From Pseudomonadota bacterium (GTDB lineage Bacteria > Pseudomonadota > Gammaproteobacteria > Burkholderiales > Rhodocyclaceae), in assembly GCA_018240785.1 (NCBI GenBank), contig JAFEFC010000030.1, positions 1-64,000 on the forward strand: a stretch of DNA of 64,000 nucleotides. The letters are read 5' to 3'. Position 1 is the stretch's first letter, and the number at the start of each line of letters is the position of its first letter. The position numbers were made by a program, and so were the translations under genes. This document shows, in pieces, positions 1 to 64,000 of this stretch. Under the pieces are notes generated by a model. The model made no database searches, was not told where the DNA came from, and was given only the letters and a program-made list of their open reading frames with translations.

Positions 1-110
1 AGGCGCGCACCTGCATGGAGCGCATCGCTGCGATGCCGGATCGCGTGCGGTCGTATTTCAGCCATGAGTACGTTCAGTACGCTCAGTAAATTCGCTATTT
101 GATTGCCGAG

Positions 111-1350
111 TTAATAATCCCTTTCATATCAGGGCATCAGTTCGAACATTCTCAGATCCAGATGACGCTCGATCTGGATACGTCTTAATCCCTTTCATAT
201 CAGGGCATCAGTTCGAACCACAAGGAAGCGGAATGCACAGGCTGATGTGCGCGTCTTAATCCCTTTCATATCAGGGCATCAGTTCGAACTCGTTGATCCT
301 GATGGAGCAGCGCGAAACGATGGGTCTTAATCCCTTTCATATCAGGGCATCAGTTCGAACACAACGCATGACGAAGAAACAAGGAAATTGATAGGTCTTA
401 ATCCCTTTCATATCAGGGCATCAGTTCGAACTGATCCGGCGCGTTCACGGACTCACCTTGTCCGAGTCTTAATCCCTTTCATATCAGGGCATCAGTTCGA
501 ACCCTCCGCAGTCGCTGAAGCGGAAGTGATCGAGCGTCTTAATCCCTTTCATATCAGGGCATCAGTTCGAACCTCCGCACAGTGGAGTCGCTTTGTTGAG
601 CAAGTGACGTCTTAATCCCTTTCATATCAGGGCATCAGTTCGAACCTGATCTGTCTGCTGCTTGCTCCGAGCAAGCGCTGTCTTAATCCCTTTCATATCA
701 GGGCATCAGTTCGAACGCGGGGAGGGTGGTGCACCCGCCGGTGGGCTGCTGTCTTAATCCCTTTCATATCAGGGCATCAGTTCGAACACGTCGCACGGCA
801 ATGGATCGAACCCCATTGAACGTCTTAATCCCTTTCATATCAGGGCATCAGTTCGAACGACAGAGCTCCACGCTCTTGGTGCAGCGCAGAGGTCTTAATC
901 CCTTTCATATCAGGGCATCAGTTCGAACCCACGTCTGCAGCAGAAGCGGTCAAGGCGTGGCGTCTTAATCCCTTTCATATCAGGGCATCAGTTCGAACAA
1001 GCTGGTTTGGTAGGCTATTTTATTCTAAGGAGTCTTAATCCCTTTCATATCAGGGCATCAGTTCGAACCAAAGCTAAAAAGCTGATGGCTTCCATCATCG
1101 GGTCTTAATCCCTTTCATATCAGGGCATCAGTTCGAACTGCCATTCCCCGCATTGTGCAGTACGCAGTCGACGTCTTAATCCCTTTCATATCAGGGCATC
1201 AGTTCGAACAAAACTATCTGCAATGGGTAGAGTTCTGCGCTGTCTTAATCCCTTTCATATCAGGGCATCAGTTCGAACGGGCACGGTGCGCTTCGAGCAC
1301 ATGCACGACCACAGTCTTAATCCCTTTCATATCAGGGCATCAGTTCGAAC
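111..1350 (-). CRISPR. CRISPR array, 18 repeats of 37 bp, 17 spacers
   Basis: Eighteen 37-bp repeats start at 111, 182, 253, 324, 395, 466, 536, 609, 680, 751, 822, 892, 962, 1032, 1102, 1173, 1242 and 1314, separated by 17 unique spacers of 32-36 bp. All repeats look identical except the first, whose first four + strand bases are largely altered. Read on the minus strand, each repeat has a CCCT/AGGG stem with an 8-base loop followed by the eight bases ATTAAGAC. This is the layout expected for Cas6 cutting at the base of a hairpin to leave an 8-nt 5' handle. The decayed repeat at 111 marks the old end, so the leader lies to the right, next to the cas genes, and transcription runs leftward with them. 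Spacer targets cannot be told from the sequence alone. Confidence 0.99.
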
Positions 1351-1470
1351 TGCTCGCTTCGGAAAGCGTTTTGGATTCAATGCGCTGGAAGGCGGTTTCA
1401 CACTCGGTGCGGCAAGGTCGGGAGCGGATTGTCACCAGGGTGGGTCATTGCGTGCGGTGACGGCATCGTA
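1351..1470 (-). promoter_or_regulatory. Putative CRISPR leader
   Basis: This 120-bp stretch lies between the last intact repeat and the stop codon of the second cas2 gene. It is on the leader side as judged from the degenerate repeat at the opposite end and from the handle orientation. It is not clearly AT-rich and I see no strong promoter in it, so its role is inferred from position only. Confidence 0.5.
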
Positions 1471-1800
1471 TCATCGGCCCGCGGCCTGCAGCAGCTTCTG
1501 CAGGGACGGCGATGTGTTGGACAGCACGAAGGTTTCACGCGGCAGGCTGCCGCGGCCGATGGTGTCGATGGAAAGCTGCTCGGGCAACTGGTAGGCGCGG
1601 ACATCGTCCGATTTCGGGTCGATGCGCGTTTCGATGTCGGCCATCAGACGGCCCATCTGCGCTGCGCTGCCCTCGAAGTGGAACACCGAGTACTGCACCG
1701 GCGTGGCCTGTTTCACCAGGAAGCGGTGTAGCCGGATCAGCCGCTTCGGGTCGGTGATGTCGTAGGTGACGAGCCAGCCGCGCGGGGCGTTCAGTGCCAT
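1471..1800 (-). CDS. cas2: CRISPR-associated endonuclease Cas2 (second copy, cas2b)
   Basis: This 109-residue protein has the canonical Cas2 ferredoxin-like N-terminus, WLVTYDITDPKRLIRLHRFL, with the conserved Asp in YDITD. Cas2 is the dimeric core of the spacer-acquisition complex that bridges two Cas1 dimers. The start at 1800 overlaps the end of the preceding Cas1-like gene by 10 bp, so the two are probably translationally coupled. It is the last gene before the array. It is more typical of Cas2 than the copy at 3588-3872, and the two share little sequence. Which Cas2 works with which Cas1 cannot be decided here. Confidence 0.93.
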   Translation of the reverse strand: MALNAPRGWLVTYDITDPKRLIRLHRFLVKQATPVQYSVFHFEGSAAQMGRLMADIETRIDPKSDDVRAYQLPEQLSIDTIGRGSLPRETFVLSNTSPSLQKLLQAAGR

Positions 1801-2594
1801 GCGTCGATCTCCCGCGCAAGGTGGCGCTTGAGGTCGCCCAGGTGCAACAGCAGGCGGGCTTCGCGCTGATGGGCCCAGGTTTCGAACAGTCGGGCGATGA
1901 TCACATCCCGGTCGGCGCTGGCGGGCAGGGTGCCGCAATCGAGATTCAGTTCCGCCCATAGCAAGGTCGCAAGCTGGGCAGCGAGTTCGAACGGCGTGGC
2001 ATCGAAGCCCCAGTAGCAGGCTTGCACACCTTCGCGGTGCAGCCGATCGACGGCCAGCGCGTGGCACCATCCTTCGCCTTCTGCCGCGAAGGCGAGCGGA
2101 TGGACGCCGTTATAGACGTACTCGCGCTTGAGTTCCTCGAAGGCGACGGCGGCCAGGCCGTGGCCGCACTCGGCGGCGCGTCTGGCGCAGGTGGTGAGCG
2201 TTTCCAGCCGGCGGCGGGTGAGCCAGTTGGCGAAGCGCCTGGGCCAGTCGGGCAACTCAAGGTAGGTGTCGATCAGCGTCGACAAGGGAAACGGTTGCGG
2301 ATGGCAGCTTTGCGTGCTGCCGAGCGCATGGCCGTAGCCATCGAGCCAGGTGATCGGCACGCCTTCGCTCAGGCAGAGCGCGAGTGCGGTGCCCGACCAG
2401 GTGGCGTTGCGGTTGCAGATCACGCGCGCGATGCGGGCCAGCGGAAAGCGCTGCGGCGGCATGCCGTTGCGGCGCAGGATCAGGTGGTCCGACCCGGCAT
2501 CGATCTGCGCGGCAACCGCACTGAACAGATAAAGCGGTTTGCGCGCAGGGGTGGCGATGGTGGCGGTGCGGGCGCGGCTGGCGAGCGTGGGCAT
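1791..2594 (-). CDS. Cas1-like protein lacking catalytic His and Asp (cas1b)
   Basis: This 267-residue protein starts 2 bp after the stop of the canonical cas1. Residues 20-92 follow the Cas1 N-terminal beta domain (LYLFS..., SEGVPITWLDGYGHALG). The C-terminal half aligns by eye with the Cas1 catalytic domain near CYWGFDATPFELAAQLATLL (about 193-212). There the canonical GF-x-H motif reads GFDAT, with Asp198 where His is expected, and the metal-binding Asp of the DL-x-E motif is replaced (Gln207). No G-x-E-G motif for the catalytic Glu is visible. I infer a Cas1 paralogue without nuclease or integrase activity, perhaps a structural partner of Cas1. The reading frame is intact, which argues against a pseudogene. 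It could instead be a fast-evolving but active Cas1 variant. Confidence 0.72.
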   Translation of the reverse strand: MPTLASRARTATIATPARKPLYLFSAVAAQIDAGSDHLILRRNGMPPQRFPLARIARVICNRNATWSGTALALCLSEGVPITWLDGYGHALGSTQSCHPQPFPLSTLIDTYLELPDWPRRFANWLTRRRLETLTTCARRAAECGHGLAAVAFEELKREYVYNGVHPLAFAAEGEGWCHALAVDRLHREGVQACYWGFDATPFELAAQLATLLWAELNLDCGTLPASADRDVIIARLFETWAHQREARLLLHLGDLKRHLAREIDAWH

Positions 2595-2596
2595 GG

Positions 2597-3583
2597 TCAG
2601 AACACCTCGTCGTCTTCGAAGGTTTCGAGCCAGGGTTCGCCTTCTGCGCGCAGGCGCCGGGCCAGTTGTGCGCACCGCTGGCGCAGCCAGCGGCGGGGGA
2701 GCGGGGCGAAGCGTTCCCAGCCGGCATAGAAGTGGCCACGACCGGCCTTGCCGAGCAGGCAGGCGCCCTTGTCGGTGCTGAAGTGCTCCGGGCGAAGCGG
2801 GCCGCTGCTGAACTGCTGCCACACCCATTCGTCGGCGATCGGGCGCAGGGGCTCGATCAGGTCGCAGGCGAGCGATTCGCGGCCGAAGGCGGGGCGGTGG
2901 TAGAAGCCGAGCAGCGGGTCGAGCCCGGCGGCATGGGCGGCGCGCACGGCGTCGAAATGCAGCAGCGTGTACGCGAGCGACAGGCAGGCGTTGACCGGGT
3001 CGCGCGGCGGCCGGCGGTTGCGCCCGGTGAAGTCCAGTTCCGGCGCAAACAGCGCGGTGTAGCCGTGGAAGTAGGCGCGCGCCGCGCTGCCCTCGAGCCC
3101 GCGCAGGCGGGGGCAGTCGGCGTGGTGTTGGTCGGTGGCCTGGCGCAGCGCGGCGTCGATGCCCTTGCGGGCGTCGAACAGCGGCTTGCGCGCGTCGGGC
3201 CGGCGGGACTCGGCCTGCGTCAGCAGCCGGTGCTGGCGCCGCAGCTTGGCGGTGACGAGGTCGCGCGCCCAGGCATTGCAGAAGTCGTGGTCCATCGTGC
3301 GCCGGGCCTGGGCGAGACGCACGGCGGCGTCGTTGTGTGGGGGGCCGAGCACGATGGCGACCTGGCGGCCGGCGCGCGGGCTCAGCAGCAGGGTGGCGGC
3401 GCCCGCTTCGGCGAGCTTGAGCAGCACGCTGGTGTCGAGCCGGGTGCGGGCGCCCTGGATGACGACGCGCTCGATCAGCCGCAGCGGCACGGTCTGGCTA
3501 CGGGTGCCGTTTTCGTACAGGGCGAGGGCGCCATCGGCGAAGCGGACTTCAAGATCGGCGCGGTCGAGCAGCAGCGTGGCCAT
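2597..3583 (-). CDS. cas1: CRISPR-associated endonuclease Cas1 (canonical copy)
   Basis: This 328-residue Cas1 integrates new spacers into the array together with Cas2. The catalytic set is complete: Glu164 in RGLEGSAARAYF, His229 in GFYHRPAFGRESL, and Asp241/Glu244 in ACDLIEPLRP. The N-terminal beta domain runs to about residue 80. The ATG at 3583 lies 4 bp after the stop of cas2a, and a second Cas1-like gene follows after 2 bp, giving the order cas2a-cas1a-cas1b-cas2b. Length and motifs are ordinary for the family. Confidence 0.96.
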   Translation of the reverse strand: MATLLLDRADLEVRFADGALALYENGTRSQTVPLRLIERVVIQGARTRLDTSVLLKLAEAGAATLLLSPRAGRQVAIVLGPPHNDAAVRLAQARRTMDHDFCNAWARDLVTAKLRRQHRLLTQAESRRPDARKPLFDARKGIDAALRQATDQHHADCPRLRGLEGSAARAYFHGYTALFAPELDFTGRNRRPPRDPVNACLSLAYTLLHFDAVRAAHAAGLDPLLGFYHRPAFGRESLACDLIEPLRPIADEWVWQQFSSGPLRPEHFSTDKGACLLGKAGRGHFYAGWERFAPLPRRWLRQRCAQLARRLRAEGEPWLETFEDDEVF

Positions 3584-3587
3584 GATT

Positions 3588-3872
3588 TCAGCCCACGTAG
3601 AAGTAGTCGGGGTCGGCCGGCGTCGCCGCCACGCCCAGCGCGTAGGTGCGGGCGCTCGGATTCAGCCGCAGCAGGAAGAAGCGGTCCTTGTCCTCGTCGA
3701 GCAGCAGCGCCATGTCGTGCAGCAGCTCGAAGCGTTCCGCGCGGGTGAGGAAAACTTCGTGCACCGATTTCTGCCCGCCGGTGGTGTAGCCGCGGACCAG
3801 CGCGAGCGCCGCGATCAGCCGGCGCGGGTGGGCGACGTCGTAGGCGGCCAGGTAGAAATCGCGGTTGGACAT
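3588..3872 (-). CDS. cas2: CRISPR-associated Cas2 (first copy, cas2a)
   Basis: This is a 94-residue Cas2-family protein. Its N-terminus, DFYLAAYDVAHPRRLIAAL, matches the Cas2 beta1-alpha1 pattern with an Asp in YDV, followed by GGQKSVHEVFL, the usual second-strand region. It starts at ATG 3872 (MSNRDF), with a second in-frame ATG 9 bp upstream. It stands first in the adaptation block, 4 bp before cas1. It differs clearly from the second Cas2 at 1471-1800, so the two look like separate lineages and not a recent duplication. Confidence 0.88.
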   Translation of the reverse strand: MSNRDFYLAAYDVAHPRRLIAALALVRGYTTGGQKSVHEVFLTRAERFELLHDMALLLDEDKDRFFLLRLNPSARTYALGVAATPADPDYFYVG

Positions 3873-3928
3873 GGCGGGCATCCGGTGAGGGGATGCCTGC
3901 AGTGTGGCGCGGGGCGATTCGGGTGTCC

Positions 3929-3950
3929 GGTGCGGCAAGCTTGCCGCACC
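3929..3950. promoter_or_regulatory. 22-bp perfect palindrome before cas2a
   Basis: A perfect palindrome whose core is GGCAAGCTTGCC (3934-3945), extended by GGTGC/GCACC arms. It lies in the 91-bp gap between the cas6 stop and the cas2a start. The same core occurs at 14849-14858 and 16058-16069. It may be an operator for the adaptation genes. It may instead be a hairpin terminator after cas6, although no T-run follows. Confidence 0.6.
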
Positions 3951-3963
3951 CCAGGTTGACACC

Positions 3964-4902
3964 TCAGGCCGCGTGTAGCGTGTAACAACCCATGCCCATC
4001 GTCGCGTTCTTGCCCACGTGCAGCCATTGCCCCAGCCGCAGCCAGGGCAACAGCGGGGCAAGGTCGCCGTGCAAGGTCCAGTCGCCGATCGCGCCGCCGA
4101 GCGTCATCTCCTGTTGCTGGCGGCTCGAGTAGCGCGACCAGTCCTGCCAGCGCAAGGCGGGCCGGTGGTCGAGGCTTTCGGCATGGCGAACCAGCGTCGG
4201 GGCATCGGCGACGAGGCCGGGGCGGTCGGCATGGAATTCGGCGAGCAGGGTGGTGCGGCGCAGCAGGTCGGCCACCAGCTTGCGCGGCGTCAGCGCCTGC
4301 GGTCGCACCGGATGGCCCTGATGCTGCAGGCGCAGCGGGGTGTGCACGCGCAGGCGGATCGACGAGTCGGCAATGACCGGCGCCGTGTGCTCGAACCGTG
4401 CATCGTGGAGTGCGATCGCGGCGTCGCCGGTCTGCCACACGGACACGAAGCTGCTTTCTTCGTCGCCCGCCTGCCATTCGATCGACTCGAGCGTCCCCCG
4501 CGCCCGCTCCTTGCCAAGCCCGCCTTCGACGGCGCGCTGCAGCGCGAAGCTGATCAGCGGCAACTGGTCGACCGCGCGGCCCACGAGGACGATGCAGAAC
4601 TGCAGCGTTTCTCCCGCATCGATGAAGCGCGTGCCGAACGGCGGCGGTTCGATGACGTAAGGGTTGGGCACGTGGCTGAAGTTCTGCATGGCGTGCGCAG
4701 CCGGCGCCGGGGCTTCGAAGATCGCCGGGTAGGGGCAGGTGGCGCGCAGCGGGCAGCCGTCGCAGGTGCTGGCGCCGGTCATGCACGACACGCGGCGCAG
4801 CGCGGCGCCGAACTGGCCGCGCAGCAGCGAGCCGGCGTAGTCGGGCAGGCGCAGGGGGGCGGCCATGCGGAAGGTGAAGCGATAGCGGGCGAGGGGGAGC
4901 AT
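3964..4902 (-). CDS. cas6: CRISPR pre-crRNA processing endoribonuclease Cas6
   Basis: This 312-residue RAMP-fold ribonuclease should cut the array transcript within each repeat to release crRNAs for the Csm complex. The C-terminus holds the glycine-rich loop GKNATMGMG that marks Cas6 proteins. Near residues 40-60 there is a cysteine cluster (CMTGASTCDGCPLRATC), as found in a subgroup of Cas6 proteins of type III systems. The repeat hairpin plus 8-nt handle fits this enzyme. It follows the Card1-type gene by 30 bp and is separated from cas2a by 91 bp. Confidence 0.92.
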   Translation of the reverse strand: MLPLARYRFTFRMAAPLRLPDYAGSLLRGQFGAALRRVSCMTGASTCDGCPLRATCPYPAIFEAPAPAAHAMQNFSHVPNPYVIEPPPFGTRFIDAGETLQFCIVLVGRAVDQLPLISFALQRAVEGGLGKERARGTLESIEWQAGDEESSFVSVWQTGDAAIALHDARFEHTAPVIADSSIRLRVHTPLRLQHQGHPVRPQALTPRKLVADLLRRTTLLAEFHADRPGLVADAPTLVRHAESLDHRPALRWQDWSRYSSRQQQEMTLGGAIGDWTLHGDLAPLLPWLRLGQWLHVGKNATMGMGCYTLHAA

Positions 4903-4932
4903 GGTGATCGGACCTTATCGTCGTCAAGCTGG

Positions 4933-6060
4933 TCAGCTCGAGACCCAGCGCAGCAGATGCTCGTCCAGGCGTGCCAATTGGTCGGCGCAAACAACCTGAA
5001 GGCTCAAGGCCTTTGCGAGCTTGAGTTCCGGCTCATTGAGTTTGCGAAAGCTCGTCAACATGCCGCGCGAGCCAAGGCCACCGACGCGGCGGCAGTTCTC
5101 GCTGAGCTTGAAAAGCGTGTCGTTGGCCTTGGTGCTGCCAGCGCGATCCATGCGGGCGGTTTTGCATTCAATGACGAAAAGTCGATTGCGTGTCATGAAC
5201 GCTACGTCGAGTTCGTTGCGCACGCCGTCCGGGTCTTCCACGACGAGGTTGGATGCCTTGTCCCGTATGTCGAGGCGCGCCTGCATTGCATTGAGCGTCT
5301 GGAACACGTAATGCTCCAGCCACCCTCCCTTGCAGAAGAATCGTGCCGCTTCATCGGCAAACTCGAGCTTGTCCGAGTTCAGGGTCAGCACTCCTGCCTC
5401 CTCGAAGTGGCGGATCAGGGCTTCCAGTGAGCGACTGTCCAACTGGCGGTCATCAAGACGGAGCTGCAGTGTGTTTCGGTCTTCCGCCGTCTGTGCGATG
5501 TAGTTGAGTTCGCCCAGCGTCCTTTCAAAGGAGCGCGCATTTCGTACAAGCGTGGCCTGCAGCGCCTGATAGCTTGGCGGATTGGCGGGATGCTGTTCTG
5601 CGGAAATGTTGAAACCGTAACTTTGCAGGTAGTGCTTGAGGCGTAGCGAGGAGGTGAGTTTCTGGTTGTTCCCGGAACGATCGAGCCAGATGACCTCATC
5701 AGTGTCTACGTCGACGTAGAAGGAACGGCAGCCGGCGGTGTTGGTGACGTTTTGCGCGGCAAGGGCCATCAACTTGGTGCCACCGGTGAGATTGAAGGCT
5801 ATCTCCTGGGCCGGATATTCGGAGGCGATGCCGAGAATGATCTCCTCGATTTGCGCAAGGTCGTGTTCATTGGGTAGCTCGACCTGATGAACCGTGATGC
5901 CTGACTCCCGGAGCACACTCGAAAGTGCGATCCCCTGGCGCCGCATCTTTGCGCTGATCAGGAGCACGACCCGTTCGGGTTTGATGGCGGGGTCCAGGGT
6001 AGGCAGGAGGTTTGGCGCGGCTTGTGCTGATACGAGGAGGACGTGAACTTTCGGGGTCAT
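4933..6060 (-). CDS. Card1/Can2-type CARF nuclease (DUF1887 family)
   Basis: This 375-residue protein has an N-terminal CARF domain (about 1-140; ligand-loop motif LTGGTK, residues 91-96), a middle helical region, and a C-terminal PD-(D/E)xK nuclease domain. The nuclease residues visible are Glu249 in GGWLEHYV, Asp285 in NELDV and the pair Glu298/Lys300 in VIECK. Family knowledge: Card1/Can2 proteins bind cyclic tetra-adenylate made by Cas10 and then nick or degrade DNA and/or RNA without sequence specificity. This gene likely fills the Csm6 effector role, since no HEPN-type Csm6 is present. The start overlaps the csx16 stop by 4 bp (ATGA), implying coupled translation. By eye its sequence is less GC-rich than neighbouring cas6 and cas1, suggesting a separate origin. 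Confidence 0.9.
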   Translation of the reverse strand: MTPKVHVLLVSAQAAPNLLPTLDPAIKPERVVLLISAKMRRQGIALSSVLRESGITVHQVELPNEHDLAQIEEIILGIASEYPAQEIAFNLTGGTKLMALAAQNVTNTAGCRSFYVDVDTDEVIWLDRSGNNQKLTSSLRLKHYLQSYGFNISAEQHPANPPSYQALQATLVRNARSFERTLGELNYIAQTAEDRNTLQLRLDDRQLDSRSLEALIRHFEEAGVLTLNSDKLEFADEAARFFCKGGWLEHYVFQTLNAMQARLDIRDKASNLVVEDPDGVRNELDVAFMTRNRLFVIECKTARMDRAGSTKANDTLFKLSENCRRVGGLGSRGMLTSFRKLNEPELKLAKALSLQVVCADQLARLDEHLLRWVSS

Positions 6061-6350
6061 GCTTCAGATTCCACAATGAAAGCCTCCAGCCGTGCCCCGT
6101 AGGCATCAAGCTCGTCGGCGGACAATTCGCGGCCTCGTGCTTCGGCGGGCAGGTCGAGTGTCAGATTGAGATAGCGAGCACCGCGCTTGCACACCCTTGC
6201 GGCAAGGTTGACCGGCAGGATGCCGATCACGGTATCTCCCGGCGCAATTGTCTCCGGATCGAGGTGGGCGATCTGGCGATCGACGATCAATCCTTTGCGT
6301 CGAGCCCACTCGACGGCGCCAAGGTGCCGGGTGACGAACCAGGTGGTCAT
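6057..6350 (-). CDS. csx16: CRISPR-associated protein Csx16, candidate ring nuclease
   Basis: This 97-residue protein begins MTTWFVTRHLGAVEWARRKG and contains GDTVIGILPVNLAARVC, the pattern of the Csx16 (VVA1548) family. Csx16 occurs almost only in type III loci. Recent comparative work on type III systems, as I recall it, proposes that Csx16 degrades cyclic oligoadenylate. The ATG at 6350 gives the family-typical N-terminus; an in-frame upstream ATG would add 12 residues. The 4-bp overlap with the Card1-type gene links a candidate off-switch to the effector it would control. Confidence 0.85.
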   Translation of the reverse strand: MTTWFVTRHLGAVEWARRKGLIVDRQIAHLDPETIAPGDTVIGILPVNLAARVCKRGARYLNLTLDLPAEARGRELSADELDAYGARLEAFIVESEA

Positions 6351-6382
6351 CGCGCGGCGCTCGCGGTTCGAACATCCGTCAT

Positions 6383-6796
6383 TCAATTTTCATCCGGACG
6401 AATGCAGCAGATGTCGAGCTGCAGCGCGTCGGCAACGGCGAGCCATGCGCGGTCGGCGGTGTGCACCTGTGCCTTCAGCCGCTCTGCGGCCGCGAGGCAG
6501 AGCCGGTCGCCGAGGCTGAGGCCGTGCGCCCGCGTCACCGGCCGCATCCAGCCCGCAGCCGCACCGTCCTCGGCGGAGGTGTCGATGACCGTGTAGCCGA
6601 TGCTCGCGACGATATCGCGCACGGCGTCGGGGGCGACGCCGTGGTCGAGCGCCTTGGCGATGATCTCCGCATGGATGGCGGCCGGCACAAGGCAGGGCGC
6701 GCCAGCCTGCAGCAGCGCATCGATGGCTTCCGCGCCGGGTTCGGCATTGAGCCACGCCAGCACCGCCGAAGCGTCGAGGATGACGGGTGCGCTCAT
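6383..6796 (-). CDS. PIN-domain toxin (VapC-like)
   Basis: This 137-residue PIN-fold ribonuclease keeps the acidic residues of the family: Asp8 in VILDASAVLAWL, Glu in HAEIIAKAL, and Asp in LSLGDRLCLAAA and HTADRAW. VapC toxins cut tRNA or rRNA when released from the antitoxin. Its start overlaps the stop of the AbrB-type antitoxin gene by 4 bp. The pair sits inside the CRISPR gene string, in the same direction and 32 bp before csx16. That is unusual and may mean co-transcription with it. Confidence 0.9.
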   Translation of the reverse strand: MSAPVILDASAVLAWLNAEPGAEAIDALLQAGAPCLVPAAIHAEIIAKALDHGVAPDAVRDIVASIGYTVIDTSAEDGAAAGWMRPVTRAHGLSLGDRLCLAAAERLKAQVHTADRAWLAVADALQLDICCIRPDEN

Positions 6797-7038
6797 TCGC
6801 GCGTGGCCTCGGCGTGTCGCTCGGCGATCAGTTCGTCGGCCGCCGAAGGTGCATCGGCCGGCACGTAGCGACGAAAGAGCGCCTGCGCTCGCCGCAGTTG
6901 CGCCTGCCGGCTGGTGATGCGGGCCTCGCCGTCGAGCAGTTCGAACAGGACCGTGTCGCCTTCCTTGAGTCCGAGCGATTGGCGGATCTCAGCGGGGATG
7001 ACAACTCGGCCACCGTCTGACATTTTCATCTGGTGCAT
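6793..7038 (-). CDS. AbrB/MazE-type antitoxin
   Basis: This 81-residue protein has an N-terminal SpoVT/AbrB swapped-hairpin DNA-binding domain (GGRVVIPAEIRQSLGLKEGDTVLFEL, shown here from about residue 9) and a C-terminal tail expected to bind the PIN toxin. Such antitoxins normally repress their own operon. GGAG lies about 8 bp before the ATG. In the 171-bp gap upstream, a TATACT-like -10 reads leftward at 7070-7075, so the pair may have its own promoter inside the CRISPR locus. Confidence 0.88.
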   Translation of the reverse strand: MHQMKMSDGGRVVIPAEIRQSLGLKEGDTVLFELLDGEARITSRQAQLRRAQALFRRYVPADAPSAADELIAERHAEATRE

Positions 7039-7209
7039 GAAGAAATCTCCATTCTCGGACTCAAGTGTCAGTATAGGTTGGGCACGGGGCTGAATCGATG
7101 AAGGGAGGTGCCTTCCTTGTGGCCCGTACAGCCTGTCGAATGCAGGTTCGCTTGCGAGTCAGGAGCCGCATCGGCACGCCATCGAAGCGGTCGGCTTTGA
7201 ACGAGATGC

Positions 7210-8193
<984 letters not shown>

Positions 8194-8197
8194 GTAG

Positions 8198-9853
8198 TCA
8201 TTCGCCACGAAGTGCCGCGAGCTGCAGTTTCTTGCGGGCGTCCTTCCATTCGTCCTTGCGGTCGAGTTTGTCGACCACCTTGGGCAACCATTCGGTCAAC
8301 ATCTCGGCTAGTTGCATACGGTCCTCAGTGCTCCAGGTGCTGTCGGCGCGGAGAGCCGCCTTGCTCAGGCGTAGGGCTTCCGCGTACAGGCCGCTACCCG
8401 GGTTGAGCGGGTCCTTGCGCGCGTTGTCGGCTTTGCTCCGGCAACTGCGGGCGAACTCATCGATCAACTTCCCTTCGGCGGAGAGCAGCGCGCGGGCTGC
8501 TTCGAGCGCTGCCTGTGCAGCCGCCTCGGCTGCCGCCCGCGCTTGCCGTTCAGCTTCAAGCTGGTGCTGGCGCAGGGTTTCGGCTGCTGCGCGCTGCTGG
8601 GCCGAAGCGAGTTGGGCGCGGATTTCGGCCATCTGCGTCCGGGGTTGGGCAGCGCACCAGTGCTGTAGCGACTCGATCGGCACGCTGTTGGCGGCCTCGA
8701 CGATGAGCCAGCCAAAGGGAACCATGCCGGAGCGTTCGCCGTCGCGCTCGGCGGCCAGCCATACCGTCTTGGCGCCCTCCGGCGACCAGTCGGGTGGTTG
8801 CCCACGGCCCTTCATGATCTTTATCGAGCGGACACCATCCAGCGTGACGCTCTCCGCACCGGAATGACGGCCGATGCGCAGTAGCATCACGTGGCCACTG
8901 TCGAGATCGGGCTGGAGGTCGGCCAGGAGTTTCTTCAGTTCGGATAGCCACTGCGGAGCAGCAAGCCGACGGCTTTCGAGGACGTCCAGCAGTGCTCGCA
9001 TGCGGCGCAGGTAGTAGCGGTTGCAGGCGGTCGCCAGGGCGGCGAATGCAGGGATGCGATGTCCGGGGCCGGGTGCGCGGCTGCCGGCGCCAATGCCGGG
9101 CAGCGTGCTGATGCGGATTTCGCCGCGCAATGCTCGATGTTGCCCCCCAATGATTGCCTCGCGCCGGGTTGCAGGCCCTTTGGCTTCAACAAGCCGGCCG
9201 TCCTTGTCATAGACCTCGCGCTTCTTGTGGTTAGTGGCGAAAACGACCTTGCTGTCGAGTTCGGTTGAGCAGGTGTCGGCAACCTGCAGTAGGCGGAACG
9301 GGTCGGCATGGAAGCCGGCACGCGAATCGAGGAGGCGCTTCTCGATATCCTGGGCGTTGCGATCGCCGGGGGATTTCCCTTGGCCGTCATTGAGCTGATC
9401 CAGCCACGCGGTGCGAATGGCGCCCTTGATGCTGGAGCCTGGGATGTAGGGCGCGCCGGTGTGCGGGTGATGTGCGGTGCGCTCGATCTCAAGCTGATTG
9501 GCTACGCGGCGCCCGCCGTTTTCGTGTTGTGCGACCTGGCCGATGCGCCGGCCGTACTGCTCGGCAACGCCGGCTGCAACAGCCACTGCGCCGTGGGCGA
9601 CCCCGGCAAAGCGCTCCTTGCGGGCATGAAAGAACTTCTGCAGGTCCCGAATCGCTTCATCGCCGCGGCGATTGACCGCCGAGATCAGTGCGTCCCGATC
9701 TGCCTTGGACAAGGGGACTCGCGCCGGGTCGAAGTGGTACAGGACGCCGTCGTCGATGACATAGTTGGTCGGTTCGAAATCCTGCCCGCAGCCGATGTGG
9801 ACAGGCGTCAGCGGCGTGATTGCGAGAGCCACGGTATCGAAGAAAGCGCTCAT
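8198..9853 (-). CDS. csm5: Type III-A effector subunit Csm5 with long C-terminal extension
   Basis: Csm5 is the RAMP protein that caps the 3' end of the crRNA in the Csm complex. The N-terminus (ITPLTPVHIGCGQDF) and the glycine-rich loop PYIPGSSIKGAIRTAW are typical. At 551 residues it is longer than the usual 350-400. From about residue 395 there is an Ala/Gln/Glu-rich coiled coil (QLASAQQRAAAETLRQHQLE) and then a helical tail (to KLQLAALRGE). The ATG at 9853 overlaps csm4 by 4 bp. The extension may be normal for proteobacterial Csm5, or it may be a docking segment. Confidence 0.88.
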   Translation of the reverse strand: MSAFFDTVALAITPLTPVHIGCGQDFEPTNYVIDDGVLYHFDPARVPLSKADRDALISAVNRRGDEAIRDLQKFFHARKERFAGVAHGAVAVAAGVAEQYGRRIGQVAQHENGGRRVANQLEIERTAHHPHTGAPYIPGSSIKGAIRTAWLDQLNDGQGKSPGDRNAQDIEKRLLDSRAGFHADPFRLLQVADTCSTELDSKVVFATNHKKREVYDKDGRLVEAKGPATRREAIIGGQHRALRGEIRISTLPGIGAGSRAPGPGHRIPAFAALATACNRYYLRRMRALLDVLESRRLAAPQWLSELKKLLADLQPDLDSGHVMLLRIGRHSGAESVTLDGVRSIKIMKGRGQPPDWSPEGAKTVWLAAERDGERSGMVPFGWLIVEAANSVPIESLQHWCAAQPRTQMAEIRAQLASAQQRAAAETLRQHQLEAERQARAAAEAAAQAALEAARALLSAEGKLIDEFARSCRSKADNARKDPLNPGSGLYAEALRLSKAALRADSTWSTEDRMQLAEMLTEWLPKVVDKLDRKDEWKDARKKLQLAALRGE

Positions 9854-10779
9854 GTGCGCAGCTCCGCATTTAGAGGCACCAGCGGCGCATAGCCCTGGTG
9901 CACGGTGGCGGGAATCGCTGCCGAAATTGGCGAGCGCGACCCGCCAAGGCCTGTGCCGTGAAAGTCGGGAACCGGACCCGTCCGGAAGGTGAGAAAGGCT
10001 GCGGTCCGCAAACCAAGCACCGGGCGCTTGAATGGGCGACCCCCGACTGCTGCGATGTTGCCGTGGCGACCGAATCGGGTCTGAGGCTGGTAGTAGCAGG
10101 CGTTGGCGTCCAGAGCCTGGGGTGCAGGCGCGCAAGGGGCGAGCGTGAGCGCGTGGCGACCTGCCGCAGCGGGCCATTGCCAGGCGACGATATTGCTGAC
10201 CGAGAACTTGCCGAGGCCGGTGCTGGCGTCGCGACCGAAGCCGCTCATGCCCACGTCTGAAAGCACCTGGCCGAGGTCGGCACTGCTCAGGCGCGACGAG
10301 TCAAGGCAGCAATACACGTGCAGGCCGCCCTCGCTGCATAGCTGCAACCGCTCGACCTGCCGCGGCGCGAAGGGGCCGGTGCCGGTCGTGCCGGTGAGCC
10401 GGTTGATGGTGTTCTGGGTCAGCACCATGTGCTCGGTTGTCTTCAATGCGGCAGCACGAGTCAGCCACTCGGCGAGCGGAAGCGCCGCGTCGATCTGGGG
10501 GAGCCAGACCCTAGTCTTCGCTGTCTTGCGTTGAGCAGGGTCGCTATCGAGACCGAGCAGAAAGTCGGGCAATTGCGGTCGCGGCAGCCAGCCGGACGGG
10601 AAGGCGTCGGAGACGACCAGAAACGGCCTGCCCTCGGTGTAGCCATCGAGCAGGCTCGTCAGCCTGGCCTCGCCGAAGCGCTCCCGGATTGCCCAGCACA
10701 GTTGCCCGAACAGGGTGTCGCCGGCGAGCGGGGTGCCAAAGGCCGAGAGCGGCTGCAGGGTGACTTGGTAGTTGTCCAT
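9850..10779 (-). CDS. csm4: Type III-A effector subunit Csm4
   Basis: This 309-residue RAMP protein should hold the 5' handle of the crRNA and contact Cas10. The N-terminus SAFGTPLAGDTLFGQLCWAIRERFG is the Csm4 signature, and a glycine-rich segment MSGFGRDASTGLGKF follows near residue 185-200. It starts at ATG 10779 (MDNYQV), 7 bp after csm3, and ends in a 4-bp overlap with csm5, all in one operon. Confidence 0.92.
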   Translation of the reverse strand: MDNYQVTLQPLSAFGTPLAGDTLFGQLCWAIRERFGEARLTSLLDGYTEGRPFLVVSDAFPSGWLPRPQLPDFLLGLDSDPAQRKTAKTRVWLPQIDAALPLAEWLTRAAALKTTEHMVLTQNTINRLTGTTGTGPFAPRQVERLQLCSEGGLHVYCCLDSSRLSSADLGQVLSDVGMSGFGRDASTGLGKFSVSNIVAWQWPAAAGRHALTLAPCAPAPQALDANACYYQPQTRFGRHGNIAAVGGRPFKRPVLGLRTAAFLTFRTGPVPDFHGTGLGGSRSPISAAIPATVHQGYAPLVPLNAELRT

Positions 10780-10786
10780 CGCTTTT

Positions 10787-11503
10787 TCAGGCAGCGCGAG
10801 CGGCAAAGGGATCGAGAGCGTCGAATTCGGCCTGGACGTCGGCGCCGTCCAGCTTCAGCTCGCGGAGCTTGATCTTGCCGTAACCGCGCGATCCGGAGCC
10901 GCCGAGGCTGTCGAGCTCGAGCAGTCGCAGGCCTGCGAACAAGGCCTTGCGCAATGCGGCGCCGTCGCCATCGATGTCCAGCAGCTTGATCGAGAGGCGG
11001 AAGTCGAAACGCGAGCCGGCTGGGACCCGTTCGGTCTGGCGTGGGTGCTCGGCCACGCCCTTGATGCGGTCGATCCGGTTCTCGGTCTTGACCTCGGTCA
11101 GCAGCAGATTGTCACCTTCGATCTGCCTGACCCAGTCGGCCTGAAGCGCAGCATCCCAGAAGGCCAGTCGGGTCGGGCCAAGATCGCGCGCCTGTTCGTC
11201 GCTAAGTTGGTCGCCACCGCCTACGCCGAAAAGCTGCAGGATGGGGCGTACCTCAGGGTGCCTGGCCGACAGGTCGCCGATGCCGAGCGGCTCGGACTTC
11301 ACCGCACCGCTGCGCCACTCCAGCAGGCTGCGTACCTTGCCTTTAAGGCTGGAACCGGGAATGTAGGGCTGGTTGTTGATCGGGTTGCGAATGACCTGGT
11401 TGTCGACGCCGCCGATGCGGATCTCGCCTTCGCTGGCGCCGATACGCAAACCCGAGAGCAGTTCGAGCGTGCCTTCCAGGGTCTGGATCTTGATGAGCTG
11501 CAT
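10787..11503 (-). CDS. csm3: Type III-A effector subunit Csm3 (target RNA cleavage)
   Basis: Csm3 (238 residues) forms the backbone of the Csm complex and cleaves target RNA at 6-nt intervals. The family motif GASEGEIRIGGVDNQVIRNP is followed by PYIPGSSLKGKVRSLLE. Asp34 of GGVDN corresponds to the catalytic Asp of characterised Csm3 proteins, so RNA slicing is probably intact. A glycine-rich loop GGSGSRGYGKIKL lies near residue 205. The start is ATG 11503 (MQLIKI), with AAGGGAA upstream. Confidence 0.94.
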   Translation of the reverse strand: MQLIKIQTLEGTLELLSGLRIGASEGEIRIGGVDNQVIRNPINNQPYIPGSSLKGKVRSLLEWRSGAVKSEPLGIGDLSARHPEVRPILQLFGVGGGDQLSDEQARDLGPTRLAFWDAALQADWVRQIEGDNLLLTEVKTENRIDRIKGVAEHPRQTERVPAGSRFDFRLSIKLLDIDGDGAALRKALFAGLRLLELDSLGGSGSRGYGKIKLRELKLDGADVQAEFDALDPFAARAA

Positions 11504-11534
11504 GTCATGTTCCCTTGTATGTGATGTGTAGCGC

Positions 11535-12029
11535 TCAGTCCTGCGGGCGATGGACCTTGTAGAAGGCCATGAACGCCTCCATGAACAGCTTGGCTTGCGC
11601 CAGGGATCTGTGGTCGGAGGCTTGATCGACGACGTGGCGCAGGAGCCGGTCGAAATTCGCGTCGACCTTCTTCCGTCCCATCGCGTAGGCCACCTTTGCC
11701 TTAAGCATCTGGATGTAGGGCGCTTGGGCATGAAAGCGTTCTTCGCTGTTGCCGACCTTGCCCTGCAACATGACGAGTTCGTCGTAGAAGCGGCGAAGCT
11801 GAGTGCCCTTGTTGGCGTCACGCATGCTTGTGTCGGCAATGCTGCGTGCCGCTGCTTCCGCGACATCCGAATACAGCGTCGGTGCAATCTGATCGCCAAA
11901 GCGAATCCGGCTGGTGTCGATGTTCGGCTCATCGTCGCGCCTAGCGCGCTCGTCGCTGCTGCGATAACCGGGATTGGATGAATTTGGACGGGGCGCGGAT
12001 GTGCCGCGGCCGGGGATATGGTTTGCCAT
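11535..12029 (-). CDS. csm2: Type III-A effector small subunit Csm2
   Basis: This 164-residue protein has a low-complexity N-terminal tail (about 1-50) followed by the helical Csm2 core. The core includes KGTQLRRFYDELVMLQGKVG and a C-terminal helix ending FMAFYKVHRPQD. Csm2 lines the inner face of the complex along the crRNA-target duplex. It lies 14 bp after cas10 and 31 bp before csm3. Confidence 0.9.
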   Translation of the reverse strand: MANHIPGRGTSAPRPNSSNPGYRSSDERARRDDEPNIDTSRIRFGDQIAPTLYSDVAEAAARSIADTSMRDANKGTQLRRFYDELVMLQGKVGNSEERFHAQAPYIQMLKAKVAYAMGRKKVDANFDRLLRHVVDQASDHRSLAQAKLFMEAFMAFYKVHRPQD

Positions 12030-12043
12030 GCGGGTGGACTCCT

Positions 12044-14740
12044 TCAGCGATCCCTGAACTGGTAAAGATGGTTGAACAGAACGATGCGGTAGGCCGAGCC
12101 GAGCGTTTCGATCCCGGTACCGCCGATGTCCTGGATGATGCGGGTGGTGTGGCGCCGCCGTTCCTCTTCACTCAGGCCGCGGCATCGGTCGACGACGAAA
12201 CGGCGGGTGCGGTAGGCCAGGCGCGAGCGCCACATCGCGGCTTCGGCCTTGCCCTTCTTCTCATCCCTGCGCATGTCGATGAACTGCTGCAAGCCATAGA
12301 CGAACCCGGTCGACAGGTCCATCTCGCTGCGCAGGGCCTGGAGGCGTGCCAGTGCAGCCTCGAGTTTCGGCCATGTCTGCCAGGCCACGGTTTCGCCAAA
12401 GCAGGTGACTGCGTCCTTGCCATCATGTTGCTTGGCCGCCGACAGCGCGTCTTCGGCCAGTTCAGCGATGCTGAAGATGGGGGCGCCGGGTTTCTGCGTG
12501 GCGATGCCGGCCGAGAAGTGGATCTCGGTATTTCCTGCGACGTAGACCCGGAAATCGTCGCGCAGCCGTGAGGCGAGACGCTGCACACTGCGCCATGGGC
12601 CAATCAGAAAGAAATCGTCTCCACCTGCGAAGACCGTGTAGACGTTGGGGAAGTCGCGCGCGAGCAGCCAGGGCAGATAGACGGCGAAGAAGCCATTCAC
12701 CTGGCGAGACAATGCGGCCATCTTGGCAAAGGTCGGCTGCTTCAGGCCGGTGCGGAACAGTTCGCCCAGATTGTCGATGTCGCCCTTCAGCACGCCCAGC
12801 GAGGCAACGCCCTGCCAGCGCGCGCTGTCTGTGTCGGAAGGCTGGCGGTCTTCGCAGGCGAGGAGATCGAGTGTCTTCAGGTCGCCGACGTCGGGCATCG
12901 GCTCTTCGCCGAGCAGGCCCGCATAACGGTCGCGCAGTGGGCCGACATCGTCCGACCCCATGGTGGGCACATAACCACTGATGAAGCGGCGAGCAAAACC
13001 ATGCCACAACGGAGCGCCACCCTCGGCGTCGTCCGGCTTGGGCAGACTGAAGTCCCAGCAGCGGCGCAGGTCGCCATTGCCTGCAAGTTCACCAAAACGG
13101 CCGGTGGCGTCGGCATCAGCGGTAAATGCGACAACGTGGCCGAAAAGATCGGTTTCGAGCAGGCACAGGTTGCGATGTTCGCGAAGCGCGTCGCGCGCAT
13201 CATTTCGCAGGATGAGGATGCGGTCGAGTTTGACCAGGGACTCGCCGATCGCAATCTGGTCGCGCGAAAGCGCACACGAGGCCACATCGCCGATCTTCCG
13301 GTCGGCGGGGAGGCGGCCGTTATAGGCGCAGGGGCCGAGCGCGAAATCGGCGGCGCTGAACACCGCGCCGCCGAGCGCGCACAAGTCCAGGCGCTGGTGT
13401 TTGGCGATGTCGAGCTGCTGGTGCAAGCGCGTCATCAGCTTGCTGAATGGTGTGCTGTCGTTGCGCTCGCCATGTCGGCGCAGGAAATCGGCGCAACTGG
13501 CCGGTGTCCATGCCAGTCCGACGCCAGCCTGACCGAAAGTGTGTGTGGAAAACCAGCTATCGAGCTCGGCGCGCAAGCGTTGCAGGCGCTCGCAAACGTC
13601 AACCGTATTGGGTGCGACGATCATGAACTTGCCGGCGGCATTGATGATCTGGCTCGTCGGCGGCAGGCCGAGTTCGTCGAGGACACGCAGCGCTGCCAAT
13701 TCAGTGAAGATCGACACCTGGAACGAGCGGCCGCGCAACAGCTTTGCCGCGTGTTTTCGCGATTCGCCACCCGTTGCGAATATGAAGTCCTGGATGCCGA
13801 AGAAATCCCCCTGAATCAACAGGAATTTCTGTTCGTCGAAGTCGGATCGGGTGCGCAGGGCCTGTGTCGCCTCCTTGCCGGTTCTTGCCGTGGCTTCATG
13901 CCAGCGCCAAAGCGCGACGGCCAGTGACGCTGCGGCACGGGAGTGGTCGTACAGGGAGACCTCAGGGCGGACACCGAAGGCAGTAGCCGCAGGAATGGTG
14001 TGTGTGCACGCAAGCCACAGACTGTCGAAGTGATCGAGCCACAGCGGCCAGTTGTGGCGGTGGCTGGCGGGAATCTGGCTCAGGCCGGCGATGAACTGAT
14101 CCCACAGAGAGCCGTATTCAGCCTGTGCGGCTTGGTCGTCGCGCACTTCGCACTGTGCGGCGGGCCTTGGGAAGATGCTGCGCGGCGATAGCATCCGTAG
14201 CGGATAGCGCTGGACGAGGGCCGCGTCACTCGGCTGCGTGTCGCTCAGCCGGATCTGCTCGAACAGGGTCAGTTGACGCGAGGTGTAGTGATTGAGCCCG
14301 TTGGCGCGCTTCTCTGCGGCTTGGTTGTATTGCTCGAACTCCTCGCGTTCGAAGCCGGAGGCGACACGATCGGCTGTGGCAATGATCCATTGCAGGAAGG
14401 TGTCTGGCTTGTGGTGGGCTGCAGCCGCATTCACCAGGGAGTCCGTTGCTTCACCCGAGTCTGAGTCTCCTGCGTATTTGCGGCCGGTAAATGGAGAGAC
14501 GTCTCCCCGGACAGTGTCGGGCAGATGGGCTTCGATTGCGCCGAAGGCAAGTGCTGTGTGGGCTGCATGCTGGTGGCTGAACCAGCGTCCCTCGATGTGG
14601 AACGGGCAATAGAGTGTCAAATGCGCATCCACCCGCGGATCGCAATCAAAGACCTTTGCGCGTTCCGCAAACTTGCCCAGATCGTGCAGATAGGCGGCGA
14701 GCCCCACTCGCGTGGATGCGTCCATCAAGGGGTGCGGCAT
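12044..14740 (-). CDS. cas10: Type III-A signature protein Cas10/Csm1
   Basis: This 898-residue protein is the large subunit of the Csm complex. An N-terminal HD nuclease domain is present (AYLHDLGKFAERA, His19/Asp20). The C-terminal palm domain has the cyclase motif FAGGDDFF (GGDD at 706-709), so both single-strand DNase and cyclic oligoadenylate synthesis should be active. I chose ATG 14740 (MPHPLMDAS) because homologues start close to the HD motif; in-frame ATGs at 14761 and further upstream exist. A 103-bp gap before it has a weak TTAGAC-17-TATGCC promoter candidate and is less GC-rich than the coding DNA. Confidence 0.96.
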   Translation of the reverse strand: MPHPLMDASTRVGLAAYLHDLGKFAERAKVFDCDPRVDAHLTLYCPFHIEGRWFSHQHAAHTALAFGAIEAHLPDTVRGDVSPFTGRKYAGDSDSGEATDSLVNAAAAHHKPDTFLQWIIATADRVASGFEREEFEQYNQAAEKRANGLNHYTSRQLTLFEQIRLSDTQPSDAALVQRYPLRMLSPRSIFPRPAAQCEVRDDQAAQAEYGSLWDQFIAGLSQIPASHRHNWPLWLDHFDSLWLACTHTIPAATAFGVRPEVSLYDHSRAAASLAVALWRWHEATARTGKEATQALRTRSDFDEQKFLLIQGDFFGIQDFIFATGGESRKHAAKLLRGRSFQVSIFTELAALRVLDELGLPPTSQIINAAGKFMIVAPNTVDVCERLQRLRAELDSWFSTHTFGQAGVGLAWTPASCADFLRRHGERNDSTPFSKLMTRLHQQLDIAKHQRLDLCALGGAVFSAADFALGPCAYNGRLPADRKIGDVASCALSRDQIAIGESLVKLDRILILRNDARDALREHRNLCLLETDLFGHVVAFTADADATGRFGELAGNGDLRRCWDFSLPKPDDAEGGAPLWHGFARRFISGYVPTMGSDDVGPLRDRYAGLLGEEPMPDVGDLKTLDLLACEDRQPSDTDSARWQGVASLGVLKGDIDNLGELFRTGLKQPTFAKMAALSRQVNGFFAVYLPWLLARDFPNVYTVFAGGDDFFLIGPWRSVQRLASRLRDDFRVYVAGNTEIHFSAGIATQKPGAPIFSIAELAEDALSAAKQHDGKDAVTCFGETVAWQTWPKLEAALARLQALRSEMDLSTGFVYGLQQFIDMRRDEKKGKAEAAMWRSRLAYRTRRFVVDRCRGLSEEERRRHTTRIIQDIGGTGIETLGSAYRIVLFNHLYQFRDR

Positions 14741-14843
14741 TCGATTCTCTTGAGAAAACATTGTTCGCCCATTCTCGCATTTGATTTTCATTGGCATATT
14801 CGCATTGTCTGCGAAGTCTAACCGTGTGGAATGCCGCGCCGCG

Positions 14844-15989
14844 CTATCGCAAGCTTGCCGACGCCCGTGGCCCGAGCAGTTGCACCGCATCCGCATCCAG
14901 CGGCAGTCGGTACCGATGCGGCTTTCTGCCGCCGTCGTCGATCTGGTAGGGGCCGGCAGCGGGGCCGAGGTGCTTGCTGAGCGCGCTGCGCAGTTTCGAC
15001 AGGCGCGACGAGAAGTAGCTGCCGTCCATGCCGCGGAGCAAGGCGTGTTCGGTGGACGACAGGTCGCCGAGCGGGCCGGCGATGAGTCGTAGTTCGCGCA
15101 GGTAACGTTCCGCCCAGGCCGCATCGCCGACCTCCTTGATCGGGGCGGGCACGGCGGGCTCATTGGTCAACGCGCGGCGCGCGAACACCGCGAGGAGGGC
15201 GAGCTCGGCCGGCGGCAATCTGAAGCAGCGACCGGCGGCGCGCACCGTGCGCGTGGCGAGGTCGATTTCCAGCCTGGCCGGGCCCAGGGTGGCGCGCGCG
15301 GCATCGACCGTCGCGTTGAAGCTCGCGCTGCCGTCGAGCAGATTGGTTGGCAGGCCGTGGCGCAGGCTCACGAAGGGTATCTCGGCCAGGCTGACCTTGG
15401 CCTGGCGGGCGTCGGCGAGCTTGTTACCGGCCGTGGCGATGACGTTTTCGTAGGGTGTCGGATAGAAGAAGTTGAGGCTGTTCTCGAACGGCTCCGAAAC
15501 CAGCACGTGCGAGAGCCGGTCCTGCGGACGCCCGAACAGCGACAACGCGTAGCCGAGGAAGAAGCCCATCGTCTTGCGCCCGCCGGCAATCGAGACATGC
15601 AGCGCAGATGTGGGGTCGGCGCTGAGTTCGCGCACCGTTTCGGTGATGAAGTCGGCGCACGACTGGTTGTCCTGCGGGCTGCGGATATCGGCCAGAGGCT
15701 GGCCGGCAGCATCGCGCAGCACGTGGATATGGTCCGCGTCGAAGCTGATCGGAGGCAGGCGGTAGTCGGCGCGGAGGCGGTGGAACCAGCCCGGCTCGTC
15801 GGACAGCAATGCGAGCCGCGCTCGCTCTGCGCCTTCAGCGGTGGTGATGAGGTGGATCTCGGTTGGGACGAAGGGCTCGTCGTTGCCAACTGCGAGCGCA
15901 TACAGCGTCTCGGTGACGATCTGCGGCGACAGGCCGGTAACCGCAAGCAGGATGCGGCGAGAGTGGGAGGCAGGCGGGAGGGGTTTCAT
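14844..15989 (-). CDS. NE0113/Crn1-type CARF protein with C-terminal winged helix
   Basis: This 381-residue protein has an N-terminal CARF-type domain of the NE0113 family, related to the Sso2081 (Crn1) ring nuclease (TGLSPQIVTETLYAL and SIAGGRKTMGFFLGYA). Ser21 and Lys139 match, by eye, the Ser and Lys used by Crn1 to cut cyclic tetra-adenylate. From about residue 238 the sequence follows an OmpR-type winged helix: LEIDLATRTVRAAGRCFRLP then ELALLAVFARR, and later SSRLSKLRSALSKHLG with a final HRYRLP strand. I infer a ring nuclease or a cOA-responsive transcription factor. It is the first gene of the locus, with a GCAAGCTTGC palindrome in its upstream region and another across its last codons. 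Confidence 0.85.
   Translation of the reverse strand: MKPLPPASHSRRILLAVTGLSPQIVTETLYALAVGNDEPFVPTEIHLITTAEGAERARLALLSDEPGWFHRLRADYRLPPISFDADHIHVLRDAAGQPLADIRSPQDNQSCADFITETVRELSADPTSALHVSIAGGRKTMGFFLGYALSLFGRPQDRLSHVLVSEPFENSLNFFYPTPYENVIATAGNKLADARQAKVSLAEIPFVSLRHGLPTNLLDGSASFNATVDAARATLGPARLEIDLATRTVRAAGRCFRLPPAELALLAVFARRALTNEPAVPAPIKEVGDAAWAERYLRELRLIAGPLGDLSSTEHALLRGMDGSYFSSRLSKLRSALSKHLGPAAGPYQIDDGGRKPHRYRLPLDADAVQLLGPRASASLR
14849..14858. promoter_or_regulatory. GCAAGCTTGC palindrome before cas10
   Basis: This 10-bp palindrome lies in the last codons of the CARF-winged-helix gene, about 110 bp upstream of the cas10 start. The same core is found upstream of the CARF gene and of cas2a. 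It could be an operator shared by the three blocks of the locus. The coding overlap means chance cannot be excluded for this copy taken alone. Confidence 0.45.
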
Positions 15990-16057
15990 GGGGCAGGTGT
16001 TGCTCGAGTGATGAGCCAGGCCCGGTTATAGCTCCAAATCCGTTTGCATAGGTTTGC

Positions 16058-16069
16058 GGCAAGCTTGCC
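16058..16069. promoter_or_regulatory. GGCAAGCTTGCC palindrome in the promoter region of the CRISPR locus
   Basis: A perfect 12-bp palindrome in the 169-bp divergent gap between the CARF gene (leftward from 15989) and the histidine phosphatase gene. A leftward TATAAC -10 candidate lies at 16025-16030, placing the palindrome just upstream of the corresponding -35 position. This is the third copy of the core in the window. An operator role is inferred. Confidence 0.55.
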
Positions 16070-16158
16070 ACCGAGTCATCGAGTGCGTTCCGGTTCGCTG
16101 AACCTGGCGACCGTGTTCAAGGTCGGAGCAGAACATCTGTACGCAAGGCATGCCAGCC

Positions 16159-16743
16159 ATGAGAACGCTGACCAGAACCTCGTTCATCCTCGCGCTTCTG
16201 CAGGCGACGGCTGGCCTTGCGGCCGAGGCGCCAGCGCAATCCGGGCTGTGGGCGGCGCTGCGCGATGGCCGGCATGTCGCGCTGGTGCGCCACGCCACGG
16301 CACCGGGTGTCGGCGATCCGGAGAACTTTCGCGTCGAGGACTGCAGCACGCAGCGCAACCTGTCCAAGGCCGGCCGCCGCCAGGCGCAGGCCATCGGCGA
16401 GCGCTTCCGCGCCAATGGCATTGCCCGCGCGGCGGTGTATTCCAGCCAGTGGTGCCGTTGCCTGGACACCGCGCGGCTGCTGGGCCTGGGCGAGGTGATG
16501 CCCTTCGCCGGGCTCAACTCCTTCTTCCGCGACAGCGGCCGTGAGGCGGCCAGCAGCGACGCCGTGCGCGCACTGGCGGTGCGCGAATCCCGGCCCGGCC
16601 GGGCGCTGGTGCTGGTCACTCACCAGGTGAACATCACCGCCCTGAGCGGCGTGTATCCGGCGCCTGGCGAGATCGTGGTGATGCGGGTGGAGGGCACCAC
16701 GCTCCAGGCGGCTGGAAGTCTGCCGGGGGGCGCGGCGAACTGA
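16159..16743 (+). CDS. Secreted histidine phosphatase family protein
   Basis: This 194-residue protein of the phosphoglycerate mutase/histidine phosphatase superfamily has an N-terminal signal peptide (FILALLQATAGLAAEA). The catalytic motif is VALVRHATAPG and the second histidine lies in LVLVTHQVNI. The substrate cannot be told from the sequence. I prefer ATG 16159 because AAGG lies about 11 bp upstream; an ATG at 16150 is also possible. It is transcribed away from the CRISPR locus and ends just before a strong hairpin terminator. Confidence 0.85.
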   Translation: MRTLTRTSFILALLQATAGLAAEAPAQSGLWAALRDGRHVALVRHATAPGVGDPENFRVEDCSTQRNLSKAGRRQAQAIGERFRANGIARAAVYSSQWCRCLDTARLLGLGEVMPFAGLNSFFRDSGREAASSDAVRALAVRESRPGRALVLVTHQVNITALSGVYPAPGEIVVMRVEGTTLQAAGSLPGGAAN

Positions 16744-16758
16744 CGCCAGAGAACGCAA

Positions 16759-16784
16759 GACGGGCGCCCCGCAAGGCGCCCGTC
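16759..16784. terminator. Bidirectional hairpin terminator between phosphatase gene and amtB
   Basis: Perfect 10-bp stem GACGGGCGCC/GGCGCCCGTC with a 6-base loop, located between two convergent genes. There is no long T-run on the plus side. Confidence 0.75.
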
Positions 16785-16809
16785 CGTGGCTTGCCGCTTC
16801 TGCCGACGC

Positions 16810-18243
16810 TTACAGGTGGTACGCGGTTTCGCCGTGGGAGGTGATGTCCAGGCCTTCGCGCTCTTCGTCTTCCGGCACGCGCAGGCCGATCACCAGATCG
16901 ACGATCTTGTAGGCGATGAAGGAGACCACGCCTGACCAGATGATCGCCACGCCCACGCCCCACGCCTGGCTGGTGACCTGCGCGACGGTGTCGAACGGGG
17001 CGACCGCATTGGCGACGTAGTCATACACCCCGACGCCGCCGATCGCCGGGTTGGCGAACACGCCGGTCAGCATCGCGCCGAGGATGCCGCCCACGCCATG
17101 CACGCCGAACACGTCGAGCGCGTCGTCCGCGCCCAGCAGGCGCTTGAGGCCATTCACGCCCCACAGGCAGATCACGCCGGCGAGCAGGCCGATGACCAGC
17201 GCGCCGATCGGGCCCACCCAGCCGCAGGCGGGGGTGATGGCGACCAGGCCGGAGACCGCGCCGGACGCCGCACCCAGCAGCGAGGGCTTACCCTTGATCA
17301 GGCCTTCGGCGAAGATCCAGGACAGCGTCGCGGCGCCGGTGGCGACCATGGTGTTGAGGAAGGCAAGCGCGGTGAGGCCGTTGGCTTCGAGGTTGGAGCC
17401 GGCGTTGAAGCCGAACCAGCCGATCCACAGCAGCGAGGCACCGACCATGGTCAGCGTGAGGCTGTGCGGCGCCATCGATTCGCGGCCGTAGCCGATGCGC
17501 TTGCCCACCATGAAGGCGCCCACCAGGCCGGCGACCGCGGCGTTGATGTGCACCACCGTGCCGCCGGCGAAGTCGAGCGCGCCCTTCTGGAACAGGAAGC
17601 CCGCGGTGGCGGCCGCCGCCTCGCCTGCGGCGGCATCGGTATAGGCATCCGGGCCGGCCCAGAACCACACCATGTGCGCCATCGGCAGGTAGGAGAAGGT
17701 GAACCAGATCACCATGAACAGCAGCACCGCGGAGAACTTCATGCGCTCGGCGAAGGCGCCGACGATCAGCGCCGGGGTGATGGCGGCGAAGGTCGCCTGG
17801 AAGATGATGTAGACGTACTCCGGGATCGCCACGCCCTTGCTGAAGGTGGCCGCGACCGAGTCCACCGTGACGCCGTTCAGGAACAGCTTGGAGAAGCCGC
17901 CAAAGAAGGCGTTGCCCTCGGTGAAGGCGAGCGAGTAGCCATAGACGAACCACAGCACCATCATCAGCGAGAAGATCACGAAGACCTGCATCAGCACCGA
18001 CAGCATGTTCTTGGCGCGCACCAGGCCGCCGTAGAACAGGGCCAGGCCGGGGATGCTCATCAGCCCGACCAGCGCGGTGCACACCAGCATCCAGGCGGTG
18101 TCGCCCTTGTTGACCACCGGTGCCGCGACGGCGGCAGCGGCTGCGGCGGCCTGCGCTACCGGGGCGGCAACGTCCTCGGCCCAGGCGCTGCCTGCCAGGC
18201 CGAGGCCCAGCGCTGGCAGCAGGATTGCAAGCAGTTTGTTCAT
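16810..18243 (-). CDS. amtB: Ammonium transporter AmtB
   Basis: This 477-residue inner-membrane ammonium channel has a cleavable signal peptide, an Ala-rich linker and about eleven membrane segments. Typical Amt motifs include GDTAWMLVCTALV, FYGGLVRAKN, DFAGGTVVHINAAVAGL with a pore His, and DVFGVHGVGGILG with the second pore His. It lies 14 bp downstream of glnK, the classic pairing in which GlnK blocks AmtB when nitrogen is plentiful. The operon begins at the TorF-like porin gene behind a sigma-54 promoter. Confidence 0.97.
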   Translation of the reverse strand: MNKLLAILLPALGLGLAGSAWAEDVAAPVAQAAAAAAAVAAPVVNKGDTAWMLVCTALVGLMSIPGLALFYGGLVRAKNMLSVLMQVFVIFSLMMVLWFVYGYSLAFTEGNAFFGGFSKLFLNGVTVDSVAATFSKGVAIPEYVYIIFQATFAAITPALIVGAFAERMKFSAVLLFMVIWFTFSYLPMAHMVWFWAGPDAYTDAAAGEAAAATAGFLFQKGALDFAGGTVVHINAAVAGLVGAFMVGKRIGYGRESMAPHSLTLTMVGASLLWIGWFGFNAGSNLEANGLTALAFLNTMVATGAATLSWIFAEGLIKGKPSLLGAASGAVSGLVAITPACGWVGPIGALVIGLLAGVICLWGVNGLKRLLGADDALDVFGVHGVGGILGAMLTGVFANPAIGGVGVYDYVANAVAPFDTVAQVTSQAWGVGVAIIWSGVVSFIAYKIVDLVIGLRVPEDEEREGLDITSHGETAYHL

Positions 18244-18257
18244 TTTTTCAATCTCCC

Positions 18258-18647
<390 letters not shown>

Positions 18648-18653
18648 TCAGGA

Positions 18654-19391
18654 TCAGAAGGCGCGGCTGATGGACAGGATCACGCGCTCGCGAGCGAGCT
18701 TGGCGTTGTTCACATCGGTGTCGACGTAGAACAGGCCGATGTCGAAGCCGCCCAGCGACTGGGTGGCGCCCAGCTTCCAGTCGTTGTACGACACGCCGTT
18801 CTCGATCTTCTGGCGGCCGATATGCGCCGACAGCTTCAGGCCCGGCATGACTTCGTGGCTGGCGCCGAGGTCGAAGTACTGGCTGCCGTCGGAGTTCGGC
18901 GCGCCGAACAGGTCGGTGAAGGCGTAGGAATACTTGAAGGTGAGGAATTCCCACGACACGCCGACGTAGCCTTCCAGCGTGTGGGGCTTCTTCAGGCCGG
19001 AGTCGGCACGCCAGCTCGCGCTGTAGTTGCCCGGGTAGTAGTACTGCAGCAGGCCGACGTCGTAACCGATGGGGCCGGCCGTGCCCTTGTAGCCGGCGTA
19101 GAGATCCAGCTCGAGGCTGTTGCCCGGCGACTTCGAGGCCTTGATGTCGTTCAGCCAGGACACGCTCGAACCCCACACGCCGGCATACAGGCCGCTGGCG
19201 TGCACATAGTCGAAGCCGCCCTGCAGCGCCGGCTTCTCGTCGGTCTGGCTCCAGCCACGGTAGGCGTAGTCGGACACGATGCCGACGTTGGCGGTGAAGG
19301 GGCTGGCTTCCTCGGCGTGCACCGAGCCGGCGAGGGGCAGGGCGGCGAGCAGCGCGGCGAAAGGGGCGGCGGTCAGGGTACGGGTGCTCAT
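18654..19391 (-). CDS. TorF-family outer-membrane porin, nitrogen-regulated
   Basis: This 245-residue protein has a signal peptide ending near SVHAEE. It is rich in the aromatic, alternating strands of an outer-membrane barrel (NVGIVSDYAYRGWSQTDEKPALQGG) and ends in Phe. It matches the TorF/gcw_chp putative porin family. It lies directly before glnK-amtB and shares their sigma-54 promoter. I infer uptake of ammonium or another small nitrogen source across the outer membrane. ATG 19391 follows a Shine-Dalgarno-like GGAG. Confidence 0.88.
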   Translation of the reverse strand: MSTRTLTAAPFAALLAALPLAGSVHAEEASPFTANVGIVSDYAYRGWSQTDEKPALQGGFDYVHASGLYAGVWGSSVSWLNDIKASKSPGNSLELDLYAGYKGTAGPIGYDVGLLQYYYPGNYSASWRADSGLKKPHTLEGYVGVSWEFLTFKYSYAFTDLFGAPNSDGSQYFDLGASHEVMPGLKLSAHIGRQKIENGVSYNDWKLGATQSLGGFDIGLFYVDTDVNNAKLARERVILSISRAF

Positions 19392-19434
19392 TGTTTTCTC
19401 CGGTGAAGGGTGAGAGTGCTGACGGTTTTCCCTA

Positions 19435-19450
19435 AGCAGGCGTCGTGCCA
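19435..19450 (-). promoter_or_regulatory. Sigma-54 promoter of the porin-glnK-amtB operon
   Basis: On the minus strand the sequence reads TGGCAC-GACGC-CTGCT, matching the sigma-54 -24/-12 consensus TGGCAC-N5-TTGCW at all positions except the first T of the -12 box. It lies 44 bp upstream of the porin ATG. A transcription start near 19423-19425 is expected. Confidence 0.82.
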
Positions 19451-19538
19451 CATCCGTGAAATCCGCGCCGATGAAGGGTTTCGGGGCGGTGACGGGTTTT
19501 GCGCGGGGCTCCGTGATGCGGCGCAGCACAGGAATGGG

Positions 19539-19574
19539 TGCTTTCTCGTGGTGCGCATGCACCATGTCGGTGCG
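19539..19574 (-). promoter_or_regulatory. Two tandem NtrC-like enhancer sites
   Basis: The site at 19558-19574 reads TGCACC-ATGTC-GGTGCG, nearly the NtrC consensus TGCACC-N5-GGTGCA. A weaker one at 19539-19555 reads TGCTTT-CTCGT-GGTGCG. Their centres are 19 bp apart and lie roughly 100-130 bp upstream of the sigma-54 promoter, a usual enhancer position. Confidence 0.7.
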
Positions 19575-19708
19575 CGCTTCCTGTCGCCAGACCAGATTCG
19601 GTGCCCGAGCGGCGTTGATCCCGGCCCACCTGAGCGGCGCTGGAAACCGCCTTGAAACCCGCGTGCTAAACTCGTGGCCATCCCCCAACCGGTCGTGAAT
19701 CCTCCGCC

Positions 19709-19966
19709 ATGAGCACTCCCCGCTTCCTCGACGAAATCGGTTCCAAGCTTTCCGAACTGGCTGCCAACAGCCCTGCACGCGACATCGAGAAGAACGTCAA
19801 GGCCCTGCTCGGCAGCGCGTTCAGCCGCCTCGACCTGGTCACGCGCGAGGAATTCGACGTGCAGCGTGACGTGCTCGCGCAGGCGCGGCAGAAGCTCGGC
19901 GAGCTCGAGGCGCGTGTCGCCGAACTCGAGGCCCGGCTCGCAGCCGGTGGCGACAAGCCCGCCTGA
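19709..19966 (+). CDS. ubiK: Ubiquinone biosynthesis accessory factor UbiK
   Basis: This 85-residue protein of the UbiK (YqiC/BMFP) family has an amphipathic N-terminal helix (RFLDEIGSKLSELAANSPA) and a C-terminal coiled coil (QARQKLGELEARVAELEARL), normal for the family. UbiK trimerises and supports the ubiquinone-synthesis complex and lipid association. It stands alone, ahead of comM. Confidence 0.92.
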   Translation: MSTPRFLDEIGSKLSELAANSPARDIEKNVKALLGSAFSRLDLVTREEFDVQRDVLAQARQKLGELEARVAELEARLAAGGDKPA

Positions 19967-20000
19967 ACGCAACCCGGCGCCTGCGTCCCCATTTATTGTT

Positions 20001-20030
20001 TTGTCATTGAACGGTGGTCTCCGCTAGACT
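20001..20030 (+). promoter_or_regulatory. Sigma-70-type promoter of comM
   Basis: TTGTCA (20001-20006), an 18-bp spacer and TAGACT (20025-20030) lie 28 bp before the comM ATG. Confidence 0.55.
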
Positions 20031-20058
20031 GGGCGCCCCACCCAGTCCGGAGACCCGC

Positions 20059-21558
20059 ATGTCGCTCGCGCTCGTGCGCACGCGCGCACTCGACGGCCTC
20101 GACGCGCCCGAGGTCACGGTCGAGGTCCATCTGGCCAACGGCCTGCCGGCGTTCAACCTTGTCGGTCTGCCCGACACCGAGGTGCGCGAGGCGCGCGACC
20201 GCGTGCGCGCGGCCATCCTCACCTCGCAGTTCGAGTTTCCGCAGCGCCGCATCACCGTCAATCTGGCGCCGGCCGACCTGCCCAAGGAAGGCGGGCGCTT
20301 CGACCTGGCCATTGCGGTGGGCATCCTCGCCGCCTCGGGGCAGATCGATGCCGCGCGCCTCGACGACACCGAGTTCTGCGGCGAGCTGTCGCTGACCGGC
20401 GGGCTGCGCGCGGTGCGCGGCGTGCTGGCGGTGGCGCTGGCGGCGGCGCGCGCGGGGCGGGGGTTGATCCTCGCCGCCGAGAATGGTGCCGAGGCGGCGC
20501 TCGCGCGCGAGGCGAGGATCCTGCCTGCGACCAGCCTGCTGTCGGTCTGCGCCCACCTCAATGGCCACGAGGCCTTGCACAGGCGGGACGCTGCGCCGCC
20601 CGCGGCGGAGGCGCAGGCGGCGCCCGACCTTGCCGACGTGCGCGGCCAGTTGCAGGCGCGGCGCGCGCTGGAGGTGGCGGCAGCCGGCGGTCATTCGCTG
20701 CTGATGTTCGGCCCGCCGGGCACCGGCAAGTCCATGCTCGCCCAGCGCCTGCCGGGGCTGCTGCCACCGATGGACGAGACCGAGGCGCTCGAGAGCGCGG
20801 CGGTGTTCTCGCTCGAAGGGCGCTTCGATCCCGCGGCCTGGGGGCGACGGCCATTCAGGGCGCCGCATCATTCCGCCTCCGCCGCAGCGCTGGTGGGCGG
20901 CGGCGCGCTGCCGCGCCCCGGCGAGATCTCGCTCGCCAACCACGGCATCCTGTTTCTCGATGAACTGCCGGAGTTCGATCGCCGCGTGCTGGAGTCGCTG
21001 CGCGAGCCACTGGAGTCCGGCATCGTCACCGTGTCGCGTGCGCGTCGGCGCGCGGAGTTCCCGGCGCGCTTCCAGCTCGTCGCGGCGATGAACCCCTGTC
21101 CCTGCGGCTACGCTGGTCATCCGACGCGCGCCTGCCAGTGCACGCCGGACCAGGTGGCGCGCTACCGCGGGCGGCTGTCGGGGCCGCTGATGGACCGCAT
21201 CGATCTCACCGTCGAAGTGCCGGCGCTAGCGCATGAGGAGCTCGCCGCCGCCATGCCGGGCGAAGCCTCGGTGGCGGTGCGCGCACGCGTGTCGCAGGCG
21301 CGAGCGCTGCAGCGTGAACGCCAGGGCGTGCCGAACGCCCGCCTCGAACCCGGCCGGGTGGAGGCGATGTGCGCGCCCGACGCCGCGGGCGCCGGCCTGC
21401 TGAAGCAGGCGATGGACCGCCTCAACCTGTCGGCGCGCGCCTACCACCGGGTGCTGCGCGTGGCGCGCACGCTCGCCGACCTCGCCGGCGCCGAGCGCCC
21501 TGGGCGGATGCATGTCGCCGAGGCCATCCAGTACCGGCGCAGTCTCGACGGGCGGTGA
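20059..21558 (+). CDS. comM: YifB/ComM-family Mg-chelatase-like AAA+ ATPase
   Basis: This 499-residue protein has an N-terminal Lon-like fold (MSLALVRTRALDGLDAPEVTV), a central AAA+ domain (Walker A GPPGTGKS, Walker B ILFLDELPEF) and a C-terminal Mg-chelatase-type domain. It is full length for the family. ComM promotes branch migration during natural transformation. ATG 20059 gives the family-typical start. It is monocistronic behind a promoter at 20001-20030. Confidence 0.93.
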   Translation: MSLALVRTRALDGLDAPEVTVEVHLANGLPAFNLVGLPDTEVREARDRVRAAILTSQFEFPQRRITVNLAPADLPKEGGRFDLAIAVGILAASGQIDAARLDDTEFCGELSLTGGLRAVRGVLAVALAAARAGRGLILAAENGAEAALAREARILPATSLLSVCAHLNGHEALHRRDAAPPAAEAQAAPDLADVRGQLQARRALEVAAAGGHSLLMFGPPGTGKSMLAQRLPGLLPPMDETEALESAAVFSLEGRFDPAAWGRRPFRAPHHSASAAALVGGGALPRPGEISLANHGILFLDELPEFDRRVLESLREPLESGIVTVSRARRRAEFPARFQLVAAMNPCPCGYAGHPTRACQCTPDQVARYRGRLSGPLMDRIDLTVEVPALAHEELAAAMPGEASVAVRARVSQARALQRERQGVPNARLEPGRVEAMCAPDAAGAGLLKQAMDRLNLSARAYHRVLRVARTLADLAGAERPGRMHVAEAIQYRRSLDGR

Positions 21559-21677
21559 GGGGGCATCCGATCGCGTCCGGCCCGATAGGCCACAAGTTAT
21601 AATCGTGCCCGCCTGACGGTCATGGGCCGTCCCTGGCCCTGCATCCTTCCCCATTCCGCGCGAGTGCCGCTTCTGCC

Positions 21678-22403
21678 GTGGTCGACAACCGTCCCTTCAG
21701 CCTCCTCGTGGTCGACGACGACCCCGTGACCTGCGCCCGGCTCAAATCCTATTTTGCCGGCGAGGGTTACGCGGTGGCGGTCGTGAGCAATGGCGACGAC
21801 ATGTGGCGGACACTCCGCGCCGGGCCGATCGACGTCGTGCTGCTCGACGTCGGCCTGCCGGGCAAGGACGGGCTCGAACTCGCGCGCGAACTGCGCGCGC
21901 ACGACGCGCACCTGGGCATCATCCTGGTCTCCGGGCGCAGCGACGACATCGACAAGATCGTCGGCCTTGAGTCGGGCGCCGATGACTACGTCACCAAGCC
22001 CTTCAATTCGCGCGAGCTTCTCGCCCGGGTGAAGATCGTGCTGCGCGGGCTGCGCGACCGGCCGGCACGGCAGGAACGCACCGAGTGCCGCTTCGGGGCC
22101 TGGGTGCTGGACATCTCCCATCGCCGCCTGAGCGGTCCGCAGGGGCGCCGGGAAAGCCTCACCCGCGGCGAGTTCGACCTGCTGTCCATGCTGCTGCGCC
22201 ATCCCGGCGTCGTCCTCGGGCGCGAGCGCCTGATGCAGGGCGTCAGCCATCGTTCCTGGGATCCCAACGACCGCACCATCGACGTGCTCGTCTCGCGCCT
22301 GCGCGACAAGCTCGAGGACGATCCGAAGAATCCGGAGCTGATCCTCACCGTGCGCGGCGAAGGCTACCTGTTCGCCGGCGAGATCAACGCAGAGCGGACC
22401 TAG
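21678..22403 (+). CDS. torR: OmpR-family response regulator, TorR-like
   Basis: This 241-residue regulator has an N-terminal receiver (acidic VVDDD, phospho-acceptor in VVLLDVGLPGKDG, Lys in VTKPF) and a C-terminal winged helix (DRTIDVLVSRLRDKL, RGEGYLF). The start is GTG at 21678, since no better ATG is near; a TATAAT box lies at 21598-21603. It is named TorR because it sits with torS, torT and torA. Its 3' end overlaps the 3' end of torS by 20 bp on the opposite strand. Confidence 0.88.
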   Translation: MVDNRPFSLLVVDDDPVTCARLKSYFAGEGYAVAVVSNGDDMWRTLRAGPIDVVLLDVGLPGKDGLELARELRAHDAHLGIILVSGRSDDIDKIVGLESGADDYVTKPFNSRELLARVKIVLRGLRDRPARQERTECRFGAWVLDISHRRLSGPQGRRESLTRGEFDLLSMLLRHPGVVLGRERLMQGVSHRSWDPNDRTIDVLVSRLRDKLEDDPKNPELILTVRGEGYLFAGEINAERT

Positions 22404-25380
22404 GCGACTCCTCGCCGCAGGCGTCCGGGGCGAGCAGCGCGTCGAGTGCCTGCCCGCTCTGCTTGCATGCCTGCGCAAGGGCCTCGAGGGCGGCATCGAG
22501 AGCCGCGTGCGCGGCGGCGGAGCTGACCTCGGCTGCCGCTACGGAAGCCTGCTGTTCGAGTGCGCGCGATTGCGCCATCACGCGCAGGAACCCGAGGTTT
22601 CCTGCGGCGCTGCGCAGGCGGTGGGCGCGCTTGCCCAGCGCTGCCCAGTCCCGTTGCGCGTTGAGGCTCCGCATGTCGGCCAGCGCTTCCTCGTTGTCGG
22701 TGCGGAACAGGGCGAGCAGCTCGCGCAGCGTGTCGTCGCCCAGCGTCTCGCGCTCGCCGGCGAGATAGTCCTCGTCGAGCAGCGGTGGCAGCGCGGCCGC
22801 CGGCGCCGCGATGGCGCCTGAGTGGTCGGCGGCGGGCGGCGGCGCGGAGCGCACGGACGCCAGCGCCCGCGCCAGGCTGTCGCGGCCGAAAGGCTTGGCC
22901 AGGAAGCCGTTGATGGCAGCGGGCGGAAAGAGCGCCGCGGCGGCGGGCGAGGCGTGCGCCGACATGGCGATGATGGGCAGGCCGCGCCAGCGCTCATCGG
23001 GCAGCGCGCGGATCTCGCCGGCCACTTCCGGTCCCGAGCGGCCCGGCAGGCTCACGTCCAGCAGCACCGCGTCGACCTGAACGTCCGGGCGCTGCAGCAG
23101 CGTCAGCGCAGTCTCGCCGTCGGGCGCCGCCAGCGTGGTGTGGCCGAGCGCCTCGAGGTAGCGCAGGCACACCAGGCGGTTGATGTCGTCGTCTTCGACC
23201 ACGAGCACTGACAGCGCCTCGCCCGCCTGCGGCGCCTCAGGGGCGCCGGCCGTCGCCTCCGCGCCCGCGGTCACGATGCGGAACGGCAGCTCGAACCACA
23301 CCTCGGTGCCTTCGCCCGGCGTGCTGGAGAGGCCGATGCGGCCCTGCATCAGCTCGACCAGGCGACGGCAGATGGCGAGGCCCAGACCGGTGCCGCCGTG
23401 GCGCCGGTGCGCGGTGTCCTCGACCTGCACGAAAGGCTTGAACACCGCCTGCTGCTGCGCCTCCGGGATGCCGATGCCGGTGTCGCGGACGGTGAAGCGC
23501 AGGCGCACCGTCCCGTCCCCGGTGTCGGCCACGCGACGCACCGCGACGCTCACTTCCCCTTCGTCGGTGAACTTGATCGCATTGCCGATGGTGTTGAGGA
23601 GGATCTGGTTGAGCTTGCGGCGGTCGCCTTCAACGTGGTGCGGAACATCGGCGGCGATGTCGCGCACCAGCGCGATGCCCTTCCTGCGCGCGGACACGGA
23701 CTGCAGCACCAGCATGTCGTCGATGGCGGCATCGAGCATGAAGGCTTCGGACTCGAGGTGGAGCTTGCCGGCCTCGAGGCGCGAGAAGCCGAGGATATCC
23801 TCCAGGATCTCCAGCAGCGTGGTGCTGGCGTAGGAGATCATGTGCAGGTATTCCTGCTGGCGACTGTCGAGCGAGGTGTCCTGCAACAGTTGCACGACGC
23901 CCCGCACGCCGCTCAGGGGGGTGCGCAGCTCGTGGCTCAGGGTGGCGAGGAACTCGTCCTTGGCGCGGCTGGCTTCCTCGGCCCGCTGCCGCGCGCGCGC
24001 GTGCTCCGCAGCCTCGTGCTCGAGCAGGGCGTTGCTTTGTTGCAGTTCGCTGGTGCGCGCCGCCACCTGCTGCTCCAGCTCCTGCTGGTGGCGCAGCAGG
24101 GCTTGCTCCAGGCGCTGCCGCGCGCGCGCATTGTCGGCGAACTGCTCGAGCGCCTCGACGAGCGGGGCCAGCGGGTCGCCGCGGCCGGCGTGGCGGATGT
24201 CGACGTCGAGCTTGCCGCTGTTGAGCGCGCGCACCGTGGCTTCGAGCTCCTTCAGGCGGTCGAGCACGTCGAAGCGGAAGATCACCCACAAGGTGCCCAT
24301 CAGCGAGCAGAACAGCAGCGTCGCCACCGCGAAGAAGCCGACCGTGCCGCGGTCCACCGCCCGCTTCGCAAGCTCGCCGGCCTGCTGGATGGCGAGGTTG
24401 TTGGCGGCGACGAGGGTGTCGCCGGCGTCGCCGAGCTGGCGTGCGAGCCTGTTGCCTTCATCGCGCAAGGCCAGGCGCTCCTCGCCCAGCCCGAGCTGGC
24501 GGACGTGCAGGTCGAACAGCCCGCCGGGCGCCAGCCCGTCGGTCAGCAGGCGGTGATGGGCCAGGCCTTCCTCGCGGCGGCCCGGGTCGATGATGTCCTG
24601 CAGGCGGCGGCGCAACACATCGAGGTTGGCAGCGAAGTCGGCCCGCAGCGCCTGCGCTTCGTCGATGCTGTTCTCCAGCCCCAGCCGCTCGAGCTGCGTC
24701 TTGAGGGCGAAGCACACCGACTGCAGTTCGGACATCCGTTCGGCGCGATCGACGTCGACCTCGATCAGGCGGTCGAGCAATTCGAGCACCCGCTGCCGTG
24801 CGGAAGTCTGCTCGAGCAGCGGATAGAGGCTGGAAACGGTCGCCGTGGTGGCGGTGGACGCGTTCGCCGCGAGCGAGTCGGCCAGCCGCATCAGCGCGGC
24901 CACCGCGAGCTCCTGGCCGGCGAGGGTCGATCTTTCCTGCTCGCGGATCTGCAGCCATTGGCCTGCGTCGTGCGCCTGTCGCTCGAGGTTGCGCTCGATG
25001 CGGTCCATCGTCGCTTCCAGCGTCGACTTCAGCCCAGGGTCGATGCGGCGGGAGTCCAGGCGCGGCAGCAAGGCGCGCAGCTCCGCCAGTTGCGCCTTGC
25101 CCGAGCGCAACAGGCGGTCCAGCTCTTCGTTTGAATCGGCGCGCCCGAGCTGGGCGACCAGCGCCGCGGTGCGGGTATTGAGCCGCGCGATCGCCTGTAC
25201 CGTCGCGACTGCGGGCACCGCATCCTCGACGATGTCGCGCTGGGTGGACACGACCTCGCGGAAGCTCAGCCAGCCCATCGTCGCGACGGCGAAGGTCAGC
25301 AGCGCCGAGGCACCCAGGGTGAGCAGGATCTTGCCGATGAGGCCAAGCCGTGCGTCGAACTGCTTCATCCAGTTGGCCAT
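22384..25380 (-). CDS. torS: Hybrid sensor histidine kinase TorS
   Basis: This 998-residue membrane kinase has the TorS layout. A first membrane helix (KILLTLGASALLTFAVATMGWL) is followed by a periplasmic sensor of about 300 residues. A second helix (GFFAVATLLFCSLMGTLWVI), a HAMP-like coiled coil and HisKA (LSHELRTPLSG) come next. HATPase (GTGLGLAICRRL), a receiver (AVLLDVSLPGRSG) and a C-terminal Hpt domain (GKRAHRLRSAAGNLG) complete it. TorS detects TMAO bound to TorT and phosphorylates TorR by a four-step relay. ATG 25380 (MANWMKQF) is preferred to a GTG at 25401. Confidence 0.9.
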   Translation of the reverse strand: MANWMKQFDARLGLIGKILLTLGASALLTFAVATMGWLSFREVVSTQRDIVEDAVPAVATVQAIARLNTRTAALVAQLGRADSNEELDRLLRSGKAQLAELRALLPRLDSRRIDPGLKSTLEATMDRIERNLERQAHDAGQWLQIREQERSTLAGQELAVAALMRLADSLAANASTATTATVSSLYPLLEQTSARQRVLELLDRLIEVDVDRAERMSELQSVCFALKTQLERLGLENSIDEAQALRADFAANLDVLRRRLQDIIDPGRREEGLAHHRLLTDGLAPGGLFDLHVRQLGLGEERLALRDEGNRLARQLGDAGDTLVAANNLAIQQAGELAKRAVDRGTVGFFAVATLLFCSLMGTLWVIFRFDVLDRLKELEATVRALNSGKLDVDIRHAGRGDPLAPLVEALEQFADNARARQRLEQALLRHQQELEQQVAARTSELQQSNALLEHEAAEHARARQRAEEASRAKDEFLATLSHELRTPLSGVRGVVQLLQDTSLDSRQQEYLHMISYASTTLLEILEDILGFSRLEAGKLHLESEAFMLDAAIDDMLVLQSVSARRKGIALVRDIAADVPHHVEGDRRKLNQILLNTIGNAIKFTDEGEVSVAVRRVADTGDGTVRLRFTVRDTGIGIPEAQQQAVFKPFVQVEDTAHRRHGGTGLGLAICRRLVELMQGRIGLSSTPGEGTEVWFELPFRIVTAGAEATAGAPEAPQAGEALSVLVVEDDDINRLVCLRYLEALGHTTLAAPDGETALTLLQRPDVQVDAVLLDVSLPGRSGPEVAGEIRALPDERWRGLPIIAMSAHASPAAAALFPPAAINGFLAKPFGRDSLARALASVRSAPPPAADHSGAIAAPAAALPPLLDEDYLAGERETLGDDTLRELLALFRTDNEEALADMRSLNAQRDWAALGKRAHRLRSAAGNLGFLRVMAQSRALEQQASVAAAEVSSAAAHAALDAALEALAQACKQSGQALDALLAPDACGEESPRSALR

Positions 25381-25615
25381 TGCGGGCGGGACCCTCGGCA
25401 CGGAGCACGAATGCAGGGGGAGAAGGCGTGGCGCGGGAGGGCGCCGCCGGCATCGGGCCGTGAGCGTTGTCCGCGCCCGGTGCTTGGCCTAGCATTCTGC
25501 CGTTGCGTCATTGCGCGGGCAACGCTGGCGGGGCCGGCGAGGCGCCGCGTTTTCCTCTGCCCCGTCGCAGCGTTTCGTTCGTGACGCCCTTCGTCCACTT
25601 CATGCCACAGGTCCG

Positions 25616-26713
25616 ATGCCAACACGATCCCGCTTCGTGCCTCGTCTGTTGACCGCTGCCGCTGCGCTGGCGGCGCTATGCGCAGGCACCGGTGCGGCAC
25701 GCGCCGCAGATCCCCCGGTGCTCGCCATCCGCGATGCGTCTCCGGCCGGCGCGCCGCGCATCGTGCGCCATTCGCCGACGCGACCCGCGACGCGCCGATG
25801 GACCCTGTGCGCCGTCTTCCCGCACATCAAGGATGCCTACTGGCTGGGCGTCAACTTCGGCATGATCGAGGAGGCGCACCGCCTGGGCGTGGAGATCCGC
25901 TTCCGCGAAGCGGCGGGCTATCCCAATCTCGACATCCAGGCGGAGCAGGTTCGCGCCTGCGCGGCGAGTCCGGAGGTCGACGCGCTGATCGTCGGCGTCG
26001 TGTCGCGTGACGGCCTGTCGCCCGTGCTGGAGGACATCGCCCGGCGCATGCCGGTGCTCGCCACGGTGAACGCGATCGACGATCGCGGCATCGCGGCGCG
26101 CGTCGGGGTGAACTGGTACGAGATGGGCCGCGCTGCCGGCGACTACCTCGTCGCCCACCTGCCGCCCTCGCGCGAGCCGGTGCCGGTGGCCTGGTTTCCC
26201 GGCCCGCGCACCGTCAGCGCAGTCGTGGACGAGGGTTTTCGTGATGCCATCGCCGGCAGCCGCGTCCTTGTCGCGACGACGGCCTGGGGCGATACCGGCA
26301 AGAGCATCCAGCGCAACCTGGTGCAGGCCGCGCTCGATGCCCATCCCGAGGTGCGCTACCTCGTCGGCAACGGCCTGATGGCCGAGGCCGCGGTCAGCGT
26401 GCTGCGCGAGCGCGAGCTGCAGCAGCGCGTGTCGATCCTGTCCACCTACCTGACGCCGGCGGTGCTGCGTGGCATCGCGCGAGGCCGGATCCTTGCCGCG
26501 CCGACGGATTTTCCGGTGCTGCAGGGACGGCTGTCGGTGGGGCAGGCAGTCGACCTGCTGGAAAAACGCCCCTTCCCGCGCGACTTCGGCCCCGTCATCC
26601 GCATCGTCGACCGTGCCTCGCTGAAGCACATCGCCGTCGACGAGTCGATCCCGCCCAGCGGCTTCGTGCCGACCTTCCTCTACAAGCCTCAGTTACCGCC
26701 CGTAAAGCAATGA
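25616..26713 (+). CDS. torT: Periplasmic TMAO-sensing protein TorT
   Basis: This 365-residue periplasmic binding protein has a signal peptide (LTAAAALAALCAGTGAARAAD) and a LacI/ribose-binding-type fold (AVFPHIKDAYWLGVNFGMIEEA). TorT binds trimethylamine N-oxide and signals to TorS. It is divergent from torS and convergent with torA, which supports the assignment. I chose ATG 25616 because it puts the signal peptide at the N-terminus. Confidence 0.88.
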   Translation: MPTRSRFVPRLLTAAAALAALCAGTGAARAADPPVLAIRDASPAGAPRIVRHSPTRPATRRWTLCAVFPHIKDAYWLGVNFGMIEEAHRLGVEIRFREAAGYPNLDIQAEQVRACAASPEVDALIVGVVSRDGLSPVLEDIARRMPVLATVNAIDDRGIAARVGVNWYEMGRAAGDYLVAHLPPSREPVPVAWFPGPRTVSAVVDEGFRDAIAGSRVLVATTAWGDTGKSIQRNLVQAALDAHPEVRYLVGNGLMAEAAVSVLRERELQQRVSILSTYLTPAVLRGIARGRILAAPTDFPVLQGRLSVGQAVDLLEKRPFPRDFGPVIRIVDRASLKHIAVDESIPPSGFVPTFLYKPQLPPVKQ

Positions 26714-26742
26714 CGGATCCGGCCGTTCAGGCCGGATCCGTC
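26712..26742. terminator. Bidirectional terminator between torT and torA
   Basis: Perfect 13-bp stem GACGGATCCGGCC/GGCCGGATCCGTC with a 5-base loop. The stem begins at the last base pair of the torT stop codon, between convergent torT and torA. Confidence 0.8.
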
Positions 26743-26767
26743 TCGCGCGTGGAGCTGCAGACCTCGC

Positions 26768-29428
26768 TTACATCGCCGCGGCGTCCTTCGCGTTCTTCTC
26801 GAGGAACTCCAGCACCAGCTTGCGCTGCGCGTCATCCAGGCCGGCGCGCGGGAACATGCTCTGGGTGATGCCGTGCCACTGGTTCTTGGTGAAGTCGCCC
26901 GGTTCGCGCGGCACGTGGCACAGCGTGCAGCGCTCGTAGAACAGCTTCTCACCCGCTGTCATGCTGGCCATGGTCGAGCCCTTGATCGTCGCCGCGCGTT
27001 CCATCAGCTTCATGCCGGCGATGTCGAGCCCGAGATTGCCGGCCTGCTCGATCGCCGGCGGCTCGTAGGCCAGGTTCTCGGACTCGGCATCGGTGCATTT
27101 GCGCAGGTTGGCGATGCAGGTGTTCGCGCTCGTCGCCTGGCTGAGGCCGCTGGAGGCCACGCTGGTGGTGATGATGTTGATCGCCCCGCTGTTGCAGCGG
27201 CCGCGCGAGTCGAGCTGGATCCAGTTGCCTTCCTCCAGGCTGACCACGCCCTTCATGATCTGGTCGGTGACTTCCGCGCCGGCGATCAGCGCGCCGCGGT
27301 CGTTGTAGAGCTCCACCAGGTCGCCGTTGCGGATGCCCTTCGCCTTGGCGTCCTCGATGCTGATGCGCACGTGCTGGCGGCCCTTCACGTTCTGCTCGAA
27401 GCGCACGTCTGCCTGCGCCATCTGCGAATGCACGCGGTTGTACGGGTGCGGGCTGACCACATGGACCTGGCCCGGCCTGGCGTTGCCGAGGAATTCTGCC
27501 GGCTCGAGGTATTTCGGGATCGGCGGGCAGTCCGGGATCTTGAAGCTGTCGATCTCGGAGCAGTACAGCTCGATCTTGCCCGACTTGGTGTGCAACGGAT
27601 TCTTCGCCGGGTCGGTGTAGAAGTCGCCGTGGCGCACCCAGCGGCGCATCTTGTCGGGCACGTCGATCCTGACCATGCCCTTTTCCCAGAACTCTGCGAA
27701 CGGCACTTTCGGGTTGGTGGCGTTGTACGACTTTTCCAGGATCTGCATCACCGTCATGCCTTCGGTGAATTGATAGCCCACGCCCATCAGCTCGCCGAGG
27801 CGGCGGAAGATCTCGAAATCGTCCAGGCTCTCGCCATACGGCTCGATGACCTTGCGCATCGCGTAGATCTTGTCGTTGCTGTAGGTGCCGCCAGTGCTCA
27901 TGTCGTCACGTTCGAGCGCGGAGGTGGCCGGCAGCACGATGTCGGCGAAGCGGGACGAGGCGCACCACCACGGATCCTGGCAGATCACCGTGTCCACGTT
28001 CTCGTTCATCGCCCGCAGCAGCTCGTTGGTGTTCTGCTGATGCGACATGAAGTTGTTGCCGGCGTTGTAGATCAGCTTGACCCTGGGGTAGGTGTGGGTC
28101 GCGCCGTCGCGGGTGTATTGCTTGCCGGGGTTCATCAGCATTTCGCTGATGCGGGACGCCGGGCAGCGGGCCTTCACCGGGTTGCGGCCCTGCGACAGGC
28201 CGACCGGCATCACCGCCCCCGATTGCGGCATGCCGCCGCCGCCGTAGTGCCAGGAGAAGCCTACGCCTTCACCCGGCTTGCCGATCTTGCCCAGCATCGC
28301 GGCGAAGTTGATGATCGCCCAGTGCGTCATCTCGCCGTGGTGGGCGCGCTGCAGCGCCCATGCGCCGGCGAACTGGGTGCGCTTGCTGGCGAACAGCTCG
28401 GCCAGCTCGACGATCTTCTTCGCCGGGATGCCGGTGATCTTCGCTGCCCATTCGGGCGTCTTCGGCGGCGTGCCGTCGGCATCCTTGCCGAGCAGGTAGG
28501 GCAGGAACTTGTCGAAGCCGACGGTGTATTTGTCCAGGTAGGCCTTGTCGTACTTGCCCGTCGTATACACGTGGTAGGACATCGCGAGGAACAGCGCGGT
28601 GTCGGTGTTGGGGACGATCTTCACCCACTCCGAGCCCAGCGCGACGTCGGTCGGCGTGTATTGCGGGTTGATCGAGACGAACTTGACGCCGCGCTCCTTG
28701 ATCAACTGCCAGCGCGGGAACATCTGGTGGTCGGCCACCGTGTATTCGATACGGTTGTTCTTGAACGGGTCGCAGCCGATCCACACCATCACCTCGGTGT
28801 GGTCAGCCATCACTTCCCACGCGGTCTGCGGCGAATACACTTCCATGTCGCCGATGATGTGCGGCAGGCTCACCTGCGAGGCGCCGCCCGAATAGTCGCC
28901 GGTCGTCACCGAATGGCCGCCGATGAGGCCGAACAGGCGGCCCTGCAGCACCTGCGGGCGCAGCAGGCCGGCGTGCGACCAGCCGCCGTAGGAACTGCTG
29001 AACAGCGCCTCGTTGCCGTATTTCTCGGCGGTGGTGAGGATCGCGTTGGCGGTGAGCGCCAGCGCCTCGTCCCAGCTCACGCGCACGAAGGGCTCCTTGC
29101 CGCGCAGGTGGCGCTTGGTGTCGCCGCCCGGATTGGCGAGGTAGGACTTGCGCACCATCGGGTACTTGACGCGGGTCTTGTGATAGACGCGGCTGATGAG
29201 GCCCTTGGTCAGCATCGTCGTTGGCATCGCGTCGACGTCGGTCAGTGGCTGGATGCCGACCAGTACGCCTTTCTTCACCACCGCCTTGAACGGGCCCCAG
29301 TGGCTGGCGCTGGGAATGAGCACCGTATCGGCGCCGAAGACTTCGCTGGCGCTGAACCAGGTCAGGCCATTCGCCGCAATCGCAGAAGCGACCGACGCCT
29401 TGAGGAAATTTCTTCTCGTCATGTTCAT
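26768..29428 (-). CDS. torA: Molybdopterin TMAO reductase TorA with fused C-terminal c-type haem domain
   Basis: This 886-residue periplasmic enzyme reduces trimethylamine N-oxide. The Tat signal TRRNFLKA is at residues 4-11. Ser180 in TTGDYSGGASQ fits the Mo-ligating Ser of TorA/DMSO reductases, and the body follows TorA to about residue 800. The last 60 residues add CTLCH (834-838), a CxxCH haem-attachment motif. NQWHGITQSMFPRAG follows, with Met858 a possible axial ligand. This tail resembles the C-terminal monohaem domain of TorC, the usual electron donor. No torC or torD is nearby, so electrons may enter through the built-in haem. The ATG at 29428 gives the Tat motif. Confidence 0.93.
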   Translation of the reverse strand: MNMTRRNFLKASVASAIAANGLTWFSASEVFGADTVLIPSASHWGPFKAVVKKGVLVGIQPLTDVDAMPTTMLTKGLISRVYHKTRVKYPMVRKSYLANPGGDTKRHLRGKEPFVRVSWDEALALTANAILTTAEKYGNEALFSSSYGGWSHAGLLRPQVLQGRLFGLIGGHSVTTGDYSGGASQVSLPHIIGDMEVYSPQTAWEVMADHTEVMVWIGCDPFKNNRIEYTVADHQMFPRWQLIKERGVKFVSINPQYTPTDVALGSEWVKIVPNTDTALFLAMSYHVYTTGKYDKAYLDKYTVGFDKFLPYLLGKDADGTPPKTPEWAAKITGIPAKKIVELAELFASKRTQFAGAWALQRAHHGEMTHWAIINFAAMLGKIGKPGEGVGFSWHYGGGGMPQSGAVMPVGLSQGRNPVKARCPASRISEMLMNPGKQYTRDGATHTYPRVKLIYNAGNNFMSHQQNTNELLRAMNENVDTVICQDPWWCASSRFADIVLPATSALERDDMSTGGTYSNDKIYAMRKVIEPYGESLDDFEIFRRLGELMGVGYQFTEGMTVMQILEKSYNATNPKVPFAEFWEKGMVRIDVPDKMRRWVRHGDFYTDPAKNPLHTKSGKIELYCSEIDSFKIPDCPPIPKYLEPAEFLGNARPGQVHVVSPHPYNRVHSQMAQADVRFEQNVKGRQHVRISIEDAKAKGIRNGDLVELYNDRGALIAGAEVTDQIMKGVVSLEEGNWIQLDSRGRCNSGAINIITTSVASSGLSQATSANTCIANLRKCTDAESENLAYEPPAIEQAGNLGLDIAGMKLMERAATIKGSTMASMTAGEKLFYERCTLCHVPREPGDFTKNQWHGITQSMFPRAGLDDAQRKLVLEFLEKNAKDAAAM

Positions 29429-29760
29429 GATGTGGCTCTCCGCAGCAATCCGGTTCGTAACAGGTTCTTGACCTGATGCCATGCTAGGGGCTGACGATGA
29501 ACAGACTGATCGGGTTTGTTCGACTTCTTGCGCCGTTCGTTAATGGCGATTGACATGGTTGCCGCGGCACGCCGTCCAAGACGCTGCGGCCGCAACGCAA
29601 GTCATTGAATAAGCGTGGAAAGTCCATGGGGCTCGGGCGCGGAATGAATGCAGCTCCGTTAACCTTTCTGTGCCCGCCGTTCATCCCGGCTGCGCATCAT
29701 CCTTTCACGCATCGGGCGTTGCCCGACCCGAGTCCTACGACCCAAGTGAAAGGAGCTGTC
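29429..29760. promoter_or_regulatory. Divergent control region between torA and the porin gene
   Basis: No gene is seen in these 332 bp. For torA, a leftward TAGCAT -10 candidate lies about 50 bp upstream of the ATG, with a TorR-like box where the -35 would be. For the porin, AAGGAG lies 6 bp before the ATG. I found no clear FNR site and no sigma-54 promoter here. Confidence 0.5.
29495..29504 (-). promoter_or_regulatory. TorR-like box upstream of torA
   Basis: On the minus strand CTGTTCATCG matches 8 of 10 bases of the E. coli TorR decamer CTGTTCATAT. Weaker resemblances lie further upstream (near 29515-29524 and 29532-29541). The spacing to the TAGCAT candidate suggests class II activation by TorR. 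Confidence 0.5.
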
Positions 29761-30876
29761 ATGCACAAGAAACTGATTGCCCTGGCCATCGCCGGCCTGG
29801 TTGCCGCGCCCGCGTTGGCGCAATCGAACGTCACCCTCTACGGCCTGGTGGACATGGGCTACAAATGGACCGGCGACAACATCGACAAGGGGGTGGCGAA
29901 CCGCTCCGCCATCGACTCGGGCATGGCGGCGGGCAGCCGCCTGGGCTTCAAGGGCACCGAGGATCTGGGCAACGGCCTGAAGGCGGGCTTCGTGCTCGAG
30001 CAGGGCATTGCCGCCGATACCGGCGAGTCCGGGCAGGGGCGACGCAGCTTCGGCCGCCAGGCCTTCGTCAGCCTGTCGGGCAGCTTCGGCACCGTCGGCC
30101 TCGGCCGCCAGTATCCGGCCGGCTACAACCTCACCGCCACGGTGGATCCCTTCGGCAGCGGCACTGCCGGTCAGTACAACAGCGTGTACCTGACCGAGTA
30201 CCGCTGGGACAACGCGGTGACCTATGTGTCGCCGAGCTGGGCCGGGTTCTCGGTCGCGGCGGCGTTCACCATGAATGCCAACTATGCGAATGAATCGGCC
30301 GGCAACCGTGGCGCCGGCGATAGCGGCGACATCCGCGCGTGGTCCGTCGTGCCGCAGTATGTGAATGGCCCGCTGCTGATCGGCCTCAACCTGCAGGAGA
30401 TGCGCGCCAAGTCGACCGGCGTCTTCGACGGCGAGAAGATCCGCGTGTATGACCTCGCCGGCACCTATGACTTCGGCGTGGCCAAGCTCGCCGCATCGTA
30501 CGGCCTGCGCAAGGCGAGCGCTGCCGACTTCAGCCCCGACACCGCCGCCGTTGATGGCAAGGACACCAGGCAGTGGTTCGTCGGCGTGACCGTGCCGGTC
30601 AGCGTCGCCGGCACCGTGCGCGCCTCCTACGTGCACCGCAAGACCGAAGTCGCCGTCGGCGGCGCCGACGCCAAGGCCAGCCAGTGGGCGCTCGGCTACG
30701 AGCATGCGCTGTCGAAGCGCACCAGCCTGTACGCGGTGTATGCGGACATCAACAACAATCGTGCCGCGCGGGACAGCGGGCTGTTCTCCTCCATCGGCGA
30801 CGCCATGAGCAACGGCACGGCCGGCGGCGACGGCTACCAGCGGGGCGCCAACCTGGGCGTGCTGCACCGCTTCTGA
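29761..30876 (+). CDS. Gram-negative general porin
   Basis: This 371-residue outer-membrane trimeric porin of the betaproteobacterial Gram_neg_porins type has a signal peptide KKLIALAIAGLVAAPALA followed by QSNVTLYGLVDMGYK. It has the usual GSRLGFKGTEDLGNGLKAGFVLE and GRQAFVSLSG motifs and ends in a C-terminal Phe (GVLHRF). AAGGAG precedes the ATG. It lies divergent to torA; whether it is TMAO-regulated is unknown. Confidence 0.95.
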   Translation: MHKKLIALAIAGLVAAPALAQSNVTLYGLVDMGYKWTGDNIDKGVANRSAIDSGMAAGSRLGFKGTEDLGNGLKAGFVLEQGIAADTGESGQGRRSFGRQAFVSLSGSFGTVGLGRQYPAGYNLTATVDPFGSGTAGQYNSVYLTEYRWDNAVTYVSPSWAGFSVAAAFTMNANYANESAGNRGAGDSGDIRAWSVVPQYVNGPLLIGLNLQEMRAKSTGVFDGEKIRVYDLAGTYDFGVAKLAASYGLRKASAADFSPDTAAVDGKDTRQWFVGVTVPVSVAGTVRASYVHRKTEVAVGGADAKASQWALGYEHALSKRTSLYAVYADINNNRAARDSGLFSSIGDAMSNGTAGGDGYQRGANLGVLHRF

Positions 30877-30985
30877 TGTTGCGCCAGGGGGCGACGGTCA
30901 CTGCGGACCACGCCCCTTGCGTGTCATCGGCGGAGCTACGGCAAACCCCTGGATTCACCCGGTGCTGCGTGGGCGGTGGCGGATC

Positions 30986-31720
30986 TCAGGCCGCCTCGCC
31001 CAGGTAGGCGGCGCGCACCTTCGGATCGGCGAGCAGCGCCTCGCCGGTGCCGGTGAGCGTGATCCTGCCCGACTCCATCACGTAGCCGCGCTGCGAGAAT
31101 TCCAGCGCGAGGTTGGCGTTCTGCTCCACGAGCAGGATGGTGACACCTTCCTTGGCCACCGACTGCACCACTTCGAAGATCTTCTCCACCACCAGCGGCG
31201 CGAGGCCCATCGACGGCTCGTCGAGCAGCAACAGTTTCGGCCGCGACAGCAGCGCGCGCCCGATCGCCACCATCTGCTGCTCGCCGCCCGACAGCGTGCC
31301 GGCGACCTGGGGCAGGCGCTCCTTGACGCGCGGCAGCATGGTGTAGACGCGCTCCAGGTCGGATTCGATGGCGTCCTTGTCATTGCGCGTGTAGGCGCCC
31401 ATGCGCAGGTTCTCTTCCACCGTCAGGCGGGTGAAGATGCCGCGCCCTTCGGGGACCAGCGCGATGCCGCGGCGCAGGCGCTTGTGCGCCGGTACGGTGT
31501 TGATCCTGTCGCCGGCGTAGTTGATCTCGCCGCCGGCGATCGGCAGCACCCCGGCGATGGCGTTCAGCGTCGTGGTCTTGCCGGCGCCGTTGGCGCCGAT
31601 CAGGCAGACGAGTTCGCCGGAATACATCTCGAGGCTGATGCCCTTCACTGCCTGGATGCCGCCATAGGCGATCTGCAGGTTCTGCAACTGCAGCAGGGGC
31701 GATACCGGATTAGTGTGCAT
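30986..31720 (-). CDS. livF: Branched-chain amino acid ABC transporter ATPase LivF
   Basis: This 244-residue ABC ATPase has Walker A GANGAGKTT, signature LSGGEQQM, Walker B LLLLDEPSMGL and the H-loop region replaced by VEQN, as is typical of LivF. It powers uptake together with LivG. It is the last gene of the leftward livKJHMGF cluster and overlaps livG by 11 bp. Confidence 0.95.
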   Translation of the reverse strand: MHTNPVSPLLQLQNLQIAYGGIQAVKGISLEMYSGELVCLIGANGAGKTTTLNAIAGVLPIAGGEINYAGDRINTVPAHKRLRRGIALVPEGRGIFTRLTVEENLRMGAYTRNDKDAIESDLERVYTMLPRVKERLPQVAGTLSGGEQQMVAIGRALLSRPKLLLLDEPSMGLAPLVVEKIFEVVQSVAKEGVTILLVEQNANLALEFSQRGYVMESGRITLTGTGEALLADPKVRAAYLGEAA

Positions 31721-32483
31721 GCTTGCCTCCGCCCAGGTAGGCGGCGATCACCGCTTCGTTCTTCTGCACCACCGCCGGCACGTCCTCGGCGATCTTCTTG
31801 CCGAAGTCGAGCACCGCGACGCGGTCGCACAGGCCCATCACCAGCTTCACGTCGTGTTCGATCAGCATCACGGTGATGCCGTCGCGGCGGATCTGCTCGA
31901 TCAGCACCTTGAGCTGCGCGGTCTCGGTGGCGTTCATGCCGGCGGCGGGCTCGTCGAGGGCCAGCAGTTGGGGTTCGGTGGCCAGCGCGCGGGCGATCTC
32001 CAGCCGGCGCTGGTCGCCGTACGAGAGATTCCTGGATACCACGTCGGCGAAGCGCTCGATGCCGACGTACTTGAGCAGCTCGTAGGCGCGCTCGGTGGTC
32101 AGTCGCTCTTCCTCGCGGGTGAAACGGTTCTGCGTGAGCACGCCCCACACGCCCGCCTTGGTGCGGATATGGTGCCCCGCCATGACGTTCTCGAGCGCGG
32201 TCAGCTCGCGGAACAGGCGGATGTTCTGGAAGGTGCGGGCGATGCCGCGCCCTACCACCTTGTGCGGCTTGCCGGTGGGCAGCTCGCTGCCGTTGAAGAC
32301 GAATTCGCCGCCATCGGGCGTGTAGGCGCCGGTGAGCACGTTGAAGAAGGTGGTCTTTCCGGCGCCGTTGGGGCCGATCAGGCCATAGACTTCGCCCTTG
32401 CGGATGGTCAGCGAGACGTCGGACAGCGCCTGCAGGCCGCCGAAGCGCTTGCCGATGTTGCGGGCTTCGAGCAGCGTGATCAC
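31710..32483 (-). CDS. livG: Branched-chain amino acid ABC transporter ATPase LivG
   Basis: This 257-residue ATPase has Walker A GPNGAGKTT, the LivG-specific insertion TFQNIRLFRELTALENV, signature SYGDQRRLEIARAL and Walker B LLALDEPAAGMN. The start codon is GTG at 32483, overlapping the livM stop by 4 bp (GTGA). It partners LivF as the ATPase heterodimer. Confidence 0.95.
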   Translation of the reverse strand: MITLLEARNIGKRFGGLQALSDVSLTIRKGEVYGLIGPNGAGKTTFFNVLTGAYTPDGGEFVFNGSELPTGKPHKVVGRGIARTFQNIRLFRELTALENVMAGHHIRTKAGVWGVLTQNRFTREEERLTTERAYELLKYVGIERFADVVSRNLSYGDQRRLEIARALATEPQLLALDEPAAGMNATETAQLKVLIEQIRRDGITVMLIEHDVKLVMGLCDRVAVLDFGKKIAEDVPAVVQKNEAVIAAYLGGGKHAH

Positions 32484-33589
32484 TTCGCGGCCTCCTGTTT
32501 CAGCTTGTTGCTCAGGTGGTGGTCGTGGGAATAGCGCGCGCGCGCCGGGATCAGGCCGGCCGGCCGCAGCAGCATCATCAGGATCATGGCCAGCGACAGC
32601 AGCAGCATGCGCAGCACCTCCGGGTCGAGCAGCACATGGCCGAACAACGTCTGCTGCAGCGGCACCGCCACGTCGCGCAGGATCTCGGGCAGCAGCGCCA
32701 GCACGAAGGCGCCCACCAGCGCACCGGCGATGTTGCCCATGCCGCCGAACACCACCATCGTCAGCACCGCGATGGACTCCATCAGGCTGAAGCTCTCCGG
32801 GCTGACGAAGCCCTGGAAGGCGCCGAACAGGCAGCCCGACAGGCCGCCGAAAGTGGCGCCCAGCGAGAACGCCAGCAGCTTCATGTTGCGCGTGTTGATG
32901 CCGATCGCCTTGGCGGCGAGCTCGTCGTCACGCATCGCTGCCCAGGCGCGGCCGACGCGCGAGATCTGCAGGCGGTGGACGAAGACGATGGAGCCGGCCA
33001 CCGCGAGCAGGAAAAAGTAGTAGTAGAGGAACAAGGAGTTGATGCTGAAGTTCTCGCCGATCTGCAGGTTGCGCGACAGGTCCCAGCCGAACAGGTTGAT
33101 CGGGTCGATCATGTTGATGCCCTGCGGCCCGTTGGTGATGTTGACGGGGTAGTTCAGGTTCAGCATGAAGATGCGCACGATCTCGCCGAAGCCGAGTGTG
33201 ACGATGGCGAGGTAGTCGCCGCGCAATCGCAGCACCGGAAAGCCCAGCATGATCCCCGCCATCGCGGCGAAGCCCGCGCCGAGCGGCAGGATCGTCCAGA
33301 ACGGCAGATGCACGTCGAAATGCGGCGAAGCGAGAAAGGCGAAGGTGTACGCGCCCACCGCATAGAACGCGATGTAGCCGAGGTCGAGCAGGCCGGCGAA
33401 GCCCACCACCAGGTTGAGGCCCATCGCCAGCATCATGTAGAGCAGCGCGAAGTCGAGGATGCGCACCCAGCTTCGGCCGAACTGCCAGGCGATGACGGGC
33501 GCGACCAGGGCGATGATCAGGATCAGCCAGCGCGCGGCCGTCGGATTGCGTTTGCCCAGCCAGGGGATGGCGGCAGCGAGTTCGTTCAT
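32480..33589 (-). CDS. livM: Branched-chain amino acid ABC transporter permease LivM
   Basis: This 369-residue membrane protein of the LivM family has about ten hydrophobic segments. The characteristic GLNLVVGFAGLLDLGYIAFYAVGAY and the cytoplasmic coupling loop SRVGRAWAAMRDDELAAKAIG are both present. It pairs with LivH to form the channel. It follows livH by 15 bp and overlaps livG by 4 bp. Confidence 0.95.
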   Translation of the reverse strand: MNELAAAIPWLGKRNPTAARWLILIIALVAPVIAWQFGRSWVRILDFALLYMMLAMGLNLVVGFAGLLDLGYIAFYAVGAYTFAFLASPHFDVHLPFWTILPLGAGFAAMAGIMLGFPVLRLRGDYLAIVTLGFGEIVRIFMLNLNYPVNITNGPQGINMIDPINLFGWDLSRNLQIGENFSINSLFLYYYFFLLAVAGSIVFVHRLQISRVGRAWAAMRDDELAAKAIGINTRNMKLLAFSLGATFGGLSGCLFGAFQGFVSPESFSLMESIAVLTMVVFGGMGNIAGALVGAFVLALLPEILRDVAVPLQQTLFGHVLLDPEVLRMLLLSLAMILMMLLRPAGLIPARARYSHDHHLSNKLKQEAAK

Positions 33590-33604
33590 GGTGTCGTCGC
33601 TCCC

Positions 33605-34537
33605 TTATGCCCGATCCGACACGCGTTCGCCCAGCAGGCCGGTGGGGCGGAAGATCAGCACCAGACCGAGGATGAGGAAGGCGAAGATGTCCTGATACGA
33701 GGAGTTCAGGAAGCCGAAGGTGAGGTTTTCGATATAGCCGGCGCCGAAGGATTCGACCACGCCGAGCACGATCCCGCCCAGCATGGCGCCGCCGAGGTTG
33801 CCGATGCCGCCCAGCACCGCCGCGGTGAAGGCCTTCAGGCCGGGCATGAAGCCCATGCCGTAGTGGGCGATGCCGTAGTTGCTGGCGAACATCACGCCCG
33901 CCACCGCGGCGAGCCCCGCGCCGATGACGAAGGTGAAGGCGATCACCGCGTTGGTGTCCACGCCCATCAGGCTGGCGACGCGGTGGTTCTCGGCGGTGGC
34001 GCGCATCGCGCGGCCGATCTTGGTGCGGTTGACGAGCAGCAGCAGGCCGATCATCAGCGCGGCCGAGCCGAAGATGATGGTGATCTGGACCGGAGTGATG
34101 AACACGCCCTCGATCGGCTGCAGCGGCGTCGTCGAGATCAGTTGCGGATAGGTGTGGTAGTTGCGGCCCCAGATGATCATCGCGATCGTCTGCAGCAGGA
34201 AGGACACGCCGATCGCGGTGATCAGCGGCGCCAGCCGCGGCGCGTTGCGCAAGCGCCGGTAGGCCAGCCGCTCCATCGTGAAACCGAGCAGCATGCACAC
34301 GACGATCGCCACCAGCAGCGCGATGCTCAGCATCACCAGCGGCGACATGCCGGGCGCCATGCCCATGAGGAAGGTCATGGTCTGCAGCGCGACCAGCGCG
34401 CCGACCATCAGCACGTCGCCATGTGCGAAGTTGATCAGGCCGAGGATGCCGTAGACCATCGTGTAGCCGAGCGCGATCAGCGCGTAGACGCTGCCGATCA
34501 CCAGGCCGTTGATGAGTTGCTGGATGAGGGTTTCCAT
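33605..34537 (-). CDS. livH: Branched-chain amino acid ABC transporter permease LivH
   Basis: This 310-residue membrane permease has N-terminal LINGLVIGSVYALIALGYTMVYGI, INFAHGDVLMVGA, the coupling loop KIGRAMRATAENHRVASLMG and FTAAVLGGIGNLGGAMLGG, all LivH hallmarks. ATG 34537 is the family-typical start (METLIQQ). It is separated from the upstream binding-protein gene by 140 bp carrying two strong hairpins. Confidence 0.95.
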   Translation of the reverse strand: METLIQQLINGLVIGSVYALIALGYTMVYGILGLINFAHGDVLMVGALVALQTMTFLMGMAPGMSPLVMLSIALLVAIVVCMLLGFTMERLAYRRLRNAPRLAPLITAIGVSFLLQTIAMIIWGRNYHTYPQLISTTPLQPIEGVFITPVQITIIFGSAALMIGLLLLVNRTKIGRAMRATAENHRVASLMGVDTNAVIAFTFVIGAGLAAVAGVMFASNYGIAHYGMGFMPGLKAFTAAVLGGIGNLGGAMLGGIVLGVVESFGAGYIENLTFGFLNSSYQDIFAFLILGLVLIFRPTGLLGERVSDRA

Positions 34538-34596
34538 GATGCCTTTGCCGAGTCTGACGAGCCGCCAGTCAGGCGCGGCCGTCGGGTCCATGAGCC

Positions 34597-34670
34597 GGGC
34601 CGGCATGACGCCCACGACCGTGCGTGGCGTCATGCCGGCCCTTGCCTTCGCACCGGGTCAGGTGCGAAGG
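34597..34670 (-). other. Two tandem intercistronic hairpins between livJ and livH
   Basis: Hairpin 1 has perfect 16-bp arms at 34597-34612 and 34626-34641 with a 13-base loop. Hairpin 2 has perfect 10-bp arms, CCTTCGCACC (34645-34654) and GGTGCGAAGG (34661-34670), with a 6-base loop. Neither is followed by a clear T-run. They probably protect or partially terminate the binding-protein transcript, giving more binding protein than permease. Confidence 0.7.
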
Positions 34671-34677
34671 GGGCGGG

Positions 34678-35790
34678 TTACATCGGAACCCAGTTGCCGT
34701 CCTTGAAGCTGTAGATCGTCACTGCGCCTTCCTTGATGTCGCCCTTGTCGTCGAAGGCGACGTTGCCGGTCACGCCGTTGAAGTTGATCTTCTTCAGCTC
34801 GGGCAGGTACTTGGACGGTTCGGGCGAGCCGGCTTTCTCCATCGCCTTCACGATCGCGGTCGCGGCGTCGTAGGCATACGGCGCGTACAGCTGCACTTCG
34901 CCGCCGAAGCGCTTCTTGTACTGCTCGCGGAACGCGGCGCCGCCGGGCATCTTGTCGAGCGGCAGGCCCGCCATCGAGCAGTAGGTGGAGGCGCTCATCG
35001 CCTCGCCGGCGAGCTTGATCATCTCGGGGCTGCAGCCGCCGTCGCCGGTCAGGAACTTGGCGTTGATGCCGAGCTGCTTCATCTGGCGCAGCATCGGGCC
35101 GGCCTGCGCGTCCATGCCGCCGAAGAAGATCACGTCCGGGGCGGTGGCGCGGATCTTGGTCAGGATGGCGTTGAAGTCGGTGGCCTTGTCGGTGGTGAAT
35201 TCGCGCGCCACCACCTGGGCACCCGATGCCTTCACCGCCTTCTCGGTCTCGTCGGCAAGGCCCTGGCCGTAGGCGGTGCGGTCGTCGATGATGGCGACCT
35301 TCTTCGCGCCCAGCGACTTCACCGCGAACTTGCCCAGCGCGCCGCCCTGCTGCACGTCGTTGGCGATGGTGCGGAACACGCCCTTGAAGTTCTGCTGCGT
35401 CAGCTTCGGGTTGGTGGAGGCGGGCGAGATCTGCGGGATGCCGCCCTGGTCGTAGATGCGGGAGGCGGGGATGGAGGTGCCGGAGTTCAGATGGCCGACG
35501 ACGCCCTTCACGCCGGCATCGACCAGGCGCTGTGCCACGGTGGTGCCGGTGCGCGGGTCGGCCTGGTCGTCCTCGCCGATCAGCTCGAACTTGACCTTCT
35601 TGCCGCCGATGGTCACGCCCTGCGCGTTCAGCGCCTCGACCGCCATCCGGGTGCCGTTCTCGAGGTCCTTGCCGAGGTGGGCGATGGTGCCGGTCAGCGG
35701 GGCGGCGCTGCCCAGCTTGACGACTTCCTGGGCCTGGGCGGCGCCCAGGCCGATGCTCATGATTGCGAATGCGACGACGGTTTTCTTCAT
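34678..35790 (-). CDS. livJ: Branched-chain amino acid ABC transporter substrate-binding protein (LivJ-like)
   Basis: This 370-residue periplasmic binding protein has a signal peptide (KKTVVAFAIMSIGLGAAQAQE) and the LivJ fold motifs VKLGSAAPLTGTIAHLGKD, EDDQADPRTGTTVAQRL and AIIDDRTAYGQGLADE. It delivers leucine-type amino acids to LivHMGF. ATG 35790 starts the signal peptide. A second, closely similar binding protein lies upstream at 36026-37144. Confidence 0.94.
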   Translation of the reverse strand: MKKTVVAFAIMSIGLGAAQAQEVVKLGSAAPLTGTIAHLGKDLENGTRMAVEALNAQGVTIGGKKVKFELIGEDDQADPRTGTTVAQRLVDAGVKGVVGHLNSGTSIPASRIYDQGGIPQISPASTNPKLTQQNFKGVFRTIANDVQQGGALGKFAVKSLGAKKVAIIDDRTAYGQGLADETEKAVKASGAQVVAREFTTDKATDFNAILTKIRATAPDVIFFGGMDAQAGPMLRQMKQLGINAKFLTGDGGCSPEMIKLAGEAMSASTYCSMAGLPLDKMPGGAAFREQYKKRFGGEVQLYAPYAYDAATAIVKAMEKAGSPEPSKYLPELKKINFNGVTGNVAFDDKGDIKEGAVTIYSFKDGNWVPM

Positions 35791-36025
35791 GCTATCTCCT
35801 CCCAGATGGGGTGGTGGCGTGGGGTTGAAGCCGAAACGCGCCCTTATTGTGCCCAAAAAAGCGGATCTGGAGCGTTGCACGCACGAGCTTTGCGCGCCGC
35901 GGCGCATGTTGCTCTGCACAAGGCGTGGCAGGCCGCTCGCACCCGCCGCGAGGGGCGGATGCCCCAGGCGGGTGCGTCTCAGGCCGCAGCCGCACCCCAT
36001 TGCGGGGCAGCGACCGCGCTCGTCA

Positions 36026-37144
36026 TCAGTTGAAGGGCTCCCACTTGCCATTGACGAAGTGGTACATCGTCACGCCACCTTCCTTGATGTCGCCCTTGGC
36101 GTCGAAGGCGACGTTCCCCGTCACGCCACGGAACGAAATCTTCTGCAGCGCCGGCAGGTACTTCGCCGGTTCGGTCGAGTCGGCGAGCTTCATCGCTTCG
36201 TAAAGCGCAGTGGTGGCATCGTAGCTATAGGGCGCGTACAGCAGCACGTCGCTCTTGAAGCGGGCCTTGAAGCGGGCGAGGAAGTCCGAGCCCCCCGGCA
36301 TCTTCGTCGCCGGAATGCCGGCCTGGGTGCACAGTACCTTGTCGTCGATGGCGCCGCTGGCGAGCTTGATCATCTCGGAGGTGCAGCTCCCGTCGCCGCC
36401 GAGGTAGGTGGCGTTCATGCCGAGCTGGCGCATCTGGCGCAGCAGCGGCGCGCCCTGCGAGTCCATGCCGCCGTAGAACACTGCGTCCGGTGCCTTGGAC
36501 TTGATCTTGGTGAGGATGGCGGTGAAGTCGGTGGCCTTGTCGGTGGTGAATTCGCGCCCGACGAGTTCGCCGCCCGCCTTCTTCAGGCTCTCGGCGAAGG
36601 CATCGGCCAGGCCCTGGCCGTAGGCGGTGCGGTCGTCGATGATCGCGACCTTCTTCAGCTTGAGCGTGCCCAGCGCGTACTTCGCCATTGCCTCGCCCTG
36701 CTGCATGTCGTTGGCGATGACGCGGTAGGTGACCTTGAAGCCCTGCTGGGTCAGCTTCGGGCTGGTCGCCGACTCGGTGATCACCGGTACGCCGGCCTGT
36801 TCGTAGATGCGCGAGGCCGGGATCGCTGCGCCGGACGTGACGTGGCCGACCACGCCCTTGACGCCGAGATCGGTCAGGCGCTGCGCCACGGTGGTTGCAG
36901 TGCGTGGGTCGGCCTGGTCGTCCTCGCTCACGAGTTCGAACTTGACCGCCTGGCCGCCGATCTTGGGATTCTTGGCGTTGATTTCCTCGACGGCGAGGCG
37001 GGCGCCGTTTTCGCCGTCCTTGCCGAAGTGCGCGGCCGGGCCGGTCAGCGGGCCGGCGTGACCGATCTTGACCACCGTCTGGGCATGCGCTGCCGTCAGA
37101 CCCAGGCCGGCGAGGGCGAGGGCAACCAGGGTTTTCTTGAGCAT
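36026..37144 (-). CDS. livK: Second branched-chain amino acid substrate-binding protein (LivK-like)
   Basis: This 372-residue protein is a close paralogue of the neighbouring LivJ-like protein (shared DDRTAYGQGLAD and GDGSCTSEMIKLA-type motifs). Its signal peptide is KKTLVALALAGLGLTAAHAQ. As with E. coli LivJ/LivK, two binding proteins probably widen the substrate range of one transporter. It is the first gene of the cluster. A TAGAAT -10 candidate reads leftward at 37210-37215. A 235-bp gap with short GC hairpins near 35970-36007 separates it from livJ. Confidence 0.93.
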   Translation of the reverse strand: MLKKTLVALALAGLGLTAAHAQTVVKIGHAGPLTGPAAHFGKDGENGARLAVEEINAKNPKIGGQAVKFELVSEDDQADPRTATTVAQRLTDLGVKGVVGHVTSGAAIPASRIYEQAGVPVITESATSPKLTQQGFKVTYRVIANDMQQGEAMAKYALGTLKLKKVAIIDDRTAYGQGLADAFAESLKKAGGELVGREFTTDKATDFTAILTKIKSKAPDAVFYGGMDSQGAPLLRQMRQLGMNATYLGGDGSCTSEMIKLASGAIDDKVLCTQAGIPATKMPGGSDFLARFKARFKSDVLLYAPYSYDATTALYEAMKLADSTEPAKYLPALQKISFRGVTGNVAFDAKGDIKEGGVTMYHFVNGKWEPFN

Positions 37145-37309
37145 GTGAAACCTCCGAAATGTCGCAAACGATCACCGCGCGGGCATTGCAAATCGCCCGG
37201 TGTTCGCCGATTCTAGCCCAGGCGCCGATGGCCGGGATTTGAGCTTTCGCAGGAATGCAGATGGATGCGCGGGGCGCTGCTTCGCAAACGAGACGTGAGT
37301 GAGCAATCG

Positions 37310-37801
37310 ATGAAACGCTTCATGGCCTGGTTGTGTTCCCTGCTGTCCGCAATCGGCATCACTGCCTGCGACTACATCAACATCCGCGAACTCAAGCCCG
37401 GGGTCTCATCCGCGCTCGAGGTGCGCGACCGCTTCGGTCCGCCGCAGATGGAGTGGAGCAACGCCGACGGCTCGGTCACCTGGGAGTACACGCGCCAGCC
37501 CGAGGGCGTCGAGTGCTTCATGATCACCATCGGCCCCGACCAGATCCTGCGCAGCATCGACCAGGTACTGAACGAGAAGACTTTCGCGCGGGTCCAAAAC
37601 GGCATGAACGGCGACGAGGTGCGGCGCCTGCTGGGCAAGCCCGCGTCCAGCCAGTTCTTCCAGCTCAAGCAGGAGACGGTGTGGGAATGGAAGATCGACC
37701 AGGGCCAGGCCACTGGCGGCGAACCCACCTATTTCACCGTTTCGTTCAACACCGACGGCCGTGTGGTGGGCACCGGCCGCTACACCAAGCACAGGAATTG
37801 A
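37310..37801 (+). CDS. BamE/SmpA-like outer-membrane lipoprotein
   Basis: This 163-residue protein has a lipoprotein signal (FMAWLCSLLSAIGITAC, lipid-modified Cys in ITAC). It contains repeated BamE/OmlA-like units (LKPGVSSALEVRDRFGPPQMEW and VQNGMNGDEVRRLLGKPASSQF). True BamE is smaller, so this is a paralogue of unknown role, possibly in envelope assembly. ATG 37310 places the signal peptide at the N-terminus. A related lipoprotein gene follows 13 bp later. Confidence 0.8.
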   Translation: MKRFMAWLCSLLSAIGITACDYINIRELKPGVSSALEVRDRFGPPQMEWSNADGSVTWEYTRQPEGVECFMITIGPDQILRSIDQVLNEKTFARVQNGMNGDEVRRLLGKPASSQFFQLKQETVWEWKIDQGQATGGEPTYFTVSFNTDGRVVGTGRYTKHRN

Positions 37802-37814
37802 CCGGGAGGTCGAC

Positions 37815-38408
37815 ATGTCTGCCGCAGTCCGCTCCGGTTCAGGTCGCGGAGCGTTGTTCGCCCTGCTGCTGCTGATTGCAGCCGCAGTGCTCGGCGGCTG
37901 TGCCGCGTTCGCGCCGCCGAAGCCCTTCACCACCGAGGCCGAGGCGCTGGCCGCGCGCGGTGAGCCCAGCCGGCGCTGGAAGAACGAGGATGGGACGACC
38001 ACGCTGGAATACGCCACCCAGCCGTACGGCCACACCTGCCTGATGGTGCAGGTCGACGCCGGCGGCATCGTGCTGCGGCAGTGGGACGCGCTCGACGACG
38101 ACAATCTGGCGCGGGTCAGGAAGGGTATGACGAGGGACGAAGTGGCGCGCCTGCTGGGCGAGCACCGCTCCGAGCAGTTCTTCAAGCTGTCCGGCGAGGA
38201 GGTGTGGGACTGGAACATCCACAACGATGGTCCGGGCATCGCCACGCTGTTCAACGTGCATTTCATCGACGGCAAGGTGGTGCGCACCAGCCAGACCTAC
38301 GTGTTTCCGCGCGATGGGGCGATGTTCGGCCCCTGGGGCTATCCGCCGCCTTTCGGATACCCGTATCCGCGCTTTCCCGGCTACGGGCCGTGGCCGTACT
38401 GGTGGTGA
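37815..38408 (+). CDS. BamE-like lipoprotein with Pro/Tyr-rich tail
   Basis: This 197-residue lipoprotein has lipobox LGGC near residue 28. The unit VRKGMTRDEVARLLGEHRSEQFF closely resembles that of the upstream gene, so the two are tandem paralogues. The C-terminus is an unusual Gly/Pro/Tyr/Trp-rich tail (PWGYPPPFGYPYPRFPGYGP). GGGAGGT precedes the ATG at 37815. Function unknown; probably co-transcribed with the first lipoprotein gene. Confidence 0.82.
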   Translation: MSAAVRSGSGRGALFALLLLIAAAVLGGCAAFAPPKPFTTEAEALAARGEPSRRWKNEDGTTTLEYATQPYGHTCLMVQVDAGGIVLRQWDALDDDNLARVRKGMTRDEVARLLGEHRSEQFFKLSGEEVWDWNIHNDGPGIATLFNVHFIDGKVVRTSQTYVFPRDGAMFGPWGYPPPFGYPYPRFPGYGPWPYWW

Positions 38409-38439
38409 GTGCGCAGTAGGTCAGCCGAATGTGACAGGC

Positions 38440-38538
38440 CTGGCGGTGGGGGATGCGTGGAGCGGACGAGCACTGTCCGAGTCCCGAGCGAAGCGAGGTC
38501 GAGTTGCGCAGGACGCGGAGCGCATCCCCCACCGCCAG
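38440..38538. repeat. Large palindromic element, copy A
   Basis: Perfect 18-bp arms at 38440-38457 and 38521-38538 enclose a 63-base core. The core shares ACTGTCCGAGT and a following AGCGAG...GAGTT-x-CGCAG pattern with the reverse complement of the element at 60476-60573, while the arms differ. It begins 31 bp after a stop codon. It may act as a transcript end, but the shared core suggests a mobile intergenic repeat. Confidence 0.7.
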
Positions 38539-38561
38539 ACCGGATTAGCAGCAATGCGGGA

Positions 38562-38591
38562 TTGGCAGACCCTACCCTGAGCCGATAGAAT
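38562..38591 (+). promoter_or_regulatory. Sigma-70-type promoter of metH
   Basis: TTGGCA (38562-38567), an 18-bp spacer and TAGAAT (38586-38591). The expected start near 38598 falls just before the first stem of the SAH riboswitch. Confidence 0.72.
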
Positions 38592-38601
38592 CCTCGCCAC
38601 T

Positions 38602-38696
38602 GCCGAGGAGCGCTGCGACCCCGTGAACGATCCGGGGCCAGGCTCGGCAACCGATCAACGGCGCTCACAAACCTTCAGCCGGTTTGTGGCGCCGTT
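38602..38696 (+). ncRNA. S-adenosylhomocysteine (SAH) riboswitch with expression platform
   Basis: Stem P1 is GCCGAG (38602-38607) with CTCGGC (38643-38648). An inner hairpin CCCCG/CGGGG spans 38619-38637. A pseudoknot joins GAGCGC (38608-38613) with GCGCTC (38661-38666). The conserved GAGGAGCGCTGCGACC and CCAGGCTCGG segments match the SAH riboswitch class found before betaproteobacterial metH. A competing hairpin pairs 38657-38673 with 38681-38696, about 16 bp with one bulge, and uses the pseudoknot strand. SAH binding should therefore prevent that hairpin and switch metH on. Confidence 0.93.
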
Positions 38697-38749
38697 CGCA
38701 TTTGTGCGTGGCGTTGCCCGGCGGCCGTCGAACGACCGAGGACCCAGCC

Positions 38750-42448
<3,699 letters not shown>

Positions 42449-42514
42449 GACCGCCGAGTGTCCGTACCCCCGCCTCGCGTATGATGCCGCTTTGCCGACC
42501 AGCCGGAGCCTGAC

Positions 42515-42892
42515 ATGCCCACCGTGGAGATCACCGCAGAAAACTTCAACGATATCGTGGAGAAGAACGACATCGTCTTCCTCGACTTCTGGGCCGCCTG
42601 GTGCGGCCCCTGCCGCAACTTCGCGCCCACCTACGAGGCGGCCGCCGATGCCCATCCGGACATCGTGTTCGGCAAGATCGACACCGAGGCCCAGCAGGAA
42701 CTCGCTGCCAGCTTCCAGATCCGCTCGATCCCCACCATCGCGGTGATCCGCGGCAACATCATGGTGTTCCGCGAGTCGGGCGCGCTGCCCGCGAACGCGC
42801 TGAACCAGGTGATCGACGGCGTGCGCGCGCTCGACATGGATGAAGTGCGCGCCGACATCGCCCGTCAGCAGCAGGAACAGCAACAGCAATAG
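42515..42892 (+). CDS. Thioredoxin family protein
   Basis: This 125-residue thioredoxin fold has active site WCGPC (Trp29-Cys33) and cis-Pro in SIPTIAV. It has no signal peptide, so it is cytoplasmic. The C-terminus carries a Gln-rich tail beyond the usual 108 residues (DIARQQQEQQQQ). It lies 66 bp after metH and ends before a strong terminator; the specific partner is unknown. Confidence 0.92.
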   Translation: MPTVEITAENFNDIVEKNDIVFLDFWAAWCGPCRNFAPTYEAAADAHPDIVFGKIDTEAQQELAASFQIRSIPTIAVIRGNIMVFRESGALPANALNQVIDGVRALDMDEVRADIARQQQEQQQQ

Positions 42893-42939
42893 GCGTAGGC
42901 CGCGGCGGGCGAAGAATCTCCCGCAGCGAGGCGAAAGAA

Positions 42940-42973
42940 AACGGCGGCCCGGGAGCGATCCCGGGCCGCCGTT
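42940..42973. terminator. Bidirectional terminator between thioredoxin and DUF466 genes
   Basis: A 14-bp perfect stem AACGGCGGCCCGGG/CCCGGGCCGCCGTT with a 6-base loop. It is preceded by GAAAGAAA and followed by CTTTCTC, so it works in both directions for the convergent genes. Confidence 0.9.
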
Positions 42974-42998
42974 CTTTCTCGCCTGCCGCGCTGCGCCT

Positions 42999-43397
42999 TC
43001 AGCAGGGGCAGCGGCTGCCGCTGCGTTCGGCGCTGGGGAAGCGCGCCTCGAGGCAGTAGCGGTAGAACTCCTCGCGGCTGAACGGAGTCGTCTCCGGGTG
43101 GCGCGAGCGCATGTGGTCGAGGTAGTACTCGTAGTCGTGGATGCCGACCACCAGGCGGCAGGTCTGCACCACCTTCTTCGCCACGTCGCGCAGCCCGCTC
43201 AGCCAGTTCGAGCCCAGGCTGTAGCGCTCGAACTCGGCCTCGGGCATCGGCACCGCGTTCGGGTCCCGGGCACGCGTTTCGGCCACGTAGCGCGCATAGG
43301 CGTCGTCGAGCGTGGATTCTGCAACGGCCTCCGCCATGGCTGGCACCGTGGCGGCGCCAGCCTTGCTGCGGCCGGTCAGGAAGTTCAGGTCAAGCAT
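42999..43397 (-). CDS. YbdD/YjiX (DUF466) protein with internal duplication
   Basis: This 132-residue protein has a C-terminal YbdD-like domain (LVVGIHDYEYYLDHMRSRHP, TPFSREEFYRYCLEAR, ending CPC). The family is normally about 65 residues. The extra N-terminal half contains YARYVAETRARDPNAVPMPE and AEFERYSL, a second copy of the YEYYLDHMRSRHP...EEFYRYCL segment. YbdD proteins accompany CstA transporters. Here its start overlaps the cstA stop by 8 bp, so the two are surely one operon. ATG 43397 is the first start in frame. Confidence 0.88.
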   Translation of the reverse strand: MLDLNFLTGRSKAGAATVPAMAEAVAESTLDDAYARYVAETRARDPNAVPMPEAEFERYSLGSNWLSGLRDVAKKVVQTCRLVVGIHDYEYYLDHMRSRHPETTPFSREEFYRYCLEARFPSAERSGSRCPC

Positions 43398-45447
43398 GGG
43401 CCGCCGCCGCGCGGTATTCCACCGGCGCCTCCACTGCAGTTGGCGTGCGACTGGCGAGCGCCTGGCGGATCACGCTGAAGGCCGAAATCACCATCGTTAC
43501 CGCCACGAGCATGAAGAAGCCGCACAGCACCGCGTCGATCTGGTTGTTGAAGGCGACGCGGCTCATCTCCTCGATCGATTTCGCCGGCGCCAGCACGGTG
43601 CCCTGCGCCGCGGCGTCGTTGAACTTGTTCGCCAGGGCGAGGAAGCCGATCTTCGGGTTGTCGCTGAAGATCTTTTCCCAACCCGCGCTCATCGAGGTGA
43701 TGAACAGCCAGGTGGTGGGCAGTACCGTGACCCAGGCGTAGCGTTCCTTCTTCATCTTGAACAGCACGACCGTGCCCAGGATGAGCGCCATCGACGCCAG
43801 CATCTGGTTGCCGATGCCGAACAGGGGCCACAGCGTGTTGATGCCACCCAGCGGGTCGGTGACGCCCTGGTACACGAAGTAGCCCCAGCCGGCGACCGCC
43901 ACCGAGGTGCCGACCAGGTTGCCCACCAGGCTGCGCGTCTGGTGCAGGCCGGGAATGAAGGTGCCGGCGAGATCCTGCACCATGAAGCGGCAGGCGCGGG
44001 TGCCGGCGTCGACCGCGGTGAGGATGAACAGCGCCTCGAACAGGATCGCGAAGTGGTACCAGAAGGCCATCATCGCCTTGCTGTTGAACAGGTCGGTGAC
44101 GATCACCGCCATGCCCACGGCGAACGTCGGCGCACCACCGGCGCGCGACAGGATGCTGTGCTCGCCGACGTCCTTCGCGATCTGCGTCAGCATCTCGGGC
44201 GTGATCATGAAGCCCCAGCCGGAGATCACCTGCGAGGCGGATTCCACCGTCTTGCCGATCACCGCCGCCGGCGAGTTCAGCGCGAAATACACGCCCGGGT
44301 CGAGGATGGACGCGCACACCAGCGCCATGATCGCCACCAGCGACTCGCCCAGCATGCCGCCGTAGCCGATCAGGCGCATCTGGCTTTCACGCTCGACCAG
44401 CTTGGGCGTGGTGCCCGAGGCCACCAGCGCATGGAAGCCCGAGCAGGCGCCGCAGGCGATGGTGATGAACAGGAAGGGGAACAGGCTGCCGGAGAACACC
44501 GGGCCGCTGCCGTCGATGAAGCGCGACACCGCCGGCATCCTGAGGTCGGGCAGGGCGATGGCGATGCCGATCGCCAGGCCGACGATGACGCCCAGCTTGA
44601 GGAAGGTCGACAGGTAGTCGCGCGGCGCCAGCAGCAGCCACACCGGCAGCACCGAGGCGACGAAGCCATACACCACCAGCGCCAGCGTGAGCTGCGGGCC
44701 GGTCAGCGTGAACAGCGGGCCCCAGTATTCGCTGCGGGCGATGTCCTCGCCGTAGATGATGGCCGCCATCATCAGCACGAAGCCGATCACCGAGATTTCG
44801 GCGATGCGCCCTGGACGGATGAAGCGCATGTAGATGCCCATGAACAGCGCGATGGGGATCGTCATCGCGATGGTGAAGGTGCCCCACGGGCTCTCCGCCA
44901 GCGCCTTCACCACGATCAGCGCCAGTGCCGACAGGATGATGACCATCACCGCGAGCGCGCCCAGCATCACGATCACGCCGGCACGCGGGCCGAGCTCCTG
45001 CTTCGCCATCTCGCCCAGCGAGCGGCCGTCGCGGCGCGTGGAGATGAAGAGCACGAGGAAGTCCTGCACCGCGCCGGCCAGCATGACGCCGACCAGGATC
45101 CAGATCGTGCCGGGCAGGAAGCCCATCTGTGCCGCCAGGATGGGGCCGACCAGCGGGCCGGCGCCGGCGATGGCGGCGAAGTGGTGGCCGAACAGCACCC
45201 ACTTGTTGGTCGGCACGTAGTCCAGGCCGTCGTTGTAGCGCTCGGCCGGCGTCAGGCGCCGGTCGTCGAGCTCGAATACTTTCTCGGCGATGAACTTGCT
45301 GTAGAAACGATAGGAAATCGCATAGCAGGACACTGCTGCCAGCACCAGCCACACTGCATTCACATGCTCGCCCCGGCTCAGGGCGAGCATGGCAAAGCCC
45401 GCTGCGCCCACGAGGGCGACGAGCAACCACACCAGTTTGGATTTCAC
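43390..45447 (-). CDS. cstA: Carbon starvation / pyruvate transporter CstA
   Basis: This 685-residue membrane protein of the CstA family has many hydrophobic segments. Characteristic motifs are NDGLDYVPTNKWVLFGHHFAAIAGAGPLVGP (given here as the stretch near residue 70), GACSGFHALVASGTTPK and GIGNQMLASMALILGT. CstA/BtsT proteins import pyruvate or peptides during starvation. I chose the GTG at 45447 (VKSKLVWLLV) because homologues begin with this segment and GGAG lies upstream. It is coupled to the DUF466 gene downstream. Confidence 0.93.
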   Translation of the reverse strand: MKSKLVWLLVALVGAAGFAMLALSRGEHVNAVWLVLAAVSCYAISYRFYSKFIAEKVFELDDRRLTPAERYNDGLDYVPTNKWVLFGHHFAAIAGAGPLVGPILAAQMGFLPGTIWILVGVMLAGAVQDFLVLFISTRRDGRSLGEMAKQELGPRAGVIVMLGALAVMVIILSALALIVVKALAESPWGTFTIAMTIPIALFMGIYMRFIRPGRIAEISVIGFVLMMAAIIYGEDIARSEYWGPLFTLTGPQLTLALVVYGFVASVLPVWLLLAPRDYLSTFLKLGVIVGLAIGIAIALPDLRMPAVSRFIDGSGPVFSGSLFPFLFITIACGACSGFHALVASGTTPKLVERESQMRLIGYGGMLGESLVAIMALVCASILDPGVYFALNSPAAVIGKTVESASQVISGWGFMITPEMLTQIAKDVGEHSILSRAGGAPTFAVGMAVIVTDLFNSKAMMAFWYHFAILFEALFILTAVDAGTRACRFMVQDLAGTFIPGLHQTRSLVGNLVGTSVAVAGWGYFVYQGVTDPLGGINTLWPLFGIGNQMLASMALILGTVVLFKMKKERYAWVTVLPTTWLFITSMSAGWEKIFSDNPKIGFLALANKFNDAAAQGTVLAPAKSIEEMSRVAFNNQIDAVLCGFFMLVAVTMVISAFSVIRQALASRTPTAVEAPVEYRAAAAHA

Positions 45448-45658
45448 GCGAATCTCCAGAAGTTGCAATGAGATCCGGGGCGTGCCGACTGTCTCCCTGT
45501 CAGAGCAAGCCTGGACATCGAAGGGTCCGCCAGGTGGCGGTTGTTGTTTTGTACCGACGATGAAACGGGACCGGAAGCCCGGATTGTAGGGCAAGGAGGC
45601 GCCGCTTGTACCTTGAGCTGGATCAGGCGCCGGGCGGTTTGTTGAAATTTGCAAGCGG

Positions 45659-46645
45659 ATGCACGCTGCGCAGCCGCTGCTGTCAGAATCGCGCCTTCCG
45701 CCGTGTCGCGGCTTCCACAGGCTCCGTGCCCAATTGATCGTCCGTCCCCGCCCCCACTGGATTCGCCTGATCTTCGTTCGCCGCGGTTCGCTCGTGCGGC
45801 GCATCCTGTCGCAACAGATCTTCGTCTTCCTGCTGTCGTGCGCGGTGGTGCTCGTGCATGGCCAGTTGTTCCACTGGAAGGTCACGCTGACCTCCGCGCC
45901 GTTCTCGCTGATGGGGGTGGCGCTGGCCATCTTCCTGGGCTTTCGCATCAACGCGAGCTACGACCGCTACTGGGAAGCGCGCAAATTCTGGGGGGCGGTG
46001 CTCGTCGAAGGCCGTAACCTGGCGCGGCACGCGCTGAGCCTGACCGGCGGTGGCGTCGATGCGCGGCCTTTCGTGCTCGGACTGATCGGCTTCGCTACCG
46101 CGATGCGCAACCAGTTGCGCGGGCGCCCGCGCCAGGAGGGTCTGGCGGGCCTGTTGCCGGCGGAGCTCGTCGAACGCATCGGGCAGGCGCGCTTCGCGCC
46201 GGCGCTGGTGCTGCTGTGGCTGGCGCAGTGGCTGCGTAGTGTGCGCGAGGCGGGGCACCTGTCGCCGATGCTGGCGCAGCACATGGAGCAATCGCTGGAT
46301 GCGCTGTCTGCAGCGCTGGGCGGGTGCGAGCGGATCGCCAACACGCCGCTGCCCTTCACCTACTCGGTGATCCTGCACCGCAGTTCCTACTTCTACTGCA
46401 TGCTGCTGCCGTTCGGCCTGGTGGACACCATCGGCTGGATGACGCCGCTGGTCGTCGCCTTCGTGTCCTACACCTTCTTTGCGCTGGAAGCGCTCAGCGA
46501 CGAGATCGAGGAGCCGTTCGGCACCATGCCCAACGACCTCGCGCTCGACGCCATCGTCGCCGGCATCGATGCCAGCCTGCGCGAGATGATCGGCGACCCG
46601 CTGCCGCCGGTGCCCGTGCCGGACGCCGAGTTCATTCTCAACTGA
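45659..46645 (+). CDS. Bestrophin-like (UPF0187) membrane channel protein
   Basis: This protein of up to 328 residues belongs to the bacterial bestrophin family, chloride-type ion channels. Hallmarks are GFRINASYDRYWEARKFWGAVL, YCMLLPFGLVDTIGWMTPLVV and ALEALSDEIEEPFGTMPNDLALD. Homology suggests translation may really start at a TTG at 45734 (just before IVRPRPHWIRLIF), as the first 25 residues do not look conserved. No strong Shine-Dalgarno is seen for either start. It is monocistronic. Confidence 0.87.
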   Translation: MHAAQPLLSESRLPPCRGFHRLRAQLIVRPRPHWIRLIFVRRGSLVRRILSQQIFVFLLSCAVVLVHGQLFHWKVTLTSAPFSLMGVALAIFLGFRINASYDRYWEARKFWGAVLVEGRNLARHALSLTGGGVDARPFVLGLIGFATAMRNQLRGRPRQEGLAGLLPAELVERIGQARFAPALVLLWLAQWLRSVREAGHLSPMLAQHMEQSLDALSAALGGCERIANTPLPFTYSVILHRSSYFYCMLLPFGLVDTIGWMTPLVVAFVSYTFFALEALSDEIEEPFGTMPNDLALDAIVAGIDASLREMIGDPLPPVPVPDAEFILN

Positions 46646-46946
46646 GCATGCCGCGGCGGCGCATCCTTGCCCGGGCGCCCTGCGCCGCGTGCCGGGCCGA
46701 TGGCCTCGCTCGAGCGATACGCCGCTGAGCGGACGCACGTCGCATCCGGAAGCGAAGCGCGTGCGTAAACCGGGTAAGTGGTCATCGCTCAGGCGCCGAA
46801 GCTCAGCGCCGCGGCAGCAGCAGGCCGGAGCGGCCGCCTCGACTCCTGCCCCGGCACGGCCGCCCGCCGCACCGGCCCAGCCGGCAGTGTGATCTGCCTG
46901 CGACGTGGGCGCTCGCAGCCGACGGGCAGTTCCGGAGCTGGCGCGT
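46646..46946. other. Intergenic stretch without a recognised gene
   Basis: These 301 bp lie between the bestrophin and LysR stops, which converge. One + frame (46689-46892) encodes a Pro/Ala-rich tail (QQQAGAAASTPAPARPPAAP) that looks like the end of a secreted or linker protein. It has no Shine-Dalgarno and no recognisable domain, so I leave it uncalled. A GC-rich inverted repeat lies near 46850-46870. Confidence 0.5.
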
Positions 46947-47840
46947 TCACCCCGGCGTTCCGACCCGGTCGCGGATCGCCTGCATGGCAGGATGCGCCAG
47001 GCGGCGCTCGGTGGTGATCGCATACACCTGGCTGTTCACGCCGACGATCTCGCCGACTGCTTCCAGACCGTACTGGCGCAAGACGCGGTCGCCGATCGAG
47101 GTGGGTGCCGCGAAAGCGCCCGCGCCGCTCTGGCCGAAGGCCTCCATCAGTGCGCTATCGTCCAGTTCGGCGACGATCGAGGGCTGCACGCGCAGGGCAT
47201 CGAACCATTGCAGCAGCGCGTTGCGGCAGGCGACGCCCTCGCGCGGCAGCAGGAAAGGGGCGCCGCTCAGCGAGGCCGGGAAATCCGGCCTCAGTCGTGC
47301 CGCGAGCACGGGAGCGGCGAACACCGTCAGCGTGCTCTCGTCGAGCAGTGTGCTGTGGCCGCGCACGCTCACCTCTGCTGGAATGGGCCTATCGGCGAGC
47401 ACGAGGTCGAGCCGATGCACCGCGAGCTCGGCGAGCAGCTCGGCGAGTGGCGCCTCGCGGCAGACGAGACGGCCCGGGCGTTCGACGCGCAGCGCCGGTT
47501 CGATGAGGTGATGGACGACGGACTTCGGCAGAGAGTCGGGGAAGCCGATGCGAAAGGGCAGGCTGCGGCGCAGGGTGTCGTCGCGTACCACGTCGACGAT
47601 CTGGTCGCCGAGCGCGAAGATTTCGTCCGCGTGGCCGAGGATGCGCTCGCCCGCTTCGGTTAGCCTCAGCCGCCGCCCGCTGCGGCGGAACAGACTCACC
47701 CCGAGCGCGGCTTCGAAGGTGGCGAGCTGGGCGCTGATCGAGTGCGGAGCCAGATTCAGCACGCGACCCGCCTCGGCGATCGTTCCCAGCCGGGCCACGG
47801 TCCAGAAGTAGCGCAGGTGCTTGAAGTTGAGTTCGGTCAT
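46947..47840 (-). CDS. LysR-family regulator, NhaR-like
   Basis: This 297-residue regulator has an N-terminal winged helix (FKHLRYFWTVARLGTIAEAG and HSISAQLATFEAALGVSLF) typical of the NhaR branch of LysR proteins. The C-terminal part is a periplasmic-binding-protein-like effector domain. NhaR activates sodium/proton antiporter genes in E. coli, but no nhaA is present here, so the target is unknown. It is divergent from a small gene at 48012 across an AT-rich inverted repeat. Confidence 0.9.
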   Translation of the reverse strand: MTELNFKHLRYFWTVARLGTIAEAGRVLNLAPHSISAQLATFEAALGVSLFRRSGRRLRLTEAGERILGHADEIFALGDQIVDVVRDDTLRRSLPFRIGFPDSLPKSVVHHLIEPALRVERPGRLVCREAPLAELLAELAVHRLDLVLADRPIPAEVSVRGHSTLLDESTLTVFAAPVLAARLRPDFPASLSGAPFLLPREGVACRNALLQWFDALRVQPSIVAELDDSALMEAFGQSGAGAFAAPTSIGDRVLRQYGLEAVGEIVGVNSQVYAITTERRLAHPAMQAIRDRVGTPG

Positions 47841-47864
47841 GATTCGGGCCCCGCTGTTTGGTCG

Positions 47865-47902
47865 AAAAAATCGATTGAAATACTACTGATAATCGACTTT
47901 TT
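47865..47902. promoter_or_regulatory. Inverted repeat in the LysR divergent promoter region
   Basis: AAAAAATCGATT (47865-47876) and AATCGACTTTTT (47891-47902) form a 12-bp imperfect inverted repeat around 14 bases. It is in an AT-rich island unlike the surroundings. A + strand TTGAAA (47875-47880) with TTTTTA/TTTTAT 17-18 bp later may be the promoter of the 48012 gene. It is the likely site for the LysR protein. Confidence 0.6.
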
Positions 47903-48011
47903 ATGCGAAACCTTCTCCTGTAGTCTGACCCTGCCTGCAGCCTCACCGAGAGCCACCCACCCGGCGGCCTCGGTCCCTGCGGCGACCCTGACACGACAAG
48001 GAGACTGCATC

Positions 48012-48419
48012 ATGCGCCACTATGAAATCGACAGTCCTCACACCGCTTCCCGCCTGCTCGCCCTCACCGCGTTCGCCGACGGCGGGCTTGGATGCAACGA
48101 GATCGAGGTCTTGATGCAGGCGGATCTTGCCCGCCGGCTGAGAATCGGCAGGGTCGAGTTCGAGCGCATCCTGCGCGAACACTGCGATGACTTGCTGGTC
48201 AGCGCGCACTGCTCCCGGGGCCTGCGGCTCAACGTCGCGGACGAGGTGCTCGACCTGCTGCTCGAGGACATCGCCGACCCGGCACTGCAGCGCGCCTTGC
48301 TGTACGCGATGCAGGACATCGCCAGCGCCGACGGCGTGGAGACGGCAGCCGAGGTGTACGTGCTGGGGCGGGCGCTGGAGAAGTGGGGAGGCCGCGCTGC
48401 CGCAGGCGGGTTCAACTGA
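48012..48419 (+). CDS. Uncharacterised protein, possibly TerB-like
   Basis: I do not recognise this 135-residue protein with certainty. It is helical and acidic. The last part (ALLYAMQDIASADGVETAAEVYVLGRALEKWG, residues about 97-127) has the Asp-x-Asp-Gly-type loop of TerB/DUF533-like proteins. AAGGAG lies 8 bp before the ATG. It is the only gene divergent from the NhaR-like regulator and ends just before a strong terminator, so it is probably the regulated target. Confidence 0.8.
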   Translation: MRHYEIDSPHTASRLLALTAFADGGLGCNEIEVLMQADLARRLRIGRVEFERILREHCDDLLVSAHCSRGLRLNVADEVLDLLLEDIADPALQRALLYAMQDIASADGVETAAEVYVLGRALEKWGGRAAAGGFN

Positions 48420-48423
48420 CAAC

Positions 48424-48456
48424 GACCACCGCGCCGTCCGGAACGGCGCGGTGGTC
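48424..48456. terminator. Bidirectional terminator between the 48012 gene and prs
   Basis: Perfect 14-bp stem GACCACCGCGCCGT/ACGGCGCGGTGGTC with a 5-base loop, between convergent genes. Confidence 0.85.
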
Positions 48457-48469
48457 ATTGTCGCAGGCC

Positions 48470-49414
48470 CTAGTCGAACAGCGCGCCCACGCTCTCGCCG
48501 CTGTGGATGCGCTCGATCGCTGCGGCGAACAGCGGCGCCACGCTGAGCACCGTGATCTTGTCCAGGCGCTTGTCGGCCGGCAGGTGCACGGTGTTGGTGA
48601 CGACGATGGAGTCGATGTCGGCATCGCGCAGGCGCTCGATCGCCGGGCCGCACAGCACGCCGTGGGTGGCGCCGGCATGCACGCTGCGCGCGCCGGCCGC
48701 CTTCAGCGTCGCGACGGAGGACACCAGCGTGCCGCCGGTGGAGATCTCGTCGTCGAAGATCACTGCATCGCGGCCGGCCACATCGCCGACGATCTCGCCG
48801 TGCTTCACCGAAGTGTCGCTGGTGCGGCGCTTGTCGATGATCGCCATCGGGATGCCCAGCCGCTCCGAGAAGCGGCCGACGCGCTTGGCGCCGCCGGCGT
48901 CGGTCGCCACCGCGACCATGTTGCTGGTGTCGTGGTTGTTGCGGAAATGCTCGGCGATCGCCGGGATCGCGGTCAGGTGGTCGACCGGCACGCTGAAGAA
49001 GCCGTGCACCTGGTCGGCGTGCAGGTCCATCGTCAGCACGCGGTGAGCGCCGGCGGTCTTCAGCATGTCGGCGATCAGGCGGCCGGTGATGGAGATGCGC
49101 GGCGCGTCCTTCTTGTCCGAGCGTGCGTAGGAGTAATACGGGATCACCGCGGTGATGCGCTGGGCCGACGCGCTGCGCAGCGCGTCGAGGGTGATCAGCA
49201 GCTCCATGATGTGGTCGCTCACCGGCTCGGTGAAGGACTGCACCACATAGACGTCGCGCTCGCGCACGTTGTCGCCGATCTGCACGCGCAGGTTGTCATT
49301 GGAGAAGCGCGAGATGTCGAGCCGGCCGAGGCGCCGGCCGAGGCGGGCGCAGATTTCGGCGGCAAGGTCACGGCTGGCGCTGCAGGCGAAGATCTGGAGG
49401 GCGTGTTTGCTCAT
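48470..49414 (-). CDS. prs: Ribose-phosphate pyrophosphokinase (PRPP synthetase)
   Basis: This 314-residue enzyme makes PRPP from ribose-5-phosphate and ATP, feeding nucleotide, His and Trp synthesis. Motifs are SNDNLRVQIGDNVRERDVYV, YSYARSDKKDAPRISITGRL, LTMDLHADQVHGFF and the PRPP-binding VIFDDEISTGGTL. In many betaproteobacteria the main prs lies by ispE, a tRNA-Gln and rplY. Here it is isolated, so this may be a second copy. Confidence 0.95.
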   Translation of the reverse strand: MSKHALQIFACSASRDLAAEICARLGRRLGRLDISRFSNDNLRVQIGDNVRERDVYVVQSFTEPVSDHIMELLITLDALRSASAQRITAVIPYYSYARSDKKDAPRISITGRLIADMLKTAGAHRVLTMDLHADQVHGFFSVPVDHLTAIPAIAEHFRNNHDTSNMVAVATDAGGAKRVGRFSERLGIPMAIIDKRRTSDTSVKHGEIVGDVAGRDAVIFDDEISTGGTLVSSVATLKAAGARSVHAGATHGVLCGPAIERLRDADIDSIVVTNTVHLPADKRLDKITVLSVAPLFAAAIERIHSGESVGALFD

Positions 49415-49490
49415 GGGCGAAGGTGGCGCAGGGGATGGGGACGAAGATCGAGGCTGCTTTGTACTCCTTCGCGGCTACCCGCGGGAAGGG

Positions 49491-49518
49491 GCAGGCGCCT
49501 CGACGGTGCAGCGCCTGC
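49491..49518. terminator. Hairpin between vapC and prs, possible terminator
   Basis: GCAGGCGC (49491-49498) and GCGCCTGC (49511-49518) with a 12-base loop, in the 177-bp gap between the toxin stop and the prs start. No T-run follows; it could end the toxin-antitoxin transcript. Confidence 0.4.
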
Positions 49519-49591
49519 GTTCACGAAGGCGTCATGGTGAGGCAGTCCGGGGAGCCTTGCCGGCGCGCTCGTGATGGTCGGGAAGTGCCAT

Positions 49592-49978
49592 TCACCACCA
49601 TGTCGCGACACCGAACAGGGCGAACGCCGGGTCGCGTGTGACGAGCGCGAGGCCCTCGAGCTCCGTCTGCGCCGCGAGCATGCGGTCGAAGGGGTCGCGA
49701 TGCTCGATCGCGTAGCCACCAGCCTTGAGGCAGTGATGGTAGTTGATCGGAAGATGCTGAAAACCATCGGCCGAGACCAGTTCGTCGAAGCGACCGACCG
49801 CCTCGCCCGCTTCGCCCAGTTTGCCGAGGCGGTGCTTGGTCGCCAGTTCCCACGCGGTCGCTGCACTCACCAGAACCGTGTTGCCCGGCGCGGCGATGGC
49901 GTGGCGGGCGTTTGCGGAAAGCTGCGGATCGTCGAGCCACCACCACAGCAGCGCATGCGTGTCGAGCAGCAGTCGCAT
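49592..49978 (-). CDS. vapC: PIN-domain toxin VapC (type II toxin-antitoxin)
   Basis: This 128-residue PIN ribonuclease has Asp in LLLDTHALLWWWLDDPQLS, Glu in SAATAWELATKHRLG, and the DPFDRMLAAQ and LVTRD acidic motifs. ATG 49978 lies 2 bp after the antitoxin stop; a GTG at 49984 would give a 4-bp overlap. It pairs with the Phd-like antitoxin just upstream. It is unrelated in sequence to the PIN toxin at 6383. Confidence 0.92.
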   Translation of the reverse strand: MRLLLDTHALLWWWLDDPQLSANARHAIAAPGNTVLVSAATAWELATKHRLGKLGEAGEAVGRFDELVSADGFQHLPINYHHCLKAGGYAIEHRDPFDRMLAAQTELEGLALVTRDPAFALFGVATWW

Positions 49979-49980
49979 CG

Positions 49981-50214
49981 TCACCCCCAGGCAGCCAGTT
50001 CATCGGGCGGCAGTGGCTCGAAAAAGGCCTCTGACAGGCGCCTGCCCGCCAGCCTGCCGGGCTTGCGCCCGGTGATCTCTTCAGTGGCGAGCGGTACCAG
50101 CCGCGCATAAGGCTTCCCGGCTTTGGCCAGGATGATTTCCTGCCCGGCATGCGCCTGTTCCAGCAAGCGGGAAAACTGCGTCTTGGCTTCGTGGACGTTG
50201 ACCATCAGCGGCAT
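49981..50214 (-). CDS. Phd/YefM-family antitoxin
   Basis: This 77-residue antitoxin has the Phd fold N-terminus VNVHEAKTQFSRLLEQAHAGQ followed by EIILAKAGKPYARLVPL. The C-terminal tail should block the VapC active site. It is the first gene of the two-gene operon and probably autoregulates; the promoter would lie in the 148-bp gap to namZ, where I see no distinct site. Confidence 0.92.
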   Translation of the reverse strand: MPLMVNVHEAKTQFSRLLEQAHAGQEIILAKAGKPYARLVPLATEEITGRKPGRLAGRRLSEAFFEPLPPDELAAWG

Positions 50215-50362
50215 GCCATGGATCCTGGACTAAGCTACCTGGCTAAGTCTATCGCGTGAGCGCTCTGGGCGGCAAGAACAACGCAACCGCGCCAGAGAAT
50301 ACTGCCCGGGGGTGAGTCCGCGCTGATCGTCGCTGCCAATCGTCCGACGCGCAGAGCCTCGC

Positions 50363-51598
50363 TCAGCGATACAGCAGGAAGTCCCGGCGTTCCTCTGCCC
50401 AGGCCGTCTCATCGGCGCAAGCCAGGGCGTCGAGTCCGGCGGGCGACGCGGTCGGGTCGTCCACCCATTCGCGCAGCAGCGGCGAGCCGTTGATCAGGTC
50501 GATCGCGAGGCGGTCGCGCTCGTATTCATAGGGGAATTCGCGCCACAGCGGGTAGTCCGGCTGCAGGCGGCGGATCGCCTTGAACGCCAGCGCCTGCACC
50601 CGCCAGGGGCGGAAGGCGGCGTGGTCGTAGTGCGACGGATCCTCGACATGGATCTGCACGCCGTGGCACAGCCTGCCGGCGTGCTTGTGGAAGGTGGGCT
50701 CGAACCAGCAGTCGCGCAGCACGCAACCCTGCAGCCATTGAGGCGCCAGCGCGCGCATCCCGGCGATCACCGCGCGCGCGTCGATGTCGGGCGCGCCGAA
50801 GAGCTCCAGCGGGCGGGTGGTGCCGCGGCCCTCGGACAAGGTCGTGCCTTCCAGCATCACCGTGCCGGCATAGGCGCGCGCCATCCACAGGTTGGGCGCG
50901 TTGGGACTGGGGTTGATCCAGGTCCGCTCGCCCAGCGGCCAGCCGTAGCCTGGTGCGGCGTCGGGCTGCCAGCCCTGCATGGTGACGACCTGGCAATCGA
51001 CATCGAGCTTCAGCGTGGCCACGAACCAGCGCGCCAGCTCGCCCATGGTGAGGCCGTGGCGCATCGGCAGCGGGCCGGCACCGACGAAGCTTTCCCAGCC
51101 TTCTCTCAGCAGCGTGCCTTCCACCGGCCGGCCGGCGGGGTTGGGGCGGTCCAGCACCCACACCGACTTGCCGTGCTTGGCAGCCTCCTCGAGCACGTAG
51201 CGCAGCGTGGTGATGAAGGTGTAGATGCGGCAGCCGAGGTCCTGCAGGTCGACCAGCAGCACGTCGAAGCTGTCCATCATCGCCGCCGTCGGCCGCCGCA
51301 CCTCGCCATACAGGCTGAACACCGGGATGCCCAGCAGCGGGTCGACGTAGTCTGCCGACTCCACCATGTTGTCCTGCTTGTCGCCGCGCAGCCCATGCTG
51401 CGGGCCGAAGGCGGCGGAAAGCGTGAGGTCGGGCAGCGCCGCGAGCGCATCGAGCGAATGCGTCAGGTCGCGCGTCACCGATGCCGGATGGGCGAGCAGC
51501 GCGACACGGCGCCCCGCGAGCGGCCGGCGCAGCGCGGCGTCTTCCAGCAGGCGTTCGAGGCCGAACTGCAACGTGTCGGCATGCAGTGGCGCGGACAT
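50363..51598 (-). CDS. namZ: DUF1343 exo-beta-N-acetylmuramidase (NamZ-like)
   Basis: This 411-residue protein of the DUF1343/NamZ family has GRRVALLAHPASV, FGPQHGLRGDKQDNM, LVDLQDLGCRIYTFITTL and DRPNPAGRPVEGTLL. The characterised NamZ removes N-acetylmuramic acid from peptidoglycan sugar ends. No signal peptide is seen, so it may act on recycled muropeptides in the cytoplasm. Length is normal. It is followed 6 bp later in reading order of the strand by nothing in its operon; the DOMON-like gene lies just upstream. Confidence 0.88.
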   Translation of the reverse strand: MSAPLHADTLQFGLERLLEDAALRRPLAGRRVALLAHPASVTRDLTHSLDALAALPDLTLSAAFGPQHGLRGDKQDNMVESADYVDPLLGIPVFSLYGEVRRPTAAMMDSFDVLLVDLQDLGCRIYTFITTLRYVLEEAAKHGKSVWVLDRPNPAGRPVEGTLLREGWESFVGAGPLPMRHGLTMGELARWFVATLKLDVDCQVVTMQGWQPDAAPGYGWPLGERTWINPSPNAPNLWMARAYAGTVMLEGTTLSEGRGTTRPLELFGAPDIDARAVIAGMRALAPQWLQGCVLRDCWFEPTFHKHAGRLCHGVQIHVEDPSHYDHAAFRPWRVQALAFKAIRRLQPDYPLWREFPYEYERDRLAIDLINGSPLLREWVDDPTASPAGLDALACADETAWAEERRDFLLYR

Positions 51599-51604
51599 GT
51601 GCGC

Positions 51605-52201
51605 TCAGCCCTTGGCTTGCGCCGTGGTCATCACCATCGCAAACCCGGCGCGCTGGTGGAAGTCGGGCACCGGCGCGGGGTGGTGCAGCGCCCAGTAGGC
51701 GAGCCCGCCGTCGGCCGTCTCGATCACGGCGGACACGCCCACCGGCAGGCTGGTGCCGGGTCCGCAGGCGGGCAGCGCGGAGGGCGGCAGCGTCACGTCC
51801 AGGCCGAGGCCGTCGGCTTCCTGCTGGAACACGACCTGCGGTGTGATGCGCGGATCGCTGGCCTGGTCGCGCGCACGGCAGGCGCTGAAGGCGTAGGCTG
51901 CCCATTGGCCGGAAGGCGAGAAGTTGAACTCGCGGTAGTGCGTTTCACCCGGCACGCCGACGAAGACTTCGAAGCAGGTGTGCTTCCACAGATCGTCCGC
52001 CGCGGCCGGTGGCTGTGGCGCCGGCACGCGCAGCCCGGAAACGTCGCCTTCCAGCCGGAACGCGAAGGCGAAGCTGCCGTCGGCCAGGGTGCGGGCCGAC
52101 AGCCGGATGCCGTTCACCGTGGTGGCCGGACTGGTGGCGTGAGGACAGAGGGCGACGGTGATGGTCGGCGCGGGCGGCAGGTCGGAGAACGGACGATTCA
52201 C
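51605..52201 (-). CDS. DOMON-like domain protein
   Basis: This 198-residue protein is related to DOMON-like carbohydrate- or haem-binding beta-sandwich domains. It has DDLWKHTCFEVFVGVPGETHYREFN and FSPSGQWAAYAFSACR, and no signal peptide. The start is GTG at 52201. Its stop lies 6 bp before the namZ start, so the two genes form an operon and the protein may have a role in cell-wall sugar recycling. Function unknown. Confidence 0.82.
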   Translation of the reverse strand: MNRPFSDLPPAPTITVALCPHATSPATTVNGIRLSARTLADGSFAFAFRLEGDVSGLRVPAPQPPAAADDLWKHTCFEVFVGVPGETHYREFNFSPSGQWAAYAFSACRARDQASDPRITPQVVFQQEADGLGLDVTLPPSALPACGPGTSLPVGVSAVIETADGGLAYWALHHPAPVPDFHQRAGFAMVMTTAQAKG

Positions 52202-52325
52202 GGCGAATGGGAATGTGGTTCGGATGCGGGGCGGATGGGCGGGCGCGCCTGCGCTTCGGGCGGCGCGGCCGCAATGGTAGCGCGTTAGCGCCTCGTCGCG
52301 GGGGCGAAGACGACCCCTTGCCCGC

Positions 52326-52532
52326 CTAGCGGGTTGGCCCCGGCTGCCCGCCGAAAGTCCGTTCCCATTCGGCGTCCGACAGCGAGATCTCCGTCACTTC
52401 CGGCTTGCGGGGATCCGGTTGTCGGCGCCGTTCGCGTTCGCCCGGCCTCGGGCCGACATCCACCTGACGGCGATCGATGCCGGTGCGGCGCTCTGCGCCG
52501 GAACGTCTCTCGTGGGAGCTATGTCTGCTCAT
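52326..52532 (-). CDS. Small Arg-rich hypothetical protein
   Basis: I do not recognise this 68-residue protein. It is very basic, with repeated RR motifs (HERRSGAERRTGIDRRQVD) and a short conserved-looking C-terminus (EISLSDAEWERTFGGQP). An ATG at 52532 is present but no strong Shine-Dalgarno. It is plausible as a small regulatory or nucleic-acid-binding protein. It could also be spurious. Confidence 0.55.
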   Translation of the reverse strand: MSRHSSHERRSGAERRTGIDRRQVDVGPRPGERERRRQPDPRKPEVTEISLSDAEWERTFGGQPGPTR

Positions 52533-52810
52533 GCCTGCTTGCCCGGGACGGTCCCGGTCCTACGCGCACATGCCCGCGCTGCGGGGCGGTGCGGCGGGTT
52601 GTTGTGGTACTGCAGCGCGCTGAATTGAATGATAGAGCGTGGCGCAGCGGATGCCGTCCAAAGAACACACGCTGTTGCGACATTTTCCCCAGCGCGGCGC
52701 ACATGTGGCCGGCCGTGGTGGCGCGAGGCAGGGGCCGGTCCACAGCCTGGCCTCGCAGGCGCTAAACTTGCGCCCTTTCATCCCTTGCCCACGCATCGCC
52801 GGAGCGATCC

Positions 52811-54133
52811 ATGTCCGTCAGCCATCCGTCCGTCCAGCGCGTCCTCACCGGGATCACCCCGTCGGGCACGCCCCACCTCGGCAACTATGCGGGGGCGATT
52901 CGTCCTGCGATCGCCGCCAGCCGCCAGCCGGGCGTGGAGAGCTTCTACTTCCTGGCCGACTACCACGCGCTGATCAAGACCACCGACCCGGCGCGCGTGC
53001 AGCGCTCGACGCTGGAGATCTCGGCTTCATGGCTGGCCGCCGGGCTGGACACCGAGCGCGTGTGGTTCTACCGTCAGTCCGACATCCCCGAGATTCCGGA
53101 GCTGACCTGGCTGCTCGCCTGTGTCGCGGGCAAGGGCCTGCTCAACCGTGCGCACGCCTACAAGGCGGCGGTGGACAAGAACGTCGCCGCCGAGGAGGAC
53201 CCGGATGCCGGCGTGAACATGGGCCTCTTCATGTACCCGGTGTTGATGGCGGCCGACATCCTGATGTTCAAGTCGCACAAGGTGCCGGTCGGCCGCGACC
53301 AGATCCAGCACATCGAGATGGCGCGTGACATGGCGGCGAGCTTCAACCACCTGTACGGCGAGCACTTCGTGCTGCCCGAAGCCGAGGTCGATGCGTCGGT
53401 GGCGACTCTGCCCGGCCTCGATGGCCGCAAGATGAGCAAGAGCTACGACAACACCATCCCGCTGTTCGCGCCCGCGGCGGAACTGAAGCGGCTGATCTTC
53501 TCCATCGTCACCGACTCGAAGGCGCCGGGCGAACCCAAGGAGGTCGAGGGCTCGGCGCTGTTCCAGCTCTATCAGGCCTTTGCCACCGCCGAGGAAACGC
53601 GCGCGATGCGCACCGCATTCGAGGAAGGCATCGCCTGGGGCGAGGCCAAGCAGGCGCTGTTCGAACGGGTCGATGCGGCGGTGGCGCCGATGCGGGTGAA
53701 GTACGAGGCGCTGATCGCCGAGCCGCACGTCATCGAGCGGCACCTGCAGGAAGGTGCGGAAAAGGCACGAGCGATCGCCACGCCCTTCATGGCCGAACTG
53801 CGACACGCGGTCGGCCTGCGCAACCTGGCCACCGCCTTTGCCGCGAAGGCCGCCGACAAGCCGAAGGTGGCACTGCCCCAGTTCAAGCAGTATCGGGAGG
53901 CCGACGGCCGCTTCTACTTCAAGTTCGTCGACGGCGACGGGCGCCTGCTGGTGCAGGGCGCAGGCTTCGACTCGCCGCGCGACGCCGGGCGCTGCGTCGC
54001 CGCCCTGAAGCAGGGCACGCCGTTCCACATCGAGGGTGATGGCATGCATGTGGACGGAGCGCGCATCGGCGACCTGGCCGACGGCGTGCATGCCGACGAG
54101 GTGCGTCGGGCGCTTGCCTCGCTGGCGGCCTGA
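52811..54133 (+). CDS. trpS: Tryptophanyl-tRNA synthetase
   Basis: This 440-residue class I synthetase charges tRNA-Trp. The ATP-binding HIGH-type motif is PHLGNYAG (about residues 21-28) and KMSKS is present in LDGRKMSKSYDNTIPLF. It is about 40 residues longer than many bacterial TrpS because of a C-terminal segment (FKQYREADGRFYFKFVDGDG). Such a tail is common in proteobacterial forms. It stands alone. Confidence 0.96.
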   Translation: MSVSHPSVQRVLTGITPSGTPHLGNYAGAIRPAIAASRQPGVESFYFLADYHALIKTTDPARVQRSTLEISASWLAAGLDTERVWFYRQSDIPEIPELTWLLACVAGKGLLNRAHAYKAAVDKNVAAEEDPDAGVNMGLFMYPVLMAADILMFKSHKVPVGRDQIQHIEMARDMAASFNHLYGEHFVLPEAEVDASVATLPGLDGRKMSKSYDNTIPLFAPAAELKRLIFSIVTDSKAPGEPKEVEGSALFQLYQAFATAEETRAMRTAFEEGIAWGEAKQALFERVDAAVAPMRVKYEALIAEPHVIERHLQEGAEKARAIATPFMAELRHAVGLRNLATAFAAKAADKPKVALPQFKQYREADGRFYFKFVDGDGRLLVQGAGFDSPRDAGRCVAALKQGTPFHIEGDGMHVDGARIGDLADGVHADEVRRALASLAA

Positions 54134-54268
54134 AGCGCAGGCGCCCGGTTTCCCCTGGAGTCGCGGCCAGGTCCGCGCCCACCGCAGCCCCTCCCGTGGG
54201 AGCGCCGACGGCCGCGATCAGGCCCGCACTGGAAGGCGGCGCCAGCGCGGCCCTCGTCAGCCGCCGAT

Positions 54269-54290
54269 GGCATTCCTGTCACGGAATGCC
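54269..54290. promoter_or_regulatory. Inverted repeat overlapping a promoter candidate
   Basis: GGCATTCC (54269-54276) and GGAATGCC (54283-54290) flank 6 bases. GATAAT (54292-54297) directly after it is a good -10 for the downstream penicillin-binding protein gene, and the repeat would fill its spacer and -35. It may be an operator or a weak trpS terminator. Confidence 0.4.
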
Positions 54291-54330
54291 GGATAATTGA
54301 TGCAGCGCAAAAACTAGAAGATTGTTGTCC

Positions 54331-57300
54331 GTGACCCCCGACGTTCCACAAGCAGAACCTGATCCCGCCCCGATCGACCCGGTCGCCCCCGCCCCCGCCG
54401 CAGCGACCGACGGGAGCCCCCCGACATCGGCGCCGCCGCCCCGCGGCCGGCCGCGCCCCGGCTTCTTCCGCCTGGTGCGCTGGCTGATGCTCATCGCCCT
54501 GCTCGTCGGGTTGACGGCGGCTGCCATCCTGGTGACGGACGAAGTCGTCAGTTCGCGGCTGCAGGCCCGCTACATCAGCCGCTATGCCGCCACCCTGGAC
54601 TACGGCCTGGTAGAAGGCGCGAGCGATGCGATCCGCTTCCCGACGCATGGCCCCTTCGACCGCCGCATGGGGTATGCCGATCTCCCGGTCATCGCCCAGC
54701 GCCTGACCGAGCGTGGCTTTGCCATCACGCAGCAGGTGCGCTTCTCCGACGAGCTGATGAAATACACCGGTCGCGGCTTCTTCCCGCCCTATCGCGAGAA
54801 GACCCATGCCGGCCTGGATCTGGCCGACTGCCGCGGCGAGCCGCTGTACCAGTTCCGCTACCCGTACCGGCACTACGACGGCTTCGCTGCCGTGCCGCTG
54901 CTGGTGGGCCAGGCGCTGATGTTCATCGAGAACCGCGACCTGCTGGACGAATCGCGCCCCCGGCTCAACCCGGCGGTGGACTGGGTGCGCTTCTCGCGCG
55001 CGGTGCTGGGCCAGGTCGGGCGCATGGTCAATCAGGACCTCGACGCCCCCGGCGGCAGCACCCTGGCGACGCAGATCGAGAAATATCGCCATTCGCCCGA
55101 CGGCGTGACCTACGACGCGCGCGAGAAGCTGCGCCAGATGGTGTCGGCCAGCGTGCGTGCCTACCGCAACGGCGAGGAAACGCTGCCGGTGCGCCGTGAG
55201 CTGCTGCTCGACTACCTGAACACCGTGCCGCTGTCGGCGGCGCCCGGCCACGGCGAAGTCAATGGCCTGGGCGACGGCCTGTGGGTGTGGTTCGGTGCCG
55301 ATTTCGACAAGGTCAACGCGCTGCTTTCCGCGCCGCCTGGCGACGGCAGCACGCTGGCGGCGCAGGGCCGTGCGCTGCGCCAGGTGGTGGCGCTGATGAT
55401 CGCGCACCGCCGGCCGTCCTTCTATCTTTCGCGCAGTGGCCGCGACGACCTCGCCCAGCTCACCGACAGCTACGTGCGCCTGCTTGCGGAGGCGAGGTTC
55501 GTCGCGCCCGCGCTGCGCGACGCGGCGCTCGCCGAGCCGTTGAAGTTCCGCGATCTGGTGAAGGACCCGGCGGTGCTGCCGGCCGACCTCGGCAAGGGCG
55601 CGACGGCGATCCGCACGCGGCTGGCCGGCATGCTCGACGCCTCGCTCTACGAGCTGGACCGCTTCGACCTCGACGCCACTGCGACGCTGGATGGCCCGCT
55701 GCAGCAGGCGGTGAGCGATTTCCTCGGCAAGCTGCGCGACCCCGGCTTCGCCCGCAGCCAGGGCCTGATCGGCGAGCGCATGCTCACGCCCGAGCGCATC
55801 GACGCCGTGCGCTACAGCTTCAACCTGGTGGAGCGGACGCCCGGCGGCAACCGCGTGCGGGTGCAGACCGACACGTCCGACCAGCTTTTCGACATCAACG
55901 AGAGCAGCAAGCTCGAGCTGGGCTCCACCGCCAAGCTGCGCGTGCTGGCCACCTACCTCGAGATCGTCGCCGAACTGCATGGCCGCTTTGCCGGACAGTC
56001 GGCTGCGGACCTGCGCCGCGTCGAGGTCGCGCAGCGCGACAACATCTCGCGCTGGGCGATCGACTACCTCGCCCATGCCGCCGACCGCAGCCTGCCGGTG
56101 ATGCTCGAAGCGGCGCTCGAGCGCCACTATTCCGCCAGTCCGGGCGAGAGCTTCTTCACCGGTGGCGGCGTGCACACTTTCAGCAACTTCAATGCCTCGG
56201 ACGACGGTCGCAGCCCGACGATGCGCGAAGCCTTGCAGGGGTCGATCAACCTGCCCTTCGTGCGCCTGATGCGCGACGTCGTGCGCCACACCATGTACCA
56301 GGTGCCGGGCAGCACCGCACAGCTGCTCGACGACGCCGACGACCCGCGGCGCATGGAATACCTTGCCCGCTTCGCCGACCGCGAAGGCCAGGTCTTCCTG
56401 CGCCGCTTCTGGCGCAAGTACCAGGGCAAGACGCCGGACGAGGTGCAGGAAGCCTTCCTCGACGGCCTGCGCCCCGGCGCCGAGCGCCTCGCTGCGGTGT
56501 TCCGCTACCTGTCGCCGCAGGCCTCGCCGGACGAACTGGGCGCCTTCCTGCGCAAGCGCCTGGACGATGCGGAGCTGACGTCCGCGCGTGTCGAGCAGCT
56601 CTACAAGCGCACCGCGCCTGAAGCCTACGACCTGCCGGATCGCGGCTATGTCGCGCGCGTGCATCCGCTGGAGCTGTGGCTGGTCGGCTATCTGTCGGCC
56701 AAGCCGGAGGCGAGCTGGCAGGAGGCGGTGGAAGCGAGCGCCGAGGAGCGCCAGGAGGTCTATCGCTGGCTGTTCCGCACCCGCTTCAAGGGGGCGCAGG
56801 ATTCACGCATCTACACCATGCTGGAAGTCGAAGCCTTCCTCGACATCCACCGGCGGTGGGTGCGGCTGGGCTATCCCTTCGACCACCTGGTGCCGTCCTA
56901 CGCCACCGCGCTCGGCAGTTCGGGCGACCGCCCGGCGGCACTGGCCGACCTGATGGGCATCATCGTCAATGGCGGCGTGCGCCTGCCCACCGCGCGCATC
57001 GAGCGGCTGCGCTTCGCCGCCGACACGCCCTACGAGACGCGCTTCGCGCGCCGCGCCGCGGAGGGCGAGCGGCTCATGGCGCCCGAAGTGGCGGCGGCGC
57101 TGCGCAATGCGCTGTCCGAGGTGGTGGAGGGCGGCACTGCGCGGCGGCTGTCGGGCGCGTTCAAGCTCGCCGACGGCACTGCGTTGGTGGTGGGCGGCAA
57201 GACCGGCACTGGCGACAACCGCATCGCCATCGGCCGCGGCGGCGCCAAGGGGCTGGCGCTCAACCGCACCGCGACCTTCGTCTTCTACATCGGCGAGAAC

Positions 57301-57525
57301 CATTTCGGCACGCTGACGGCCTACGTGATTGGCCCCGAGGCGTCAGGCTACCGCTTCACGTCCGGCCTGCCGGTGCAGATCCTGAAGTCCATGGGGCCGA
57401 TGCTGCTGCCTTATCTCGAACCGCATGCCAGCGGCGGCTGCGCGGCGCCGAGGCTTGAGCCGGCGGGCGCGGCCGGCAATAATCCGGCGCTCCCCGCCAC
57501 AACGACAGAGATCCAAGATGACTGA
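54331..57525 (+). CDS. Class A penicillin-binding protein (transglycosylase/transpeptidase)
   Basis: This 1064-residue bifunctional peptidoglycan synthase has a Pro-rich cytoplasmic tail and one membrane helix (LMLIALLVGLTAAAILV). A GT51-type glycosyltransferase domain follows, with Glu in LMFIENRDLLD and PGGSTLATQIEKY. The transpeptidase domain has SxxK (GSTAKL), SxN (QGSINLP) and KTGT (GGKTGTGDN). It is larger than E. coli PBP1a/1b because of a long insert between SxN and KTG. I chose GTG 54331 since AGAAG lies 10 bp upstream; two TTG codons precede it. It overlaps ridA by 8 bp. Confidence 0.88.
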   Translation: MTPDVPQAEPDPAPIDPVAPAPAAATDGSPPTSAPPPRGRPRPGFFRLVRWLMLIALLVGLTAAAILVTDEVVSSRLQARYISRYAATLDYGLVEGASDAIRFPTHGPFDRRMGYADLPVIAQRLTERGFAITQQVRFSDELMKYTGRGFFPPYREKTHAGLDLADCRGEPLYQFRYPYRHYDGFAAVPLLVGQALMFIENRDLLDESRPRLNPAVDWVRFSRAVLGQVGRMVNQDLDAPGGSTLATQIEKYRHSPDGVTYDAREKLRQMVSASVRAYRNGEETLPVRRELLLDYLNTVPLSAAPGHGEVNGLGDGLWVWFGADFDKVNALLSAPPGDGSTLAAQGRALRQVVALMIAHRRPSFYLSRSGRDDLAQLTDSYVRLLAEARFVAPALRDAALAEPLKFRDLVKDPAVLPADLGKGATAIRTRLAGMLDASLYELDRFDLDATATLDGPLQQAVSDFLGKLRDPGFARSQGLIGERMLTPERIDAVRYSFNLVERTPGGNRVRVQTDTSDQLFDINESSKLELGSTAKLRVLATYLEIVAELHGRFAGQSAADLRRVEVAQRDNISRWAIDYLAHAADRSLPVMLEAALERHYSASPGESFFTGGGVHTFSNFNASDDGRSPTMREALQGSINLPFVRLMRDVVRHTMYQVPGSTAQLLDDADDPRRMEYLARFADREGQVFLRRFWRKYQGKTPDEVQEAFLDGLRPGAERLAAVFRYLSPQASPDELGAFLRKRLDDAELTSARVEQLYKRTAPEAYDLPDRGYVARVHPLELWLVGYLSAKPEASWQEAVEASAEERQEVYRWLFRTRFKGAQDSRIYTMLEVEAFLDIHRRWVRLGYPFDHLVPSYATALGSSGDRPAALADLMGIIVNGGVRLPTARIERLRFAADTPYETRFARRAAEGERLMAPEVAAALRNALSEVVEGGTARRLSGAFKLADGTALVVGGKTGTGDNRIAIGRGGAKGLALNRTATFVFYIGENHFGTLTAYVIGPEASGYRFTSGLPVQILKSMGPMLLPYLEPHASGGCAAPRLEPAGAAGNNPALPATTTEIQDD

Positions 57526-57913
57526 ACGCCAAGCCATCATCCCGCAGGGGATGGAATATGTTTACGACCGCATCCACTACGCGCCGGCGGTGCGCGTGGG
57601 CGACGCGATCTACGTGTCCGGCCAGATCGGCCGCGACGACAACGGCCAGCTGGTGGAAGGCACCGAGGCGCAGATCGTGCAAGCCTTCGAGAACCTGAAG
57701 AAGGTGCTCGCGGCGGCCGGTGCGCAGTTGAGCGACATCGTTGATCTCACCACTTTCCACACCGACATGCGCGACCTGCAGTTGTTCATGAAGGTCAGGG
57801 ATCGCTACCTGACGCAGGACTTCCCGGCGTGGACGGCCATTGGCGCGGCCTCGCTCGGCGGCGCGCCGGGCTACCTCATCGAGATCAAGGCGGTGGCGGT
57901 GCTGAGGCGCTGA
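57518..57913 (+). CDS. RidA-family protein (enamine/imine deaminase)
   Basis: This 131-residue member of the RidA/YjgF/Rid superfamily deaminates reactive 2-aminoacrylate-type enamines. It has VGDAIYVSGQIGRDDNGQLV, the QAFENLKKVLAAAGA helix and YLIEIKAVAVL at the C-terminus. The catalytic Arg of canonical RidA (R-x-x-x-E near residue 105) is not evident, so it may belong to a divergent Rid subgroup. The start overlaps the penicillin-binding protein stop by 8 bp. Confidence 0.9.
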   Translation: MTERQAIIPQGMEYVYDRIHYAPAVRVGDAIYVSGQIGRDDNGQLVEGTEAQIVQAFENLKKVLAAAGAQLSDIVDLTTFHTDMRDLQLFMKVRDRYLTQDFPAWTAIGAASLGGAPGYLIEIKAVAVLRR

Positions 57914-57938
57914 GGCGCGCACCGCTGCGTCCTGAGCG

Positions 57939-58379
57939 TTGGCCATCCAGCCCAGGCTCCGCTCGCTGCCCGATCGGCTGCGCCAGATCGCGCTGTTCGA
58001 GATCGGCGGCCTGCTGCTGATCACGCCGCCCTTCGCCTGGCTGAGCGGTGTGCCGGTGACGGAATCACTCGGCCTGCTGGCGGTGCTGGCGCTGATGGCA
58101 GCGGTGTGGAACGGCGCCTACAACACCGCCTTCGACTGGTTCGAAGGCCGGCTCACCGGCCGCACTGCCGACCGTCGGCCGTTCCGCCTGCGTTGCCTGC
58201 ATGCGGTGGGCTTCGAGACCGGCCTGCTGCTGATGACGCTGCCGGTCATCGTGTGGTGGACCGGCATGGGCTGGGTCGATGCGCTGGTTGCCGACATCGG
58301 CCTGGCGGCCAGCTACACCCTGTACGCGCTGGCGTTCAACCTGGCCTACGACAGGGTGTTTCCGATCGCGCCGCGCTGA
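57939..58379 (+). CDS. PACE-family efflux transporter
   Basis: This 146-residue membrane protein has four helices in two bacterial transmembrane pair domains, the pattern of proteobacterial antimicrobial compound efflux pumps. Visible motifs are LFEIGGLLLITPPFAWL, VWNGAYNTAFDWFE, RCLHAVGFETGLLL and SYTLYALAFNLAYDRVFP. Substrates are unknown; relatives export chlorhexidine or polyamine-like compounds. The start is TTG at 57939; it follows ridA by 25 bp. Confidence 0.88.
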   Translation: MAIQPRLRSLPDRLRQIALFEIGGLLLITPPFAWLSGVPVTESLGLLAVLALMAAVWNGAYNTAFDWFEGRLTGRTADRRPFRLRCLHAVGFETGLLLMTLPVIVWWTGMGWVDALVADIGLAASYTLYALAFNLAYDRVFPIAPR

Positions 58380-58391
58380 CGCGGTGCGGGC

Positions 58392-59213
58392 TCAGCTCCC
58401 CGCCTGCTGCACGATGACCGCCTGCGCCGGCATCGGCGCCGGGAATCCCGCGGCTGCCAGCGCCTCGCGGATCACGCGGTTGCCGTCGAAGTAGACCTGC
58501 CAGTAGTGGTCGGTGTGGCAGAAGGGGCGCACCGCGAGGATCGGACCGACGAGGTTGAAGTCGAGGATCTCCACTTCCGGTGCCGGGTCGGGCAGCACGT
58601 TGGGCACCGCCAGCAGCTTCTCACGCAGCAGCGCCATCGCCGCGACATGGTCGGCACTGCCCGCGAGCTGGCACTTCAGTTCGACGCGGCGGTAGGCGTT
58701 GTGCGAGAAGTTCTGGATCGTGTCGCCGAACACCTTGCCGTTGCCGACCAGGGTCATGACGTTGTCAGGGGTGTCGATCGCGGTGGCGAACAGGCCGATT
58801 TCCTTCACCGTGCCGACCACGCCGGCCGCGCTGATGAAGTCGCCCACCTTGAACGGACGCAGCACGACGAGGAAGATGCCGGCGGCGAGGTTGCCGAGCA
58901 GGCCACCCCAAGCGGCGCCGATGGCGATGCCGATGCCTGCCACGAGGGCGGCGAAGGTGGTCGTCTGCACGCCGAAGTAGCCGAGGATGGCCACCACCAG
59001 CACGATGTTCAGGGTCACGGTGAGGAAGCTGCCGACGTAGCGCATCAGCGTAGGGTCCACCTTCTGCCGGCTCATGGCCTGCTGCAGCAGGCGGCCGGCC
59101 AGTCCGATCAGCCAGCGGCCGATGATCCAGAAGATGATCGCGCCGACGATCTTGAGGCCGATGTCGGTGGCGTAGGTCATCGCCAACTGCCGGTAGTTTT
59201 CAACTTGGTCCAT
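58392..59213 (-). CDS. mscS: Small-conductance mechanosensitive channel MscS
   Basis: This 273-residue channel opens on osmotic downshock. It has three N-terminal membrane helices, and the Gly/Ala-rich pore helix IGIAIGAAWGGLLGNLAAGIFLVV is followed by RPFKVGDFI. The cytoplasmic beta domain has NGKVFGDTIQNFSHNAYRR and ends with the alpha/beta cage. Length matches E. coli MscS. ATG 59213 (MDQVENYRQ) is preferred to one at 59261. It converges with the PACE gene, 12 bp apart. Confidence 0.95.
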   Translation of the reverse strand: MDQVENYRQLAMTYATDIGLKIVGAIIFWIIGRWLIGLAGRLLQQAMSRQKVDPTLMRYVGSFLTVTLNIVLVVAILGYFGVQTTTFAALVAGIGIAIGAAWGGLLGNLAAGIFLVVLRPFKVGDFISAAGVVGTVKEIGLFATAIDTPDNVMTLVGNGKVFGDTIQNFSHNAYRRVELKCQLAGSADHVAAMALLREKLLAVPNVLPDPAPEVEILDFNLVGPILAVRPFCHTDHYWQVYFDGNRVIREALAAAGFPAPMPAQAVIVQQAGS

Positions 59214-59411
59214 GGTCTTGTTCCGCGGTGGTTGAAAGGTCTGGGAGATCTCGCAATTCATTCATGCTAGCCCCAGTTGTTGATGTCTGCATGACGAAGT
59301 CGCCCCGGGCTGCGCGGCGTCAGGCGCTGCGTGCCACGCGACGAGCTGGAGGATTGCAATCCCGCCCGCTGCGGCCTATCGTGCGCCGCTCCCTCGCTCC
59401 GGATTGCCGCC

Positions 59412-60437
59412 GTGACCGCCTCGCCCCTTCCCGTTGCCGATGCCGACCTGACCCCGCTCAACACTTTCGGGCTGCCTGCCCGTGCGCACCGGCTGCTCGC
59501 CCTGACGTCGGTGGACCAGCTTGCTGCGCTGGCGGCCAGCCCCGAGTGGACGCTCATGCCCCGGCTGGTGCTGGGCGGCGGCAGCAACCTGATCTTCAGC
59601 GGCGATTTTGGCGGCACTGTGCTGAAAGTGGAGATCGGCGGCCGCCGCCTGGTGGCGGAGGACGACGAGGCGTGGGTGGTGGAGGCCGGCGCCGGCGAGA
59701 GCTGGCACGAGTTCGTGCGCTGGACGCTGGCGCAGGGCTGGCCCGGGCTGGAGAACCTGTCGCTGATCCCGGGCACGGTGGGCGCGGCGCCGATCCAGAA
59801 CATCGGCGCCTATGGTCTGGAGATGGCGGAGCGTTTCGAGTCGCTGGATGCGATGGAGCTGGCGACCGGGGTGGCGCGCGTCTTCACTGCGGCGGACTGC
59901 GCCTTCGGCTATCGCGACAGCGTGTTCAAGCGCAACCCCGGCCGCAGGTTGGTGACGGCGGTGCGCTTCCGGCTGCCGAAGCACTGGGCGCCGCTGACGC
60001 GTTATGCGGATGTGGCGCGCGAGCTGGAAGCGCAGGGCATCGCGCAGCCGACCGCGCTGCAGGTGTCCGATGCGGTGATCGCGATCCGGCGGCGCAAGCT
60101 GCCCGATCCGGCGCTGATCGGCAATGCGGGCAGCTTCTTCAAGAATCCGGTGGTGGATGCTGCGACCCATGCGCGGCTCGCGGCGGCGCATCCTTCCATG
60201 CCGGCCTATTTGCAGACCGATGGCGGCGTGAAGTTGGCGGCGGGCTGGCTGATCGAGCAGGCGGGGTGGAAGGGGCGCGATCTCGGGCCAGTGGGCTGCT
60301 ATGAGCGTCAGGCGCTGGTGCTGGTGAATCGCGGTGGTGCCAGCGGCGCGGATGTACGGCGCATCGCGGCGGCGATCCAGGCCGACGTGCTGGCGCGCTT
60401 TGGCGTGCAGATCGAGCCGGAGCCGGTGTTCGTGTGA
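59412..60437 (+). CDS. murB: UDP-N-acetylenolpyruvoylglucosamine reductase MurB
   Basis: This 341-residue flavoenzyme catalyses the second step of UDP-MurNAc synthesis. FAD-binding motifs include [15 protein letters not shown] and [41 protein letters not shown] with the catalytic Ser, and [13 protein letters not shown] also fit. This is the long type I form with the E. coli-like C-terminus. I chose GTG 59412 because the family begins just before [12 protein letters not shown] palindromic element lies just downstream. Confidence 0.95.
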
Positions 60438-60475
60438 GTTGCGGTTTGCAGTTTGGGGCTTGGGGGAGCTAACCG

Positions 60476-60573
60476 CCGGGTGCGCCGGGTATTCGCTCTG
60501 CAGGCTGCGGAACTCGCTCCCTGCGGTCACTCGGACAGTCCTCGCCTGCGCCGCGAATACCCGACGCACCCGG
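60476..60573. repeat. Large palindromic element, copy B
   Basis: Arms 60476-60496 and 60553-60573 are complementary over 21 bp with one mismatch (60485/60564) and enclose a 56-base core. In reverse complement the core shares ACTGTCCGAGT and an AGCGAG-AGTTCCGCAG-like pattern with copy A at 38440-38538. It begins 39 bp after the murB stop. Confidence 0.7.
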
Positions 60574-60693
60574 CTTGACGTCGGGCGGAGTTCGTAGCTG
60601 CGCTTGCGGCGTCTGGCCCCCGGGACTTGGCTCATGTCTGGGTTTCGAGCGCCGGCCTTCCTGTCTGCTGCACTGATCTGAGCGTTTCTCCTT

Positions 60694-60710
60694 CGCACTG
60701 TTGCGGTGCG
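60694..60710 (+). promoter_or_regulatory. NtrC-like site upstream of urtA
   Basis: CGCACT-GTTGC-GGTGCG matches the NtrC consensus TGCACC-N5-GGTGCA at 9 of 12 defined positions. It lies about 165 bp upstream of the sigma-54 promoter. The rest of the 516-bp gap 60438-60953 holds no gene I can support. Confidence 0.5.
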
Positions 60711-60873
60711 CGGGGGCTGCTGCGTCGCATCAAGCCTGGGCGTACGCGCATTTTTGCTGGTTGGGCAATCCGCAGTGGTGCATCGTCGGTGAAATCGGTG
60801 CTGTCGCCGCAGGCCCAGTGTTTCCGGCGGTTCTGCCGTGGTCGTGCCTTCCCGGGCCGCTTCTGGCGCTACG

Positions 60874-60889
60874 TGGCACACCCCTTGCT
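60874..60889 (+). promoter_or_regulatory. Sigma-54 promoter of the urt operon
   Basis: TGGCAC-ACCCC-TTGCT is a full match to the sigma-54 -24/-12 consensus, with GG at 60875-60876 and GC at 60887-60888. The expected start near 60900 leaves a leader of about 54 bases to the urtA ATG. Confidence 0.88.
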
Positions 60890-60953
60890 GTTAGCTGATC
60901 GACAACGCGTTTTGCCGTTGTGCATCTCTCAGCTCACAACAAGGGGTCCGTCG

Positions 60954-62207
60954 ATGAACCGTCGCAATTTCGTCAAAGCGCTCACGCTGTCCGCTTCCAT
61001 CGCCGCCATCGGCCTGCCCGTCGGGGCGCACGCGGCCGACACGATCAAGGTCGGCATCCTGCATTCATTGTCGGGGACGATGGCGATCTCCGAGACCGCA
61101 CTGAAGAACGTCGCCCTGATGACGATCGAGGAGATCAACGCCAAGGGGGGCGTGATGGGCAAGAAGCTCGAACCGGTGGTGGTCGACCCGGCGTCCAACT
61201 GGCCGCTGTTCGCGGAGAAGGCGCGCCAGTTGGTGGCGCAGGACAAGGTCGCGGCGGTGTTCGGCTGCTGGACGTCGGTGTCGCGCAAGTCGGTGAACCC
61301 GGTGTTCAAGGAGCTCAACGGCCTGTTGTTCTATCCGGTGCAGTACGAAGGCGAGGAGCTGGAGAAGAACGTCTTCTATACCGGCGCCGCGCCCAACCAG
61401 CAGGCGATCCCGGCGGTGGAGTACCTGATGAGCGAGGAGGGCGGTGCCGCCAAGCGCTTCGTGCTGCTCGGCACCGACTACGTGTATCCGCGCACCACCA
61501 ACAAGATCCTGCGCGCCTTCCTCAAGAGCAAGGGCGTGGCCGATGCGGACATCATGGAGGACTACACCCCCTTCGGCCATGCCGACTACCAGACCATCAT
61601 CGCCAACATCAAGAAGTTCGCCGCGGCGGGCAAGAAGACGGCGGTGATCTCGACGATCAACGGGGATTCCAATGTGCCCTTCTACAAGGAACTCGGCAAC
61701 GCCGGCCTCAAGGCCACCGACGTGCCGGTGGTGGCGTTCTCGGTCGGCGAGGAGGAGCTGCGCGGCGTGGATACGAAGCCGCTGGTCGGCCACCTGGCGG
61801 CGTGGAACTACTTCATGTCGCTGAAGAACCCGGAAAACGCCGCCTTCGTGAAGAAGTATCGCGACTGGGCGAAGAAGAACGGCGTGCCCAATGCCGACAC
61901 CGTGGTCACCAATGACCCGATGGAGGCGACCTACGTCGGCATCTACATGTGGAAGCAGGCGGTGGAGAAGGCCAAGTCCACCGATACCGACAAGGTCATC
62001 GCCGCGCTCGGCGGGCAGACCTTCAAGGCGCCGTCGGGCTTCACGCTGACCATGGACAAGACCAACCACCACCTGCACAAGCCGGTGTACATCGGTGAAG
62101 TGCGCGGCGACGGCCAGTTCGACGTGGTGTGGAAGACCAAGGAGCCGATCCGCGCCCAGCCGTGGAGCCCGTTCATTCCCGGCAACGAGTCCAAGCAGGG
62201 AATCTGA
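60954..62207 (+). CDS. urtA: Urea ABC transporter substrate-binding protein UrtA
   Basis: This 417-residue periplasmic binding protein captures urea. It has a twin-arginine-like signal (NRRNFVKALTLSASIAAIGL) and UrtA motifs IKVGILHSLSGTMAISETAL, VFGCWTSVSRKSV, GLLFYPVQYEGEE and the C-terminal HHLHKPVYIGEV. The ATG at 60954 is preceded by AAGGGG. Nitrogen control by sigma-54 is predicted from the upstream promoter. urtB and urtC follow. Confidence 0.96.
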   Translation: MNRRNFVKALTLSASIAAIGLPVGAHAADTIKVGILHSLSGTMAISETALKNVALMTIEEINAKGGVMGKKLEPVVVDPASNWPLFAEKARQLVAQDKVAAVFGCWTSVSRKSVNPVFKELNGLLFYPVQYEGEELEKNVFYTGAAPNQQAIPAVEYLMSEEGGAAKRFVLLGTDYVYPRTTNKILRAFLKSKGVADADIMEDYTPFGHADYQTIIANIKKFAAAGKKTAVISTINGDSNVPFYKELGNAGLKATDVPVVAFSVGEEELRGVDTKPLVGHLAAWNYFMSLKNPENAAFVKKYRDWAKKNGVPNADTVVTNDPMEATYVGIYMWKQAVEKAKSTDTDKVIAALGGQTFKAPSGFTLTMDKTNHHLHKPVYIGEVRGDGQFDVVWKTKEPIRAQPWSPFIPGNESKQGI

Positions 62208-62371
62208 GCGGCTGCCATCGCCGACGTGTTTCTTCCCGGGGCCGGCTGGCCTGTCCGGCCCCGCGGTGGAGGGCGAGTCCACCGTAGGTGCGCAGGCCGT
62301 TTCTCTCCTCCCGTGCAGCGCCTTGGGGCCGGCTGCGGCCGGCCCGTCTTTCCCTACGGATGGGAATTCAG

Positions 62372-63985
62372 ATGTTTCGATCGATCGTGATGAAACGAAT
62401 GTTCGGGGTCGCGCTGTTGCTGACCCTGCTTGCCGCCCCGGCGCGGGCCGCGCTCGACCCGTCGCTGCTCGCCGGGTTTGCAGGCGATTTCCAGGGCCGC
62501 ATGGCGGCCATCGAGGCGCTCGGCGTGGCGGGCGGCGACGATGCGCGGCGCGTGCTCGACGCGCTCGAGGCCGGCAGGCTGGGTGTCATCGGCGGCCGGG
62601 CGGTGATCGTCGACGGTGACACCGTGCGCGATGCCGCGAGCGGCGAGGCGCTGGACCAGGGTGCCGGCGACGTCGAACTCGTCACCCTCAACAATCGCGT
62701 GCGCCGCACGCTGGCGAATGCGCGCGCCGCGCTGGCGCTGACCTCGGCCGACCGTGCCGAACGCCTCGGTGCGGCGATCACGCTTGGCGACAATCCCAAC
62801 GAAACCTTGCTGCCGGTGTTCGACCGCGCCCTGGCGGCGGAGACCGACGAGGAAATCCGCGGCATCCTGGCGCGCGCCGCCGCGCGCATCAAGCTGGCCT
62901 CGCCCGATGCGCTGACCCGCCTGCGCGCGGTGCGCGCGCTGGGCGAATCGTCCGATCCGGCGGTCAAGAACCTGCTCGAGGGCCTGCTGCAGAAGCGCGA
63001 CGGCAACTGGGTGGAGGCGCATCCCGAGGTGCGGACCGCGGCGAAGCTGGCGATCGACGATATCGAGGGCCGCATCGCCATCGCCGAAGGTGTCGGCACC
63101 GTGTTCTCCGGCCTGTCGCTGGGTTCCATCCTGCTGCTGGCCGCGCTCGGCCTGGCGATCACCTACGGCGTGATGGGCGTCATCAACATGGCGCACGGCG
63201 AGCTGCTGATGGTGGGCGCCTACGCCACCTTCCTGGTGCAGGGGCTGTTCCGCAGCTACCTGCCCGCCTACCTCGACTGGTATGTGGCGGCGGCCATCCC
63301 GGTCGCGTTCCTGTCGGCGGCGCTGGTCGGCGTGGCGATGGAGCGCCTGGTGCTGCGCCACCTGTACGGCCGCCCGCTGGAGAGCCTGCTCGCCACCTGG
63401 GGCCTGTCGCTGGTGCTGATCCAGGCCGCGCGGGTGATCTTCGGTCCGCAGAACCTGGAGCTGGCCAACCCCTCGTGGATGTCGGGCGGTGCGGAACTGG
63501 CCGCCGGCGTGGTGCTGCCGTACAACCGCATCGTCATCATCGGCTTCGCGGTGTTCGTGCTGGTGCTGATCTGGCTGATGATGCAGAAGACACGGCTGGG
63601 CATGTTCGTGCGCGCGGTGACGCAGAACCGGCCGATGGCCGGCTGCGTCGGCGTGCCCACCGCGCGCGTCGATACGCTGGCCTTCGCCATCGGCTCGGGC
63701 GTCGCCGGCCTGGGCGGGCTGGCGCTGTCGCAGATCGCCAACGTCGGCCCGGCGATGGGCACCGGCTACATCGTCGATGCCTTCATGGTGGTCGTGCTCG
63801 GCGGCGTGGGCCAGTTGGCTGGTGCGGTGTGGGCGGCGCTGGGCCTGGGCATCTTCGCCAAGTTCCTCGAAGGCTGGGCCGGCGCGGTGATCGCCAAGAT
63901 CCTGGTGCTGGTCTTCATCATCGTCTTCATCCAGAAGCGTCCGCAGGGCATCTTCGCCCTCAAGGGCCGCTTCTCCGACAGTTGA
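62372..63985 (+). CDS. urtB: Urea ABC transporter permease UrtB
   Basis: This 537-residue protein has a signal-like N-terminus and a roughly 200-residue extracytoplasmic helical region (ALDPSLLAGFAGDFQGRMAA...). A LivH-type permease domain follows from about residue 245 (GSILLLAALGLAITYGVMG, NMAHGELLMVGAYATF, GMFVRAVTQNRPMAGCVGV, VVVLGGVGQLAGAVWAA). The extra N-terminal domain is normal for UrtB. ATGs at 62360, 62372 and 62390 are all possible; GGATGGGA upstream favours 62372. Confidence 0.94.
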   Translation: MFRSIVMKRMFGVALLLTLLAAPARAALDPSLLAGFAGDFQGRMAAIEALGVAGGDDARRVLDALEAGRLGVIGGRAVIVDGDTVRDAASGEALDQGAGDVELVTLNNRVRRTLANARAALALTSADRAERLGAAITLGDNPNETLLPVFDRALAAETDEEIRGILARAAARIKLASPDALTRLRAVRALGESSDPAVKNLLEGLLQKRDGNWVEAHPEVRTAAKLAIDDIEGRIAIAEGVGTVFSGLSLGSILLLAALGLAITYGVMGVINMAHGELLMVGAYATFLVQGLFRSYLPAYLDWYVAAAIPVAFLSAALVGVAMERLVLRHLYGRPLESLLATWGLSLVLIQAARVIFGPQNLELANPSWMSGGAELAAGVVLPYNRIVIIGFAVFVLVLIWLMMQKTRLGMFVRAVTQNRPMAGCVGVPTARVDTLAFAIGSGVAGLGGLALSQIANVGPAMGTGYIVDAFMVVVLGGVGQLAGAVWAALGLGIFAKFLEGWAGAVIAKILVLVFIIVFIQKRPQGIFALKGRFSDS

Positions 63986-63992
63986 GGCCGCC

Positions 63993-64000
63993 ATGCGCAC
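63993..64000 (+). CDS. urtC: Start of urtC (cut by the window end)
   Basis: An ATG 8 bp after the urtB stop begins the next gene, of which only 8 bases are visible. In urt operons the next gene is the permease urtC. The call rests on gene order only. Confidence 0.4.

Follow-up and report, generated by a model that had tools for sequence, protein, structure and literature searches.

A degenerate Cas1 of a type III-A locus, kept in related loci beside cas1 and two families of cas2, may be the non-catalytic protomer of a heteromeric spacer integrase

A type III-A CRISPR locus in the 64,000-nucleotide stretch of DNA analyzed here (the window) carries two cas1 and two cas2 genes, and the second Cas1, Cas1b, has a Cas1 fold without the catalytic Glu and His. 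On the analysis presented below, we consider it reasonably probable that Cas1b is a dedicated non-catalytic protomer of a heteromeric spacer integrase. The degenerate family is itself already catalogued, as PDLC01185 of PADLOC-DB (2023), "Cas1, diverged variant, second in the loci"; that entry is a catalogue profile giving no function, partner, mechanism or two Cas2 families. The Cas1b of the window belongs to it by profile match (E 7.6e-121) and by its place as second Cas1 of the locus, and the profile matches every one of the 65 Cas1b aligned here, from the window and 64 loci. What we add is the steady pairing of this family with two Cas2 families and the reading of the set as a hetero-integrase.

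The four genes lie on the minus strand, in the order given by the earlier note and with exactly its gaps of 4 and 2 bp and its 10-bp overlap: cas2a (3588..3872, 94 aa), cas1a (2597..3583, 328 aa), cas1b (1791..2594, 267 aa) and cas2b (1471..1800, 109 aa). This module, running from 3872 to 1471, sits between a csm operon upstream and a CRISPR array downstream. The type III-A assignment rests on Csm1 to Csm5 (NCBIfam models, above cutoff), Cas6 (Pfam) and the array. All of the genes concerned are again on the minus strand: cas10/csm1 (12044..14752; TIGR02578, 658 bits against a cutoff of 170), csm2 (11535..12029; TIGR01870, 52.7 bits against 30.6), csm3 (10787..11521; TIGR02582, E 7.5e-61), csm4 (9850..10806; TIGR01903, 95.1 bits against 55), csm5 (8198..9868; TIGR01899, 44.1 bits against 38.3) and cas6 (3964..4902; PF10040, E 1.9e-17). 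Two CARF genes share the strand, one for a Card1-like CARF nuclease (4933..6060; PF09002, E 3.3e-27; PF23400, E 2.2e-13) and one for a CARF protein of the NE0113 family (14844..15989; TIGR02584, E 3.6e-73). The array (111..1350, minus strand) has 18 repeats of 37 nt, with spacers mostly of 33-34 nt, and its repeat, read on the minus strand, ends GGGATTAAGAC. Its outermost repeat, at 111, is degenerate, which would put the leader end on the side of cas2b. A comparison of its spacers with phages gave no match. The source genome (4.7 Mb) has two more cas1 genes, on other contigs.

Pfam PF01867 spans residues 8-290 of the 328 in Cas1a (E 2.6e-67). In Cas1b, it detects the N-domain alone (30-96, E 1.1e-6), which bears out the Cas1 N-domain recognized in the earlier note, and it matches 65 of the 65 aligned Cas1b. 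The Cas1 fold, with its N-terminal beta-domain and C-terminal helical domain, extends over the full length. An AlphaFold2 model of Cas1b built from 65 sequences reached a pLDDT of 92.3 and a pTM of 0.87; searched against the PDB with Foldseek, it gave 152 matches at E ≤0.001 (best E 1.4e-9), and the best 50 of these 152 were Cas1, Cas1-Cas2 complexes or casposase, with one exception, an Aquifex protein described in its title as uncharacterized. The Cas1 matches run over 255-339 alignment columns with a TM-score of at most 0.68 and an rmsd of 5-12 Å, so the domains of Cas1b, as modeled, are probably oriented differently from those of the matched structures. Profile-to-profile comparison with hhalign (65 Cas1b against 81 Cas1a sequences) aligned 249 columns over the full length (probability 99.2, E 4.9e-19); with a shallow six-row Cas1a alignment, the N-domain alone was matched. 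A sequence profile search of the PDB with Cas1b also led to Cas1 via the N-domain (best E 2e-9). The same search returned two weak, unrelated decarboxylase rows at E ~0.06. The possibility that Cas1b is not a Cas1 at all, named in the earlier note as fatal to its proposal, is rejected by the structure matches and the full-length hhalign alignment.

Cas1a has the Glu164, His229 and Asp241 first read from the window, and none of the three varies among the 81 Cas1a aligned from the window and the 80 loci. In the profile alignment with Cas1b, gaps stand opposite E164 and the RRPPxDPVN loop, while H229 lies opposite D198 and D241 opposite Q207; Cas1b thus does not have the Glu/His/Asp metal site of an active integrase. 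The earlier note had also counted a Gln in place of the metal-binding Asp. That is correct for the window (Gln207) but not for the family: across the homologues, this column holds Asp in 46 of 65, Glu in 7 and Gln in 2, the window being one of the latter, whereas the loss of Glu and His is kept. His occupies its column in 4 of 65 (L059, L113, L114 and L120). By eye, it resembles a remnant in L113, L114 and L120. By its sequences, then, the Cas1b family is marked by the loss of Glu and His and not by that of Asp, and the Gln of the window is local. An alternative active site with a conserved His was looked for as well, and none was seen; where 45 or more of the 65 rows have a residue in a column, His reached at most 20 of 65. 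Aligning Cas1b onto the Cas1a model with hmmalign left gaps at the three sites in 63, 65 and 65 of 65 rows; this alignment was unfit and was not used. It placed one Glu at 164, in L076.

A scan with a Cas1a alignment, over bacterial and archaeal genomes with one for each species, gave at least 567 confirmed relatives. We examined the best 80 loci, which are the nearest relatives of Cas1a and in their make-up not representative of Cas1 at large. Going by the names on their records, they come mostly from beta- and gammaproteobacteria, with some Nitrospira/Nitrospirales and one Acidobacteria bin. In 65 of these best 80, cas1a is followed downstream by Cas1b, within 110 bases in 64 loci and at 956 bases in L080, and it is by this conservation, not by a shuffle test, that chance was judged. 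Its frame is open in 65 of 80, in bins named as three phyla (L070 is cut by the contig end, and L051, which has masked bases, is omitted from protein alignments and counts, whose 65 rows come from the window and 64 loci). Fourteen loci read cas2a-cas1a-cas2b without Cas1b, and the remaining one, L085, ends at a contig edge. The upstream Cas2 is present in 78 of 80; the exceptions are L052, with only 602 bases upstream, and L120, a Cas1b locus with no recognizable upstream Cas2 despite 10 kb of upstream sequence. The downstream Cas2 is present in 76, and in the four exceptions (L059, L070, L084 and L085) the contig ends about 90 bases or less past the last gene, or inside it.

Further scans of family, order and phylum (199, 399 and 398 genomes, at E limits of 0.001, 0.001 and 1e-10) gave 15 Cas1b loci besides the window. 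All 15 have cas2a and cas1a upstream, and 14 have cas2b downstream, the exception being a short locus (L128). The two sets overlap, since L007 and L008 of these scans appear to be L046 and L066. In L127, the Cas1b match is split in two pieces. The other scan matches run against the module gene models were ordinary Cas1 genes; outside that comparison were L012, an RT-Cas1, and L011, a match to a 64-aa frame. A tblastn search of plasmids and phages with the Cas1b protein gave no match.

One could suppose that Cas1b is a functionless duplicate in decay. It does evolve fast, with a mean distance of 1.40 against 0.72 for Cas1a, and the 14 loci (of 80) that lack it are scattered. In a quick Cas1a tree, used without any claim about the root or the ancestral presence of Cas1b given its very long outgroups, presence and absence change state 8 times, 4 of these forced by well-supported branches, and seven members without Cas1b (Accumulibacter, Aggregatibacter and others) form a clade with support 98. 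Against decay stand the open frame in bins of three phyla, the confident fold, and dN/dS values (YN00) of 0.08-0.20 for Cas1b, computable in 8 of 11 pairs, with 0.04-0.12 for Cas1a in 9 of 11; in several pairs dS is near or above 1, and three pairs share L080, L094 and L100. We find such a duplicate hardly credible, and a degenerate pseudogene was set aside as unlikely on the same grounds of conservation, fold and low dN/dS. Over the 65 paired proteins, mean pairwise identity is 0.455 in the N-domain and 0.539 in the C-domain of Cas1a, and 0.358 and 0.208 in those of Cas1b. Together with the dN/dS values, these identities indicate that Cas1b is maintained as a protein under purifying selection, with stronger constraint on its N-domain than on its C-domain; this would be expected if constraint falls on the domain that forms the dimer.

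A protein so maintained could also be a dominant-negative regulator, damping acquisition by competition for Cas1a or Cas2. The absence of catalytic Glu and His and the 2-bp gap to cas1a would suit this role, but tight coupling suggests instead stoichiometric assembly, and we hold the regulator to be very improbable.

We favor a heteromeric integrase, in which the four genes would encode one complex serving the adjoining type III-A array. Cas1a would supply catalysis, and Cas1b would pair with it via the conserved N-terminal beta-domain, standing in for the non-catalytic protomer of ordinary Cas1 dimers; the C-terminal active site of Cas1b, being unused, would have decayed while the fold was kept. 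A gene for the non-catalytic position would be expected to keep its N-domain and lose its active site, which is the pattern seen in Cas1b. Cas2a and Cas2b would form the central dimer, and the likely complex would be (Cas1a-Cas1b)2 on a Cas2a-Cas2b core. We infer the heterodimerization, this stoichiometry, which protomer would touch Cas2, and the activity.

Known enzymes offer a precedent for such a dimer. The Cas1b model matches the casposase structure 6opm (E 4.1e-8, Foldseek). The casposase of Methanosarcina mazei differs from the module here in being a tetramer of one protein and a transposon enzyme, and it is not known to work with a Cas2. It resembles the proposed complex in its asymmetric dimers, in which N-terminal beta-strand domains are juxtaposed and one monomer is catalytic and the other noncatalytic (PMC6977970). 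In the Escherichia coli type I-E integrase, likewise with Cas1 fold and Cas2, each Cas1 dimer has one protomer that catalyzes and another that contacts Cas2 and holds the complex (PMC10011333). In that integrase, one gene supplies both Cas1 protomers and the Cas2 dimer is symmetric, whereas two genes of each are found here.

The two Cas2 proteins bear on how such a complex might be built. An Asp in the first strand (the YD motif) is typical of Cas2, and YD stands at ≥80% in the consensus lines of both copies; PF09827 matches Cas2a (E 6.9e-6) and Cas2b (E 1.1e-14), and Cas2b also scores above cutoff with TIGR01573. The upstream and downstream copies are two families, with none of 156 rows mis-sorted and a branch support of 0.999, and both are kept in the 14 loci without Cas1b. 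The existence of two families suggests a Cas2a-Cas2b core. The downstream model also matches Cas2 beside ordinary cas1 (~42-80 bits), whereas the upstream model does so in three loci only (22-54 bits); on these matches, cas2a would seem to be the addition and cas2b the ordinary partner.

Partial distance correlations (60 rows; jackknife errors 0.06-0.08) are highest for Cas1a-Cas2a (0.47), Cas1a-Cas1b (0.40) and Cas1b-Cas2b (0.32) and lower for Cas1a-Cas2b (0.22), Cas2a-Cas2b (0.21) and Cas1b-Cas2a (0.15). That Cas1a goes with Cas2a over Cas2b, and Cas1b with Cas2b over Cas2a, counts against the heteromer. The same figures, together with the adjacency of cas2a to cas1a and of cas1b to cas2b, would fit two segregated halves, one in which Cas2a carries a catalytic Cas1a homodimer and one in which Cas2b carries a homodimer of Cas1b that only holds DNA. 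Spacer insertion requires two transesterifications, however, and with one dead end such an enzyme would leave half-site products unless Cas1a acted twice; the arrays are regular, and Cas2b is retained where Cas1b is absent. We regard this arrangement as quite improbable. Gene adjacency may explain the order of the correlations, and another stoichiometry may also fit. For the heteromeric integrase first suggested in the earlier note, then, the inactive protein with a Cas1 fold, the conserved order, the two Cas2 families, the purifying selection and the dimer precedent all speak in favor, with the Cas1a-Cas1b contact as a predicted feature. A single-chain AlphaFold model of Cas1a-Cas1b (L048, read through the intergenic stop) had a pTM of 0.47 and a poor Cas1a half, from 5 rows, and speaks neither for nor against a dimer.

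Also counting against the heteromer, Cas1b is dispensable on an evolutionary time scale; since 14 of 80 loci keep cas2a-cas1a-cas2b, Cas1a can presumably work without it. The arrays lead to the same point. In the window and the Cas1b loci, repeats measure 36-38 nt and look alike on visual inspection in 36 of 37 listed arrays, the consensus of the remaining one (L105) being truncated; in loci without Cas1b, 10 of 11 listed arrays have repeats of 36-37 nt (the exception, L086, has a truncated repeat). No effect of Cas1b on spacer length was seen, the means being ~32-35 nt in both groups with L086 and L105 excluded, and the more specific roles offered in the earlier note, prespacer holding or asymmetric repeat recognition, stay conjectural. 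That Cas1b is missing in a scattered pattern, with repeats and spacer lengths unchanged, argues against an indispensable role.

These comparisons also weigh on the idea that Cas1b, as second protomer, is a specificity or substrate factor that reads the leader, the repeat or a prespacer end with a C-domain newly turned to DNA binding. In a type II-A complex, the non-catalytic Cas1 is reported to contact repeat positions 28-29 (PMC6895254), and the likeness of the repeats in Cas1b loci would agree with such a reader. However, the C-domain is the least conserved part of Cas1b, and arrays without Cas1b have much the same repeats and mean spacer length; we think this role rather unlikely. One can also envision a polar integrase. 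With paralogues in the Cas1 pair as well as in that of Cas2, the complex would have no twofold symmetry, the prespacer ends would lie in structurally distinct places, and the orientation of insertion could be set by the architecture of the complex itself, without PAM or Cas4, a possibility that we consider unlikely.

Parts of this arrangement have been described in other genomes. A 2013 genome paper on Gallibacterium anatis lists csm genes, cas6, csx16 and cas2-cas1-cas2 (PMC3554606); this type III-A locus resembles our 14 loci without Cas1b in the two cas2 genes that flank cas1 and, unlike the window, has no cas1b among the genes listed there. An Antarctic Acidobacteriota contig in a 2025 paper reads cas2-cas1-cas1-RT-csm3-csm3-csm3-cas10 (PMC11742911), with a tandem cas1 pair in a type III locus as in the window but with an RT and a single listed cas2. 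In the open-license literature searched, we found no study that assigns a function to an inactive second Cas1 or to paired Cas2, and a term search of the available text of a review of type III adaptation (PMC9048733) gave no mention of a second, two or additional cas1.

This study suggests that the usual symmetric integrase has here been split into working and supporting parts. With one gene shared by all protomers, it is hard to address why only one of the two in each Cas1 dimer works and by what means a symmetric integrase gives its insertions a fixed direction. In these loci, the catalytic and non-catalytic Cas1 and the two halves of Cas2 appear as separate genes, so each position could be mutated, tagged or deleted alone, and the natural loci with and without Cas1b provide matched comparisons.

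Among the 80 loci nearest in Cas1a, the best of at least 567 confirmed relatives (one genome per species), 14 have one Cas1 between two Cas2 genes and lack Cas1b (L047, L068, L074, L086, L099, L104, L109-L112, L116-L118 and L121), and across loci the pair of Cas2 genes is kept more steadily than Cas1b. At another locus, L080, a 260-aa ORF separates cas1a (end, 3827) from cas1b (start, 4787).

The Nitrospira Cas1b of locus L120 (10932-11705) has a His in the column aligned with H229 of Cas1a (GAIHRG) and an Asp in the column aligned with D241, and its N-domain scores 51 bits against the Cas1a model. No recognisable upstream Cas2 was found at this locus. This protein may be an intermediate.

The window's genome, G000, carries two more adaptation loci. 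That on contig C33 (L001) has a Cas4-like ORF, Cas1, Cas2 and repeats; that on C41 (L002) has a helicase-like ORF, a Cas4-like ORF, Cas1 and Cas2. In both, Cas1 was identified by search and the other names were assigned by eye.

Within the window, minus-strand genes at 6060-8208 lie between the Card1-like CARF nuclease gene and csm5. They are csx16 (TIGR02620, E 5.8e-31), a 137-aa ORF that matches nothing in NCBIfam, an ORF resembling AbrB (6796-7038) and the gene at 7213-8208, whose product of 332 aa has a weak Doc/Fic match below the cut-off. The region may represent a toxin-antitoxin insert within the csm operon.
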